NCBI GenBank assembly: GCA_019054805.1
Contig: JAHQIY010000005.1
Coordinates: forward strand, 248,001-312,000
DNA from: Brachionus manjavacas
Lineage: Eukaryota > Rotifera > Eurotatoria > Ploima > Brachionidae
DNA: 64,000 nt
Direction of reading: 5' to 3'
Shown: positions 1-64,000 of the stretch, piece after piece
How positions within the stretch are numbered: the first letter of the stretch is position 1
How the letters are laid out: each line of letters opens with the position of its first letter
Made by a program: the position numbers and the translations under genes
Notes under the pieces: model-generated
The model's database searches: none
Told to the model about the DNA's origin: nothing
The model's input: the letters and a program-made list of their open reading frames with translations, nothing else

Positions 1-19
1 TTAGATTTTTAAATTTTTT

Positions 20-272
20 GGGCAATATGAAATTTTAGTACAAAAAGTTAAAACGCTATAAGTTTTTTTCTAATTATGCAAAAACTCTGCAATTTATTGC
101 ATATATCAAATAAATAGTTTCTGATGGTGTGCATTTTACAGAAAATGCAGAGTTTTTGAAGAGCTTGATATTCATTTCTAAAAATTTGTACAATTTTTGC
201 ACAATTAGAAAAAAACTTATAGTGCTTTTGCTTTTTGAACTGTAATTTTTATACTAATATTTCACATTGGCC
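20..272. mobile_element. Foldback (MITE-like) element, about 250 bp
   Basis: The left arm (20-83) and the reverse complement of the right arm (about 188-272) share a near-identical core around CTATAAGTTTTTTTCTAATT, flanked by matching GGGCAATATGAAAT / GGCCAATGTGAAAT ends. A second, inner inverted match (ACTCTGCA / TGCAGAGT) strengthens the hairpin. No coding capacity is seen. It is most likely a non-autonomous foldback element. Target-site duplications are not clear. Confidence 0.6.
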
Positions 273-623
273 ATTCTGGTCCAATTGCGGTCCTTTTGAA
301 TGCCATTGTATATGAACGACGTATTTAGTTATCCAGTTTATTTTGGGATTTAAACATTTTAATTACTTATTGTTGTTAAAATTAATACTTTGAAATTTTT
401 AATTAGTATAGAAATAAAGTAAATGGTATAAAACAAAGTACGTCGAGAGAAAGAATTCAATTTAGACTAAGTAAAGTTCAATATTAATATTTTTCTGAAT
501 AGACAGGTAAAAATTTATTTGATTAAAAAATTTAGAATAAAATTATAGAAAAAATTTTTTTCGTTTATATAATCCACCCTTTTAATATACAAAAACACAG
601 TTTATTTAGCCCTATTTGTAAAG

Positions 624-725
624 AATGAAGTATTATCCAAAAAATTAAAACATATGAGAGTTTAACTGATAAGATCTTAACCTCAAATAAGAAGTTAACG
701 ACTAGAAAATCTTCATTGAAATTTT
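624..725 (+). repeat. Dispersed direct repeat, copy 1 (partner 1440-1546)
   Basis: About 100 bp are shared with 1440-1546, including ACATATGAGAGTTTAACTGA and AAATAAGAAGTTAAC, with a few substitutions. One frame of this copy reads like a decayed coding stretch (lysine- and threonine-rich), so both copies may derive from the LINE whose endonuclease piece lies between them. Confidence 0.6.
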
Positions 726-794
726 GAGGAATTCAATTCCGAACTCCTTTGTATAAATCTGAATTTAGAAAAGAATAATGAATTATTGTATTTA

Positions 795-939
795 GTCTTT
801 TTAATCCACCCAATATATTTCTGAACTTTGAGCTTTTTAAAAAAGTGTATAAATAGTCTAGAAACTACATTTTAGGCGGTGACCTAAACGCTAGAACAAA
901 GCAAATAGGCTGCATACGAAAAAATGAAAACGGTATAAT
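795..939 (+). pseudogene. LINE endonuclease-domain fragment
   Basis: One frame reads NFELFKKVYK, a stop, then SRNYILGGDLNARTKQIGC. GGDLNARTxxxGC is the hallmark of the APE-type endonuclease domain of non-LTR retrotransposons. The frame resumes after a 339-bp insertion at 1279-1340 (ENGIMLEKMMNELDSSVIK). It is a decayed remnant with stops and no complete element around it. Confidence 0.65.
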
Positions 940-1278
940 ATTTTTTATTTATTAAAAAAATAATTTAGGAAAAGTTTTTTCCAGGGCAGTTCCGAATGGC
1001 AGAGCCTTCTTTTCAGCCCACATGGTTGCAATATGATTAAGATATGTATTAATTTTATGTTTTAATTAATATCTAGATTATATATAAATTGTTAAATTAA
1101 ATTTTTGCTAAGAGTTTGGCGTGTTAACGATTGAATCAAAGGGTGTTTTGTACTTTAAATTGTTTCTGGAGGAGTTTTGAAGCAGAAAGTCCTGGATCTC
1201 CTGAGCTATTATTTCATGGCTTTGCCTTGTGGTGATAAATTTAGAAAAAAGCTTGTTTGCTCTGTCATCAATCAAGTC
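940..1278 (+). mobile_element. Short SINE-like insertion with 14-bp target duplication
   Basis: GAAAACGGTATAAT occurs at 926-939 and again at 1279-1292, and the LINE reading frame is restored when the DNA between is removed, so this segment is an insertion. It carries a core (about 961-1030) around GGGCAGTTCCGAATGGCAGA followed by TTCTTTTCAGCC. That core recurs in diverged form at about 4495, 30830, 48640 (minus) and 51345. No open frame is seen. I do not recognise the family. Confidence 0.6.
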
Positions 1279-1439
1279 GAAAACGGTATAATGTTGGAAA
1301 AAATGATGAATGAGTTAGACTCTTCAGTAATCAAATGATAACATTGAATATTTTTAATAAGAATTACTTTGAAATTCTTGACCTTTTTTTAGTTTCATCT
1401 TCATTAACTGACAAAATTACCGACCTGAATGTATTAAAG

Positions 1440-1546
1440 GATGGAGTATTATACAAAAAATAAAAACATATGAGAGTTTAACTGATAAGGTCTTAATCTC
1501 AAATAAGAAGTTAACAACTAGGAAATCTTAATTGAAATTTTGATTT
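1440..1546 (+). repeat. Dispersed direct repeat, copy 2
   Basis: Partner of 624-725; see that entry. It lies just downstream of the interrupted LINE endonuclease fragment. Confidence 0.55.
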
Positions 1547-1940
1547 AAAAAAAACGGTAAATAAAATAGTGAAAAATGAAGTTTTGGTATATTTGAAATT
1601 TTGGTTTTGTTATATGTTTATTATAAATATGTTTAATAAAATAATATATACTGTTATATGTATTAAAAAAAACAAATCTATCAAAACAAAACTTTTCATT
1701 TTTAATTTATTTGTGGTAATAATTAATAGATTTGGTCTAATGATTAATAAAATAAAGACAAACTGTTGATAAAATCTCCATTAAAACATATCTATTAAAG
1801 TGAGAATGTCAAATATTAGGTTATTAATTATAATTTAGTTAGATAATACTTTCATTATTTTAATAAAAGAAAGTAATCAATTAACAAATCAATTAATTTA
1901 TTACACTAATCATCTTAATAGAAAAGCAATATAAAAAAAA

Positions 1941-2170
1941 TTCAAATAAATATTACAATGTTTATGCAAAAAGTGTTTTTGGTGTTAAAAAGTATGCTAG
2001 AATAGCACTATTGTTAAAGGACCTAAAGATGGAAAAGATGGAAAATATTGAACAGATCTACTTAAGGCACAAGATATTTATTCCTAATTAATTGAAAAAT
2101 AGCAAAATGCGTTATGACTTATTGAATTACTTGAGAATACCTAATATTGAATAAATGTTGCCTATTATAA
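1941..2170 (+). pseudogene. Possible LINE C-terminal remnant
   Basis: One frame reads VKKYARIALLLKDLKMEKM, then ENIEQIYLRHKIFI, a stop, then KMRYDLLNYLRIPNIE. The pattern (basic helix, then an 'E.IYLRHKI' and a 'LLNYL' block) resembles the region downstream of the RT domain in several non-LTR families. Two in-frame stops show it is dead. The assignment is by pattern only. Confidence 0.35.
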
Positions 2171-2402
2171 ATCAAGAACGTTCATTTTCACATTTTTGCT
2201 GAAAAAAATCGCTATCAATAACTAAAAATATTAATAATAAAAATTTTCTGGTAAAACTGCTAGGTCCTTTGACTTTATCTAGTCAGACTTCCCAAGTCTT
2301 ACTTTAGACTCGAGGGTTTCGAATTAAAACAATAACGATTTAATTAAAAACTTTATTGGGACACGAGGTCCGAATCCAAAACAAAAACCAAATTATAAAT
2401 GG

Positions 2403-3491
2403 TTTATTTTTTTGTGTTTGAATCAGAAAATGTATCCAATGTTGAAATAACATTGAAAAAGTGCGATGTTTCAAATATTTTTTGCAGTTTCAAAAAAATA
2501 ATAATTTTAAGTAAATATTGCAAGCATTTTCTTATTTGAAATCAAACTCTTTGGTGAAATAGAATGAGTTTAATTTTTGTTTGGAAATTGAAAAAAATTT
2601 AAAAATTCTTTTTTAACTTTTGAACAATTCATTTATTTATTTTTTAGAATAAAAAAACATGAAAAAACTAAAAAAAGTTAAATAATTAAAAAAAATGAAT
2701 AAAAATAAGAAAAATGGATAAATAATTCATTGCCTAATTCTCGAAACTGATATAAAAATTAGTTATTAACTGTTTTATTTTTAATTTAAAGGAGATTTAG
2801 AAATAGCTTAGCATTTGCTCTGATCTGGTTGACTTGGAATTACTCTTTCAAAAATTTCAACTAACCCAAATGCGCTCTCTACTTAAATATTTGCCTTTCA
2901 GCATAAAACAATAAAAATTAAAAGAAATTAAAATTAATTTTTCATCCTTTAAGATTCTGACTTTGGGGGACATAGATTCATCTATTTCGCAAAATTTCCC
3001 TTCCGTCCAACTTTAAATTTTCTATGTTATTTTTTATCATTACATTTAAGCTTTTTTAAATTAGGTGAACAATTTTTAGATTAGGTCAACTAATAGTTCA
3101 TACAATCTGAGAACAAGAATTGTTCCAGTAACAGGTGAACCATGGTTTACCTAACCGACTAAAAGCAGAAAAACTTTGTTTTTTTCTAATAAAATTTTGA
3201 CTCTAGTGATAATTTACTTTCGTTTGGTACATTTTAACAAATACTTAATTTTTCAAAAATGGAAAACAGAGCGTAGATAGTTTTTTAAACTACAATTATT
3301 ATCTTTAAGGATAATCATATCACAAACCCAAAGTCAAAATTAATAAAAAAAACTCAAAGTTTTTCATGTTTGCAATATTAACTTGAAATTATTTTTTTTT
3401 TTGAAACTGCAAAAAATATTTGAAACATCGCACTTTTTCAATGTTATTTCAACATTGGATACATTTTCTAATTCAAACACAAAAAATAAAT
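2403..3491. mobile_element. 1.1-kb TIR element (long terminal inverted repeats)
   Basis: The arms at 2403-2530 and 3363-3491 are inverted copies about 125 bp long with high identity; both contain AAAGTGCGATGTTTCAAATA (or its complement) and a poly-A/poly-T stretch. The interior of about 830 bp has no long open frame, so this is a non-autonomous DNA element. A third single arm sits at 52316-52410. A clear target-site duplication was not found. Confidence 0.7.
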
Positions 3492-3791
3492 CAAATTAGC
3501 TTTAAATTATAAACTAAGAAACTACTAATCTCTCTCTTATAATCAAAATCTGTTATTTTTATGTGAAAACTACAAAAATGTGCATGAGATTACAAGCTTT
3601 CAGTTTTGCAAAACAAATCTCTTTTAAAGACGTCAACAACAGGAAAATTTTCTGGCAAAAATTTTCATCCCGTTCCAAACCATTTCTATGGGATTTTGAT
3701 CTGGGAATCTTGTTGCAGATCGAATCTATGAACAGTTTTATTCTAAATTTCTTCAGTTTAATAAATTTTCAAGTATTACTTTATCAATTTA

Positions 3792-3933
3792 ATTTTTTTT
3801 CAACTAATTTCTATATTCTAGTGATGCTTGTTATGAGTAATTATTCCAATATAAGAAAAAGTCTTTTCTAAATTGGGAAATGCAACAGGAATTAAATTGT
3901 TTATTAAATGTGAACAAAAGTTAAATAAGACAA
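3792..3933 (+). repeat. 142-bp direct repeat, copy 1 (partner 5317-5458)
   Basis: Nearly identical to 5317-5458, with only about three differences. It includes CTAGTGATGCTTGTTATG and GGGAAATGCAACAGGAATTA. The high identity points to a recent duplication or a mobile repeat. A 102-codon open frame at 3563-3871 ends inside it and is probably fortuitous. Confidence 0.85.
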
Positions 3934-4129
3934 TCGTCTATCTGATATTTTTTACCAGTTAACTTTTTAAGTTAAGGGCTCCATAATAATTTTATCATGG
4001 AATAAAATAAATAAATGCAGCAGAAATCAAATTGTCGCCTAATGTCTGATTTTGAATTTTTCTGTACATGTTATGTGTAAAATTTTTTCATAAAACTTAA
4101 ATAATTTAATTCATTAACTAAATTAAAGC

Positions 4130-5165
4130 GAAGTTTGTAGATCCTTTAAATGAAAATCCAGCCCATGTATTTAACTTGATAGAAAATTTATTAGCTGAAG
4201 AACAGGCCGAAGGATAAGAATTTTTTCCATTGAAGAAAGACATTTTTCTAAGGTCTTTCTTAAAAACTTATTTTGGTTTTATCAAAAATAAAATAATTAG
4301 AAAAATCATTATTCTTAAACTTAGGGAACCAAATCTACCTTTTTATTGATCTAATTAACTCCGGAGATTTTCTTAGTCTTCTGTATCTAAATCATATTTA
4401 AATTAAAAAAATAAATAAATCTATAAAAAATTTTACTTTTTGTATTATGTGTTTCAAGAAAGTATTTTTATTTCTTTAATTTTAAAAAATAATCTTAGAA
4501 AAGGTATTACAGGGCATTTCCAAATACCAGCCCTCATGATCGCAATAGAATTAAAATATATATTCTACCAAACAAAATTACAGTTTTTTGTAAAAAAATA
4601 ATTCAAAAATTTTTTCTTAGAAAAAAAAAATTCCTTAAAAATAGAATTTATTGAATTAATTGAATTAGAATTTACCGAATCTTACAAACTTTATTTATAA
4701 TTTAAATTTGTAATATTTTAAATTTTCCGAAAAAAAAATCAAAAAACAAAATCTTTACTTTGAAGAAAAATCTAAACTAAAAGTTTTTTCGGAGATGTAC
4801 TATATTTGATTATGTAATAAAGATGTCTATTTAAATTTATTAAGGAATGCATTCTTGTTGCAATTAATTGATTATTATTACTTTTAGACTGAAGTTTTAT
4901 TCAGACTATTAGAATTAAGTGATCCAAATTCGTCTATCTATGATAAATCTGATAAAGATAAAAGTCAATCATGGTTTGTGAGTTTATTTGCTACTTGAAA
5001 TTTTTCGCTTCAACTCATAGCATCTTTTCTTACTCTTACCGTAATTGAACTGGAATTTGTATTCAATTTCACTAGTAATTTGATCATTAATTTTTAATTA
5101 AAAAGGGATCTTGCTGGCTATCAGTACAAATTGAACAAAATGTTTCCTTTTTATGAAAAGCTAAA
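4130..5165 (+). other. Exon-like patches of an unrecognised gene or pseudogene
   Basis: Three short segments read like protein. About 4132-4215 gives KFVDPLNENPAHVFNLIENL and ends at a stop. About 4891-4977 gives EVLFRLLELSDPNSS followed by SQSWF; it is flanked by a TTTTAG acceptor and a GTGAGT donor. About 5106-5200 gives GDLAGYQYKLNKMFPFYEKL and ends at a stop. The middle piece has correct splice borders, but I cannot join all three in frame. They may be exons of a diverged gene or pieces of a dead element. Confidence 0.25.
4495..4560 (+). repeat. Diverged SINE-like core
   Basis: Contains AATCTTAGAAAAGGTATTAC then AGGGCATTTCCAAAT, matching the order of motifs in the 940-1278 insertion but poorly conserved. 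Confidence 0.35.
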
Positions 5166-5316
5166 ATCGGAGATAAAACTCTCGAAAAAAGTTGCAACAT
5201 AGAGTAACATTCCTATGTTGCACTATATTACAAAAAGAATCTTATTGATGCTTAATCCTTATTTTTGTATTTTAAGTTCTTAAAAAAATTATTATTGAAG
5301 GTAAAAAGAAACTTGG

Positions 5317-5458
5317 ATTTTTTTTCAACTAATTTCTATATTCTAGTGATGCTTGTTATGGGTCATTGTTCCAATATAAGAAAAAGTCTTTTCTAAATTG
5401 GGAAATGCAACAGGAATTAAATTGTTTATTAAATGTGAACAAAAGTTAAATAAGACAA
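5317..5458 (+). repeat. 142-bp direct repeat, copy 2
   Basis: Partner of 3792-3933, 1525 bp downstream and in the same orientation. Confidence 0.85.
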
Positions 5459-7400
5459 CAGACAGTTTTCAACAATTTTTTTGCACAGTTGTATTTAAAT
5501 CATTAAATCAATTTAAAGTTATTTAGATAATTAATTTTTGAGAAAATTTATTTCAAATTATTCCAAACAAAGTATCATTAATTTTTTTTCAAGAGTTATT
5601 TTAAATTAAAATACACTACAGGTCATTGCTTTAAGTTGTCTAAATGACCAAACAAATCTTTAATATTTTTTAGAAGTGAGTCAAAAGAATCTTGGAAAGA
5701 AAAATCAGAAATCTAAATTCATAACTCTTTTTTTTATATTTGTGTTCAACTATTATTAATAGACATTTAAATTATTTCAAGCAAAAATTTTTATCATTTT
5801 AATTTATTCAATATCAATAATAATATTAAGCAAATAAATAAAAAGCTATTATGTGGGTGGCACATAAAATGGAGTTTTAGGCTCCACTGTGATACTCGAG
5901 AACACTTCTTTTTGTCTTCTAATTTGGGCACCATTTGTAATATTTTGAGTTTTTAAAATTTTTTACCCGAATTAAAATATTATTTTTTAATCATTTAAAT
6001 CTCTAGTAATAATGTATTAAATATATTACATTACAAAAATTTGCATAAAAATTAAATTTAGATTTAGAAAAATTTATTTAGTAATTCTAAAAATGAGGTC
6101 CGGAGAAATAAAATCTTCATTTTTCTTCTATCTTTTTTTATCAAAACAAAGAAACCAGTATCACTCAATTATTTAAAAAAAATACTTAACGATCAGTGAA
6201 ACCAAACATGATGTCTAAATAAATGCTAAATTTATTGAATAAAATTTTCTCAAAAAAATTATTTTATTTTTTAATTTTTTATTTTTTATTTTAGAATTTC
6301 TTTTCCAAAAAATAGCTTCATTAATTAAAAAATTCTTTTTTTAATACAGCACCCAATATTTTTACTATTTAAAAAGTAAACTCATCCATCATGGTATCTA
6401 CCGTTTGTAGACAAAAATCTTTATTTCTAAGCCAAACTATAAAAAATTCAAACTTCTTTTTAAATGTTAGTTAAATATAAAATTATTAATTACATTATTT
6501 GACATTTTTCTTTTGTCTGGTTGAAATAGAATAGTAAAGATCGTTCGACTTTAGACATTTTCTTCATTGAAAAAATTTTAAATTTGATTTTAAATAAAAC
6601 ATAATTTTTAGGTAAAAAAACTTTTGAATGAATGCTTTAAATTAAAAATAATCCGACAAAATTTTTTTTAAACCTAATCATTAAATTGAGAGAAGACATA
6701 AAGAAAAATCATATAGTAATTCCAAGTAGTGTCTCTCAAGAGCAATTCTAAAAACTGATAAAAGTATTTTTTCATTTAATTAAACTTGAAAATGAAAAAA
6801 ATAATTACCTAACACATAACATATTTGAAAAAATTATATTTTGGTTAGACTTGCGGTATTTTCTAAATCTGTTTTGAATATTTTGATGGTTAAGACGCCC
6901 TTAACGTGATAATGGTAGCGTCAACAAATATTTTGGTTTAAAAAAATTAAAGTAAATCAACAGAATTGTCAAAAAATTGGACTGCTTTAAAACAAAAGAA
7001 CTTTGGCATGAGACTGACAGCATTGGCAACAAATTTTTTTAATTAAATTAAAAACTGCTTTGAATCTTATCAGTTGGAAATTTAAATATTCCGAAACACA
7101 ATATATTTTAATGCAACATATTAATTCAAATTATTCAAGGGCTCACCATACTTTGCCTTGATATTTCACTACTACTGATAAGATCGTCTCGTCTTGTTCG
7201 CACTATGCGAAACCGAGATTTACCACATTAGAATGCCTGCCGATTTAAAGAAATACCAAAAAAATTAAATTTATCTTATCTAAGAAAATAAAACTCTTGA
7301 TAAAAAAATTTTATTATTCAAAAATTTAAAAAAAAAGACTTTAATGTAGCAAGAGAATAGACCTGCACGAGCTATTTAAAATTCATAATTTACACACTTT
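5459..7400. other. No gene seen
   Basis: Very AT-rich DNA. I see no convincing coding segment, RNA gene or element. The least AT-rich parts are about 5850-5940 and 7140-7240; short stretches can be read as protein there, on more than one strand, so I do not call them. Confidence 0.5.
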
Positions 7401-7760
7401 GAAGGCCTTGTTTTCAATTAAGTGTCCTCGGAATGTTCACGAGTGGCAAAGCGAGCTAGATAAGATAAACAGATTCTGTTTTGTTTTCTCTCGGCTCAGT
7501 CAAGCATGGTCTAAAGCGAGCCAGCAATTAACAAACTGTTTGAATCGATTCACTTACTGAATCCGATTTGTATTTAACCCATTTTTTATGAGCCATTAAT
7601 CCAATAGTTTCAAGTCATTTGATCGCTTTAATTGGAACTCAAATGGTGTCTCTGGTTGGCAAGTGGGCAAACAAGAGTCAGGTACACTTCGTCTAAGCGA
7701 GCTTCTAATTAACAAAACCTTGAAAGCTACTCTAACTATTTGCTTTATTTCATTTGGATA
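7400..7760. other. GC-richer non-coding block upstream of the Maf-like gene
   Basis: This block is clearly less AT-rich than its surroundings. A motif of the form CTAA-(A)GCGAGC-4/5 nt-AATTAACAAA occurs twice (about 7512-7537 and 7693-7718). Frames on the plus strand are interrupted by stops. It could be a conserved regulatory region or untranslated exon of the gene that begins near 10.87 kb. Confidence 0.3.
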
Positions 7761-7925
7761 TAAATCAAATAAGTTGAAATTTTCTCTCTTAAGAAAACTT
7801 CCAGATACTCAATTAAAAATTTCTTTTAATTAAACAAAAATCTTTTGTTTGTTTGAATTTAACCGCATTCAAATTTTTATTTAAGATAAAGACATGCTTG
7901 TTTTATCTCTTAGTAAAATTTATTT

Positions 7926-8380
7926 TCAATCATTTCTAAATTTTGGTTTTTCCATTTTAGTCCCAATGTCTGCTGCCATAATCTTAGTACCAGAAAAAAA
8001 AATTTTTTAAAGTAAAAAGATAGCTTATTATTTAATTGTTAATTGATGATTTAAATTTAGGACCAAAAGTTCATGTTGTCTTCAATCATTTCTAAATTTT
8101 GGTTTTTCTATTTTAGTCCCAATGTCTGCTGCCATAATCTTAGTACCAGAAAAAAAATTTTTTAAAGTAAAAAGATAGCTTATTATTTAATTGTTAATTG
8201 ATGATTTAAATTTAGCACCAAAAATTCATGGTGTCTTCAATCATTTCTAAATTTTGGTTTTTCCATTTTAGTCCCAATGTCTGCTGCCATAATCTTAGTA
8301 CCAGAAAAAAAATTTTTTAAAGTAAAAAGATAGCTTATTATTTAATTGTTAATTTCTAAGTGATGATTTAAATGGGCTTT
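7926..8380 (+). repeat. Tandem repeat, about 155 bp x 3
   Basis: The unit begins TCAATCATTTCTAAATTTTG at 7926, 8082 and 8237. Each copy contains CCCAATGTCTGCTGCCATAA and is nearly identical to the others. The third copy carries a small insertion near its end and fades out near 8380. Confidence 0.9.
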
Positions 8381-9470
8381 TTAAATTTAACACTCAGAGT
8401 TCGATAAATGGTTCTCATTTGTGTGTGTGTCGAAAAATGAAATTGGCAAATAATCAGGTTTAGATGAGAAGGCATTGGAAGCAAACTGCATGCATTTGCA
8501 CTTTTTTTCTCTTTAATTAAATCCATTCCAAAATCAATCAATAAAACAAGGTGGTTTGTCACTTTGTTATTCAAGAACTCGGTTCCTCGAGCTCTCGTCT
8601 TACTGATAGATAAAATTTAATTCATATCAATCATCGAAAATTTAAAGCTATTTGTTTTCCAAATTTCAAAACTAAAGGTTTTAAGTTAATTAAAAAAATA
8701 GATTTTTATTTTTATCATTTATTTTTAATCTGAAATTTCTTATTCCGTAGATAACACATCGATTAGGATCAGAGATCTTTTTATTTTCGTTTTTTTTTTG
8801 TTTTTTAGTTTGAGAGAAAGGTAATAAAGATAAACTTCAAAGGGGAGATAGTATCTGAGAGTGAATGACATCATTTAGAAGAGCATAGCACGGGACTAGC
8901 AGATAAAGCGAATATGGCTTGAATTAGAAAATTGAAATTTTTTTCTCTAGATAAGCCCGTTTTTTTAATTAAATCCATAATCGATAAGCTTTCGATACAA
9001 CTCAAAGGTATTCGATACGACACTCGTATGTCTTGGAATCCTTACGGTCTTTCATTTGTTTTTATCTAATTAGATGAAGATTTTCAATCTCTAATCTAAT
9101 TTTGGTTCCATAATAAAATCATGCGCTTCAAAAGTAAAATTTAAAAATGATGTTTGATCTTTTGTGGCTCGTTCAAGGTACTCACTTTATTTGATTAGCT
9201 TATTCCTTGGCTCCTCAGCTTTAATCTAATTTACCAAATTCAATTATGCGATTTGTTCCGACCAAATGTTTAGCTATTCTCAATTTATTAGACTAGTTTT
9301 AAATTGATCCTGAATTGTCTCGGCAGTGAATTTTGTAAAATTTTTTTTTTTTTTTCATCTTTTTTTAGATCCTTTGGTACCCTTAGCATTTAAAATATTG
9401 AGAAAATTAATTTCTTTTTTCTACTCAAATTAATTTTTCAAATGTCTTCTATCTAAGTTACGAAAAAGCT

Positions 9471-10025
9471 AGAAATGTTCCAAGCTACACTATTACCAAG
9501 TATCTCTGACCAGAGCCCTTTATTTTTGACCCAAAAATAAAGTTTTTTTCAATCAAATTTATCCTTAAAATCAAAGCTTAATTTTTTCTTAAATAATTTT
9601 TAAATGTTTTCTATCCTCTATCAGAAATGTTCCAAGCTACACTATTACCAAGTATCTCTGACCAGAGCCCTTTATTTTTGACCCAAAAATAAAGTTTTTT
9701 TCAATCAAATTTATCCTTAAAATCAAAGCTTAATTTTTTCTTAAATAATTTTTAAATGTTTTCTATCCTCTATCAGAAATGTTCCAAGCTACACTATTAC
9801 CAAGTATCTCTGACCAGAGCCCTTTATTTTTGACCCAAAAATAAAGTTTTTTTCAATCAAATTTATCCTTAAAATCAAAGCTTAATTTTTTCTTAAATAA
9901 TTTTTAAATGTTTTCTATCCTCTATCAGAAATGTTCCAAGCTACACTATTACCAAGTATCTCTGACCAGAGCCCTTTATTTTTGACCCAAAAATAAAGTT
10001 ATTTTCAATCAAATTTATCTTTAAA
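9471..10025 (+). repeat. Tandem repeat, 152 bp x about 3.6
   Basis: AGAAATGTTCCAAGCTACAC starts at 9471, 9623, 9775 and 9927, exactly 152 bp apart. The copies are almost identical. Each unit contains a perfect 10-bp stem, CTTTATTTTT then GACCC then AAAAATAAAG. Regularity and identity indicate recent expansion. Confidence 0.95.
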
Positions 10026-10089
10026 GTTTAAGGTCTTTTTTTTTTAAATTAAAAATCTTGTTTGTATGAAAAAATAAATTTTATTAATT

Positions 10090-10400
10090 CAAAATTAAGT
10101 AATAAAAATTCTAAGCTACACTTTTACCACCTTTGACGATAGGCCCTAGTTTATCTGTCAAAAAAATTATTTTTCAATCAAAATTATCTTTATCAATTAA
10201 ATATTTTTTAAATTAAATCTTTTTTTTTTTAAATCTAAAAACCTCGATTTTTAAAAAAAGCAAAAAATAAATTTCCTAAATTAGGTTTATTTTTCTGCTC
10301 CGCTATTATAATTCCAAGTGACCCTTTTACCAGAAATCTTGGGCCATAGACCCCAATTTAATTTCAATTAATTTTTATTTGAGATCTATTTTCAAAAAAG
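10090..10400 (+). repeat. Degenerate outlying units of the 152-bp array
   Basis: Two diverged versions of the unit follow the array: near 10108 (CTAAGCTACACTTTTACCAC, then TAGGCCCT) and near 10302 (TTCCAAGTGACCCTTTTACC, then ATAGACCCC). They look like an older layer of the same repeat. Confidence 0.6.
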
Positions 10401-10871
10401 AGAAAAAAATCCTTAGTAAAATTTGAACCAAGCTGTTTCATGGTCGTAGAGTTTTGGTTACTTCTGTTCACTAAATTACATTTATGAAAGTGTTGTTTAA
10501 AAAGACTGTTTTTTTATTAAAATCGTAATTAAACAAATAAGATTTGCTTTCAAATGGTAGTACATGGTCAGTTCAATTGTTTTGCAAAGGTCAAGCAAAA
10601 ATTTAAAATTTAAATTTAAAATTAAGATTAAGAATTAAGCGGCTTTAGAGTATTAAAAGCCTATATTATTACATAAGTTTAATTGTAACACAAATAAAAA
10701 TCGTTTACAACATCTTATTTGAGGTTTTTTTATTTTCCAAATTCTAGTTCAATAATCGGATTTAAATTTGAACAAAAAAAACTTAATTAAAAATTTGGGA
10801 TTAATAATTTCAAATAGGTTGAGATCACTCAAATTTGTTTAATTTATCTTTAGATAATTTCACTTTTGAAA

Positions 10872-10985
10872 ATGAAACTAGACTTGGTGAATTCAAGCGA
10901 GCTGCACCAGGAGCACTTTGGTCCGGCGTATGCGAAGGCCTCTGGCACCTTTGACGTGGAATCAGATGTCTCAGCGCCAAACGAG
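10872..10985 (+). CDS. maf: Maf-like bZIP gene, predicted first coding exon
   Basis: ATG at 10872 opens 38 codons (starting MKLDLVNSSELHQEHF, ending DVSAPNE) with balanced codon use, unlike the AT-rich surroundings. It ends at a GAG followed by a GTAACT donor at 10986. The next TTTAG acceptor at 12177-12181 lets it join the main Maf exon in phase 0 (GAG, then ATA AAA ATG), because the two codons before the downstream ATG are open. The intron is 1196 bp. A TTTAG just upstream of this ATG is also acceptor-like, so a further 5' exon or a spliced leader is possible. This exon is inferred. If it is wrong, translation would start at 12188. Confidence 0.6.
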
Positions 10986-12181
10986 GTAACTTTTTCAGAA
11001 TAGCTGGTTGGCTTGAATCTAAACCGCTTCTAACAAATAAATTTGCTACACTGATAAACTAAACCAACAGATGATTTTATTCAAACCCAAGGCGTCACCT
11101 TTTTACATAATGTACGTCTCTATTAAATTTCTAATCACATTCAAAAAAATTAAAATTTAATCTCTAAATTTTTCTCATTCTTTTATAATAATTTATTTTA
11201 AAAGATAACAAAACTTATCTAATTTAAAAAAATAAAAATAATTTTTAAATAAACATTTAAAATAAATAATCAATCGTGGGCACATTTTTTTACCAAGTGT
11301 CTGGTACAAGTCTACATTTCTAGATATTTTAGGCAATTTTGCTCTTCATCTCAAGTTACCAAGACCTGATACTGAAAGTAGAGTACAAATTTGGTGCCGA
11401 TCTGCCGGCACCTTGGCTTCACTCACACTTTTGGTGCACATACCAAAGCACTAGGCATTTTCGCTTAGAAGACAAACATTTTTCCTTAGAACATCTTGAA
11501 TGCGTTCGCCAATTTTCCCTAGTGTTTCCTCGATAGGTTTAGGCCTCGACAACGCTTTAAATGTCAAGATCGAGAATCGAGAAAATAGCGGCTCGAAATA
11601 TCACTCTTTGAATTTTTCTATTCACAAAAAGCTTAGTAGTCCTAATCATACAATCATCACTAGTGACACCTGTCACTGCTCTCATTCAATACCGCAAGTC
11701 CGATTAGGATCAATCGTAAATATATATGGTAAATGGGAGAAAAATTTTTCATTTTTTTTCTTAATTTTTATTTTAAGAGTTTTTTTGTTTCTCCAAAAAT
11801 CAAGTTTACACACTGATCCCGAATGTCCTTGATCAAGAAAAATTTTTTTGTTCAAAATTCAATTTACTCAATGATTTTAGAGGAAAAAAATTTTCTTAAT
11901 TTTTTATTTTTCATTTTCAAAAATCAAATTTATTCATTGAAATTTAGGATAAAAAACTTTTTCTAATAATTCCAATTTTTTGTGTAAAAAAACCAATTGA
12001 TTCATTGACAGCACCGTCCTGTGCCAAATTCTCCTGGACCGAAAATTTTTTCTTCTTTTGAAATTCGTTCCTGACTAAGAGAACAGGCTTTAATTGACAA
12101 CTTTTATCTCTCATCAAGTGTTTATCTGCTCAGATGGCTCAAAAATAAAACCAGTCTAGAATAAAATAAATTAAACTTTAG
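10986..12181 (+). other. Predicted intron of the Maf-like gene
   Basis: It runs from GTAACT to TTTAG. A less AT-rich block at about 11320-11730 lies inside and contains two overlapping open frames of 65 and 110 codons that begin at non-ATG codons. Neither resembles a known domain. It may be an alternative exon or an intronic regulatory region. Confidence 0.4.
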
Positions 12182-13456
12182 ATAAAAATGAATGGTCAAA
12201 TAGATTACCAGTCGAGTGACTATTCGAACAAATATTCTAACCAGAGCAGCTTTTACAGCAGCGCACACCAGCCCAACATAACTGTGCACCATGCCCAGTA
12301 TCCTCAACAGCAGTACAACTTTAACCAGCAGTACACCAACTACTATCCATCTCAATACGACTACTCTTTCAGTCAGATTCAGAACCAGCAGATAAGCAGC
12401 GTGCAGACGGCGAGCTTGGCCCAGGCTCCGTCCATAACGCCACCGCCGTCCAACACCAACACCCCGACACCCCTCTATGCCAATTCATCTCACTACCAGC
12501 AGCTTGTGGTCGAAAAAAAGAACAAAAGCATGAAGCCAAGTCGATGTCTGACCAGTCTGCTGACCAAAAAAGAAAACGATGATTTTCACAAAAATGAGGA
12601 CGACGACGAAGACGAGGATCTGAGCGACGAGGACGAGGACGACGACGACGACAGCCGCTTTGACTCACTGTACAAACACAAAAAACAAAGTGACCTGGAC
12701 ACCGAAAACGACTACGAGATAAAGCACAATTGCCTGAGCGAGCAGGGCGCCTACATGAACAGTCTTTTCAACTCGCCGTCGTCGCTCTCGTCGCAATCAG
12801 GCAAGGGCAGAAGGGTGAAGAAGCAGGAGAGCATGGTGGTGACCAAAATGGAGCGGAGCGATGTGAACGAAACAAGTTTGGCCCAGTATGGACAAGAGAA
12901 CCAGAGCTGCACGCAGCAACAGCACATAAACAACATGATAAATAGCTACAATCTGGCAGGCATCATGAACGACTATGATCTGGTCAACTTGCCGCTTAGG
13001 GAGCTGAACAAGCGGCTCAGGTTTTTGCCCAAACAAATGGCCTACAATATGAAAAAGAGGCGACGCACACTCAAGAACAGAAAGTATGCGCAAAACTGTA
13101 GATCAAAGCGTTTGGAGCAGAAGAGTGAAATGGAAATTCAGAACAGTCAGCTGAAGGTCGAACTGCAGCGATTGAACAAGCTGACCGAAAAGCTGCAGCA
13201 GGAAAATAGCTATCTGAGGTCGTGTCTGAATTCGAACAGTGGCAAGAGTTTAGATGACATTTTGGATAGCAGCAAGACGATGTCGTCCATGTGCCAAAGT
13301 GATTCGAACAGTTTGCCGTCGTCCAGCACGCCGCTGACACCCACTACCCCGACAAATTGTAACCAGTTGACCCAGTTGTTATCGTTGCCGCCGGCTCACT
13401 ACAATTCTCTACACTCTCATCAGACCAGCTTTAACAATATTCACATAACCAAATAA
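12182..13456 (+). CDS. maf: Maf-like bZIP transcription factor, main exon
   Basis: The frame encodes 422 residues from the ATG at 12188 (plus about 40 if exon 1 is used). The N-terminal third is rich in Gln, Tyr, Ser and Asn, as in activation domains. An acidic Asp/Glu run lies near residues 137-156. The extended homology region reads LVNLPLRELNKRLR (about residues 261-275). It is followed by a basic region KKRRRTLKNRKYAQNCRSKR and a leucine-zipper coiled coil to about residue 345. The Tyr and Cys of NRxYAQxCR together with the extended homology region are diagnostic of Maf proteins, which bind MARE-type DNA sites as dimers in the nucleus. Family members usually have RGYAQSCR; here it is RKYAQNCR. 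The tail is rich in Ser, Thr, Pro and Gln. The large-Maf N-terminal motif is not evident, so I leave the subfamily open. Confidence 0.9.
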   Translation: MKMNGQIDYQSSDYSNKYSNQSSFYSSAHQPNITVHHAQYPQQQYNFNQQYTNYYPSQYDYSFSQIQNQQISSVQTASLAQAPSITPPPSNTNTPTPLYANSSHYQQLVVEKKNKSMKPSRCLTSLLTKKENDDFHKNEDDDEDEDLSDEDEDDDDDSRFDSLYKHKKQSDLDTENDYEIKHNCLSEQGAYMNSLFNSPSSLSSQSGKGRRVKKQESMVVTKMERSDVNETSLAQYGQENQSCTQQQHINNMINSYNLAGIMNDYDLVNLPLRELNKRLRFLPKQMAYNMKKRRRTLKNRKYAQNCRSKRLEQKSEMEIQNSQLKVELQRLNKLTEKLQQENSYLRSCLNSNSGKSLDDILDSSKTMSSMCQSDSNSLPSSSTPLTPTTPTNCNQLTQLLSLPPAHYNSLHSHQTSFNNIHITK

Positions 13457-13940
13457 TAGCATTTAGGCAAACAAAAAAAATTTTTTTTTTTCTTTTTAAT
13501 TTTTTTAATTTTTTAAACAGTGCTTTATTTTGTCTGACATCCGTTTTCTTTTTTTCTCTCTTGTTTTTTTTTTTTTTGGATTTTTTTTGCAATGACAGAT
13601 CAAAAGGCTCAATGAAATGGTACATTTGGCCGGGAATTAGTTTGGAATGTCCGAGTGTACATTTAAAGAACTATGATTTTGATAATTTATTCTATGTTAT
13701 TATTATTATTTAATTTGGATTTTTCTTTAATAAAATTTTATTCTTAGATTAAAACAAACAATTTTTTAAATGCTTTATTTTTCTTACATCTTTTTAATTT
13801 AGAAATGACAGCTCAATGAAATGGTTCTCTTCAGTGGTATTCAGTTTGGAATTTCCTAGTGTACATTTAAAGAACTATGATTTTGATAATTTATTCTATG
13901 TTATTATTATTATTTAATTAGGATTAAATAAAAAATATTC
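13457..13940 (+). repeat. 3' UTR of the Maf-like gene, partly duplicated
   Basis: Two copies of one segment lie in tandem. GTACATTTAAAGAACTATGA followed by TTTGATAATTTATTCTATG occurs at 13657 and again at 13861 (204 bp apart). The sequence before it (ATGACAG, CTCAATGAAATGGT) is also shared. Possible polyadenylation signals: AATAAA near 13729 and 13924. A local duplication could give two alternative 3' ends. Confidence 0.7.
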
Positions 13941-16550
13941 TAATATTAAAACAAAAAACAAAGATGATATTATTTTGGCTAAACATTGGGTCAAGTTGTT
14001 ATTTTGTATAAATGGGCTTTGTTTGGCCGGTGGTATTGAGCGTACCTGTAAGAAAAAATAATTAGTGAACTCTTTGGTGCCATACACTCGAGTTGGTAGT
14101 AATGTTAGTTTAGCGCAAATGATTAGTTTTCTTCGAGATAATTGTGTCATAGTTAATTTGCGATGTTCTCATATCTAATCTTAATATTCAAGTTGGTCTT
14201 TGGACTTGGTAACAAGACTTTGATCCATGTGAACATTTAGAAATTTTAAATAAAAATTTTTTCAACAATTTTTGTTTTAGCTATTTTTTTAGCAAAAACT
14301 TGGCCAAACAAAAGTTTTTAATCAAATCAAGAGCATACATTGCTTCTCTTTTTTATACAATCTATTTTTGTTAATTCAAAAAAAATTGATTTTTATCGCT
14401 GATAAAAATCTGTCTTTTTAAATTATAGACACTATAATATGAGAAGTATGCCATCAAGAGATTGAACTAAATTAAATTGAAACTAAAACCCATTAAATTA
14501 AATCTATTAAATATTTTACTTTTTTTTTTTAAAGCTTTTTGCTTGTTTCAAACCAGAGAAATAGAATTTTTTTACAAAATTAATATTTAACTTTGAAAAT
14601 TTTTTCAAATTGTTTTCTATAGATTGTTTTAATGAATAATTATTTAAAAAAAAAGAAACTCTTTTATTAGTACGCTGGTCAGAGGTCAAATTTATAATTA
14701 AAATATAATTAAGTTAAATAGTTAAGGGAAATAAAACAAAGTCCATTAATACAGAAAAAAGCAAAAATTTTAAAAATATGTCCTCACATTTTTGTTCTAT
14801 GCAAATACAATTTCGTTTATCGGCTAATTTTATTCCTGATAACTTTGGAACAATATATGCTAAAATTATTTTTATTTATAAAATTTATTAATTTTTTCAA
14901 ATTAATAGTAAAACTAGCGACAAAAATATATAAAATGATTATGAGCTTGTTCATAAAGATGCAAAATGACAAAAACAAAAACCAAAATTTAAACCATCTC
15001 TAGACCGTCAGGATCATCAAGTTTGTCCAAAGTGCTTAAAAGAAAATATTGGTGCTGCAACAACAAATTCAACGTCAGTTACAAGAATAAATAAATAATA
15101 TTTTTTGATTTGAATATATTTTCTACTATTTTTACACAATATTTATTTTTTATTAATATAAACTAAAAAAATTCGATTAATAAAAAAAAGATGCTTTTCT
15201 CACTGAAAAAGAGTGGGTAATTAACTTTTTTTCCGATCAGATATAAAATTAAAATTAATTAAATTCTTTTTGTTTTTGATTACGGTTAAATAGATCTAAA
15301 CTAACATTTTAACTTTTTTACCTACTCAACCATTAAAGGAAAAAAATTTAATATTGTACTGAAAAAGCGAAATATTTTTAAAAAACTCAAACAAAATAAA
15401 TTTATTAAATTAGGACTCAATTTTAATTAATAAATAAAAAAATTAATCTTTGCATTATTAAGTACTAATGAGTTTTAATTTATTGACCATTTTATGTTTT
15501 TCTTTAGTGCCATCACTTGTCATCAAAATGCTACATCCATTCCTATAGACCATAAATGACGATCTGAAATGTCTGAGAAAACTTTACTATGCCTAGAATT
15601 CAGGATAAGTTTAGAAGATAAAAATATATTTGAATATTCTTTTAATTAAAAAAAAGCAGATGCAAATGAATAACAATAGTTAATTACAAGTGGAGACAAA
15701 TAAAAACAGCGAGGTGAATTAATTTTTTTGTCTTTTAAATATTTAGATATTTAGCTATTAAGAAAAAACAATTATTAATTTTTTATATTGAAATAAAAGT
15801 TTTACTTTCTGACTAAAAATAAATTGTTATATTTTTCAATTTTATTTGAACCAAAAAAAATTCTAAAATACAAAAATTCGCGAAATTTTTTAGACTTTTT
15901 TTCCACTTTTAAAAGTCAGAAAAAATAAAAATCTAACAAAATTTATACAATATTTTTCCTCCAGTATTAATTACAAAAAGCTATAAAAATCTTGAAAAAA
16001 AGTAATAATTAAACAGCATAAAAAATTAAAGAACCAAGGAGTTATTTAGTCTTGTCAAACTTTATGCATTTCCTCACTAATGTTTGCCTTAGATTCAGTA
16101 ACTTTAGATATTTGAATTAATTAATTTATTTATTTTATTTCCATTAAAGCATAAAATTGTACAATAAAAGTTAAAAAGTAAAAATTTAAACTCTTTGATT
16201 TTATTTTAAGTAAAAAGAAATTTTAAAGACTTTTGGGGTCTAAATGGTTAAAAAAAAATTAGGCGCTTAAATTTAGGTGATTAACTAATTAGCAACATAA
16301 AATTTTACGATAAAAATTTGAGATAATCATGAAAAAACTTTTTAAAAATAAAGCAAAACATAAACACAACGAATGTTAGATATAATTTAATATTGTTAAA
16401 ACTAATTATAAATGTTACAAATATATTGTTATTTTTTTTCTAATAATAAATCTCTATTTACATTCTGATTGCCGTATTTCCTTGTTCAATATTGCAGCCT
16501 AATACTGCTTTGATGCAGACAATCAATGCCATCACGCTCATGTTAAAACA
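13941..16550. other. Intergenic, two weak exon-like patches
   Basis: Mostly AT-rich with no clear gene. At 13950-14165 (minus) short segments read like protein in more than one frame around a TTTTTTCTTACAG acceptor, without a consistent model. At about 14976-15098 (plus) an open stretch reads DRQDHQVCPKCLKENIGAAT and ends in a stop; the CPKC pair suggests a terminal exon, but no upstream exon was found. Confidence 0.25.
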
Positions 16551-16551
16551 T

Positions 16552-16930
16552 ATTAAACCTAAGCTGTTTGCACCAAAGTTGTGTTTGTAATTTAAGAGCG
16601 CTGTAAAAATCAAGTTTTTTAATGAAATGCAGCATTTCCGCTTGAAAAATAAAAAACAATAACATAAAAATATTTTTAAATTAATTTTAAATTTCACAGA
16701 TTTTGTTAAAGAAACTACTTTGAAAAAATAAAATTTGAAGTATCATTTTTTAAATTTTCTTTTCTGCTCATTTATTTTCGGTACAGCGTCAAATGCATAA
16801 TTTCAAGCCAAAATTTTTAAGCTTTCCACAGAAACTCAAGCAGAAATGCTGCATTTTAATAAAATACTTGACTTTTACAGCGCTCTTAAATTACAAATGC
16901 GACTTTGGCGCAGGCAGCTTAAGTTAAATA
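16552..16930. mobile_element. Foldback element, about 380 bp
   Basis: The left arm (16552-16650) and the reverse complement of the right arm (16831-16930) align over about 95 bp at roughly 80% identity. Shared landmarks are TGTAATTTAAGAGCGCTGTA and AATGCAGCATTTC. The interior is AT-rich and non-coding. A 79-codon minus-strand open frame across the left arm is fortuitous. Confidence 0.7.
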
Positions 16931-17966
16931 CCGAAAGATTAAACTTTTGTAATTTAATTGAGCATTTTGGATATTTTTACTATTCTCTTAATTAGTCTAT
17001 ACCATAATGTTTATATTAAAAAATGTATCTATTGCTATTTATTTTCTCTAATTAAGATTCATTAAAATAAAAATATTCTTGTAATCAATTTCGCCTTATT
17101 AAATATTAAATATTAATTGTATAATAGATAAAAACAAAATTTTTTTTGATATTTTTTTAAGGTGGAACTTAAAATTTTATCTCATCAATTTGAGTTAATT
17201 CAAAATTTAGACAAAGGTTTATTTTATTTAAAAATACAAAAATTTTTTATAATTTTCTTGAATTGAACGCTAGGCACTATCAATGGAAAATAAGCTAAAT
17301 TCTACTTTATTTCTAATACCTGTCAATACATGGTTTTGATGGGAATATCTCTTAATAAATAAACTTAAAGTTCGTCTAATGATTACTTAAAATCTAATAA
17401 AAAAGTTTAGCATTTTTCAATTTAATTTTTCAATCTTTTTTTATATTTCGTTAGCTCTTTATTTTTCCTCATTTAATTTTTAGTTTTTTGGTATTTTTTT
17501 AAATCTTATACTAGACAATTTAAAATTTTTTTTTTTACCTAGATTTTGTAAATATTAAGAGGATTTATGCATGTAAAATTTTTTAATATTATAAAAAAAT
17601 TCTATTTTTAGTAAAATCGAAACATAAACTTAGTTACAGGGAGCTAATTAAAAAGACTCAGTTTTATTTAAAGTGTTGAAATAAAAAGCAGCAAGCATTT
17701 TATTTAATTTAGCTCAACAACTCTTCAAAAAAGTTAAAATAGCTATTTTTTTCATCGTTCTGTAACATTAATTAAAGGTGTATAATTATTAATTGAAATT
17801 TAATATCAAAAAATTTTATTAAGAGTCGTAAAATTAAAAAATTGTTAGTAAAAGTAAAATTGTTAAAAAAACAAAAGCTGTTTATAAAATTTAAAAACAA
17901 ATTCATTAGGAATTAAAAAAAAAAAAGGTAAATCAAAAATTTTCTAAAAAGAGTGTCTAAAAGAAA
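16931..17966. other. No gene seen
   Basis: AT-rich DNA without a coding signal or an obvious repeat. Confidence 0.5.
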
Positions 17967-18330
17967 TTAGTTAATTTCGCACACCGATTTGGATTTAGAT
18001 ACTTTAAAAGTAAATGTAACTCGAGAGGTTTTTAATTCTATTCTTTTTGGCTTAGCACTCGTTTCTGCTCTTGATTTGCTTCGGGTATAAATTTTAACAC
18101 CAGGTCCCACTTTATCTGATTTTTCACTTAAATTTTTTAATAAAAAATTAACTGTCTAAATAATGTCCCGTAACTGTGAGTAAACAAAATCGAAGCGTGG
18201 AGACACCCAATGCGCTTTTTTTTTTTAGAGAAAATGTCTGTAGATCGCTTTTATGCCCTTTCCTTGGAATTCAGCTAAGCACCGCTTGAGCATAAATAAG
18301 TGCCCTTTGCCAAAATTAGAAGTGACAGTG
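17967..18330 (-). other. Probable exons of an unrecognised gene
   Basis: On the minus strand, 18155-17967 is an open 62-codon exon. It follows a TTATTTAG acceptor and ends in TAA. It includes SDKVGPGVKIYTRSKS and ends FKVSKSKSVCEIN; it is Lys/Ser-rich with AT-biased third positions. Further upstream on the same strand (about 18330-18222) another open stretch reads NFGKGHLFMLKRCLAEFQGK and ends at a stop. I could not join the two. The plus strand also yields plausible peptides here, including one across a possible 49-nt intron, so the strand is not certain. No domain recognised. Confidence 0.35.
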
Positions 18331-18620
18331 TTTTTTTTAAACAAAAATTTTAACAAAAATTTATTTGATTTTTTTATTTAAAAAACATTAATCATGTGAT
18401 CAAACAAAAATAAAAATTCAGAGTTTTTTGTTGTTGCTGGGACTAGAAAATTAAATATGGGGTAGTTAGACAGTTAGATAGCTAGATAAAATTAAACAAA
18501 CAATTTACTCTGAATTTTTATTTTTTAAATAAAATTGAAAAAAAAAGTGGAAAAAATTTCTTTTTTGAATTAGGTGAATAATCGAAAGGTTAGATTTCAT
18601 CAATGGTAATTTAGGGTTGT

Positions 18621-20042
18621 TTATAAATACCTATGCTGTCCAAGAGGAAGATTTATGCGCTTGCCGGACACAATCGGCGGCAAAGTGGTGGAACCGGGCG
18701 CCACTGCCGAATTAGTCACGCTCAAATCAATGTCGAGACTTCTTGTATCCGCTTTGGGCGAGTGGTGTGTGTACATAGCATTGTTGGAGTTGGCGTTTAT
18801 GCCAGAAGACTTGCTCAAAGGCGAATGATTTGGCTTCTTGGGCTTATAAGGATTCACTTTACTGCAAGGCTGATTTATATCACCAAAGTCACTATCTAGA
18901 TAAAATTTGTGCTTTTCTAAAATTTCATTTGCACTCAATGGCTGATTATTTACACTAAACGAAGAAACTTTAAGAAGCTTTGAACTAATATTATTCAGAC
19001 TGTGGTTATTGCTGACCAAATAGCCGCTATTTTTTAACAAAGTGTCCGAATCGGACTTGTGAAATGTGTACTTGCTGGACATCAAATCTTCATCTGAGTC
19101 GAGCTTGTCCACTTCGTCAAGAGAAACAAGCTGGTTTGGTTTGGCAGGCTGCAGGTTGTTCAAGTGCTCTTGGGCCAGTTTGGAACTAAGGCTTTTGTAG
19201 TCAAGGCGAAAGTTTTTTTGACTGCGAGCCCGGTCTAGTTCGTCACTTCTCAGCTGAAGCTGGGAGTACAAATTGCTTTCGTTGGATGCAGAAAATGGCA
19301 AGGAAGCTGGTTTAATTGGCAGGCAGCGTTTGTTGCTGGCTGCCGAGCTGGACCGCCGGGACGGATCGTACTGGTTCAAGGCGATTCTGTTTAGCTCTTT
19401 CAGCAGTTTATTTGAAGCATAGGGATTATTTAGAGTGTTGAAATTGGCCGAGTTCATATTCGAGGAGTTTAGTGGCGCTTTTTGCTGAATGGCTCTGTGC
19501 CTAAATGATGGAACAAAAAATCCCAGCTCTGGGTCGAACTCCAAATCGTTTTTTCTATTTTTGAATTTTATCTTTATTGATTGAATGTAATTCTTGAATG
19601 AGGGATAGGCCGGGGTCGCCTGCCACTCGCTCAGACCATCTTGCCATTCTCCCAATTCCAAAGCTCTACTCTTGGACTTTACTTGACTTGATTTGCCATT
19701 GACTTGGTTCGCATTTGTCTCATTGACGAAGTTGTCATTGTAAAAGTAGTCGTCCAAAATTTCCCTTGACCTCTGGTCATCCAGTTCGTGTAGACAATTG
19801 TATACTTCTTTGACATTGAGGCTCGATGTGCATCCGTAGGCCTCTTGTTCACTGTTCGCCGTTTCGTTCATTGATGAGTCTGTAGATGTGCTGATGACTA
19901 CATTTTTTTTTCTCAAATTATCTTTTTTGCCTGTCGAGTAGATTGTTTCCGGTATTGAACTTCGAATTTTGATCAATTTTGAAATTAAAGAAGGATCTGC
20001 CAGTCTCGGAGATGGTATAGCTTCAATGGCTGATGCTAGCAT
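18621..20042 (-). CDS. Uncharacterised 473-aa protein, mostly disordered
   Basis: A single open frame of 473 codons. The start ATG at 20042 is preceded by an in-frame TGA and, 9 bp further upstream, by a TTGTTTAG acceptor-like site, which supports this start within a spliced transcript. Codon use is much less AT-rich than the flanks. The protein is rich in Ser, Asn, Leu and Lys. One denser block at about residues 125-190 includes LELGEWQDGLSEWQATPAYP and a Lys-rich segment. Short Arg/Ser/Lys-rich and Pro-rich stretches follow (RRSSSAASNKR, NPYKPKKPNHSPLSK). No signal peptide, membrane segment or known domain was recognised. It may be a cytoskeletal or signalling scaffold; this is speculation. 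It is convincing as a gene, but its function is unknown. Confidence 0.8.
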   Translation of the reverse strand: MLASAIEAIPSPRLADPSLISKLIKIRSSIPETIYSTGKKDNLRKKNVVISTSTDSSMNETANSEQEAYGCTSSLNVKEVYNCLHELDDQRSREILDDYFYNDNFVNETNANQVNGKSSQVKSKSRALELGEWQDGLSEWQATPAYPSFKNYIQSIKIKFKNRKNDLEFDPELGFFVPSFRHRAIQQKAPLNSSNMNSANFNTLNNPYASNKLLKELNRIALNQYDPSRRSSSAASNKRCLPIKPASLPFSASNESNLYSQLQLRSDELDRARSQKNFRLDYKSLSSKLAQEHLNNLQPAKPNQLVSLDEVDKLDSDEDLMSSKYTFHKSDSDTLLKNSGYLVSNNHSLNNISSKLLKVSSFSVNNQPLSANEILEKHKFYLDSDFGDINQPCSKVNPYKPKKPNHSPLSKSSGINANSNNAMYTHHSPKADTRSLDIDLSVTNSAVAPGSTTLPPIVSGKRINLPLGQHRYL

Positions 20043-20054
20043 GTTTCATTATCT

Positions 20055-21390
20055 AAACAAATTGGTTTAATTCAATGAGGGAGTGCTAACAAAAGAATTT
20101 GGGAAATTTCTAATATATTTTTTTTATTATGTTAAAAATAATTAAAGATAATTTTAAATCTAAGATATGAATTATTTTAAAAATTTTGAATAAATTATTG
20201 AATAGAGTCAGTCAGGCCTCGTTTATCCGATATCTCGCAATTTTTCATAAAGCAACTTAATAAAAAAAAAGATATCTTATTAGATTCAAAAAATAAATTT
20301 TAATAAATTTTTCTGTTTTTATAATCTAAATTTTAATTATTTTAGGCCTAAGAAACAATTTACCAAAAATATCTCCTTTAATTTCATTTTAAAACAATTT
20401 AGAGATTTTATTTTAGGTAAAAATAGTGAAATTTTTTTTTTGCTGAGAAATTTTTTATCTTTAATTTTAGTTTATCAAAAAAAGGAAATGTATTTTTTCA
20501 AATTATTCAATTTTTAGCAGCGTCTTCCAAGACTCTAAACGCCAATCTAGCATAAAATTAAGAAAAAAGCATACTTTTTACAGAATGATAAAAAAAAGAT
20601 CTCAAATTCATGAAATATTTGTTGTTGACGGAGACTCTGATGATATACTGATAGATCATTGCTGTCTTTGGAAAAATAAAATCCTTAAAGGAACTTTAAT
20701 AGGCAAACTTATAGTAAAAGATGCACCATAGATGTCCGCTGAAAATTCTGAATAAATGAGCACTTAAATTTAACTCTAAATTTAATTCCCCAAGCTAATC
20801 TTTATCAGTTGAATTAGAAAAAAAAATCATTCTTATTTTTAAAGCACTTTAAAACAAAAAATTAAAAATAATTAACCCACTTTTTTTTTCTAAATTTCTA
20901 AAAATTGCTAATTTTTCATCTATTCCACTAAATTTATAAGCAAAGTTAAAATTTTTGAAAATGTTTACACAGAAAAAAGTGTAATTCGGAAAATTGATTT
21001 TCCCAACTTAAAGATTTACCAATTGTTACCAGAAATTCAGCATTTGGTCACACAAACTCTCACTTTGACTTTTTTGCCTAATTAAAACCAACCAATTTGA
21101 TGGTTGCTTTGGAAACAATTGCGCAGTTTTCACTATCCGCTCGGATTCAAACCCAACTTTTGAATATAATTTTGAAAATAAAGCTGAAAAACATTAACTT
21201 TTTAATTAAAAAAAAAAACAAAAGATTTTCGAATAATTTTAAAGAAAATTTAGAAAAAAATAAATTGATTAAAAAGCGACTTGAGGCTCTTAAATTGCTT
21301 TATATAAAGTTAAGAATAGAATTTTGAGCCAATTTTCAAATTACATAATCCAAATTGAACTAGTTGAAAAATTTTCTAATAGAATATTAC
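20055..21390. other. Intergenic between the 473-aa gene and tRNA-Asn
   Basis: AT-rich. Apart from the short frame at 20585 I see nothing. The 76-codon frame at 21097 is a lysine-rich translation of poly-A DNA and not convincing. Confidence 0.5.
20585..20731 (+). CDS. Short open frame or exon (48 codons), unrecognised
   Basis: ATG at 20585 opens 48 codons with a protein-like composition, including EIFVVDGDSDDILIDHCCLW, and ends in TAG. A TTTTTACAG acceptor-like site lies directly before the ATG, so this could be a terminal exon. No domain is recognised and no partner exon was found. It may equally be a remnant. Confidence 0.3.
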   Translation: MIKKRSQIHEIFVVDGDSDDILIDHCCLWKNKILKGTLIGKLIVKDAP

Positions 21391-21393
21391 AAT

Positions 21394-21413
21394 GTCTCTA
21401 TGGCGCAATCGGC

Positions 21414-21450
<37 letters not shown>

Positions 21451-21467
21451 GAATCCACCTAGGGACG
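21394..21467 (+). tRNA. tRNA-Asn (anticodon GTT)
   Basis: 74 nt fold as a cloverleaf. The acceptor GTCTCTA pairs with TAGGGAC (one G-U). The D arm is GGC...GC. The anticodon stem TTCGG/CCGAA encloses CTGTTAA with anticodon GTT. The T arm is GGTGG/CCACC around TTCGAAT. The discriminator base is G. Internal A and B boxes (TGGCGCAATCGG, GGTTCGAATCC) and a run of six T starting at 21470 fit RNA polymerase III transcription. No intron. It delivers asparagine in cytosolic translation. Confidence 0.97.
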
Positions 21468-22062
21468 AATTTTTTCTAGGAAATCAAAAATCTTCTTCTA
21501 GTCAAAAGCAATCATTTATCCAACAAAGTGCCAAGTGTCTAAAATACTGAATTTTAACATAGAATTAAAAAAAACATTCACAGGTAAAGTCTAAGAAAGT
21601 TGGAAACCATTTCTTGTTCCAAACAGCGATTTTTCCAAAGAGCTAAATTATTTTTAAAAACTAATCAGAACAACAATTAGACGGAGCTAAACAAAACATT
21701 TTGCACGCAAGTTTACCTAACGACTTGGAGGACTGTGTTTCGAAATGTTTATTCCGAGAATAATCATGCAAAGAAATTGGTAAGATTTTCAAGTTTTACA
21801 ACTGGGAAATGGGATTAAATGAACTTAAAAGTGGATTTTTTTGTCGTTTGTCTCATTAACATGGAGAAAAATTGAACCAAAAAGTTACACTAATGCAAAA
21901 ATGAAAAATTATTCAAATAATTTGCTAAGATGAAGAAAAAACCGAGGGTTTCTATGGCAGCAAAATAATCTCAATGTTAATTGTGCAAAACCTGTGTCTC
22001 GAATAAAGAGGGAAACTCAATTTGAACTAATTAGCAAATTTTGACAAAATTAAATTTTATTT

Positions 22063-22565
22063 TTAAATAAATTTTGTTAGCAAAGTCAAAAAAATGATTA
22101 AAATAAGTAAACACCATGAAGTCTGATGATTAATGCCATTGTTGCATTCATCATGTTGGCACACACTCAAACATCCATTGAAAACGTTCCACAGAGTTTT
22201 GAATTTGTCAAATTTAATGGTAAAATTAATGCCATAAAAGTTCTCGAGCGAAATCAATCCACAATGGCTCACTTGTACAATATTTTGATCCTTGCCAGAG
22301 CCAGTGTCAGCTACACACGTTCTGATAAAATAGCTAAAACCATGCCCTTGAAAATAAGCATAATTGAAATCTAAAATTAAAATAACTTTTTTTTTACCTT
22401 CAGCATTTAGCTTTAAACAATGAGTTGCTCGGTAAAGGCCTCTGTGGCTAGGAATAGCTGTTAGACAATTTTCTCTTAGGGATATTTTTTCAGACCTGAA
22501 AAATGGGTCTTCACATTCACGGTTATCATGATTATAGGATATACATTCAAAGCAGTCTATTGAGT
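22063..22565 (-). CDS. Ly6/uPAR-like GPI-anchored protein, last exon
   Basis: On the minus strand an open frame of 167 codons runs from an AAAAAAAG acceptor at 22566-22567 to TAA. It starts (x)SIDCFECISYNHDNRECEDP, with the CxxC and C-D-P spacing of Ly6/quiver-type three-finger proteins. Then come NCLTA, ATHCLKL and RTCVAD, and the terminal CQHDECNNG matches the family's C-x3-D-x-CN signature. A hydrophobic tail (SWCLLILIIFLTLLTKFI) is typical of a GPI-anchor signal. The segment around residues 56-65 is in frame and open, so no intron is needed there. The signal-peptide exon must lie upstream (beyond 22570); I did not find it. Such proteins sit on the outer membrane face and often modulate ion channels or receptors. 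The ligand is unknown. Confidence 0.75.
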
Positions 22566-22974
22566 CTTTTTTTATTTAAAAATAAGTATTTTTATTGATA
22601 TATTCCCTTGGTACGGGATTAATGTGCTAAGACCCAGATAAATCTCCTGTGAAAAGTGCTTTGTCCTAATTAGTGTTGGCAAACGGATTTTATTTTGGTC
22701 CATTGAAATCTAGCCTAAAATTTGAGTATTCGTTCACAAAATTTGTCATCAATTTTTACCTTTCTTGTTCAATGAAAACTTGGTTATCAAAAAGTAGTTT
22801 TAAATTTTATTTAAACTCTACTTGCTGGAAAAGATTTTGAGAGTAAAATGAATAAGTTAATATCTTATTGATTTTTATTCAATATTTTGCAATTTTAAGA
22901 ATTCTAAAAAATGTTAAAGAAATTTTCTTAATTTTTCACTAAAAAATACAGCTGATTTTATATATGCTTATTTT

Positions 22975-23405
22975 ATATAATATGTTTTACGCAAAAATAC
23001 GTAAATTTACGTAAAAATGGTAATTTTATTATTTTTTGAATAAATAGCTAAAATATTATTTTATTTAGCGGTTTAAAAATTAAAAAAACAATTAAAATAT
23101 TCGAAATTTTAAGCAATAGATTTTAAAATATTTTAAAGCTTTTCCTCAGAGACTTGCCAGAATTTTTATTTTTTTGTGATATATGGCTTTTTAGCAGGTT
23201 CACCTACAGTAGTGATTTGATAATAGGATCCATGGTAAATTTACGTAATTTTACGCATAAATACGAAAAAAATTTACGAAAAAATGGTAAAACAAGAATT
23301 GTAAAAAATGATAAATTAACCAGATTTTACGTAAATAGAAGTAAAATTACCAATTTTTACGATAAATTATGAAAAATCCAAAAATTTTGTTAAAAAATAC
23401 GATTT
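22975..23405. repeat. Cluster of TTACGTAA-type motifs
   Basis: ACGTAAATTTACGTAA and single TTACG / ACGTAA units recur many times here, in both orientations. The same motif cluster reappears at 27125-27185. Paired clusters 4 kb apart could be the subterminal repeats of one larger DNA element that was later interrupted by the element starting at 23411. Confidence 0.45.
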
Positions 23406-23410
23406 TGACT

Positions 23411-24415
23411 TATGGTAACACAGCCTAAATTTATTTAATGTAAATTCGGTGAAGTACTTTGAAAAACCGAAATATATTAGTCGTTTTATTTATTTTTTTT
23501 AAACAACCCACCTATTCTTGTAGATCTTGAAGAGAGGAATCCAAATATATATATGAAATATTTTTAAAACATTTTTAAACCTTTTTTTTTTTAATTTAAA
23601 GTTTTTTTTCGGCTAATTCGGTAGAATTTTTCAAATTAGTAATTATGTTTGACAATTTTTGATCCGATGACGGAACAAGTTTGAACTGACCTTATTTGCT
23701 TATCGTTTTCAGCGGGTCTTGATTAATAGAAAATAATTTTACTAGAATTTTAAGATAGCCGATGGGTCCGTTGTCTAATGTTGTTATTTTTTATGGGTTA
23801 AGAGGTTAATGAGGTATCACCTCAATACCCAAAAATCCCACCCGTTTACCCCTAAAAATAAAATATTTAACATAATTAGACTGAAAGGACAAGAATGATC
23901 ACAATGACGTCATTTTTTATGAAAAATTTAAAATTTTGTTTCTCCTTTTTTTACAAAAATAAATTGATTTTATTTGATAAAAATGTTCATTCTGTATTAT
24001 CAATAATCGTCAATATTTTATGAAAATGAATCAGAACAAACAAAAAGAAGTTAAAAAAAAAAGTATTCGATGGAAGATCTTGATAACGCAAAAAAAGATG
24101 TTTTTGAAAAAAAATTGAACACTACTCAAGCTTTAAATTTATACAAAATTCCGAGATAGATCTTTTAAACTAATCTTTTTAACTAAAAAAAATCAAACAT
24201 AAAATTTATTTTGAATTCGTTAATAATTCGTTTAAATTTTTTTCTAAATAGTTATGTTGTAGCGTATATTTAAAAGAATAATAATAAAGAATATTTTAAA
24301 TATTTTTATTTTTAAAAATAACATTTAAAATCCTTTTTTTAATTCTTATTGGGCTAATTGAGTGAATTCGGTGAATATCCTGAAAAAGAGGTTAGTTCTC
24401 GGGCTAAATATTTAC
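23411..24415. mobile_element. 1-kb TIR element, copy A (truncated or rearranged)
   Basis: From TATGGTAACACAGCCTAAA at 23411 the sequence matches the reverse complement of the element at 39968-40981 for several hundred bases at high identity, including ATCCGATGACGGAACAAG and CCAAAAATCCCACCCGTTTA. The match continues past GATCTTGATAACGC, is broken by about 150 bp of extra DNA near 24150-24320, and resumes at GGCTAATTGAGTGAATTCGG until about 24415. The far terminus is missing. Long-range inversion between the two copies is possible. Confidence 0.7.
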
Positions 24416-24643
24416 AAAATCAGGGGTGAGAGTAAAGAAGAGATACAGACAAAAAATATTGCAAAAAAGAAAACAAAAGATGAAGAGGCTAAAATGATAG
24501 CTGTAGTTTATGATATACCAGATTGTAAACTTCGATTTCACCATTTACATCAAGTATCCTCAAGCGTTGAGGTTTCTAAATTAATTGAGAAGATAGATAA
24601 AGATGATGTATGTCTAAGAAAAAAATTAGCTAGAGAAACATGA
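24362..24643 (+). other. Open frame of 93 codons at the edge of copy A
   Basis: The first part overlaps the repeat element. The rest reads like protein (KMIAVVYDIPDCKLRFHHLH, then VSKLIEKIDKDDVCLRKKLA). No domain recognised. It may be a transposon-gene remnant. Confidence 0.25.
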
Positions 24644-24649
24644 ATAACA

Positions 24650-27120
24650 GATAATCGGTCATTTTAAAATGAGAACAATTTTTTACATCATAAAAATAAA
24701 AAGAAGTAAAAAAAAATATGAAAAAAACAATAAAAAAATCTCCAATTAAAGAGTGTAAAAAAATAAAGAGAGTAAATGATTAATAGAATTTTGATACCAA
24801 AATATTAATTCTATGAAAAAAATGTTTTTGATAATCATGAAAATAAATGGTACTTTAAAAATAAAATTAAACTAATTTTGTAGAAATTTTTCTTATTTCG
24901 AAATCAAAACCAATTTTAAATCAATTTTCAAGATTGATCAACAGACTAGTATCGATCAAAAAGACCGGTTTTATGAAGAGGGTACAAAAGAACAAAAGAG
25001 ATTTAAAATCCTTTAAAAAAAATCGCTTTTTACATTAAAAAAAATACTTAATTGTATAAATATATTAAAAAAGGTAAGAAAATGCTAAACAAAATTGCTT
25101 TTATCATTTTTGTTAACTTAAAAAAAATTAGATCAATTTTTAAGTCAAAACTTAAAATTATTGCATAGTTTTTTAGTCCACCTTTATTAATTAAAAATAA
25201 TCTAATTTTTTGCTTTGAAGTCAAAAAATCGTATAATTTGTTTTGTCTGATGGGTTAAAAAATAGCTCTTCGTCCTTAAAGTAAATTTAATTTTTTTGTA
25301 TGAAAATGAAATAGAGAAATGATTGATTTAATTAATTAAATAATTAAATACCTAATAATATCAACTAAATATAGGCCAATTAAAAATGCATTAAAACGAA
25401 AATTGATTAATTTTAATAACCATTTTTTTTCTTTTAAAGTTGAAGTAAAATAAAGTTTTCTAAGTGATTCAATTAATTGAAAAAATGCAAAAGAAGTACC
25501 ATAAAAAGTCAAAAAATTCTTCTGGTCTTTGAATATTAAGTAAAATTAGTTTTAAAAAAAAGTTTAAAAAAAAAATATATAACATTAGTTTCTTTATCTT
25601 CTTACATTTTACATATAACCCAACGGACTACGTATTTATTGAAAGCAGTGTGTTTTTGCTGGTTGATGGTTTAACATTTATTGAATCATTTTGAAAAATT
25701 TGAAATTTTAAATAACAGATGCAAAATAAAAAAGCAAAATATAATTTCTTAATCACTACTAAACTTTTCTTTTAAAATTAAAACTGAATCTTTCTTTTTT
25801 TTAAAAATAGCATCAATTAAGTGATTAGAGAATGGTATCAAGTCTAGCGCGAATAGTCATGGAATAATTTTGTAAAACCTAGATCCATGTTGCCCAGACA
25901 AGTGCGAATATTATTTTCAAGTTGCTTGATCTTTCAATTGCCCAGAGTTGTTTAAAAGCCTCAAATTAAAGTCCAAGTCCGGACTTTAAAATTTTTTTTA
26001 TGTCAAAAGTCCAAGTAGACACTTGCTTAGACACCATTATAACTACCTGGAACTTAAGAAATTTCATTTTTCCGTGATTCTGACTTATCGATTGACGATG
26101 CTATTTATTTTACTCAGTTTATTAAAAAAAAATTATTTTTTTAAATAATCAAAATAAAAGTCTTTGGCTTGGACTTTAAAAAAAAAAAAATGAAATTTAA
26201 AATTTCTTACTTGGACTCTCACAACCAACTCTCACTGCTGGTACTTAGACAACAGGTTTTAATTATTTGCCAACATAAAATTCAGTAATTCAGAATAGAT
26301 AAAGTATTTTCTTAATTTTTGTATTGAGAAAAAATAAAAATTTAAAATTTTTTTACCCACCCCCTTTTTACCAATTACTCGGTTTTTGACCATTTTGTTA
26401 AAAATCGAAATTTTTCAAATTTAACAGGGAGTCTTATGAGTCTGCTTGGTGAACATAAAATGACATTTTAAGCCTAAGTGCACACACACGTACCAAGTTG
26501 AAAGTTTTCTAAGTGTAAATACCTGTTAATTTAAAAAATCCTAAAAAAAATGGGAAAACACTCAAAATTAAAAAAGAAAACATTCTTATTAACTGAATTT
26601 TATTCCAATCTTTCTTGGATTTTGTTTGTTAGCCTCAAAGAAATCTGATTTTCCAAGAATCATAAATCTTTGCCAGATTAAATCTCAAAAGTTTGTTTGT
26701 TTAAGGCTTCTAATAAATGATATTCGCGAAAATTGATATTTATGTTGAGAAACTTTTTAGCATTTGTTTATACACAATAAGATATAATATTTTTCTATTG
26801 ATCTATTACTAACTTTTATCTAATCAATCAAATTGATAAGGAAAAAAAACGAACTAAATCTGAAAATGATGAAAACATGCTTAATAAATATTTAATAAAT
26901 TTAAAAAAAACAAATTTTGAAGAATTTTCACGATATGGTTGGTAATAAGGTTGTTAAACATTTTGATCTTTTTAACCTTGAAATTTTTTTAAATATTAAA
27001 TGGTTTAATTTAAAAAAAAAATTTTCAATGGACTATATCAGAAAGATTTATTTTACAAAAATTTTACAATTAATGATTTATTTTTCTTGGTGGGTTCATA
27101 GAGTACTGCTTTGATAAACT
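24650..27120. other. No gene seen
   Basis: AT-rich. Around 25970-26240 short phrases of the type AGTCCAAGTCCGGACTTT / TTGGACTTT recur in both orientations as a diffuse low-copy repeat. Nothing else is supportable. Confidence 0.45.
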
Positions 27121-27520
27121 GTTTTTACGTAATTTTACGTGAAATTACCGGAAATTACGTAAATTTACGTAATTTTTTACGTAATTATCTTTTCTTTTAT
27201 TTTTATCATTTTTAAAGCTGTCGGCAGCTTTTCCCATGATTCTTTGTAATTTGAATTTTTTGGCACCAGCTTCAAAAAATCTTCTTTAGTAAAAACAATT
27301 AAAAATTAAAGCTCTTTAAATCAGAAGTGAAATAATGAAGAGATTTGTAAATGACAAAGGTCAGACTCTAGGGTATTACGAAAAAAAATTTCCTAATGAA
27401 ATGGAGGAAATAAAAAGTAAGTATTTTAATGAAAAAAAAACAGCTTTAATTTTTAATCAGTTTACCATAGCAATACTGTATATTGCTTGGAAAGTGTATT
27501 AAAAAAAGATTTGTACCAAA
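27120..27520. other. Second TTACGTAA cluster and short exon-like frames
   Basis: 27125-27185 repeats the ACGTAAATTTACGTAA motif. On the minus strand 27300-27190 reads FTKEDFLKLVPKNSNYKESW and onward. On the plus strand 27335-27502 is a 55-codon frame (MKRFVNDKGQTLGYYEKKFP and onward). Both look like decayed element genes. Neither is recognised. Confidence 0.25.
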
Positions 27521-27609
27521 AATTCATTGTCAAGATGGCAATTATCTCATTAGGTGAATATGGTTCTGAGTTATTTGTTAAGAAAAAAACAAAATCTTTG
27601 CTGCCAAAG

Positions 27610-27960
27610 AAGACCTGACACCAAATCTGTTTAAAGCATGCGTAAAAAAAGCTATGAAGATCGATTTAGACTCTTAGGTCTAAGTACCCTTGAAGAACGA
27701 CGAAAAAAAGGTGACCTTTCAATTAATGCTTTCAAGAACAGATACGAGAAATATTTTCATTCGAGACTTTGAATATCAATTTTTTTACTTTTTTTTATTT
27801 TATTTTAACATTGTTCCCTTCTTTTTGGATTTCTTTTCCTCATTTGCCATCGCCTAGCTTATGAACCCCAGCTCCGCGAGCTATGCTTGTTGCAGATTAT
27901 TTAAAATAACAATCTGATTAGAGGGATATGCGAGTGATTAGGATCTATATTACACTTCGA
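27610..27960 (+). pseudogene. LINE RT C-terminal remnant
   Basis: 27640-27771 reads RKKSYEDRFRLLGLSTLEER, then RKKGDL and RYEKYFHSRL, ending in TGA. 'RLGLxxLExRRxKGDL' followed by FKNRY-type residues is the conserved block downstream of the RT in CR1/L2-like non-LTR elements. The upstream RT is gone (5' truncation), and a 3' UTR-like tail follows to about 27960. Confidence 0.6.
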
Positions 27961-28370
27961 ATAAAACAATTTAAATTTTATTAAAAAAAATTTTATTTAT
28001 TGAAACAAATTAATAAAAAAATGGCGCTTTACGACCGATAGGCCTTCTTCAGGATCTAGATGACCGAGAGATACAATTTTTTAATAAAGAATTTTAATCA
28101 ATACTCTCTTTTTCAAAATATCTTTTTTTTTTTATCTTATTTAACATTTATTTGATTTTCTTTTATTTTTTATTTAAATTCGCAAGAGCTTTAGATCGGT
28201 ACAGATAAACAAATCAATACAATAAAATATTTACTTTTTTTTCTGTTCGAGCATAAGCTCCTTCAGATTAAAAAAAAATATAAAATAATTAAAACAGTTT
28301 TAAAAGAAATTTAAATTAAATTTGAAGTTAGTTAATTTTTATTTATTAATGAAAGGATGAGAGAAAAAAT

Positions 28371-29050
28371 AATAATAGTAGTAGTAGTAGTAGTTCTTGC
28401 TGCGACACCTAACATGTAGATTGTCTAAGCCCATCACCGCCAATTGGCCGTGTAGAGCTGTAGCAGCCGATTCCATTGAACTTATCTAAAGCCATTTTAA
28501 AATTAGCGGTTGACTTGGATTTCACCACGTTTTCTGGCAACCTATTCCAATGCGGAACTACTCTGTTTGAGAAAAATACATGTCTGCATCCAGATCTTTC
28601 TGTAACATCGCTCTCTCATAAACATTATTAACTATACCGAGTATTTTTGAGTCATCTGCATACAATTCCATTTTATTTGAAACGCAGTCAGGTAGGTCAT
28701 TTATGTACAAAACAAATAGCAGGGGTCCCAGTACAGATCCTTGCGGAACTCCACTCAGTACCTCTGACCATCTAGAAACTCCATCTCCAAGTACAACTCG
28801 CTGAGTTCTCATACTCAAAAAGTCTTCGAGCCAATTTACTATTTTCTCACCTAGTCCATAACCACGTAGTTTATGAAGAAGTCGTTGATGCGGTACCGTA
28901 TCAAAAGCCTTTGAAAAGTCTAATAGTATTTCATCCACACTGTTACCTTTGGCCAACTCAGTCGTGATCATATCAAGCGTTTCAAGTAGATTCTTTACAC
29001 AACCTTTCTTTGGAACAAATCCATGTTGACTTCCAATTATTAGATTATTC
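28371..29050 (-). mobile_element. CR1-like LINE, internally deleted, with (TAC)n tail
   Basis: The minus strand encodes RT motifs in order: LLDFSKAFDTVPHQRLLHKL, SGVPQGSVLGPLLFVLYIND and ELYADDSKI. YADD is the RT active site. Just after the YADD block (near 28565) the frame jumps to the far C-terminal region, FFSNRVVPHWNRLPENVV, so the middle of ORF2 has been deleted and the frame shifted. The element ends in a (CTA)n microsatellite at about 28375-28394, the usual 3' tail of this family. It cannot move on its own. Confidence 0.85.
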
Positions 29051-29144
29051 TCTTGAAGGTAAATAATTAAGGAACTGTTTAGTAAAGAAATAAATGAATA
29101 AAAATAACATGAAAATCAGAAAAAAAACAGATCACATAGAAAAG

Positions 29145-29360
29145 ATCTTAGTAGTAGTAGTAGTAGTAGTAGTATAAACTGCTGGATTGAGATGTGGTAG
29201 AGTAATAACCTAGCCCATAAATTCATCCATTCGTAGGTGAATAAGATCTTAAGAGTCAGAAAATTTTTGTATAATTAGGTAGCAGCTACAAAGAGGAGTG
29301 GGATTTGTAATAAATTTAGAATTGAAGCCTCTTTGATACATGTTCAGATTTTATAAGCAA
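29145..29360 (-). mobile_element. LINE 3' end with (TAC)n tail
   Basis: A second (AGT)n run at 29150-29174, read on the minus strand as (CTA)n, closes a LINE-like C-terminal stretch (QRGFNSKFI, DLIHLRMDEF). It is a 5'-truncated insertion that sits head to tail with the LINE at 28371-29050. Confidence 0.45.
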
Positions 29361-29836
29361 ATATTGTTGTTATTGAAGTGTTAAATCGAAAAGGTCCAAA
29401 TAATAGCTCCGTTAATAACTTAAATAGAAGTGTGCACATTTTATTTTAAAGAAAAAGCATTTGATTTAAGAATTTTTTTGGCACAGTTTTCAACAATTTT
29501 AATTTAAAAACTGCATATTTTATATTTGACAACTTTTTTGTCCCTTATTTTAAAATTTCGGATTTTTGAAGACTTCACCTTGTTATTTTTGACACAAAAA
29601 TTGAATAAAAAGTTCGAAAAAAAATTAAATTTTATCTTTTTCCAAGGATTCAATTTTAATTGGAATTTCTTGTGTAAAGCAATAAACTTGAATATTCCAT
29701 CAAAATAGCTACTAATGTATGCTTGATTAATCAAGAAAATAAAAATATTTTCTGATTGTCAAAAAGAATTTTATTACGTCAAAAAAATAACACATAAATG
29801 TTTGAACATTTTTCAAAGTTTTGGTATCAAATAATA

Positions 29837-30406
29837 ATGGGAGGAAAAAACTCAAAAAAGCATACTGAATTAAAAGAAAAAGAAATAAAACTTTTAATTC
29901 AAAAAACCGGATTGTCAAGACAAGAAATACTAGATTGGCACGCTCAATTTATCCAGAGTCATCCAGATGGATTGATAGATATTGCAGAATTCACTACCCT
30001 TTACCGTGAATTCTACCATTATGGAAATCCGGACAATTATGCTAAATTTGCTTTCCAAGCCTTTGATAAAAATAATTGTGGAAAAATATGCTTTTCAGAA
30101 TTTTTAATAGCAACTGCTTTTGCTCTCAACGCGTCCCAAGAAGATGATTTAGAAAAGAGCTTGGAATTTGCGTTTGACGTTTATGATGTTGACGACAATG
30201 GCAAAGTTGAAAGAAACGAAGTAGAAATGCTACTCACTGCTGTTTATCAGTTAAAAACAGGAACAGGTGACTATAACTTTCAGCATATCATAGATGAGAT
30301 TTTTAGATACTATGACACGGATGCAAATGGTTATTTGAACAAAAGAGAGTTCATAGTTGCTCTTCTTAATGATGAATGTATCAGAAATTACCTATTGATA
30401 AATTAA
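29837..30406 (+). CDS. Neuronal calcium sensor (NCS/visinin-like) protein
   Basis: 189 residues, the usual NCS length. I chose the ATG at 29837 because it gives MGGKNSKK, an N-myristoylation signal; the in-frame ATG at 29798 would bury it. Four EF-hand regions are visible. EF1 is degenerate (HPDGLIDIAEF, typical of NCS proteins). EF2 is DKNNCGKICFSEF, EF3 DVDDNGKVERNEV and EF4 DTDANGYLNKREF, the last three with acidic ligands. These proteins bind Ca2+ and move to membranes to regulate receptors, channels or kinases. EF2 has Asn-Asn-Cys in its loop (DKNNCG), unusual compared with DxDxxG. The frame is intronless and flanked by LINE debris, so a retrocopy is possible, but the frame is intact. 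Confidence 0.9.
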   Translation: MGGKNSKKHTELKEKEIKLLIQKTGLSRQEILDWHAQFIQSHPDGLIDIAEFTTLYREFYHYGNPDNYAKFAFQAFDKNNCGKICFSEFLIATAFALNASQEDDLEKSLEFAFDVYDVDDNGKVERNEVEMLLTAVYQLKTGTGDYNFQHIIDEIFRYYDTDANGYLNKREFIVALLNDECIRNYLLIN

Positions 30407-30829
30407 TTATTAATCTTTATTAGATCATATTTTTTTTTAATTAAAAATCTTATGATTAATTATAATAACATTGAGCTTATTTTAGAAAAAATTAAAGCTA
30501 CCCAGTCAAAAATGCGAACGGTTCTTTAAAGAAACAATAAAAATTTTCAATTTAGCGCTTTTCTAATAGATAGACATTAAAATGTATTTGGTTTCTTATG
30601 ATTATTTTTTTGTTGACCAATTTTTGCTGATTTTTGATCAACATTTAAATAGATTTTTTATAAAATAATTTTATTTATTTATTCGTTTATTTTTAATAAT
30701 ATAATCTAAACAAATATATTAATTAGTTGGCTTGACTTGTTAATTTAAAGTTTAATTATTTTTCGAAAAATTGCTTTCAAAATTAAAATCTAGTAAAAAT
30801 TTATTTATTTGAAAAATAATTTGGATGTT

Positions 30830-30880
30830 AACTCCTGGGTCGTTCCGAGAGGCGTAGGCCCTCTTTACAGCCTTAATGTA
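30830..30880 (+). repeat. SINE-like core, diverged copy
   Basis: GGGTCGTTCCGAGAGGCGTA then CCCTCTTTACAGCC matches the core of the insertion at 940-1278 in order and spacing. Confidence 0.45.
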
Positions 30881-31128
30881 TTAAATTAGACTTCGAGTAA
30901 AATAAAAGCATGTAAATTATTAAAATTTAGGTGATGATATTTAAAAGGCTAAAATTTTGTTGCATAAGTAGAATTAGCAAGATTATGGGTAAGGTTGGCA
31001 TTTGTTCTTGACTGCTTTGAATAAAAAATGATTGTGATTATTAATAAGCTTGAGCTAAAAAAAAATATTATCAATGCTAATGTCTGTAACCAATCTTAAA
31101 AAAAGAATTTATTTTTGTGGCATGCTGG

Positions 31129-31336
31129 TCAAATTTGAACCAAACCTTGGTTTGAACTATCACTACAATTACAATTTGCTGAACACAAAGATTCAATAAC
31201 TGGCTCTTTAAAAAAAAAATTTTTAATTTGAAATTTTACTTCATTTTATTACGAGCAACAGGAGTCGGCTGAACAACCACATCAAATGGGAGATTTGGAT
31301 TAAAATAATTATTGTAAGATATAATTCCAATAGGGG
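31129..31336 (-). CDS. Partial spliced gene, two 3' exons, unrecognised
   Basis: Minus strand. Exon 31336-31253 follows a TTTTTAAG acceptor and reads PIGIISYNNYFNPNLPFDVV, then VQPTPVA. It ends at a GTAATA donor with one base left over. A 47-nt intron (31252-31206) ends in TTTAAAG. The last exon, 31205-31129, restores the frame (codon CAG) and reads QPVIESLCSANCNCSDSS before a stop. The phases fit (2+81+1, then 2+75). Read without splicing, the first exon would stop early at KMK. An ATG further upstream (MFPTQELYDLNVNQL, near 31488) could be the start through a GTAATT donor. The CxxxCxC cluster is notable, but no domain is recognised. Confidence 0.45.
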
Positions 31337-32289
31337 CTTAAAAATTTTTTTATCAATTAATTGATTAGATATTAATTTATTTAATTTTAAATGGAAAATT
31401 TAGTTGATAAAATATTTTTTTTTAGGTTTCGGTGATACTAGTGTGACATAAATAGGTGAAAAAAATTACTTAATTGGTTCACATTAAGGTCGTATAATTC
31501 TTGAGTTGGAAACATTTTTTGTGAATTTAGAATAATGCTTATGTTATCCTTGGCTGCTTTTTTATATGGAAATAAAAGTACAACTCATACAGACCTCTCC
31601 TTTATTTATCAAGAAAGTTTTATAATGAGAAAAAAGTCAAATTTGTCACGAAATTCTAATTTTTTAATATTTTGAAGCTAATTCAAAATCAAAAAGTCGA
31701 AAAATTCTTTTCTTATTCAGTCATAAAGCTGAGCATATTTTAAATTACTTTAATTCAATCAGAATGACCAATTTAGTACTAAAATTTATTTTTCATTTAA
31801 AACTAAAGTATCCATCATTCTAAATTTTTTACTAATTTTAAACAGTTTGATCGATTTGTTAAAATTAGCGGGGATCAAACATTTCTGAATTTTTATCTTG
31901 CCAGTAAACCTTCTTTTACAAAGATTTATTTTGAGCCCCAGTAATCCAGTAAAAAATAAAAAAAAATAAAATTAAAAAAAAAAAAAGGATTATTTAAGTA
32001 CCATTAACACTTTTACTTAATACAATGATTTTTAATTTTACCAATGCTTATTTTTTTAATATAGCTGGGTTTTTTGGACCGTCCAAAAATATGTCTTTTA
32101 TTTCCAAACTCTACTACATTTTAATAATTCCTATAATAAATAATAACTTTTTGAACCAAGTTTCGATGAAAACTACCTAACAAGCTGAACTTTTTTTAAA
32201 TAAACATTTAAACCTCTGTCAGATACTTTATGAAGCAAAACGTTTGCCAAATGGCCACAAACGAAAAATAAAATTTTTTTTTTCATTTT

Positions 32290-33860
32290 TATATTAAAGG
32301 AAAATTAATTACAGAACGTAAAGATATAGTAAAAATAATAAATGACTATTTTAAATCGGTTTTGAACTTGCCGAGTGCAACCGAGAGCGATATTCACTTT
32401 CCTAAAAGAACAGTCAGATTGCTGAGATTGAACCCCGACGTATTCTATAAGCCAGACAAAATTGAAGGATATCTGTCCTCCTTAAACCCTGAAAAATCTC
32501 CTCGACCGGATAGAATGCATCCATTGCTCCTTAAAAATTGCTTTAAAGAAATCTCATGCGCACTTTTATTAATATTTATAAAGCCATTTAATGAGGGTGA
32601 ACTACCAAAATTACGGAAGAAAGTAAATGTATCTCCTATACACAAAAGTGGATCAAAAATGGACATTAAAAATTAAAGACCGGTTTCACTAACTTAAATA
32701 GTCGGCAAGGTAATGAATATAATGCTTAAGGATGAGATAATGAACTATTTACTAGAATACAATTTAATCTCTAATAGACAGCATGGGTTTTTTCCTTAAA
32801 GATCATGTGCAATAAACCTATTAGAGTTCATTGATAAAGCAACTATTGAATTTGAAAAAGGCAAAAATTTTGACATTGTGTATACTTACTTCTCAAAGGC
32901 TTTTGATAAAATTCCTCATGGAAAACTGATAAAAAAACTTGAATCATATGGTATAAATGGTAAATTTCTAGGCTGGATTGAATCGTTTTTGATTCGGCAT
33001 CCAATTGAGAGGTAGTTACAAGCGGAGTACCACAAGGATCCGTACTTGGTCCAATCCTATTTATAATTTAAATCAATGATCTCCTTGAGAGCTTCAACAG
33101 TTTCTGTCTAAGATATGCTGATGACTTAAAATTCATTGATCTCTCCGAATTCTCGAACGTAGGATCATTAGAACTTCAGAAAAACCTCGATCTCCTAATG
33201 GAGTGGACAGAAAATTGGTCAACAAATCTAAACAAAAACCTTAACAAATGTAAAGCAATGTATCTAGGAAAGAGAAATGAAAAAGCCAAATAATTATTAT
33301 CAAACCAAAATATATCTTATTTCCTAGAGGAGATAACAGAAGAAAAGGTTTTGGATGTTTTTATTTCAAATGATTTGATATGGAATAAACAATGTACTGT
33401 AGCAGATATGAAAGCTAACCGAATACTGGGTCAAATAAGAAATTCTTTTAAGAACCTTAGCTAAGAATCATTAAGACTTCTCTATGCATCACTTGTGAGA
33501 ACCAATCTGGAGTATGCAGTAGGAACCTGGAGTCCGTATTTAAAAAAAGACATTATAATTCTTGAAAAAGTGCAAAGAAGAGCGACAAAACTGATTGATT
33601 ATACCAGAACCAAGTCTAATGAAGACAGATCGAAATATTTGAATCTAATAAAACTTGAAAACCGTAACAAATCTCTGTGTAAAATTATGGAACAGCTTAT
33701 CAGTTTATGCTGTTAGTGCGCAAACAATAAATAGCCTTAAAGCAGTCATTGAAAATTAAGTTTTTGGAATGGTGAAAAGCAAAGTCTGCCAAACAAACGC
33801 TTTCGAGCGTTGGTGTAGATATAAATATCTATACTGCAGATACTACTACTACTATTTTTT
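32290..33860 (+). pseudogene. Decayed CR1-like LINE (RT region to 3' end)
   Basis: A plus-strand LINE ORF2 broken by many stops and shifts. Blocks in order: SLNPEKSPRPDRMHPLLLKN (finger region, 32362-32676), then RPVSLT, YFSKAFDKIPHGKLIKKLES, the 'GVPQGSVLGP' block near 33035 and the RYADDLKF block near 33112 (frame-shifted). Then NLEYAVGTWSPYLKKDIIIL and LEKVQRRATKLI (33495-33716), the conserved tail region. It ends in (TAC)n at 33840-33854. Same family type as 28371-29050. Confidence 0.85.
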
Positions 33861-34156
33861 TTACATTCAATACATTTAATTAAATTTTAGTCTCTCAATA
33901 TTTTTATAAAAAAGAATTTAATTTATTAATTTTGATATTAATCAAAAACTCAATTCATTAAATTCAAATTCAGCATTTTTAAACAGAATAAATATTTAGA
34001 ATTTATTTAAACTTAAAGATGTATATTCGGATTTTTCTGAAAAATAAAAATAACTTTCATCATTTTTTTATTGTTTTCTTAAACATGCAGGAAATCTCTT
34101 TCTATTTAATGAGGAATCATTAAAAAAATTAAAAAAATTAAACCAAAGTAAAATCT

Positions 34157-34359
34157 TACCGTATTACCTTGTTTAAGAATGTATACGGTAAGACCCCCCT
34201 TAATGCACGAAATTACATGTGTGGTGCATGCACCTACTTAGACTTCACAATGTTAAAAAAAAAAGTTTATAAGTGCGACGAACTTAATTTGTAATTTTGT
34301 ATTAGAATTTTTTTAATTTTGGTTATAAATGCTTCACTAAAAATCAAGGTAATACGGTA
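34157..34359. mobile_element. Small TIR element, about 200 bp
   Basis: TACCGTATTACCTTG at 34157 and its exact complement CAAGGTAATACGGTA ending at 34359 form perfect 15-bp terminal repeats. The interior has CGGTAAGACCCCCC and no coding. The outermost bases are TA on both sides, so a TA target is possible. Confidence 0.55.
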
Positions 34360-37265
34360 TTAAAAAATATATTAAAAGTGAGAGTCAATTTTTTCTTATT
34401 TTAAAAATTTAAAATAAATAGTGGAAATCATAAAATAATATTTTAATTTTGACCGAGTTTGATTGTGTTTAACATTAAAAAAAATTGAGAAAAAAGCTCT
34501 CAACTAATTTAGTTTGCTATTCAGATTTAACAAAAAGCTTTTATTTCTAATCAAAAATTTTGAAAATGATTTTTAAAATCAGAAAAATTTTGTTTATTTT
34601 TACCTAATTCAAATTGCCTAGCTGATTATTAATTTATGATTTGTTGAGTCAAATCTGATTTTTTAAATAATTCAAAAATTAATGCCTTTGGTGATCATGA
34701 GATTTTGCTTTATGCAATTAATGCTAAGCAATTTGCTTTTATTTCGGAAACAAGAAAATAGTCATTATAACATATTATGATTGTCTAGTCCATTTAGCCA
34801 CAATTAGTTGAGGGTCAAATTCTGAAAAGGTTTTTATTTTTATGACTTGAAAATAAGTTCTAAACAAAAATGAATTTCAAGAATACTTGATTAACAAAAA
34901 ATAGATTCTGTGTTCGATAAAAAAAAATAAACCAAATTTGAAAATAAACAATCGAAATCATTTTAAATGGAAATTGTTGAAACAAGAAATTTGATAAAGG
35001 TATTTTTTGGCTCCATTTATGTAAACATTAAGCAAACAAATTTCTATTGTGAGCCGGATTAAGCAAAATTGGATTAAAAGTCGTAATTTGCATATCAAAT
35101 TGGTTTCAAATAATTAAATCTCTATAAAAAGGAGAAATATTTTAATTTATAAAATTTTATTTTAGATGTTATTTTATAAGTCTTTCTCTTTTATTTAAAA
35201 TGTTTAATCTCTAATAAAAATTTATTTTTTTGCACAGGATAATGAAAAGGTTTCCAATTTAGTTACCTAAGGAGAATTATTTTAAGACACTAAATATGTT
35301 TTTTAATTTAATCAAGAATCTAGCATCTTATTTAGTACTTAATAACAAGCGCTAAAAATATCATATTTGATTTAGGTATTTAAATCGACTTTTCCAATGC
35401 TTTTGTTTACATGTAACCATATCAAAAACTTAATGTTTACCTTCTTAAAAATCAAAGTTGTTTGGAAATTTGCATTTTTTTTAATTAACTATTACAAATA
35501 TCATGGTTTGAGTTCATTTATTGAATTGAAATTAAAAACCAAAAGTATTCGTAATTATAAATATAGCAACCATAACAATAATTAAATATTAAGTCATTCA
35601 AATTAGTTTTGCATTACAAAAGTTTTTTATTCTAAATTTTTTAGTAATTATTTAATTAATTTTCTTATGACATTAATTGGGTTTTAATATTCAGATTTTT
35701 TTCTGTCGGAATTTGAATTTTGTCAATTAATGTGATTTTTCAATAATTTAAATAAGCTAGAAATATGAAAAGACACTTCTGGTTTATTAGAATTAGTAAT
35801 TTAGTATTCTTTTGAATTGAAAAGAAAATTGGATTTTTTCTTTTTTTCAAAAAGTCTTAAGAATTATTTAAGTTCAATAGAAAGTTTGAAAATAAAGATT
35901 TAAAGTGAAAAAAAATTGATGATTTAAATTTTTTGAGAAATTTTTTTTATTTATTACAACAAATTTATAACCGAGCAAGAATTAATCTTTTATCTATTTA
36001 TTTTTAAATCTTTTAATAAAAATTTAAAATAAATAACACCAGGCAAATAAAAAATATTAATTAAAAAAAAAAGGAGAGAACTTTTTATTCATCGGAATTT
36101 TGAATAAAACTTTTCCTTACCACACTTATTTTTTAATTCTAATTTTATTCATTGATGAATCCTAATGCACAAAGTGAGTGAATGATAATTGTATCATAAA
36201 AGATGAACCGCAAAAATCTCCAAATTTATCAAAAGTATTTCTGAAGAATAATTAATAAAAAGTTTTAATTAAAAAAATTGGTTCAAAAAAAGGTTCAAAT
36301 ACTTGATATAAATTTTTTTTTAAATTTTGAGGAGTTTTGTAATTCATTAATTATTTTTTAGATTAGTGTTTATAATTAGGCACGGTATGAATCATTAAAC
36401 AATTCATAGTAAATAGCACAGCAATGATTGCGAAAATCAGTTTTAGACTAAATGCATAAAAAAATTATTAATTAATGAATTTAATTGACTTAAAATTTAA
36501 AAAAATTCACTTATTTTCTTGACCATCACTAAGAGGTAACATAAGTTTAGGGTTTACATTATATGGCTTTATATTATTTTCTTTAATAATATTTAAAAAA
36601 GTTAAACATTCTAGAATTAATTTAGAAATTCTAAGCATTTAAAAATTAAGGTTTATTAATACGTTTTAACAACAGTAATTTTAAATTTTTTAAAATAAAA
36701 AAAAGTTTAATAAGTGGAATTTTTTTTTCAAACGATCAATAGCACTTAAATTTATTTTTATAGAACTCTTAAATTTTAAGCTTATTAAGGTTGAATTTAT
36801 TTTTATTGTGTTAATGAATTAAATAGAAAAATAAACAAAATTTAGATTTAAATATGTTACATTTGAATTTAAATTAAAAAAAGTCTACTTTTTAATCAAA
36901 TATCTTATAAAACTTTTAATTAATTTAAATTATTTTTTTAATATTTTCGAAGTTATATAACAAGAATTTGTACACCTTTATTAAAACTAAAAGATTTTGC
37001 GTATTTAAGGAAATATAAACTTTTACCTAAAAAATTTATTCTACATATTTTCAAAGTTTTGTATTTTTAATTCCAAATTTTTCTGGTGTCATAGTTAAAA
37101 AAACGATTTAAAGAAAAAAAAAATTTACAACTGTCCATCGCTTTTATTTACATCAAACTGAAAATAAACACATCATCTTATCAATCAAATCAACGCCAAC
37201 TTTTGTTTTGTTATAAGTTCAATAATATTTAGCAAATATTATAGTTCCTTTTCAATCGAAACTTT
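34360..37265. other. No gene seen
   Basis: Nearly 3 kb of very AT-rich DNA. Open frames are short and of poly-A/T composition. No RNA gene or repeat is supportable. Confidence 0.55.
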
Positions 37266-37269
37266 CTTT

Positions 37270-38480
37270 GAAATGAGCATAGTTAAGTGTTCAGGAAAGA
37301 AAGAAGAAATAGTAAGGTAGCAATTTCGTAATCGAGTCGGGTGTTCAACTAATCTTGATTCAAAACCCGCTTTTTATTCATTAACCAGCTTGACAATCAA
37401 TGGAACAGAATGAGTCAGGTCCTCCCGCTACATATCTTTCGCTCAATTCAAAAATGTGAAGAGTTTAAGTTTATTAAGAGCCTCAGTCAGATTCTCAGAC
37501 TTGAGTTTGCAAGACTTGAATTTTTTGAATATTAGGCTCTGAAAATGAATTCAGGCACGGAAAAGAGTAATCAATTAAAGATCTGTTTAAAGATTTATAT
37601 AGGTTTTCTTAGTAAGTAAAAGACCCCATTTTTGGTTTCACAATATTTTTATTAAGTCTAACCGTGAACTACAACGCTGTTTTATTTCATCAATCATTGG
37701 GGTAAAGGTTCGTTTTGAATCAAATTTTATACCTAAGAACTTGATTTTCTTTTGACTCTCAATTTTATTTTCATATATTTTTTAGTTTAAGTCAATATTT
37801 TCTTTATTGTATTTAGTGAAGACAATGAAGCAAGGCTGTTCATCTTCCACTTGAAGAGCCATTTTTCGTCTTAGTATTTGTTTATCTTATTTTCTAGATT
37901 TCCTTTTTTCTTAAAAATCTAGAATGCGACCAAGTCCTCGACAAAAACAATAGAGTATTCATTTTTTTTATTTCTTCTAGGTTTATCATTGATAAAAATA
38001 TTAAAAATTAAATGACTAATTACCGAGCCTTGAGGAACACCTGCAGTAATATGGTATTCATCACTTATATGACCATTTGCATTAACTTAAATGATCCTGA
38101 GTCTAAGAATGAATTAATCCAATGTATTAGGTAATGGGTTCGAGTGTGTAATAATTGCAGTGTAGATGATCAACTCGATGCAGTAGCCTCTGTGTCAGAT
38201 AGAAGCCGTTGCTCAAAAAGGTACTAGAAAAGAAGATGAGCGCTTCCCCATTATCCACTTGAATAGAAAAGGGACAATTATAATTATTATTATACTAGGT
38301 AATGGGGAAGGTTCAAGTTTGTAATTAAAATCATCATTAGATCATCAAGTCCTATCAAAGGATTTGGAGATATCAAAAAGTAGGGATCAAACTTTTCTTT
38401 TTCTATTAAATGATTCTTAAATTTTTTGAACAAGAAAGATAAGATTATAATGTCGGTAGGTAGCTGAGTCTTGTGTTAAA
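37270..38480 (-). pseudogene. Decayed LINE, same family as 58140-59255
   Basis: Reading from 37300 the sequence aligns with 58350 onward (GAAGAAATAGTAAGGTAGCA; later TTACCGAGCCTTGAGGAACA, the complement of the 'GVPQGS' block). All RT landmarks are present in order but broken. The 5' part near 38345-38440 matches 59870-59960. A separate short insertion interrupts it at about 38140-38300. Confidence 0.75.
38140..38300 (+). mobile_element. Short insertion in the LINE with (ATT)n tail
   Basis: TAGGTAATGGG...TGTGTAAT at 38128 and TAGGTAATGGGG...TTTGTAAT at 38296 flank about 150 bp absent from the related LINE at 59790-59880. The insert contains GATCAACTCGATGCAGTAGC and ends ATTATAATTATTATTATA. 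A tailed, target-duplicating insert of this size suggests a SINE or truncated retroelement. Confidence 0.45.
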
Positions 38481-39967
38481 AGCGAATTTTTTAATATCGT
38501 GAGAATTTTGCTTTCTCTAAGGCTTAAGCTAAAAAGGTTAATAATGTCTTTTAAAATATTTAAATTTTTTTATATAAGGTTATGAACTGCAATAACTTAT
38601 GTTGTTATGAGACTGATTCAATTTTTTAAGATTCAAGTAGACAAAATTGATATTTTTTTTTAAATTTTATAAAATTTACAGACTTTTTTTAAATCACAAG
38701 TCTTAAGTCAAGTCAAAAGAAAAAAAAAATTTTAAGTCAATGACTTGACTTAAAGACTTGTGACTAAGACTCAAAACTGTGACTTATAAACAAGTCTGAA
38801 AATTTCCCGGCACAATGCCTTTTTTAAAATTTAGCTCTATATATCATCTTATAGATAATTTTACTTGGATTTTAAATATATATAAAATATTTTGATACAA
38901 TGATCCATTCAAAAGTTATGAAAAAAAACCTCCTAAATTTTGACTATTTTTTATGCCATAAATTCAAGTGTTTTTACATGTTTGATCATAACTTTATAAT
39001 AAAATAAGCTAAGCACGTCGAATTTTGTACTTGAAAACTAAATTGCCTAAGAATTAATAAAAAATGGTTAAAATTGCATTTTTTTATAATTAAGTCTCTT
39101 AACCTAATGACTTATATAAAAAATATTGCAGGATATAAGTAGGTCCAGAAGTTTAAAAAATTTATTAAGGGAAGAAATACAAAAATTGTTTTTTTAAAAA
39201 AGCTAAAATAAACAGCATTAAAATTAAAATGATTATTTAGCTTTATATAATAATAATAAAGAGCTACAGCAAGCGAGCTTGCGGAGATAGCTTACTCGGA
39301 AGCCATCATTACATGGTAGCTAATTGCACAAAAATCGAGAGATAAATTAAGGAACTACAATAAAAGTTACAGAGACGAAACTGAGGTACAAGACGATTAC
39401 GAGAGATTATACAGATTGATGAGTTAAGTAGATTTAAAGTAATTCAAAAAAATTTGTCATTAATAAGAAATTAATAAAAAATAAATTAAATAATTGTACA
39501 ATAGTATAAAAAACTAATAAGAGATCAGTCACTTCATATATAAGTGCAATTAATTAAGAAAAAAGAATTTATAGAGAACATTAAGGGTAAAGAAAAAGAT
39601 TAATAGAAAATAATTTACAGAAGAAATAGCTACAATTTTAAATATAGATAGAAAATTTCGAATAAATAGATACAAGATTGTATATAGAGATAGGTGAGTT
39701 TATTAATTAAAAAACTTATAAAGCTAATAAATAAAAAAATTTATGAATCCAAATTTTTTTACATTAAAAGCTTAGTTACATATGTTTGAAATTTCATTGC
39801 CCTTTGATTAGAGGTACTTCTTATGATACCTCAAAATTTTTTTTCTCTTCAAGTTCTGTTAACTTTCTAATGCCTTTTTATATAAACTAACTTTAAATTC
39901 CAATGGCGAAAGGGGTTTGACTACTCAAGGCCATTTTAAATAATAAATAAAAATTTAAAAAAAATAT
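38481..39967. other. Mostly empty; hairpin and one exon-like patch
   Basis: 38697-38714 (ACAAGTCTTAAGTCAAGT) pairs with 38741-38761 as a hairpin, within a longer run of AAGTC/GACTT words. At about 39334-39426 a frame reads AQKSRDKLRNYNKSYRDETE, then DDYERLYRLMS and a stop. It is preceded by a GC-richer segment (AGCAAGCGAGCTTGCGGAGA). It could be a terminal exon or a remnant. Confidence 0.3.
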
Positions 39968-40981
39968 TATGGTAAATGAGCCTAACCGGGTGACCTATTT
40001 TTTTTTTATTGCATAAAACGATCCCATTTTGTTTGAGAACTCCAAAAATGCTCACCGAATTAGATCTATTTTTTTGACTCACCCATTTACCTCCTGCGGT
40101 TAATTATGTTAGGGCTAATAGGGATAATTGGGTTAACCGAAATACCCCGAAAACAATTTATATTTTGCTCCAAAACTAACCTTTTTTCCAGAATATTCAC
40201 CGAATTCACCCAATTAGCCCGATAATAATTAAAAAAGGATTTAAACTGTATAAATTTGAAGTTTGAGTAGTGTTCAATTTTTTTTCAAAAACATATTTTT
40301 TTGCGTTATCAAGATCTTCCATCGAATACTTTTTTTTTTAACTTCTTTTTGTTTTGTTCTGATTCATTTTTATAAAATATTGACGATTATTGATAATACA
40401 GAATGAATATTTTTATCAAATAAAATCAAATTATTTTTGTAAAAAAAGGAAAAACAAAATTTAAAATTTTTCATAAAAAATGACGTCATTGTGATCATTC
40501 TTGTCCTTTCAGTCTAATTATGTTAAATATTTTATTTTTAGGGGTAAATGGGTGGGATTTTTGGGTATTGAGGTGATACCTCATTAACCTCTTAACCCAT
40601 AAAAAATAACAACATTAGACAACGGACCCATCGGCTATCTTAAAATTCTAGTAAAATTATTTTCTATTAATCAAGACCCGCTGAAAACGATAAGCAAATA
40701 AGTTTAGTTCAAACTTGTTCCGTCATCGGATCAAAAATTGTCAAACATAATTACTAATTTGAAAAATTCTACCGAATTAGCCGAAAAAAAACTTTGAATT
40801 AAAAAAAAAAAGGTTTAAAAATTTTTTAAAAATATTTCATATATATATTTGGATTCCTCTCTTCAAGATCTACAAGATTATGTGGGTTGTTTAAAAAATA
40901 TAATAAAACGACTGATATATTTCGGTTTTTCAAATTACGTCACCGAATTTACATTAAATACATTTAGGCTGTGTTACCATA
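39968..40981. mobile_element. 1-kb TIR element, copy B (apparently complete)
   Basis: Ends are TATGGTAAATGAGCCTAA (39968) and, inverted, TATGGTAACACAGCCTAA (40981): imperfect terminal repeats of about 18 bp. The 1014-bp body matches copy A (23411-24415) in inverted orientation, and its left part (CTCACC ... ACCTCCTGCGGTTAATTATG) resembles 57635-57790. The interior has no long open frame, so it depends on another element's transposase. Superfamily unassigned. Confidence 0.75.
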
Positions 40982-41270
40982 GAAGATTTCGATTCTTCTT
41001 TTACCACGTTATCTACCTTTTACCATTATTTTATCTAGTATTAATTTATTACTTTTTTAAGGCTTAATTTTATATTTTTTTATTTCGGCTTAACTGGCAT
41101 GTCAAAAAATTAAAACTTTTTTTAAAGGAATTATTAATATCGATTGCTTATCCGAGAAAAAAAAATAATTTAGCATCGCATGCTCTGACTCATTACCAAA
41201 ATACAACTCATAAAATTTTAAATGTAACAAAGTCTTGAATGTTTTCTAAAATTTTTTTTTAATTGATTAG

Positions 41271-42983
41271 ATGGACCAAGACTCAAGAGGACAACAAAGT
41301 GAAATTGGCGAAGATTTGACAGATGCAGAAAAATCTCTGCCAAATGATCTAAAAAATGGCAAAAATGAACGCCGCCACACCGATTCCTATTCCAGTATTT
41401 TTAAAACCAAAACATTTAACAAAAAAACCAAACGAAAACTGCACAACCAAAGCTTTACCAGCATCAACTCATTTACACAAACTTCTCTTTCGTTCAAAAA
41501 CGATGAGACTCAGTCGATTTTATTCGAAAATGCCGAAACTCCAGTGCCAGTCGTTCAGATCGACTACGATGCATTGATACCAAACAGACACACCGATTTG
41601 ACCAAATTGTCATACTCGAACAATTTGGAAAAATACCTAATTACCCGCATCTACTCGGATGTAAACAAATTGAGCACTTTGATATCCCAAATGGACCACA
41701 TTGATTTGGAGCACTTTTTGAAAACTCCCGATGAAAATGAATGCCTTCCGATGTACTATGCAATTAAGGCCGAGTGTGTCAATTCAATAAGGCTTTTGCT
41801 TCTTAGAGGAACTAGTCTGAGCAGAACAACAAAATCAGGCGATCCAGCTCTTCATTTGGCATGTCTCCTGGGAGCTTCGCTAGGCCTAATTGAATTTCTT
41901 GTTTCCAAAACAGATGATCTGTACCAGACTGACCAAGAGGGCTGGTGCTCGCTGCACTGTGCTTGCAATCAGGGCCATCTCGGCATCGTCAAGTACTTGA
42001 TAGAGAAAAAATTTATGAATCCAAATTTCAAAGACACCAAAACTAGCCACACCGGTATTCAACTTGCTGCCATGAATGGACAAATCCATGTGGTGGACTA
42101 TCTTTTAACTTTTCAAAGTGTGACCGGAGTTAAGAACACCACTTTGACCGAGACAAGCAATCTGCCGAGTGATCCCAAGAGTTTGGATAAAAAGCTTGAA
42201 TTTGTTGTGGAAGCGAACAAAAAAGTCAAACTTAAGGAGAGAATTTCCCTAGAGCCTAAATTTTTATATTCTCACGATAATAGGAAAAAGTCTCCTGGCA
42301 AGTTTATGTACAGCAATTTCCTGATAGACATCAAGAGTCAAAATAACGAGGGTCAAAATTTACTGCACATCGCTTGTTTCTATGGACAGTACGATATTGT
42401 CAGAACCTTGCTGAAAAAGTACGCCAGCAATCAGCTGGACCTGAACAGTGTTGACTTTAAAGGAAGGACGTGTCTAGATTTGGCGTGGATTTGGCTCATT
42501 TATTCCAGCTCAAGTGAAGCAAAGAGCATTTTTTATGATCCCAAAAATTATTTTTATGTGCAAGAAAAAGAGCTAATAAATAATGAAAAAATTGATCGAG
42601 AAGTCAAATTATTGTTTTTGCTGGCAAGTTTTGGTGCCAAGTTTTCCAGTCAAAAGCAGATTTTGTTCAAAAAATGTATTTCAAAATTTTTGTACCAAAT
42701 GGGCCAAGATTTGACCGAAGACTTTATTTCCATTCAAGTTTATCTGAAACTTGTTCATCACTTGTTTAAATTGAATTTACCCACATTGTTTTTGCAACAT
42801 AAAGTGCTCGGTAGTGCTGTAAATGAAAACAAAAATTCTGGTTTTAATAGACTAGAGTTGGCTAAAAATTTGGAAGATATACGAAGCTTTGTTGAGAAAA
42901 ATGTGTTCGATTCTTTGGAAAAACAGATTTATTTAGATGAAATTTCAGCTATAATGGAGGCTTTGGCTAAAATTAAAATTTAA
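41271..42983 (+). CDS. Ankyrin-repeat protein, 570 aa
   Basis: Intronless frame of 570 codons. The ATG follows directly on TTTAATTGATTAG, an acceptor-like site, so an upstream non-coding exon or spliced leader is likely; the TAG is an in-frame stop. Residues 1-100 are polar and disordered. Ankyrin repeats follow: about 152-182 (DENECLPMYYAIKAECVNSI), 185-215 (GDPALHLACLLGASLGLIEF), 219-249 (GWCSLHCACNQGHLGIVKYL), 256-283 (HTGIQLAAMNGQIHVVDYLL), then, after a Lys-rich insert, 360-390 (GQNLLHIACFYGQYDIVRTL) and a partial repeat (GRTCLDLAW). A helical C-terminal region of about 150 residues is not recognised. Ankyrin repeats bind protein partners; the partner is unknown. Codon use is less AT-rich than the flanks. 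Confidence 0.9.
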   Translation: MDQDSRGQQSEIGEDLTDAEKSLPNDLKNGKNERRHTDSYSSIFKTKTFNKKTKRKLHNQSFTSINSFTQTSLSFKNDETQSILFENAETPVPVVQIDYDALIPNRHTDLTKLSYSNNLEKYLITRIYSDVNKLSTLISQMDHIDLEHFLKTPDENECLPMYYAIKAECVNSIRLLLLRGTSLSRTTKSGDPALHLACLLGASLGLIEFLVSKTDDLYQTDQEGWCSLHCACNQGHLGIVKYLIEKKFMNPNFKDTKTSHTGIQLAAMNGQIHVVDYLLTFQSVTGVKNTTLTETSNLPSDPKSLDKKLEFVVEANKKVKLKERISLEPKFLYSHDNRKKSPGKFMYSNFLIDIKSQNNEGQNLLHIACFYGQYDIVRTLLKKYASNQLDLNSVDFKGRTCLDLAWIWLIYSSSSEAKSIFYDPKNYFYVQEKELINNEKIDREVKLLFLLASFGAKFSSQKQILFKKCISKFLYQMGQDLTEDFISIQVYLKLVHHLFKLNLPTLFLQHKVLGSAVNENKNSGFNRLELAKNLEDIRSFVEKNVFDSLEKQIYLDEISAIMEALAKIKI

Positions 42984-43420
42984 AAAAAAAATTAAAATTT
43001 TATCTAATCAAGCCAAATTTAGTTGAGATAATCGCTGTTGAATTTATTATTTTGTTTTGAAAATTTTTTCCTCTTTCTTTTAAAAAATTTTTATTGATAA
43101 TAAACATGTCACTAATTTTTCATGGATCCTACAAAATTTTAATTTATTTTACTTCAAGATTGGATTTTTTAAACAGTCAAAATAAAATTTGTTAAATTTG
43201 GAATTTTGTAAATATTTCAAAAACCATGAGAGCTTGTGGAATATTAAGAACGCTCAGGAAATGCCATGTTCGGAAGTACAATCTTCGAATGGATAGATTA
43301 GAAATTATAACATTTTTAAATTTATTTAAAAAATCTGCAAAAGCCAAAATTTAGGATTTTTGATCTATGCAAATCCGTCATGATACTTCTAAACAGGACA
43401 TCGACGAATTGGTAAAATGT
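42984..43420. other. Short intergenic spacer
   Basis: 3' UTR and spacer of the ankyrin gene. AATAAA-like signals are present near 43098. No gene seen. Confidence 0.4.
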
Positions 43421-43422
43421 GC

Positions 43423-43560
43423 TTTAACTATAAAAAATGTAAAATAATGGAAATTGGAAACAATAAAGCAGTGACTAGAATAGAAGAGTTCAACATGACT
43501 ATTGATGACCGAACAACACACACTTAAGATAAAACCTTGGAGTTTACTAATAAATTAATC
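43423..43560 (+). pseudogene. LINE fragment downstream of the RT active site
   Basis: A frame reads FNYKKCKIMEIGNNKAVTRI, then FNMTIDDRTTHT, a stop and DKTLE. 'N..KCK.M.IG...' followed by a diverged 'DLGV'-type block is the thumb-proximal pattern of CR1/L2-like LINEs. It is a short isolated remnant. Confidence 0.5.
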
Positions 43561-43797
43561 AAAAATAATAGTTGAATATCATGAATCAAAATAAGGTCTT
43601 ATTTTACTCAATTTTTCTTAAGTTTTTCATCAAAATTAAACTAGTTTAACAAAAAACATTTATTAAACATAGAAATAATAATAGAATCAAGAACTAAAAA
43701 TATTCGAAACGAAAAGATCAATCGAATGGGATGAAAAATTGTAGACTCAAATTTTTGACTTTTTTGAGCTCAAAGAATAGCAAAAGTAGTGTTAGAT

Positions 43798-43922
43798 GCG
43801 GTCAGACAAAACCGGTCCATTAGGGGAACGGTTTTAAGCGGTCATTTGGCCGGTCAGCTTGGCGGTCAAAATTTTGGACTGCCAAAATAAACGGTCTAAA
43901 ATAAACGGGCGGTCAAAGAAGA
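43798..43922 (+). repeat. CGGTC-word minisatellite-like cluster
   Basis: The word CGGTC (or CCGGTC) occurs about seven times in 125 bp of otherwise AT-rich DNA, at irregular spacing of 12-25 bp. It lies just 5' of the large hairpin and the LINE at 44.5 kb. Confidence 0.5.
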
Positions 43923-44039
43923 AGAAGATTAATTTCGGGGAAAATTTAAAAATTAAAAAATTTACTTGAAAAATTTTTATTCAAAAATTTTTTATTGAAA
44001 AATAAAAAAAAAAAATAAAAAATTTTATTCAAAAAAACG

Positions 44040-44425
44040 TTGTTTGCAGTTGTTAGAAGTTGGTGGTTGGTTGATAGTAGGTGGTGGTTGTTGGTGTTTG
44101 TGGTTAGTGGCTGTTGGTTGTAGTTGGTTGGTAGTTGGTAGTAGTTAGTAGTAGTAAGTATTAGTTGGTAGGAGTTGGCAGTTGGTTAGTTGTTGGTGTT
44201 TGTGGTTAGTGGTGATTAGTAGGTGATTAGTTGTTGGTAGTTGGTGATTGGACATAGGCCAACAACCAATAACCAACAATTTCCAACGACCTAAAAGTAC
44301 CAACTACCAACTGCCAACAACCACTAACCACAAACACCAACAACTACTCCCAACTGCCAACATTCAACCAATACCAACCACCAACTACTACCAACTAATA
44401 CTTACTACTACTAACTACAACGAGT
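44040..44425. repeat. GTTGGT-type minisatellite forming a long hairpin
   Basis: The first half is built of GTTGGTAGTTGGT-like words. The second half is the complement (ACCAACTACCAAC-like). Arms at about 44142-44258 and 44262-44417 match imperfectly over 115-155 bp, including TTAGTAGTAGTAAGTATTAG and TTGTTGGTGTTTGTGGTTAG. The turn is at GACATAGGCCAACAACC. Such a structure can extrude a cruciform. It may be the 5' end of the following LINE or an independent foldback. Confidence 0.75.
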
Positions 44426-44536
44426 AACGAGTCTAGTATTTTTTGTAAAAAAAAAAAAAAAATAAAATTCAAAAAAATTTTAATAAATTTTCAAAACTGC
44501 TGAAACACATTCGTCCAGCTATCTGACACTGCCAAA

Positions 44537-45567
44537 ATGGTCAATGAGGCAAGTCAAATTCTGAACGACCAACAAACATATCCCAACCACGTATACCCAA
44601 TTAGAAACCAATTATCATACGCTTCTAAAGTGAGACAAGCACCATACGAAGCCCCATCCAAGTCAAACAACAATCGTCTAAATCATCAACCTAATCACAA
44701 CAAGTTAAACTCCCAAAACAATCAATATACAAATATAAATCCACTCAATAATCAGGAACAAACAACAATTAATTACAGACGTCCAAATGCCAACGACTAC
44801 AGCTACCCGAATCTAAATGACTACTATCATCAACACCTACACCCGTATTTTCTGAACTTTCATTACCAACCAAACAATCTAATTCAAATATCGAAAAAAG
44901 ATCAATCTCAACAAATTCATCAAAATCAAGCACACCAACCTGAGCTCCATCAAATCGAGCAATCACAGGATCAACAAGCACAAAATTTTCAAATCGAGGG
45001 TTCTTATATTCTAGACAAGCTATACACATATACATTCGATTTTGGAATTACAGAGATTACGAAACATAACAAACACTATCTTGCTCTACATAATGGGAAA
45101 CCAATTTTGAAATTAGCTCACAGAGATCAAGAAGCTATTTGAAAGAAAACTACAAAATCGACGATACACTCCGAATGGTCCAAAAATCAACTGGTGTAAA
45201 ACTAAAGCTAGTCAAAGGAGTAATGTCCTACACTGATAAATTCAATCAAATAATCAAAGATAGACATATAAAAATTGGATACTCCAGAATAAGAGTAACC
45301 GCATGGAGGTTCAACACAATGCCAGATCAGTGCTTCAAATGTCAAAAGCTGGGTCATGCAGCAGCGAAATGCCAAGAGAAACAGTTCACTTGCTTGAGAT
45401 GCGCAGGAGACTATATCTACAAAGATTGTTCAATCAAAGATCCAAAATTTTTAAAGTGTAAAAACTGCATGGACAACCATACAGCCTGCTCAAAAAATTG
45501 CCTAGTCCTAATCAAAGCAATAGAAACCAAAAATAAAAAGCAAGAAGAGAAAAAAAAAAAAAATTAA
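44537..45567 (+). pseudogene. LINE ORF1 (gag-like, zinc knuckles), frameshifted
   Basis: Two overlapping frames (44537-45142 and 45139-45567) make one ORF1 split by a frameshift near 45139. The first part (201 codons) is Asn/Gln/His-rich. The second carries three zinc knuckles in tandem: CFKCQKLGHAAAKC (intact CCHC), CLRCAGDYIYKDC (the His is replaced by Tyr) and CKNCMDNHTACSKNC. Three such knuckles at the C-terminus are typical of ORF1 proteins of Jockey/I-group LINEs, which coat the element RNA. A short Lys-rich end follows. Confidence 0.8.
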
Positions 45568-45819
45568 TAAAGGCAAAACCACACAAAGAATTGAATCAAC
45601 TTTCAATAAAGATGCTCTATCGCAAACCCAGACTATCAATATTCTTAACCTAACTATTGAACTTTTCAAAAATATCAGAACCCTATGTACCGCTGTTCAC
45701 GAAGATCCAGCTCCTATTCTAAAAATCATAACAGATAATCTTGGTATAAAAACAGCAATCATATTGAGCAATTCATTTTTGCTAACCAAGATGAACAGGA
45801 CCCAATCATGCTTTTCAAT

Positions 45820-48360
45820 CAAATAGATAATGAATATAAACAATCATAAAAAACTCAAATTTCTACACATTAACTGCCAATCGATTTCAAGTTCTTCAAA
45901 AACGATTCAAACCCAAGATTTATCATCAAATTCAATGTGGATTTTATTAGCCTCAACGAGACTTTCTTTAAAGAATCAAGCGATTTTAAAATTGCCAATT
46001 TTTCTAATATTAGATCAGTTCGGCTGAATAAAAAAGGAGGAGGCAACGCTCTAGGGATAAAAAAAATATAATTGGCGAAGAGATACAACTCGATGAATTT
46101 GAGGAAACAGTTGGTTTCAAAATAAAAATAAACCAGAAAGACGAGGTCGCTATCTTTTCGACCTACTCAAGTCCCTCCATAAAACTGAATGAAAAATTCT
46201 TTGAGTTTGTATCAAAAACATTCAAATACTTCCTAATTCTAGGAGACTTAAATGCTAAAAGTTTTGAATGGCTGTGTACAACCGAAAACTCAAAAGGATC
46301 TGTTCTTGAGGCTATTATTGAACGGCAAAATCTAATTATCTTAAATGACAGCACACCAACTTTCAAGAGAAGCAAAAAAATACTAGATCTATTGATTTGC
46401 TCTAATCAATTATTTAAGTTTCCAAGTCTTACCAGATGTGATCAGTGATTACCAGCCTAAAATTAAATTTCTATCTCACCTAGAAGTAGAACAGCGTGAA
46501 TTCAAAATAATTAACTGGAGAAAATTTCAAAGAGATTTTATCCAGAAAATCACAGGATGGAATCAAACAAAGCGATCTAAGCAGTGAATCAGAACTTGAT
46601 CACGAAGTTGCATCAGTAACCCATAATGTTAAGTCAGCACTTACTGAAGCAACTATAAAATTCAAAATAAAAAATGCCCAAAAACAAATGGTTCAAGTCC
46701 CAATTGAAATTTTTAAAAAAAATCAAACAAAAAAGAAAGCTTAGAAAACTTTATAAAAACTCAAACAATCCTGCTCACAAAAACTTTTCAATATTTTTGA
46801 GAGGAAACTAAAGAATGAAATAAGAGTTTATAAATCAACCAAACTTGAAGGCGAACTAATTAAGCTAAAAAATTTCAACCAGTAACAGTCAAAGCACTGG
46901 AAACTATTGAAAAGAATAAGCCGTACAACTGATCAAGTTTCAGAGAAAATCAGATGTCAAGACAACAACATAACGAACGACTGTCAAGAAATTTCAAATC
47001 TATTCGCAGATAATTTAGCCAATATCTTCACCGACAACAGACCACAGTTGGACAACATCAGTAGTACTGAAGACACATCCTTTTATCTACATGAAGATAA
47101 CCATGCAATGAACATATCACGAAAAGAAATGATTAACTCGTTAACTGGCACTAAAACAAAAGCGTCACCAGGCTTCGATGGCATCACTAATAAAGTTCTC
47201 AAAAATCTCCTCTTTAACACATTATGTTCGATCCAGGCAATTTTCAATGCATCTCTCAGACTTGGATACATACCATCAATATGGAAAAAATCAGAAATAG
47301 TAATGATATTGAGAAAGAATAAGCCACCTGACAATTTAACATCATACTTATTTCACTTTTAAACTGCTTAGTGAAGTGGCTCGAAAAAATTATCAATACT
47401 TAAATACAAACTTGGACAGAAAGTGAAAATATTCTTCCGCTAAGTCAATCTGGATTCAGGAGAAACAAAAGTACCCAAGACCACATTCTTAGAATAAATC
47501 AATCAATCGTTGATTGCTTCAATCGAAATGAATTAACTGGAGCTTTTTATTTTGACCTTGAGAACGCCTTTGATAAGACATCCCATCGTGGAATGATAGC
47601 CAAATTAAAAGATCAAAATATCCGCAGTTTTTTGTTAAACTGGATCTGAAATTTCCTAAATGACCGATCATTCCAAGTTTGTCTCAATCAAACCTTATCA
47701 CTTGAGAAGTCAATAACTTGTGGGGTCAATCAAGATAGTTGTCTCTCACCGACCTTGTTTATTCTTTTCTTTAGTGACATTGCCTACAGTTTGCAAAAGG
47801 AAGTAAAAATTGCACTGTTTGCGGACGATGTTTGCATATGAATTACAAGAACCTCTGAAAAAGAAATTGAGCGTCTCCTTCAAGATGCAAAAGAGAAAAT
47901 TGTTGAGTTTTGCAAAAAATGGGGCTTCAAAATAAATAAAACAAAAACATGCCACACTACTTTCACATGAGCCGGTGCGAGAAGCAACTACGAAAGAAAA
48001 TACAAGCTAAATATCAAAATTGAGCAAGAAGAGGTACCATTAGAGCAGAATCCAACCTTTTTGGGCCTCAGACTTGATCCAAAACTTGCCTACACAGCAT
48101 ATCTACATGACATTACAAAGAAACAGACGTCAAAATTAAAATTTAATCCGTAAAATTAAAAGCTTTAAATGGAGTTCATCTCTAAGAATAAATTTAATCC
48201 TCTATAAAACTTTAATCCGCTCATTGTTCGACTACTGTTTCATTATATTAAATTCGGGAACAGAAAAAATAAAGCTTAAACTAATAAAGATGCAAAAATT
48301 TTTTTATAAATTTTTTTCCTATTAAAACAAACAATACTATGCATAAGTACTTAAAATTGT
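45820..48360 (+). pseudogene. LINE ORF2 (endonuclease-RT), decayed
   Basis: The frame starts KLKFLHINCQSI (endonuclease start). It continues in shifted frames through the GDLNAKSFEWLC block near 46240. RT blocks follow: KASPGFDGITNKVLKNLL (47150), SQSGFRRNKSTQDHILRI (47446), FDLENAFDKTSHRGMIAKLK (47550) and FADDVCI (47820), where Phe replaces the usual Tyr of YADD. The tail block PTFLGLRLDPKLAYTAYL is at 48052. At least half a dozen stops or shifts. With ORF1 this gives an almost full-length Jockey/I-like element of about 3.9 kb. Confidence 0.85.
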
Positions 48361-48636
48361 TTAAATAGAAGACAGGTAAAACCAACTTTTCATTAAATTT
48401 ATGAAAACGAGAGCTCAACATGAATAAATCGCGAAAGAAATCACGATTACCTTTCAAAAAGACCAAATGAAACACAAAAATTCAGAAAAGTTTTTGACGA
48501 GCTACAATGATAAATTTAAATTTTTTACTCAAAATCTTCAATGTAACTTAAATTTAAATTATATTTTATTTTTCTATTCAATTTTAAATTGCTTATGAAG
48601 CTGAAATTAATATAAAAATAATAATTAATTGCAAAA

Positions 48637-48750
48637 TATTCCTAACAGGCTGGCTGAAAAGAAGACACTACGCCGTTCGGAGCTGCCAAGAGGAACAATT
48701 CCCTCTAAATTATATATTAAATAATATTTAATTAGAGGGAATAGTATTTT
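48637..48750 (-). repeat. SINE-like core copy plus hairpin
   Basis: The complement of 48637-48702 reads GGCAGCTCCGAACGGCGTAG then TTCTTTTCAGCC, the clearest relative of the 940-1278 core. Directly downstream, ATTCCCTCTAAATTA (48699) and TAATTAGAGGGAAT (48729) form a hairpin. Confidence 0.55.
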
Positions 48751-48779
48751 TTGTATACAGCAAGAGAGATGGATAAATT

Positions 48780-49115
48780 AATATTTTGAATTTAATCAAT
48801 CGCTTCTTGGAATGATTTTTTAGATCTTTTAATGTTTTGGCTGCGAACCAAATACAAATGAAGATTTTGCGGACAGATTTAGCATTCTATGATATGTAAG
48901 TTAATTAATGTTTTAAAAAAGGAATGTCAATTTTAATTGGTAAATAACCACGCCGGTACATGAGAAATTTCAATCAATTATTCAATTAAGCTTTTTACAC
49001 CTAACCCTATTGTGTTTATTACACGTTTTTTGCGCCAAAAAATGCTTTTTTTAGTGCGAAAAAAAATTTAAAAATAAGTTAACAAAAAACGCCAGTTTAT
49101 TTTATTAAAAAAATT
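48780..49115. other. Spacer
   Basis: AT-rich. About 48830-48900 (CGAACCAAATACAAATGAAG) could be another retroelement scrap. It includes the 3' flank of the minus-strand gene that ends at 49117. Confidence 0.35.
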
Positions 49116-49116
49116 T

Positions 49117-50409
49117 TTAGCTTTCCAAAACAAAATGTACACGGTTGCTGTTATTTGAATGGTTATTGTTTGCGTTGGGTGAGAAAAAGGAACTGGACTT
49201 TGAATGTCTGTTATTCAAATCAAACTGAGCTTGGGACGAAGACCAAGGCTTATCGTCCAACAAGTGTGAAATAGTTTTGATGCACTCTTCATTTTCTTCT
49301 GGTTCCTGGCTTTTGCTAGGCTGATGCATCCTAACTTGGCTGTTATTTGGAGACTCTTCCGGAATTGTTTCTCCAATGGTAAATTCAGCTCTTTTGAAAT
49401 CACATTTAACCGGGTTCGATTTGGTCAACAAAGGCTCTGTGTCTTTTGGCTCTTCTTGAAAATTAATATTCTTAGAATAATCTGTTACTGTGATAGCTGG
49501 ATTGTGGTTTTTTTCCTTGAAACTTAGAGAGCTATGAGAACCGACATTGCTCTGAATTGCTGAATGGTTTCCACTATTTTGCTGGGATTTTTTGCTCAAA
49601 TAGTTGTGGAACGATTCGAAGTATTTTCTTCTGGGCTGCTTGATGAAATAATGAGCTATAGTGATAACGACCAAGATGAGACCTAAAAGAACGAGTATAA
49701 AAATGACCATTACCAGCTCGCGATCGATTCCATCGATTCCGTGAGCGTCAGAGTTCAGTGCACTTAGAAAATGGGTCGGTGTGTCTATGTCAACACATAG
49801 CTCGACATCGTGGACCCGTTCGTCTTCGAGCAATGCATGGCTCATTTGGGCACAATCTGTCGAGTTCTCACCAAATTGGGGATTTTTTTTGTAGAATGAA
49901 ACACAGACTATGTAAGGCCTGAGATGAACTCGGTTTATGACCAGAGTATTGACCGGGTCGATTATCTCATTTCTCTTTAGGAAAATGTTCGATTTGCCCA
50001 GCTCTCGGTAGCTGAACATGTAGTATGCGTAGTTGAGGCTGTTCTTAAATTTGGTAATATTGCCAAAGTCTATGTCTACCCTGATGCAGTGTGGCGACTC
50101 GAAAAATTGGTATTTCCAATTTATTTCAACTAGTGAGTCATCTATTAGGCTGAATTTTTCGTTTTGGGCACATTGCTGGTAAAAGATGGCATAGATTTCG
50201 GACAGAGAGGAAACAGATGCGACCTGAATGGAACTCGGCATGATTAGCCGGGTCTCGACGTGTGGGTTGAACACGTCGTAGTAATCGCTGCATGTTGTCT
50301 TGTAATTGGGCTTTGCGTGTTTTAGCTGTTGCTGGTGCTTTTTGCTACTCGAGGACAACACTGAGCCAGTGGACAAAAAATACAACAAAACAACCAAGTT
50401 AGGCCACAT
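49117..50409 (-). CDS. Type I single-pass membrane protein, 430 aa
   Basis: 430 codons, intronless. The N-terminus MWPNLVVLLYFLSTGSVLSS is a signal peptide. The ectodomain (about 25-226) has spaced cysteines and ends in a block VNRVHLRPYIVCVSFYKKNP-like (LVINRVHLRPYIVCVSFYKK), with 'LxPY.VCV' resembling the end of a fibronectin type III domain. One membrane helix follows (about 228-250, VMVIFILVLLGLILVVITIA), then a basic stop-transfer (KQPRRK). The cytoplasmic tail of about 180 residues is Ser/Asn/Glu-rich. Likely a cell-surface adhesion or signalling protein. The ligand and family are not recognised. Codon use is clearly coding-like relative to the flanks. Confidence 0.85.
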   Translation of the reverse strand: MWPNLVVLLYFLSTGSVLSSSSKKHQQQLKHAKPNYKTTCSDYYDVFNPHVETRLIMPSSIQVASVSSLSEIYAIFYQQCAQNEKFSLIDDSLVEINWKYQFFESPHCIRVDIDFGNITKFKNSLNYAYYMFSYRELGKSNIFLKRNEIIDPVNTLVINRVHLRPYIVCVSFYKKNPQFGENSTDCAQMSHALLEDERVHDVELCVDIDTPTHFLSALNSDAHGIDGIDRELVMVIFILVLLGLILVVITIAHYFIKQPRRKYFESFHNYLSKKSQQNSGNHSAIQSNVGSHSSLSFKEKNHNPAITVTDYSKNINFQEEPKDTEPLLTKSNPVKCDFKRAEFTIGETIPEESPNNSQVRMHQPSKSQEPEENEECIKTISHLLDDKPWSSSQAQFDLNNRHSKSSSFFSPNANNNHSNNSNRVHFVLES

Positions 50410-50621
50410 TGTTTATCATGATTTCAAAATTTTATGTTAGTGAAAATGGCAACTTTTTGTTTGTCTTTTTTGTTAGTTTATAAGTGAGTGAGTTCGCTAG
50501 GGTTGAAATTATGAAAAATATTTCAAACCATTGTTTCTATACGAATTTTTTAATCGAATTTATTATGAAAATCAGAGTCTAGAGCCCAAATGAAACATAT
50601 TTAAACCCTATACATGCTTGA

Positions 50622-50880
50622 AAAACAATATTTGATTTATTTCAAAAAGATGTTTTTTTTACGGATCATTAAAATTTAAATTTTTTTTTTTTTTTAAAGC
50701 TTAACAAAAATAAATCGTTTTTTAATCTTTTTATATTCGTTTTTTTAAAAAAAACAATATTTGATTTATTTCAAATAGATGTTTTTTTACGGATCATTAA
50801 AATTTAAATTTTTTTTTTTTTTTAAAGCTTAACAAAAATAAATCGTTTTTTAATCTTTTTATATTCATTTTTTAAAAAAA
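50622..50880 (+). repeat. Tandem duplication, about 129 bp x 2
   Basis: AAAACAATATTTGATTTATT starts at 50622 and 50751. Both copies continue through ACGGATCATTAAAATTTAAA, a poly-T run and AACAAAAATAAATCG, with only a few differences. It lies in the 5' flank of the membrane-protein gene. Confidence 0.9.
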
Positions 50881-51117
50881 ATAGGTACAAAATTTGTCAT
50901 ACTTTTTACAAAATTCACCAGATAAACTTTAAAATGTGCTTTTATCGAGTGCAAAGTGTATGAAAGGTTTTGGCTCAAATTTTTTGGAGATCAAAAAAAA
51001 ATTAATTCGGGTGTCGAAAATATTTATTTAAGCCACGAAATTAAAAATTAGTGTGACAAAAGGTTAATTATCTGACCAAAATAAAAATTTATTTAAAAAC
51101 TTAAAATAAATAAACAA

Positions 51118-51222
51118 TTAAGAAAAAAAATTGTTCTTAGACTTTTTTACTTCCTTGTTTTCAGGGTAAATCTGTATCAGTTTGCTAATCAACGAATGGT
51201 GTTTCGTGAGATTTATTTTCTG
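51118..51222 (-). other. Exon-like segment (34 codons), unrecognised
   Basis: After a CAATTTTTAG acceptor the minus strand reads QKINLTKHHSLISKLIQIYP then ENKEVKKSK and a stop. The sequence before the acceptor (FDDNLVIFYNF) is also open and in frame except for the TAG. It is either a terminal exon or a pseudogene with one stop. Confidence 0.3.
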
Positions 51223-51344
51223 CTAAAAATTGTAGAATATAACCAAGTTGTCATCAAAAGGAAGACATTTATTTATCTATTTTTTCAATTTAAACTTTTA
51301 ATTTAATTTAGAGCTATAATTATTTATTTATTTATTAAAAAATA

Positions 51345-51402
51345 AATTAGGCACATGCCAAAGCGGTTCAGAACGGTAAAAAACCTGCTTTTCAGCCTTC
51401 AT
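51345..51402 (+). repeat. SINE-like core, diverged copy
   Basis: AAATTAGGCACATGCCAAAG then CGGTTCAGAACGGTA and CTGCTTTTCAGCC follow the order of the core seen at 940-1278. Confidence 0.45.
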
Positions 51403-52810
51403 TCAATTTTGTTTTCGATTATTAAAAAAAAATTGAAAAAAAAAAAGTCAAATTCGAATAAAAATTGATCATAAAAATTTATTAATTAAAAATATTTTAT
51501 TTTTTTTAATGTGACATTTTCAGCTATAAGTTATTGGAAAATTAATTTCTTTACACATTTGGTCGTGCAGATATAATTTAAAATTTAAAATTCTCAAAAG
51601 AGGAAAATATATTTTTACGTTTCACAAAATTGAATATAATTTTTATGTTAATGTTAAATTTTTTAAATATTGCCGATTCTTTGTAGTTTTTGGAATTAGA
51701 TAAAAATTATTTAAAATTATTTTTGAATTAAATTTTATTTTAAATTTAATTAATTATTAAATTAATAAATATTTCCAAAAAAATAGGTAATCTCAAAAAA
51801 ATATTTAAAATCAATTTTCACTCAATAAATTATTGAACTTAAATTATTAATGTCGTATTTTTTGCTCTTTTTTAATTAATCATATAATATTAATGTAAAT
51901 TAAGATGAACTTACTGAATAAAACGATTAAATTTACTATATAAAAAAATTATTTACTAGATAAAAAATTTAAAACCTAGATAAAATTATTAACTTTTATA
52001 ATTAATAGACACTTTCAAATAGAAAAAAATTAAAATGCTGGATAATTTTATTTATTTACTAGATAAAATACAAATTTTAAATTAAATATTTATCTGAATT
52101 ATTTATGTTTTTATTTTTATCTTATTAAGGTTTACTTTTAATTTTTTTCATTTATTTTCATACTGAAGTAGCATTAGCTCGGTACAAATAAACAAATAAA
52201 AAAATTGATAAAGTATTTAAAAGTTAAAAAAAGAATTTTCAATTTTTTTTATCAAATTTCCATTAAAAGTTTAATTCATTCTTTTTAACTAAAGCGTTTA
52301 ATATCAAATATGTAAATGCTTGCAATATTAACTTAAAATTATTTTTTTATTTGAAACTGAAAAAAATATTTGAAACATCGCACTTTTTCAATTTTATCTC
52401 AACATTGGGGTTAGGATCAAGATACATCCAATATCCGACTCCACACGCTGTGTAATTGCTATCTAACAATTTCTTCTTTTTTTCCTGAATATATTTAAAC
52501 ATGTCTAACCTCTAGCTATTTCAACTTATCGTTTTTTAATTTTCTTTTCATTAAATAGACTTACTTAGCCTTTTTTTTTTCTTTTTTTTCTTTTTTTATT
52601 TTTTTTATCTTATTTACCTTTTTTTTTATATATTTTTATTCTGAAAGGCCGTTTTTTACCAAAGCTTTACTTTTACTTATTTGAAATGCTTTCACGGTCC
52701 GAAATTTTAAAAAGGATCAGAGATCTACTAAAACTAGGGAGGCAAAAGTTCTCTTATTGTGCTCCCAAAAAAGTATTGATGCTAGATTTACCTCTTAAAT
52801 TTTTATTTAA
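51403..52810. other. AT-rich spacer with repeat scraps
   Basis: 52160-52200 (CTGAAGTAGCATTAGCTCGG then TACAAATAAACAAATAAA) matches the 3' end of the LINE at 58140-59255 and scraps near 28190 and 28250. 52316-52410 is a single arm of the 2403-3491 TIR element (TGAAACATCGCACTTTTTCA). No gene seen. Confidence 0.5.
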
Positions 52811-52813
52811 ATT

Positions 52814-52964
52814 ATACAGTGCTTTATAAAAGGGCCAGAACCGGCTAAACTAGTTGGTTTCTTACCAACTAATATTCACGTTAGATTACGGAAGCTTAGA
52901 AATTAAAAATAATGTAAAATTACCTAGTTTAGCCGGTTCTGGACCTTTTTTAAAAGCACTGTAT
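52814..52964. mobile_element. TA-flanked MITE, about 147 bp
   Basis: CAGTGCTTTATAAAAGGGCC at 52816 and its near complement ending at 52962 (…AAAGCACTG) are inverted ends of about 40 bp, sharing CCAGAACCGGCTAAACTA. Both ends are bordered by TA. CAGTG ends with a TA target are characteristic of Tc1/mariner-type MITEs. Confidence 0.8.
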
Positions 52965-53057
52965 CTAAATGTAAATTTTGAAATTTTTCTCCTTCTTTAT
53001 TGATAGTCTTTTGGCGTTTTTTACACGAATCAGATAAATAAATAAAATGACTATTCA

Positions 53058-53464
53058 CGTTCGATTATGCTGCACTACAAGTTAAAACACGCCTTTTGAC
53101 CATCCACCAAAGTACATCTCGCCCATGCTATAATATTTTTACTTTGATGCCGCAGCAGAACTTGAATTTTATTATTTTTTTAATCGAAAAATATAAAAAA
53201 TGAATTTTTTAATATTTTTTTATTTCTTGATCTCTGGTGCTGCACCAAATGTATAATTCAAAAAATTGTTTTTTATCTTTTACTTTAAAATCGAGTCCTG
53301 GTGACGTATTCAACTTAGGCTTTCAGTGTTCGATGAGAATCTTAACGCGTGATTACGCTTTTAGAGCATGGGCTCAAATTTAACAATATTATAGCATGGG
53401 CGAGATGTACTTTGGTGGATGGTTCAAAGGTGTGTTTAAACTTGTGGTGCAACATAATCGAACG
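53058..53464. mobile_element. Foldback element, about 407 bp
   Basis: Arms of about 81 bp (53058-53138 and 53384-53464) are inverted at about 88% identity, sharing CCATCCACCAAAGTACATCT and CGCCCATGCTATAATATT. The interior is AT-rich and non-coding. A 90-codon plus-strand frame from 53349 is fortuitous. Confidence 0.8.
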
Positions 53465-54290
53465 AGGGAATACAGTAGTATCTTTTAAAATATTTGTTGA
53501 AATCTTTTTTTATTTTAAAAAAATTTTTAATAAAATAATGGTCATTTTTTTGTTTATTTTTATTTTTAAGCTTTTTTTTATTATCGTCCATGTGGTGTTT
53601 ACTGAAGTAAATAATAATTGATCAGTCAATTAAATAATGGCTAAATATCAATGGATAATCAGATATGATTAAAACTTTACACACTTATTATTAAAATAAT
53701 TTTAATTTTTACTTTATCTTTAATATCAAGTTCTTTACAAAAAAAATTTGCTAAAACTTTTTCTTTTTAAGTCACTTGGGGAATATTGCAAAAAACGACG
53801 AATAGACATTGATTTTTAATGATGTTAATATATATGTGATAAAAACTTCAACTTATTTTAATTATGCACCTGAAGATTCTTTCTACCTTTAAAATTTATA
53901 TTTGATATTATGTATCGACAAAAAAAATTTTCATTTGTCTAAATCTTTTACGAAAACAAATTTTTTATAAGACCAATGCTGGCAATATGTTTTTCCTGAT
54001 TTTTAAATTTAAAATTAAAATAAAAGATTATACAACATAAGAGAACGTCTTGTCATTTTGAGAAATTTAAAATGTCTAATAAAAAGACAACAAAATTAAT
54101 AATTAAAAAAAAAGATTTCTTTTAGTAAGCCTTTTTTGAACTAAATTAGATTTAAATTAAAAATTTAATAAAAAATTTATTTCAAAAAATTCAAAAACAA
54201 TTTACAGTTTAATTCAATTTACAATTATTATTTAAATGTATGTTAAATGTTAATTTTCCTAACAAATTAATTAGTATTTTGCTTAGCACC
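53465..54290. other. No gene seen
   Basis: AT-rich. I searched both strands for a third copy of the neighbouring peptide genes (an AAYCTNTACAGCNTNTAYGG-type end) and found none. Confidence 0.5.
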
Positions 54291-54293
54291 AGT

Positions 54294-54567
54294 CTATTTG
54301 CCATAAATGCTGTATAGATTAAATTTTTGGAAATGATAATCATCCACATTTCTTTTTTTCAGCAAAATTTCTTCACTATTTATGAATTCACGCTCGTTCG
54401 AATCTCTCTTATCTTGAAAATTAAAAACATCATAACAATCTTCTGATTTTTTAACAACTGGATCTAAATAAAACTTTTACTTCAAATCTTTTTTTTTTTT
54501 TAAATCTTTTACTTGCTAAGCTGGATAGAGCCAAAAACAAAATAATCCACAAGTAAGAGAGATTCAT
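54294..54567 (-). CDS. Secreted peptide-hormone precursor B (NLYSIY-amide type)
   Basis: Two exons give 74 residues. Exon 1 (54567-54513) encodes the signal peptide MNLSYLWIILFLALSSLA. A 49-nt intron (54512-54464, GTAAAA...TTTAG) interrupts in phase 1, just where signal cleavage is expected. Exon 2 (54463-54294) encodes a spacer with DKR, then LLKKR and a last peptide NVDDYHFQKFNLYSIY followed by GK and a stop. Cleavage after KKR, trimming of Lys and amidation at Gly would give a 16-residue amide. The layout is that of neuropeptide precursors. The same organisation and C-terminal NLYS[IV]Y occur in the neighbour at 54835-55118. The family is not recognised. It could also be a gut or gland peptide. 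Confidence 0.75.
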
Positions 54568-54600
54568 GTTCAAATTTTTCTAATCAAAAAATTACAAGCT

Positions 54601-54609
54601 CTTTTTATA
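54601..54609 (-). promoter_or_regulatory. TATA-like box of precursor B
   Basis: TATAAAAAG on the minus strand, 34-42 bp before the start codon. The spacing implies a very short 5' UTR. Precursor A has a TATAAA at the same distance. Confidence 0.4.
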
Positions 54610-54834
54610 TGGTGTTAAAAACTCGATTAACAAAAAAACTTGTTGCTTTTTTGAAAAACTTAGTGCTTCTTCAAAAATTACACCAAAAGCTAAAAAAGGA
54701 CGAGCCTTAATTTTTAATTTAAAATTCATCAAATTTTAACTTGCTTGAAAAAAATAAAAAATCTCTTTAGAAAAATAGTTTATTAGACATTAATTAAAAT
54801 TCATAAAAAAAAAATTCTTAAACACAACTAAACA

Positions 54835-55118
54835 TTATCCATAAACACTGTACAAATTCAAAAGAGTAATCGTATAAGGATCAATGTATCTTTTTTTAAG
54901 CTTCTTCTTTGGTACTCTCTCGTCCATTTTATTCTTAAACATTTCATCCGCTGGCAAAATTATCCTCTTAGCTAAATATGCTTGTTCATATGAGCCAACT
55001 ATACTTTCTTCTATCAAGGGACCTTATAAATAATTTTTCAAAAATATTCAATCACTTGAATTCTTAAATTACTTGCACAACAAAGAGATAAAAAGAAAAA
55101 AAAGAAAAACATTTTCAT
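54835..55118 (-). CDS. Secreted peptide-hormone precursor A (NLYSVY-amide type)
   Basis: Two exons give 77 residues. Exon 1 (55118-55073) encodes a signal peptide, MKMFFFFFFLSLCCA. A 50-nt intron (55072-55023, GTAATT...TTATAAG) is in phase 1 at the cleavage site, the same position and phase as in precursor B. Exon 2 (55022-54835) carries LAKR, a Lys-rich run, LKKR and the last peptide YIDPYTITLLNLYSVY followed by Gly and a stop. Cleavage after KKR and amidation would give a 16-residue peptide. Aligned with B, residues 2 (I/V), 3 (D), 5 (Y), 10 (L/F), 11-14 (NLYS), 15 (V/I) and 16 (Y) agree. Tandem duplication is the simplest origin. The receptor-like gene just upstream is a natural candidate partner, but that is inference. 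Confidence 0.78.
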
Positions 55119-55149
55119 TTTGATATTTAGTTTGATTAGATCTTAGAAA

Positions 55150-55155
55150 TTTATA
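55150..55155 (-). promoter_or_regulatory. TATA-like box of precursor A
   Basis: TATAAA on the minus strand, 32-37 bp before the start codon. Confidence 0.4.
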
Positions 55156-55270
55156 CTAAAGTGAGAGCTAAAAATATCCGCGAGCATTCCAAATTGATGT
55201 AAGATTTATCTGAATTTTGAATGAGAGTGCTAAAAACTTTATAGCCAAATTTGAAAAGTGTAGAATTTTT

Positions 55271-56245
55271 TTAGTTTTTTCTCGAGAAAGTCAGCTCAAT
55301 ACTAGATTTGAACATTTTAACATTTGGCTTTAATTTAATCAGCGAGAATAGCTCATTTCTGAAAGCAAAATTAAAAAAAAAGTTAAAAACGAATATTAAA
55401 CCATAGTACAAATAAGAAATGGCATTACAAATCAGATGGATCAGGTAGATCTCATCCTTTATTTCTCGCGGTATGTGTTGCATTTTGCAGAAAATGCTGG
55501 TTAAAACATAGGTTGTGGCGAGGGGAAAATTCAAAATCAAGAATGATGAATTAATCAAGCAAAGACCCAAGGCAAATTGAATTTCTTTTCTTAGATTTTT
55601 CTTGCCACACATTCTACGTTTTGAGTCCATCAATTTTTTGATCATCAAAATGTTAAGCCAAGTGATAATGACAAATGGAATAATGGCCCGCAGCACAGCT
55701 GAAGAAATGTTAGACAGCAATTCGTTTACGCGATTGATGGTGCACACTGAACTCAATTTAGTTTGATTGAATTTGTCAATTAATATTTCTTTTTTTAAAT
55801 ACTTAAAACTGCTTGGAAGGTTCAAGCAAATAATTGAAATAAAAACACCCAGCATAGCCATATTGATATAGATTTTTTTTTTGAGAACAAAAGTTATCTT
55901 GCTTGTTGGACTGCTGATCTCCAAATATTTACTTAGTGTGAGAAGAACTTGTATGTAAATAGGAACCTGCTGGCTCATTCTACCACAATAGCGGAAAAGA
56001 TAGCACGACCAGCTAGAGTAAACACTCAAATCGATTCCGGTTAGCTTAAAATATTTGTAAAATACGTAGTTCCAAATGAGAGCTATGGTGTTAAAAAATG
56101 CGATAAAAGATGAAATGTAGCCATAGTTTGTGTGACGAAATCGTTTTTGCAGAAAAATGATTATGGTCACAATGTTGAGAACTGACCCGATCGGAACAAT
56201 AATTATAGAGCAGTAAAAATACAATTGTATGATAAAATTTTGCAT
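55271..56245 (-). CDS. Class A-like seven-transmembrane GPCR, 324 aa
   Basis: 324 residues with seven hydrophobic segments. TM1 contains GSVLN (the GxxxN pattern of class A). TM2 is near 43-63. A Cys near residue 81 before TM3 (SSWSCYLF) can pair with Cys in the loop before TM5 (LSSVCTINR). TM5 has AIIPFVIITWLN with the usual Pro. TM6 has LNFPLATTYV with its Pro. TM7 ends FVFNFFFNFAFR in place of NPxxYxxxxF. The DRY motif after TM3 is replaced by SKY. Such divergence is common in lineage-expanded invertebrate peptide or orphan receptors. Intronless, short loops and a short C-tail. It lies about 150 bp upstream of two peptide precursors on the same strand. The ligand is unknown. Confidence 0.85.
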   Translation of the reverse strand: MQNFIIQLYFYCSIIIVPIGSVLNIVTIIIFLQKRFRHTNYGYISSFIAFFNTIALIWNYVFYKYFKLTGIDLSVYSSWSCYLFRYCGRMSQQVPIYIQVLLTLSKYLEISSPTSKITFVLKKKIYINMAMLGVFISIICLNLPSSFKYLKKEILIDKFNQTKLSSVCTINRVNELLSNISSAVLRAIIPFVIITWLNILMIKKLMDSKRRMCGKKNLRKEIQFALGLCLINSSFLILNFPLATTYVLTSIFCKMQHIPREIKDEIYLIHLICNAISYLYYGLIFVFNFFFNFAFRNELFSLIKLKPNVKMFKSSIELTFSRKN

Positions 56246-57560
56246 TTTTCAGAATTTCAATTAAAAAAAAAATTTTTTTAAAAATACTTTTGATATGATT
56301 TTATACAATTATTATTTTTAGAATTAGATGGCTCGAATAACTATTAAAACAAAGTTTTTAATTTTTATTTTTTTTAATTAAATTTATTGATTTGGTAATT
56401 TGTTTTAAAATGAAATTTAAAACCTAAATTAATATTAAAACAAAATTCAAATAAAAAATTAAAAACAAGTTCTTAGAGAAATGTGCTTCTCGAATTAAAA
56501 TGAAACAGGAAGAACTAAACATGGGTATTCATTTGTTTTCAAAAAAATAAGTTTTGGACGATTAAAATCGATACCACAAAATTTTGAATAAAATACCCAA
56601 GTTTTTTATTAATTAACCCTAAAAGTACCTAAATTTTGAGAAAAGAGTGTTGGTTAAAAAAAGATAATATTCAATTGACCTGAGACGTAAATTTTGGGAC
56701 TTTTTTCCTTTTTTTGTATATACCCACTGATTTGTTTTGCAGAATCAGAATCAGGACAAAATTTTGAATTATTATAATTTTTGTAATTTTTAACTTTTGA
56801 GTCCTTATATTCTGACCAAAAAGTGTAAATTTTTATTAAAAAAAAATTAAATTTTTTATTTTCACCTATTTATTAAGAAAAAGTTCATGTTCAGAACATA
56901 AAAAATTTAATATTTTGTTTTTAAGTCAAGATTAAGACTGGTGTTCAAGATATAGTTAAGCCTTAACTATATCTTGAACACCAGTATTACAGTATTACAA
57001 AAATATATTTTCAGTTAAATCTAAGGCAAAACTAAAAAAATTTAAAAATTTCAAAAACCTTTTGATTTGATATAAAAATCAAAAAATAAATTAAAGAAAT
57101 GACTTCTAGTTTGTGAGATAATATTTTCTTAATAAATCGGTAAAAATTATCAATTTTTTATAAAAATTTGCATTTTTGTTCAAATTTTATGGACTTGAAA
57201 GTAACAAAATTAAAAAAACCTTATAACAAAATTCTAATTTATTTTAAAAAATATAATAAAACCACATAGCCACTTGATACCTAACCTTATGTTTAGATTA
57301 AAAGATTTAATAATAATTTTATTTTTATTTTTTAAATAATCAGAAAATTTATAGCATTTTTTAGTTCGAAACTAATTGTTTTCAATTTCAAAAAAAATTA
57401 CGTATTTTGGTTGAATTTTAATAAGTGTCAATTAAACAGAAATGTTTAAAAAAATTTCATTTGTGATTTAATTTTTTTTTATCAAAAACTAAAAATTTTA
57501 GCTTTGTAAATCAAAATCGAAAATTAATAATACATTTAATTTCTTGGCTTTAAAATTCTA
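56246..57560. other. AT-rich spacer upstream of the GPCR
   Basis: No gene seen. The only structure is the perfect palindrome at 56938-56984. Confidence 0.5.
56938..56984. repeat. Perfect 47-nt palindrome
   Basis: Arms CTGGTGTTCAAGATATAGTTAAG and its exact complement flank a single C (56961), a 23-bp stem with a one-base centre. A perfect palindrome of this size is unlikely by chance and should be unstable, so it is probably young. Confidence 0.9.
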
Positions 57561-57634
57561 ATAATATGGTAATCAAGTCTAATCGAGTTGCTATTTATTT
57601 TAATTGCATATTTCACACCAATTTTTTTCTAAAC

Positions 57635-57790
57635 TTCAAAAATAGTCACCCCGTATTTTTTGCCGACCCTTTATCTCCGGCGGTTAATTGTGTGAGGTCC
57701 AAAGGGGTTAAAGCGGTTAATCCGATAAAATCTAAAATTGTATATAATTACTTGAAATTTAACCCTAAACGAATTTGAACCTCTTTTACC
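57635..57790. repeat. Relative of the left part of the 1-kb TIR element
   Basis: CTTCAAAAATAGTCACC, then ATCTCCGGCGGTTAATTGTG and GGGGTTAAAGCGGTTAATCC, follow the same order as 40050-40140 (ACTCCAAAAATGCTCACC, ACCTCCTGCGGTTAATTATG, ATTGGGTTAACC). It is a diverged family member. The 70-codon frame across it is not a gene. Confidence 0.5.
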
Positions 57791-57799
57791 CATTTAACC

Positions 57800-58135
57800 C
57801 ATTAAGGAATAAATTTTTTAATTTTTTCAATTTGATTTCTTTCTAAAACAATTAGTGAAAAGTTAAAGGACGGAAAAAAACAAAACAAAACAAGAGTGAG
57901 TTTAAAAGACGATTTAATAAAAATAGGAAAAATGAAGGTTTAATTATCACAAAAAAATTCTTAAAACAGGATTCAATAATTTAGCCCCTCTATTGATTCA
58001 CAATGCTGTCGTTCCATTCATCCACTTTTTAAACAATTATGGCTATCATTTCCTACCTTCACTAATTTATTTCCAATTCGTCATCTAATAAATTTCCTTT
58101 TGAGTATAATTATATATATCTACACTAATATTTAT
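57800..58135. other. No gene seen
   Basis: AT-rich spacer before the LINE 3' end. Confidence 0.4.
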
Positions 58136-58139
58136 TATT

Positions 58140-59255
58140 TTTTATTTATTTATTTGTTTTCTGTATCGAGCTAAAGCTCCTTCAGAATAAGTTAAAAAAA
58201 AAAAAATAATAAAATAAAAATAAAATTAAAGTTAATAAAATGAGATAAAAAAAGAATCAAAAAAGAGTAAAAAAAATGAAAGTTGAAAAGTCATAAATTG
58301 GAAAAGATTGTTACATGTGACACATGCTTAAATAGTTCAAGTTTCAGGATAAAAAGAAGAAATAGTAAGGTAGCAATTACACAATGTAGTTGGGTATTCA
58401 ATATATCTTGATTCGAAACCTTCTTTGTATTCTTTCACCAGTCTTTCAACCAATGGAATAGAATGACTCAGTCCTGTCCCAACATATTTCTCACTCAACT
58501 CAAAAAGACGATTCGAGACTGTTAGTAATTTTAGTTTATTAAAAGCTTCATGTTGCACGATGTTGGAGGGAGTATCATATTTTAACTTAAGGATAGATCT
58601 GACTGCTGTATTCTGAATTGCTTGTAGTTTTTTGATATTATTTTCTGAAAATGAATTCAAGCAAGGAAAAGAATAGTCTAAAATTGATCCGAATAAAGAT
58701 TTATATAAATTTCCAAGTGTGTTTTGATTGAGACCCCATTTTTTGTTTGACCATATCTTAATAATATTTTGTCTTTTATTGCAGCGTTCTTTGATTTCGT
58801 CTACCAGTATATTAAAGTTTAACTTAGAATCAAATTTAATACCAAAAAACTTGATTTCTTTTTGGCTCATTATTCTGTTTCCAAAAATTTTTAAGTTTAG
58901 TTAATCACCCTCTTTTTTGTACCTAGAAAAGACTACTGAACATGACTTTTCAACTGATATCTTCATTCTCCATTTAATAAGCCATTGTTCTAGTTCGTTG
59001 GTGTATTTATTTATCTTATTTTCTAGGTTCCCCTTTTTGTTATAAATGAAGAATGTAACTAGATCATCTGCGAAAAGCAGAGAGTATTCGTTATTTGTTT
59101 TGTTTCGTTTGGGGATGGCATTAATATATATACTAAATAAAAGAGGACTAATTACTGAGCCTTGAGGAACACCTGCAATTATTTGATATTCGTCGCTCAA
59201 GTGGTCATTCACATTTACCTTAAATGTCCTACTATCTAAAAAGGATATAATCCAT
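58140..59255 (-). mobile_element. LINE fragment (RT to 3' end), partly intact
   Basis: Minus strand. 59212-58901 encodes IIAGVPQGSVISPLLFSIYI and EYSLLFADDLVTFF (RT palm with FADD). 58870-58337 is an open frame of 177 codons covering the thumb and C-terminal region (KEIKFFGIKFDSKLNF; LFGSILDYSFPCLNSF; KLQAIQNTAVRSILKL). The two frames are separated by one stop or shift near 58890. The 3' UTR ends near 58160 with CTGAAGGAGCTTTAGCTCGA, a tail shared with scraps at 28190, 28250 and 52165. The 5' end is cut at about 59255 by the next insertion. Confidence 0.85.
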
Positions 59256-59274
59256 TACTTAACAATGTTGAAGA

Positions 59275-59690
59275 TTATTATTATTATTATTATCGAGGTT
59301 AATCAACAGGCTTGTGCCCTTGTCTAGAATATAGACTGATTAACTCTCCATTTATTTAATAAAGATAAATTAAAAAGAAAAAAAAAATTAAAATCAATTA
59401 TCATAATATCAAATTAAAAAATAAATTTTAAAAATTAAATTAAGTTTATCAAAAAGTTTTAATGCATCATTAAAAATTAGGTTGATGCTGCTGAATATTG
59501 ACAATTTAAAGGTGGTTAATTCTGTTAATAAGGAATTTGTTAGCCAATTTGTGTACACATAACCAAATGTGTTTTCACCACTTTTTGTTTTCGATTTTGG
59601 TACCATAAAATCACTTTTGTTTCTTAAGTCGTACTCAATTTTACGCGACTCATTTGTGACTAATTGTTCTTTGAGCTGAATAGGTGAGTT
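59275..59690 (-). mobile_element. 3' end of another LINE with (AAT)n tail
   Basis: The minus-strand frame reads ESRKIEYDLRNKSDFMVPKS, then GENTFGYVYTNW (to 59409). 'YdLRnk..f.vP..kt..g...f.y...W' is the usual extreme C-terminus of Jockey/I/RTE-type ORF2. An (ATT)n run at 59273-59294, read on the minus strand as (AAT)n, is its 3' tail. It sits between two copies of another LINE family, so it is part of a nested insertion. Confidence 0.65.
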
Positions 59691-60440
59691 CTAAATAAAA
59701 GAGGACTAATTACTGAGCCTTGAGGAACACCTGCAGTAATTTTATATTCTACGCTCAGATGATCATTCACATTTACCTTAAATGTCTTACTATCTAAAAA
59801 GGATCTTATCCAGTTAGTCAAGTAATGAGGTGGATTTATTTTAATCAATTTAAAAAGTAGACCTTCATGCCAAACCCTATCAAAGGCTTTAGAAATATCA
59901 AAAAAAAAGACCACAAACTCTTTTTTTTCTATTAAATGATTCCACAATTTTTTGAATTAAAAAGAAAAGATTATCTGATGTTCGCCGGTGTTTCCTAAAT
60001 CCAGATTGCCCCTGGATAGGGAGTGAATTTTGTTCCAAATAATTGTATAATCTTGAATATACTATGCGTTCCAGTAGCTTTCCCAAACAACTCGTTATAC
60101 TAATTGGTCTATAATTTAAAGGATCTTGTAAAGAAGAGGCTTTTTTTGAATAATTGTAATGATCGAAGATTTCCACGCTTTCGGGACTTAACCTCCTCGA
60201 AGAGATAAATTTAAAAGTTCAATAATTTCTATTAATGAATTTCAAGGTAGGTTTTTTAACATTAAATTATGAATTTGGTCAGGTCCTGATGCCGCTTCAT
60301 TTTTCAAACGTTTTAAAGCCATAATTGATTCATTTATGCAAATTGGATCATTAAAATTACACTGGTTATTGTTTCTAAAGAAATCAGAGTTAGAATTTAG
60401 TATTTCGAAATCTTTCTGAGTATCAATAAATTAAATTAAA
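59690..60440 (-). mobile_element. Second LINE fragment of the 58140 family (5' RT part)
   Basis: Minus strand, 5' to 3': NESIMALKRLKNEAASGPDQ near 60290-60350; NYRPISITSCLGKLLERIVY (60176-59898 frame); FFDISKAFDRVWHEGLLFKL; TAGVPQGSVISPLLF (59947-59660 frame). The last block repeats the beginning of the fragment at 58901-59212, so these are two copies, not one gene. Frameshifts and stops at 60180-60290. 5' truncated at about 60440. Confidence 0.8.
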
Positions 60441-60624
60441 TGGAACCTAATATATTTCGAAGTCTTCTCTAATTAATTAAAACTCATCTAAATAATTTCG
60501 TCATCATCAAACTAATTCTGAGAATTAACAGGAAAAAAACTTCGGTCTTTAGATGCTTTTGATGGCATTGGGAAATGGTCTGATCGGAAATCGGAAAAGC
60601 TTTGATTTTTTTTACTTGATTCAC

Positions 60625-60935
60625 TCCGCAAGCGTCAACTGATATGGCTATAAATAATAGAGGTAAATACTTTCGATATGTAACGATTTTTGACATGGAC
60701 TTTGCTTTGATAAGTTGGAGACTTATGACTCGTACAAGGATGCTTTAGGATGCTATATTGCCAGTGTTGTAGTTGTCCCAACTTTGACAAAAAGAACATT
60801 TGCAAGCACATCATCGGCGTTGCTAGTTATTTCAAGCTATACACCATTCCACTCGAGATCAAGAACTTGCCCATGAGAGAAAAACGAAAGCGTGGTGCTC
60901 CTAAAAAAGGTACCAAGGCTCTTGTTAGGATGTAA
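60625..60935 (+). pseudogene. MULE-type transposase C-terminus with SWIM zinc finger
   Basis: The frame from 60750 reads CQCCSCPNFDKKNICKHIIG and ends KRKRGAPKKGTKALVRM. C-x-C...C-x-H with CKHI is the SWIM zinc finger, most common at the C-terminus of Mutator-like transposases. Upstream, RGKYFRYVTIFDMDFALISW (60650 onward) is the preceding part in another frame, with a frameshift and a stop in between. The catalytic domain is missing. Confidence 0.65.
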
Positions 60936-61770
60936 AAGTTTGTTGGTCGCTTATTTTTCTTATTATTTCTTATAATTTCTCATTATTTGTTTCTTATTTT
61001 TTGTTTGTTTGTCGTTTGTTTAAAAAAATAAATAATTGATTATTACTATAAACTATCGATTTATATTTAAAATTGATTAGATGATCCCCAAATTATATAG
61101 TGGAGCTATATATTATTAGTGGAGCTTTATTTTATTAGTGACGATGGAAATATATTAGTGAAGATATGGAAATATATTAGTGAAAGTAAGGAAATTGTTC
61201 CCAACAATTATTGTAGCAATTTTCTGATCTAACATCATTGATTGCGTCTTTTAGACCTTGATCAGTATATTTTTTTTAAATTGAATTTCTTCATTTTGTG
61301 ACATATTTAGCTTACATTCTTTTTTCTCCAATTTTTCATTTTTTTATATTAAATTTACTGGGGGTTAGTTAACACTAGAATATTTTTTCATAAATGTCAA
61401 ATAATATAATTATTTCGATAAAAATACAAATTATAAGTTAATTCTGCTTTTTTCTAAACAAAATTTTTAATTATTTTAATAATTTTTAACGAAATAAATT
61501 TTCCTCAAAACCCTGAAATCATTTATATTCAAAAATTTTTATTAAAGATTTGATTTGATTTTTAATTAGAGCAACCTAGTTTGCAAAAAAAATATCTTAA
61601 GAATTATTTAATAATTTATTTATTTTATTAATAATGCATACTTTAAAGTGTGATTGATTTTCCTCGAACAAAGATTTTTTGACTCAATGTTACATTTTTT
61701 TGTGAAAATTGAGAAATTCTTTGATTTAAAATTAAATTTTATCTTTAAAAAATTTTTTTTTATAAAATTC
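60936..61770. other. Spacer with small minisatellite
   Basis: 61100-61190 repeats TATTAGTG-(A/G)AG... and GGAAATATATTAGTGAA about four times. On the minus strand 61310-61195 two adjacent frames read MSQNEEIQFKK and YTDQGLKDAINDVRSEN. The second resembles the start of a pipsqueak-type helix-turn-helix of pogo/Tigger transposases, but it is frameshifted and short. Confidence 0.35.
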
Positions 61771-61771
61771 A

Positions 61772-62425
61772 ATGAATTCAATAAAGACTAGCTTTTACTT
61801 AGAACAAATTCAAAAATGGCCAAATCATGGAAAGCATATTCTTGCGTCATATGATGACCAAACTATTATTGTTTATCAAGCATACAATCATAAAATAGCT
61901 AGCGAAATACTTAAGTATAAAAATTTCCACAACGAAAACTGCTTAAAAGCTGGATATAACCTTTCGAGAATGACATGGATAAAAACAAACTTTTTGTGGA
62001 TGATGTATCGTTCCGGGTGGGCTACTAAGCCAAACCAGGAAAGAATTCTTGCTTTCCAGATTAAAAAAGAGGGCTTTGAAGAAATATTAAAAAATTCGAC
62101 TGCTTCTAATTCGGATGTTTTATCAAAAAAAGATAGGCCTGTTATTCTTCAGTGGGATCCTGATCACAATCCGGACTTTTCAAAAGTACAAACTGGTAGG
62201 AGAGCCATTCAATTGGGAATGAGAAATGAAATGCTTATTAAATTTTCAAAAGAATTCATTGTCGATGTTTTTGACATGACTCAATTTGTAAATGAACAGT
62301 ATTCGTTGATAAAATCAGACTACGTAAATGGCTTAAAGAGGCTTTTGGTTCCAGTCGAACATGTTTTTATTCCCAGCAGTGAAGAGATCAAAAAGCAAAT
62401 TGATCTATCAATTTCATCCCAATGA
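61772..62425 (+). CDS. DUF4291 domain protein, 217 aa
   Basis: 217 codons, intronless. The sequence matches the DUF4291 layout: TIIVYQAYNHKIASEIL near residues 31-47; LSRMTWIKTNFLWMMYRSGW at about 63-83 (the RMTWIKP-FLWMMYRSGW signature); QERILAFQIKKEGFEEIL; VILQWDPDHNP; RRAIQLGMRNEMLIKF. The whole domain is covered and is of usual length (about 190-210). The function of the family is unknown. It is common in bacteria and fungi and patchy in animals, so horizontal acquisition is possible. Codon use is as AT-rich as this genome's own genes, so any transfer is not recent. The start ATG at 61772 follows an AT-rich leader without a nearby acceptor. Confidence 0.88.
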   Translation: MNSIKTSFYLEQIQKWPNHGKHILASYDDQTIIVYQAYNHKIASEILKYKNFHNENCLKAGYNLSRMTWIKTNFLWMMYRSGWATKPNQERILAFQIKKEGFEEILKNSTASNSDVLSKKDRPVILQWDPDHNPDFSKVQTGRRAIQLGMRNEMLIKFSKEFIVDVFDMTQFVNEQYSLIKSDYVNGLKRLLVPVEHVFIPSSEEIKKQIDLSISSQ

Positions 62426-63360
62426 TCAGAATTTTATTTTATGTTTAAACAGTATGTTAAAAGTTAAGTTTATTTTCTTTTTTTTTAATAACTGTTAATA
62501 ATAGAAATTAAAAATAAATAAAAATATAAAAAAAACTATATAAAAATTTTTTTTCTCTTTAATCTTATGTATTACACTTAGAATATTTTTTACATGAATC
62601 AAAATTGAAAAACTAAACAAATCGGTTCAAAAGTTTAGAAATTCGGATTTAAACAAGAGATTAATCAATTAGAGTTAACTTTTTGAACTTGTCTGCTAAT
62701 TTCTACTCTAAGAAACTCTTTAACTTATTTTTTAATTTACTCTTTTAAAATTATTGACCTTTTAAAAAAAAATCAAACCAAATTGTAGGTCTTAGAAGGT
62801 GAGAATTAGTAATCCAAGAGATGAATCTTAAAATTTATCGTATAAGATCTTACAAGATTAGATTTGCAGTAAGATCAGTTTCTAATCTCAAAAAAATTTC
62901 GAATAAAATCATAATTTCAAAATGATGAAAAGTTTAAATTTAGAGTTTTCTTAACTCAAGATTTAAACAATATAAATGACATTAAGAATTCGACAAGATC
63001 GGAGCATTTTAACAATTTTTTTTTTCGTTAAGGTTTTCTTTAGATTTTTTATATTTTCTTGTTAGATCTTATTCAAATAAATAAGGTTAAAATTTCATTT
63101 AAGAAATGTGCAAGATAGATTAATAAGATCATGGGTTATTCTTATTACATAAATAAAAGAAAATATAAAAGCTTTTTCATTGTATACGAAATTAAAAATC
63201 AAACATTTACAAACTAGTTGTTCGATCTAAAAAATTTTAAAATTTCTGTCAAATTAATTTTTTTCAATTTTTAATTTTATTTTAGCTAAGCACCAAATCT
63301 CAAAAAATATTATACTTATTTATTTAGAAGAGAATTTTTTTTAATTATAAACTCAACTCT
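62426..63360. other. No gene seen
   Basis: AT-rich spacer. Around 62760-63140 words such as TAAGATC / GATCTTA recur irregularly. Nothing else. Confidence 0.45.
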
Positions 63361-63362
63361 CA

Positions 63363-63757
63363 TTAACACTAGAAGCACTGAACGAAGTCAAATAACTTTT
63401 TTATATTTTTAAGAAAAATGCACATATTTTATACCGAAACTTTATTATTTACTATTTAAAATGAAAATAAGTTCGCAAGATTAATTTTTTAGACAAAAAA
63501 TTGATAACTAAGCTGTATCTGGACATCACATTTCTTACAAATTATGTCCTTCTCAGCTGTACAGTTATTGTATGTTGGTTTTTTATAAATTGAGCAGTTT
63601 TTTACTTGTTTTATTGTTATTACATCGACCAATTTGACATGCAATACGTTTATACTAAAATTAAATTTTTAGCTTTCCAAGTTAACATATATCTAAAATA
63701 AAGCATGTCAAAAATTAAAAATAAGTTAATTTGACTTCTCAGTGCTTCTAGTGTTAA
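63363..63757 (-). mobile_element. piggyBac-like remnant flanked by TTAA
   Basis: TTAACACTAGAAGCACTGA at 63363 and its exact complement ending at 63757 (TCAGTGCTTCTAGTGTTAA) form terminal repeats, and similarity continues a further 14 bp inward. TTAA borders are the target-site hallmark of piggyBac. On the minus strand near 63645-63485 a Cys-rich stretch (CQIGRCNNNKTS ... NNCTAEKDIICKKCD), split by a frameshift, fits the C-terminal cysteine-rich domain of such transposases. An internally deleted copy of about 395 bp. Confidence 0.7.
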
Positions 63758-63892
63758 TGAAGATGAAAATAGCTCATAGAATCATTTAAACGATTGTTTT
63801 ATACAGTTAAACGAATAATTAGATTTTTATTTTATTGAAATATTATCTAAATTACTTTGAGATTAAAAAAAAGAATAAATCAATAATAATCT

Positions 63893-64000
63893 TGACTTAG
63901 TGATCGATGTGACAAGCATCGTTTCACAAGGCAGCGTTCTTGGTCAATTTTTGTTCGTGATCTATTTCAATGATATGCCCGCAATAGTCAGTCATCTAGT
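63893..64000 (+). pseudogene. LINE RT fragment running off the window
   Basis: The frame reads IVSQGSVLGQFLFVIYFNDM, a variant of the RT block GVPQGSVLGPLLFxIYINDL. It continues beyond 64000, so size and integrity are unknown. Confidence 0.7.

Follow-up and report, generated by a model that had tools for sequence, protein, structure and literature searches.

Two tandem genes for probable Tyr-amide neuropeptide precursors next to a predicted class-A receptor gene in the rotifer Brachionus manjavacas

MIP (allatostatin-B) peptides follow the pattern W(x6)W, SIFamide ends in GSIF-amide, and some NPY/NPF and RYamide/luqin peptides end in Tyr-amide. A single peptide preceded by KKR and followed by Gly is the usual layout of a neuropeptide precursor, while amidation occurs in non-neural secreted peptides too. 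In the accessible text of PMC8557429, MIPs are described as ending in Trp-amide and the NPY/NPF and RYamide/luqin peptides in RF- or RY-amide, and the protostome receptor group that holds the MIP receptor is activated mostly by amidated aromatic C-termini. The one rotifer neuropeptide precursor described in the literature searched is that of APGWamide/AKH from Brachionus plicatilis, found in silico, which according to the accessible part of PMC10730642 is intronless and contains several APGWamide copies together with AKH. The locus described here adds an apparently undescribed family of Tyr-amide peptides.

In a window of 64,000 nt (the whole stretch of DNA analysed, G000:C5:248001-312000 of a 114-Mb assembly of 61 contigs), the minus strand carries two genes, A and B, arranged head to tail (Table 1). 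We estimate a probability of roughly 0.87 that the two arose by tandem duplication and that each encodes a secreted precursor of a Tyr-amide neuropeptide or peptide hormone. An earlier sequence-only reading had proposed two tandem precursors, each with a signal peptide, a phase-1 intron of 49-50 nt, a KKR site and a 16-residue peptide plus Gly. Translation of the window confirms this, with the coordinates exact, and adds a Lys behind the Gly of B. By inspection, the N-terminus is hydrophobic in both translations, as in a signal peptide. Both introns follow GCA A, and in both genes a short peptide has a dibasic site before it and Gly after it. The tail of A consists of KKR and YIDPYTITLLNLYSVY-G-stop, that of B of KKR and NVDDYHFQKFNLYSIY-GK-stop. 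The computed [M+H]+ values of the two predicted peptides as amides are 1950.026 and 2064.981.

Table 1. Coordinates in the window of the features of genes A and B and of the neighbouring receptor gene
Feature	Position	Strand	Remark
Gene A	55118-54835	-	ATG at 55118, stop ends 54835
Gene B	54567-54294	-	ATG at 54567, stop ends 54294
Precursor A exon 1: signal peptide MKMFFFFFFLSLCCA + first base of next codon	55073..55118	-	
Precursor A intron, 50 nt, phase 1, GT-AG	55023..55072	-	acceptor and phase also implied by P0001
Precursor A exon 2 including stop codon	54835..55022	-	orthologous to C-terminal 61 residues of P0001
KKR cleavage site of A	54889..54897	-	retained in P0001
Predicted mature peptide A, YIDPYTITLLNLYSVY	54841..54888	-	Gly codon 54838-54840
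AATAAA 3' of A	54779..54784	-	
Precursor B exon 1: signal peptide MNLSYLWIILFLALSSLA + first base of next codon	54513..54567	-	
Precursor B intron, 49 nt, phase 1, GT-AG	54464..54512	-	P0005 spliced at same place
Precursor B exon 2 including stop codon	54294..54463	-	
KKR cleavage site of B	54351..54359	-	
Predicted mature peptide B, NVDDYHFQKFNLYSIY	54303..54350	-	Gly 54300-54302, Lys 54297-54299
AATAAA 3' of B	54176..54181	-	
Single-exon 7TM receptor gene, 324 aa	55271..56245	-	ORF; AlphaFold2; Foldseek; B. plicatilis ortholog

From this layout we infer processing, amidation, release and receptor pairing as follows. Guided by the signal peptide, each precursor would be secreted; a prohormone convertase would cut after KKR and the basic tail of B would be trimmed. 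An amidating enzyme would then use the terminal Gly to form the amide, so that the products would be YIDPYTITLLNLYSVY-NH2 and NVDDYHFQKFNLYSIY-NH2. Neurons or glands may release these peptides, as transmitter or hormone, and they would act on a class-A receptor. The leading candidate for it is the 7TM protein whose gene directly precedes A in the same orientation. A and B would work like an ordinary amidated neuropeptide. The genome has 7 matches to PF01483 (convertase) and 13 to PF03712 (copper monooxygenase of the amidating kind); the latter are no proof of an amidating enzyme, since PF03712 occurs also in enzymes of the dopamine-beta-hydroxylase type.

Short exons in a window of 73% AT could be chance open frames, and the likeness of A and B bears on this. 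The 16-mers had been said to agree at eight or nine positions; 7/16 are identical, so that eight is attained when Gly is counted (8/17), and three further positions are conservative (I/V, L/F, V/I). The spacers do differ between A and B, as had been proposed: up to the first KR, 4/20 residues are identical, 7.1% of shuffles score as well as the 18 residues preceding the first KR, and the two precursors are hardly alike outside the peptide. Dibasic...Gly-stop tails number 44 in 264 kb around the locus, of which 34 were used for pair scoring, the last 17 residues of the other 10 running into a stop. Of the 561 tail pairs that result, A/B comes first with a score of 45, and the next pair has 16. 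In 200,000 shuffles of peptide B the highest score was 42, so that 45 was never reached, and the highest score of another 17-mer in the 264 kb, all frames taken together, is 32. Within NLYSxYG, A and B show 5 nucleotide differences in 4 codons, three of them synonymous and the fourth giving V/I. The likeness of A and B is far above chance. Chance frames are contradicted both by this, against shuffles and against other tails, and by the B. plicatilis orthologs, and we consider them extremely improbable.

On sequence comparison, A and B both have orthologs in B. plicatilis, hidden in P0001 and P0005, two automatic gene models that look faulty, the one a fusion and the other with the peptide spliced out. 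New with respect to the sequence-only reading are the adjacent receptor, these orthologs and the two models concealing them. A homolog search with the receptor gave four proteins, among them P0001 ('sex peptide receptor-like [Brachionus plicatilis]'), which follows the receptor to mid-TM7 and then passes in frame into the ortholog of A exon 2, ending LKKRYIDPYTITLLNLYSVYG. Compared with A, peptide plus Gly is identical at 17/17 positions and the spacer at 29/44 (Fisher p 0.003), or at 25/40 when LKKR is left out (p 0.002). Between species, the mature peptide of A is therefore kept more than the spacer; against the receptor's own 85% identity, however, 17/17 alone is only mildly unusual (about 7%, by our own arithmetic). 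The inner KR of A is KQ in B. plicatilis, so that of the two sites it is the KKR in front of the amidated peptide that has been retained.

The in-frame join of mid-TM7 to A exon 2 could also come from a genuine transcript, joint or alternatively spliced, for a TM7-cut receptor with a peptide tail, and AATAAA, ATTAAA, AGTAAA and CATAAA are indeed all absent from the gap between receptor and A. However, the donor-like GT at the junction has no GTAAG-type context in the window, the receptor ORF there is complete through TM7 and tail, as it is in P0002 (a receptor from a third source), and A has a signal peptide exon of its own. Furthermore, a spliced leader was not found in B. plicatilis ESTs, according to the accessible text of PMC1925144. 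A joint transcript is accordingly very unlikely, and an operon resolved by trans-splicing is, in view of the same EST result, not claimed.

A homolog search with B led to P0005 (BpHYR1_013123). This model begins with the signal peptide of B, with 17/18 residues of exon 1 the same, crosses exactly the predicted intron and matches B at 40/46 of the first residues. A second intron of the model then removes most of the B peptide, and its next codons, TFMENR, match another frame of DNA that reads TAFMANR in the window. Read back, the next exon would fit an ending -IYG followed by K or E and then by a stop or Q. The end of P0005 corresponds to sequence that is 3' untranslated in the window. P0001 and P0005 presumably lie on the same 45,523-nt contig.

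The precursor reading gains support from both models, since the peptide of A is conserved in P0001 and the intron of B reproduced in P0005. Conservation of the peptide in a related species had been put forward as its test, and for A it holds over the mature peptide and Gly. In B, conservation is not limited to the peptide, as most of the first 46 residues are kept as well. Homolog searches with A (one candidate, none scored) and with B found no homologs of the precursors outside Brachionus. An intact YIDPYTITLLNLYSVYG, a B peptide ending NLYSIYGK and the order receptor-A-B in rotifers would add further support.

Upstream of A and in the same orientation lies the receptor gene, whose end is separated from the ATG of A by 152 nt, and P0001 indicates the same adjacency in B. 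plicatilis. Over the shared part, the protein is identical to P0001 at 240/281 positions and to P0002 at 186/281. AlphaFold2 predicts seven long helices and an ECL2 hairpin (mean pLDDT 76.7, pTM 0.74), and with Foldseek the seven transmembrane helices show the class-A arrangement. Neurotensin, orexin, apelin and NPY Y4 receptors are among the best Foldseek matches, with a sequence identity of 11-17% in the best 50 rows. The neighbour thus shares the overall fold and the ECL2 hairpin with vertebrate class-A receptors (neurotensin, orexin, bombesin, NPY Y4), while differing from them in sequence and, taken alone, having no Pfam match; by predicted fold it appears closest to peptide receptors. 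Pfam gives 0 matches for the receptor, P0001 and P0002, and 5/5 fetched paralogs match PF00001 above the cut-off. A profile of six paralogs matches the same vertebrate group, with bombesin, neuromedin B, chemokine and orexin receptors best. GPR139/142, the vertebrate type related to the sex peptide/MIP receptor, is absent among the 60 best solved structures for this profile. The label 'sex peptide receptor-like' rests on the automatic NCBI name of P0001. Searched against the genome, the receptor gives 26 matches with E values no higher than 1, one of which is the receptor itself; the two best others are 28 and 32% identical. Three of the paralogs form a small cluster within 25 kb on one strand (G000:C2:3027429-3051741). 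No relatives were confirmed in prokaryote and viral contigs.

It is possible, although doubtful, that the neighbouring 7TM protein is the receptor for the A and B peptides. Rather probably, the precursors are real and the receptor is an unrelated gene, adjacent by chance, with the peptides using another class-A receptor. Such receptors are numerous, with at least 154 PF00001 matches in the genome, and with up to 25 paralog matches a coincidence is possible at a few percent, as a rough estimate. Flanking sequence was read for five paralogs (about 2.3 kb of 3' flank each), plus one piece beside a paralog on contig C2 (L049). No NLYSxY-type precursor was found beside the five, so that linkage is no rule in the family; a few dibasic...Gly-stop tails occur in the flanks, on either strand, and were judged by eye not to be precursors, none of them being similar to NLYSxY. 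In addition, close relatives keep their gene order even without function. Against mere coincidence stand the shared strand, the short gap, the adjacency in B. plicatilis and the resemblance to peptide receptors. The preference of the MIP/sex peptide receptor group for amidated aromatic C-termini, as given in the accessible text of PMC8557429, would moreover suit Tyr-amide if the automatic name is right. With gene order preserved by default and so many class-A receptors in the genome, the neighbour is a sensible first candidate and not a conclusion. It is likewise possible, although doubtful, that the receptor and the genes of its own two Tyr-amide ligands, within 2 kb and head to tail, form a self-contained signalling module, kept since before the split from B. 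plicatilis and possibly co-regulated. The locus offers a receptor ready for testing. Should the neighbour prove to be the receptor, the physical linkage of ligand and receptor would make deorphanisation and joint evolution directly testable in a culturable animal.

Among the known systems, MIP/allatostatin-B and the sex peptide (MIP) receptor are alike in the amidated aromatic C-terminus, which is predicted in A and B, and in the automatic name of the neighbour's B. plicatilis ortholog. The peptides themselves are no MIPs: they are predicted to end in Tyr-amide and contain no Trp, in contrast to the Trp-amide of the accessible text of PMC8557429. The likeness to SIFamide, a lead only, lies in peptide B, whose predicted C-terminus FN-x(1-2)-SI-aromatic-amide is similar to the SIFamide motif. 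However, A and B end in SVY and SIY, with Tyr for Phe, they have NLYS[IV]Y in place of GSIF, and peptide A is without FN. The RF- or RY-amide ending of NPY/NPF and RYamide/luqin is likewise lacking, as there is no Arg in either peptide. The APGWamide/AKH precursor is similarly a rotifer neuropeptide precursor, but as far as the accessible part of PMC10730642 goes its peptides are unrelated to those of A and B, which differ also in having introns. The Tyr-amide pair is apparently undescribed, as the sequence-only reading had held for a family ending NLYS[IV]Y-amide: no Pfam family fits, neither NLYSVY nor NLYSIY occurs in the literature searched, and the accessible texts on rotifer neuropeptides (including PMC10730642, PMC8557429 and PMC6188537; most subscription journals, preprints and supplements lay outside this scope) do not describe the peptide.

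Rotifers use waterborne signals, and the cell type of expression is not readable from sequence alone. The precursors might therefore yield secreted short peptides of other use, in a gland secretion, as a pheromone or as an antimicrobial, and the occurrence of amidation outside the nervous system allows for this. Typical antimicrobial peptides are cationic, unlike peptide A, which has no basic residue, and peptide B, with one Lys and one His; the layout, furthermore, is that usual for neuropeptides. Another use thus seems unlikely, and a neuropeptide or peptide hormone is the preferred reading.

In the search for further copies, the first genome-wide motif pattern had 8 matches against 9 in the reversed control and the second 13 against 20; all of the 17 distinct places that the two gave were read in frame, and A and B alone are precursor-like. 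A KR...YG-stop at C3:2010274 was rejected, since its KR is immediately preceded by a stop codon and no acceptor AG lies between the two. With a relaxed pattern there were 30 matches (reversed control 174), and 8 of the 28 places besides A and B were read in context, six of them fetched and two from the earlier patterns. None of the six fetched places holds a precursor. One place, C2:3046408, near two receptor paralogs, resembled a second ligand-receptor pair and was rejected, the sequence there being no precursor. No third copy was seen in the 264 kb around the locus, and a protein search of the genome with A exon 2 matched only itself, missing B and thus proving insensitive. No third gene was found by these insensitive searches, and a diverged third copy may exist.

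A scan for bacterial-type promoters stayed at shuffle level and is irrelevant for the locus. Downstream of A and B there are two inverted repeats, possibly remains of mobile elements: 53058-53141 with 53381-53464 (84-nt arms, 92% complementary, 239 nt apart) and 52823-52860 with 52917-52954 (38-nt arms, 87% complementary). Elsewhere in the window, frames at 28558-29115, 32272-32676, 44504-47362 and 58337-59254 are, by eye, reverse-transcriptase-like and resemble pieces of non-LTR retrotransposons. Also judged by eye, a long frame at 12182-13456 has a bZIP-like basic region, and 29798-30406 encodes a single-exon, EF-hand-like calcium-binding protein.
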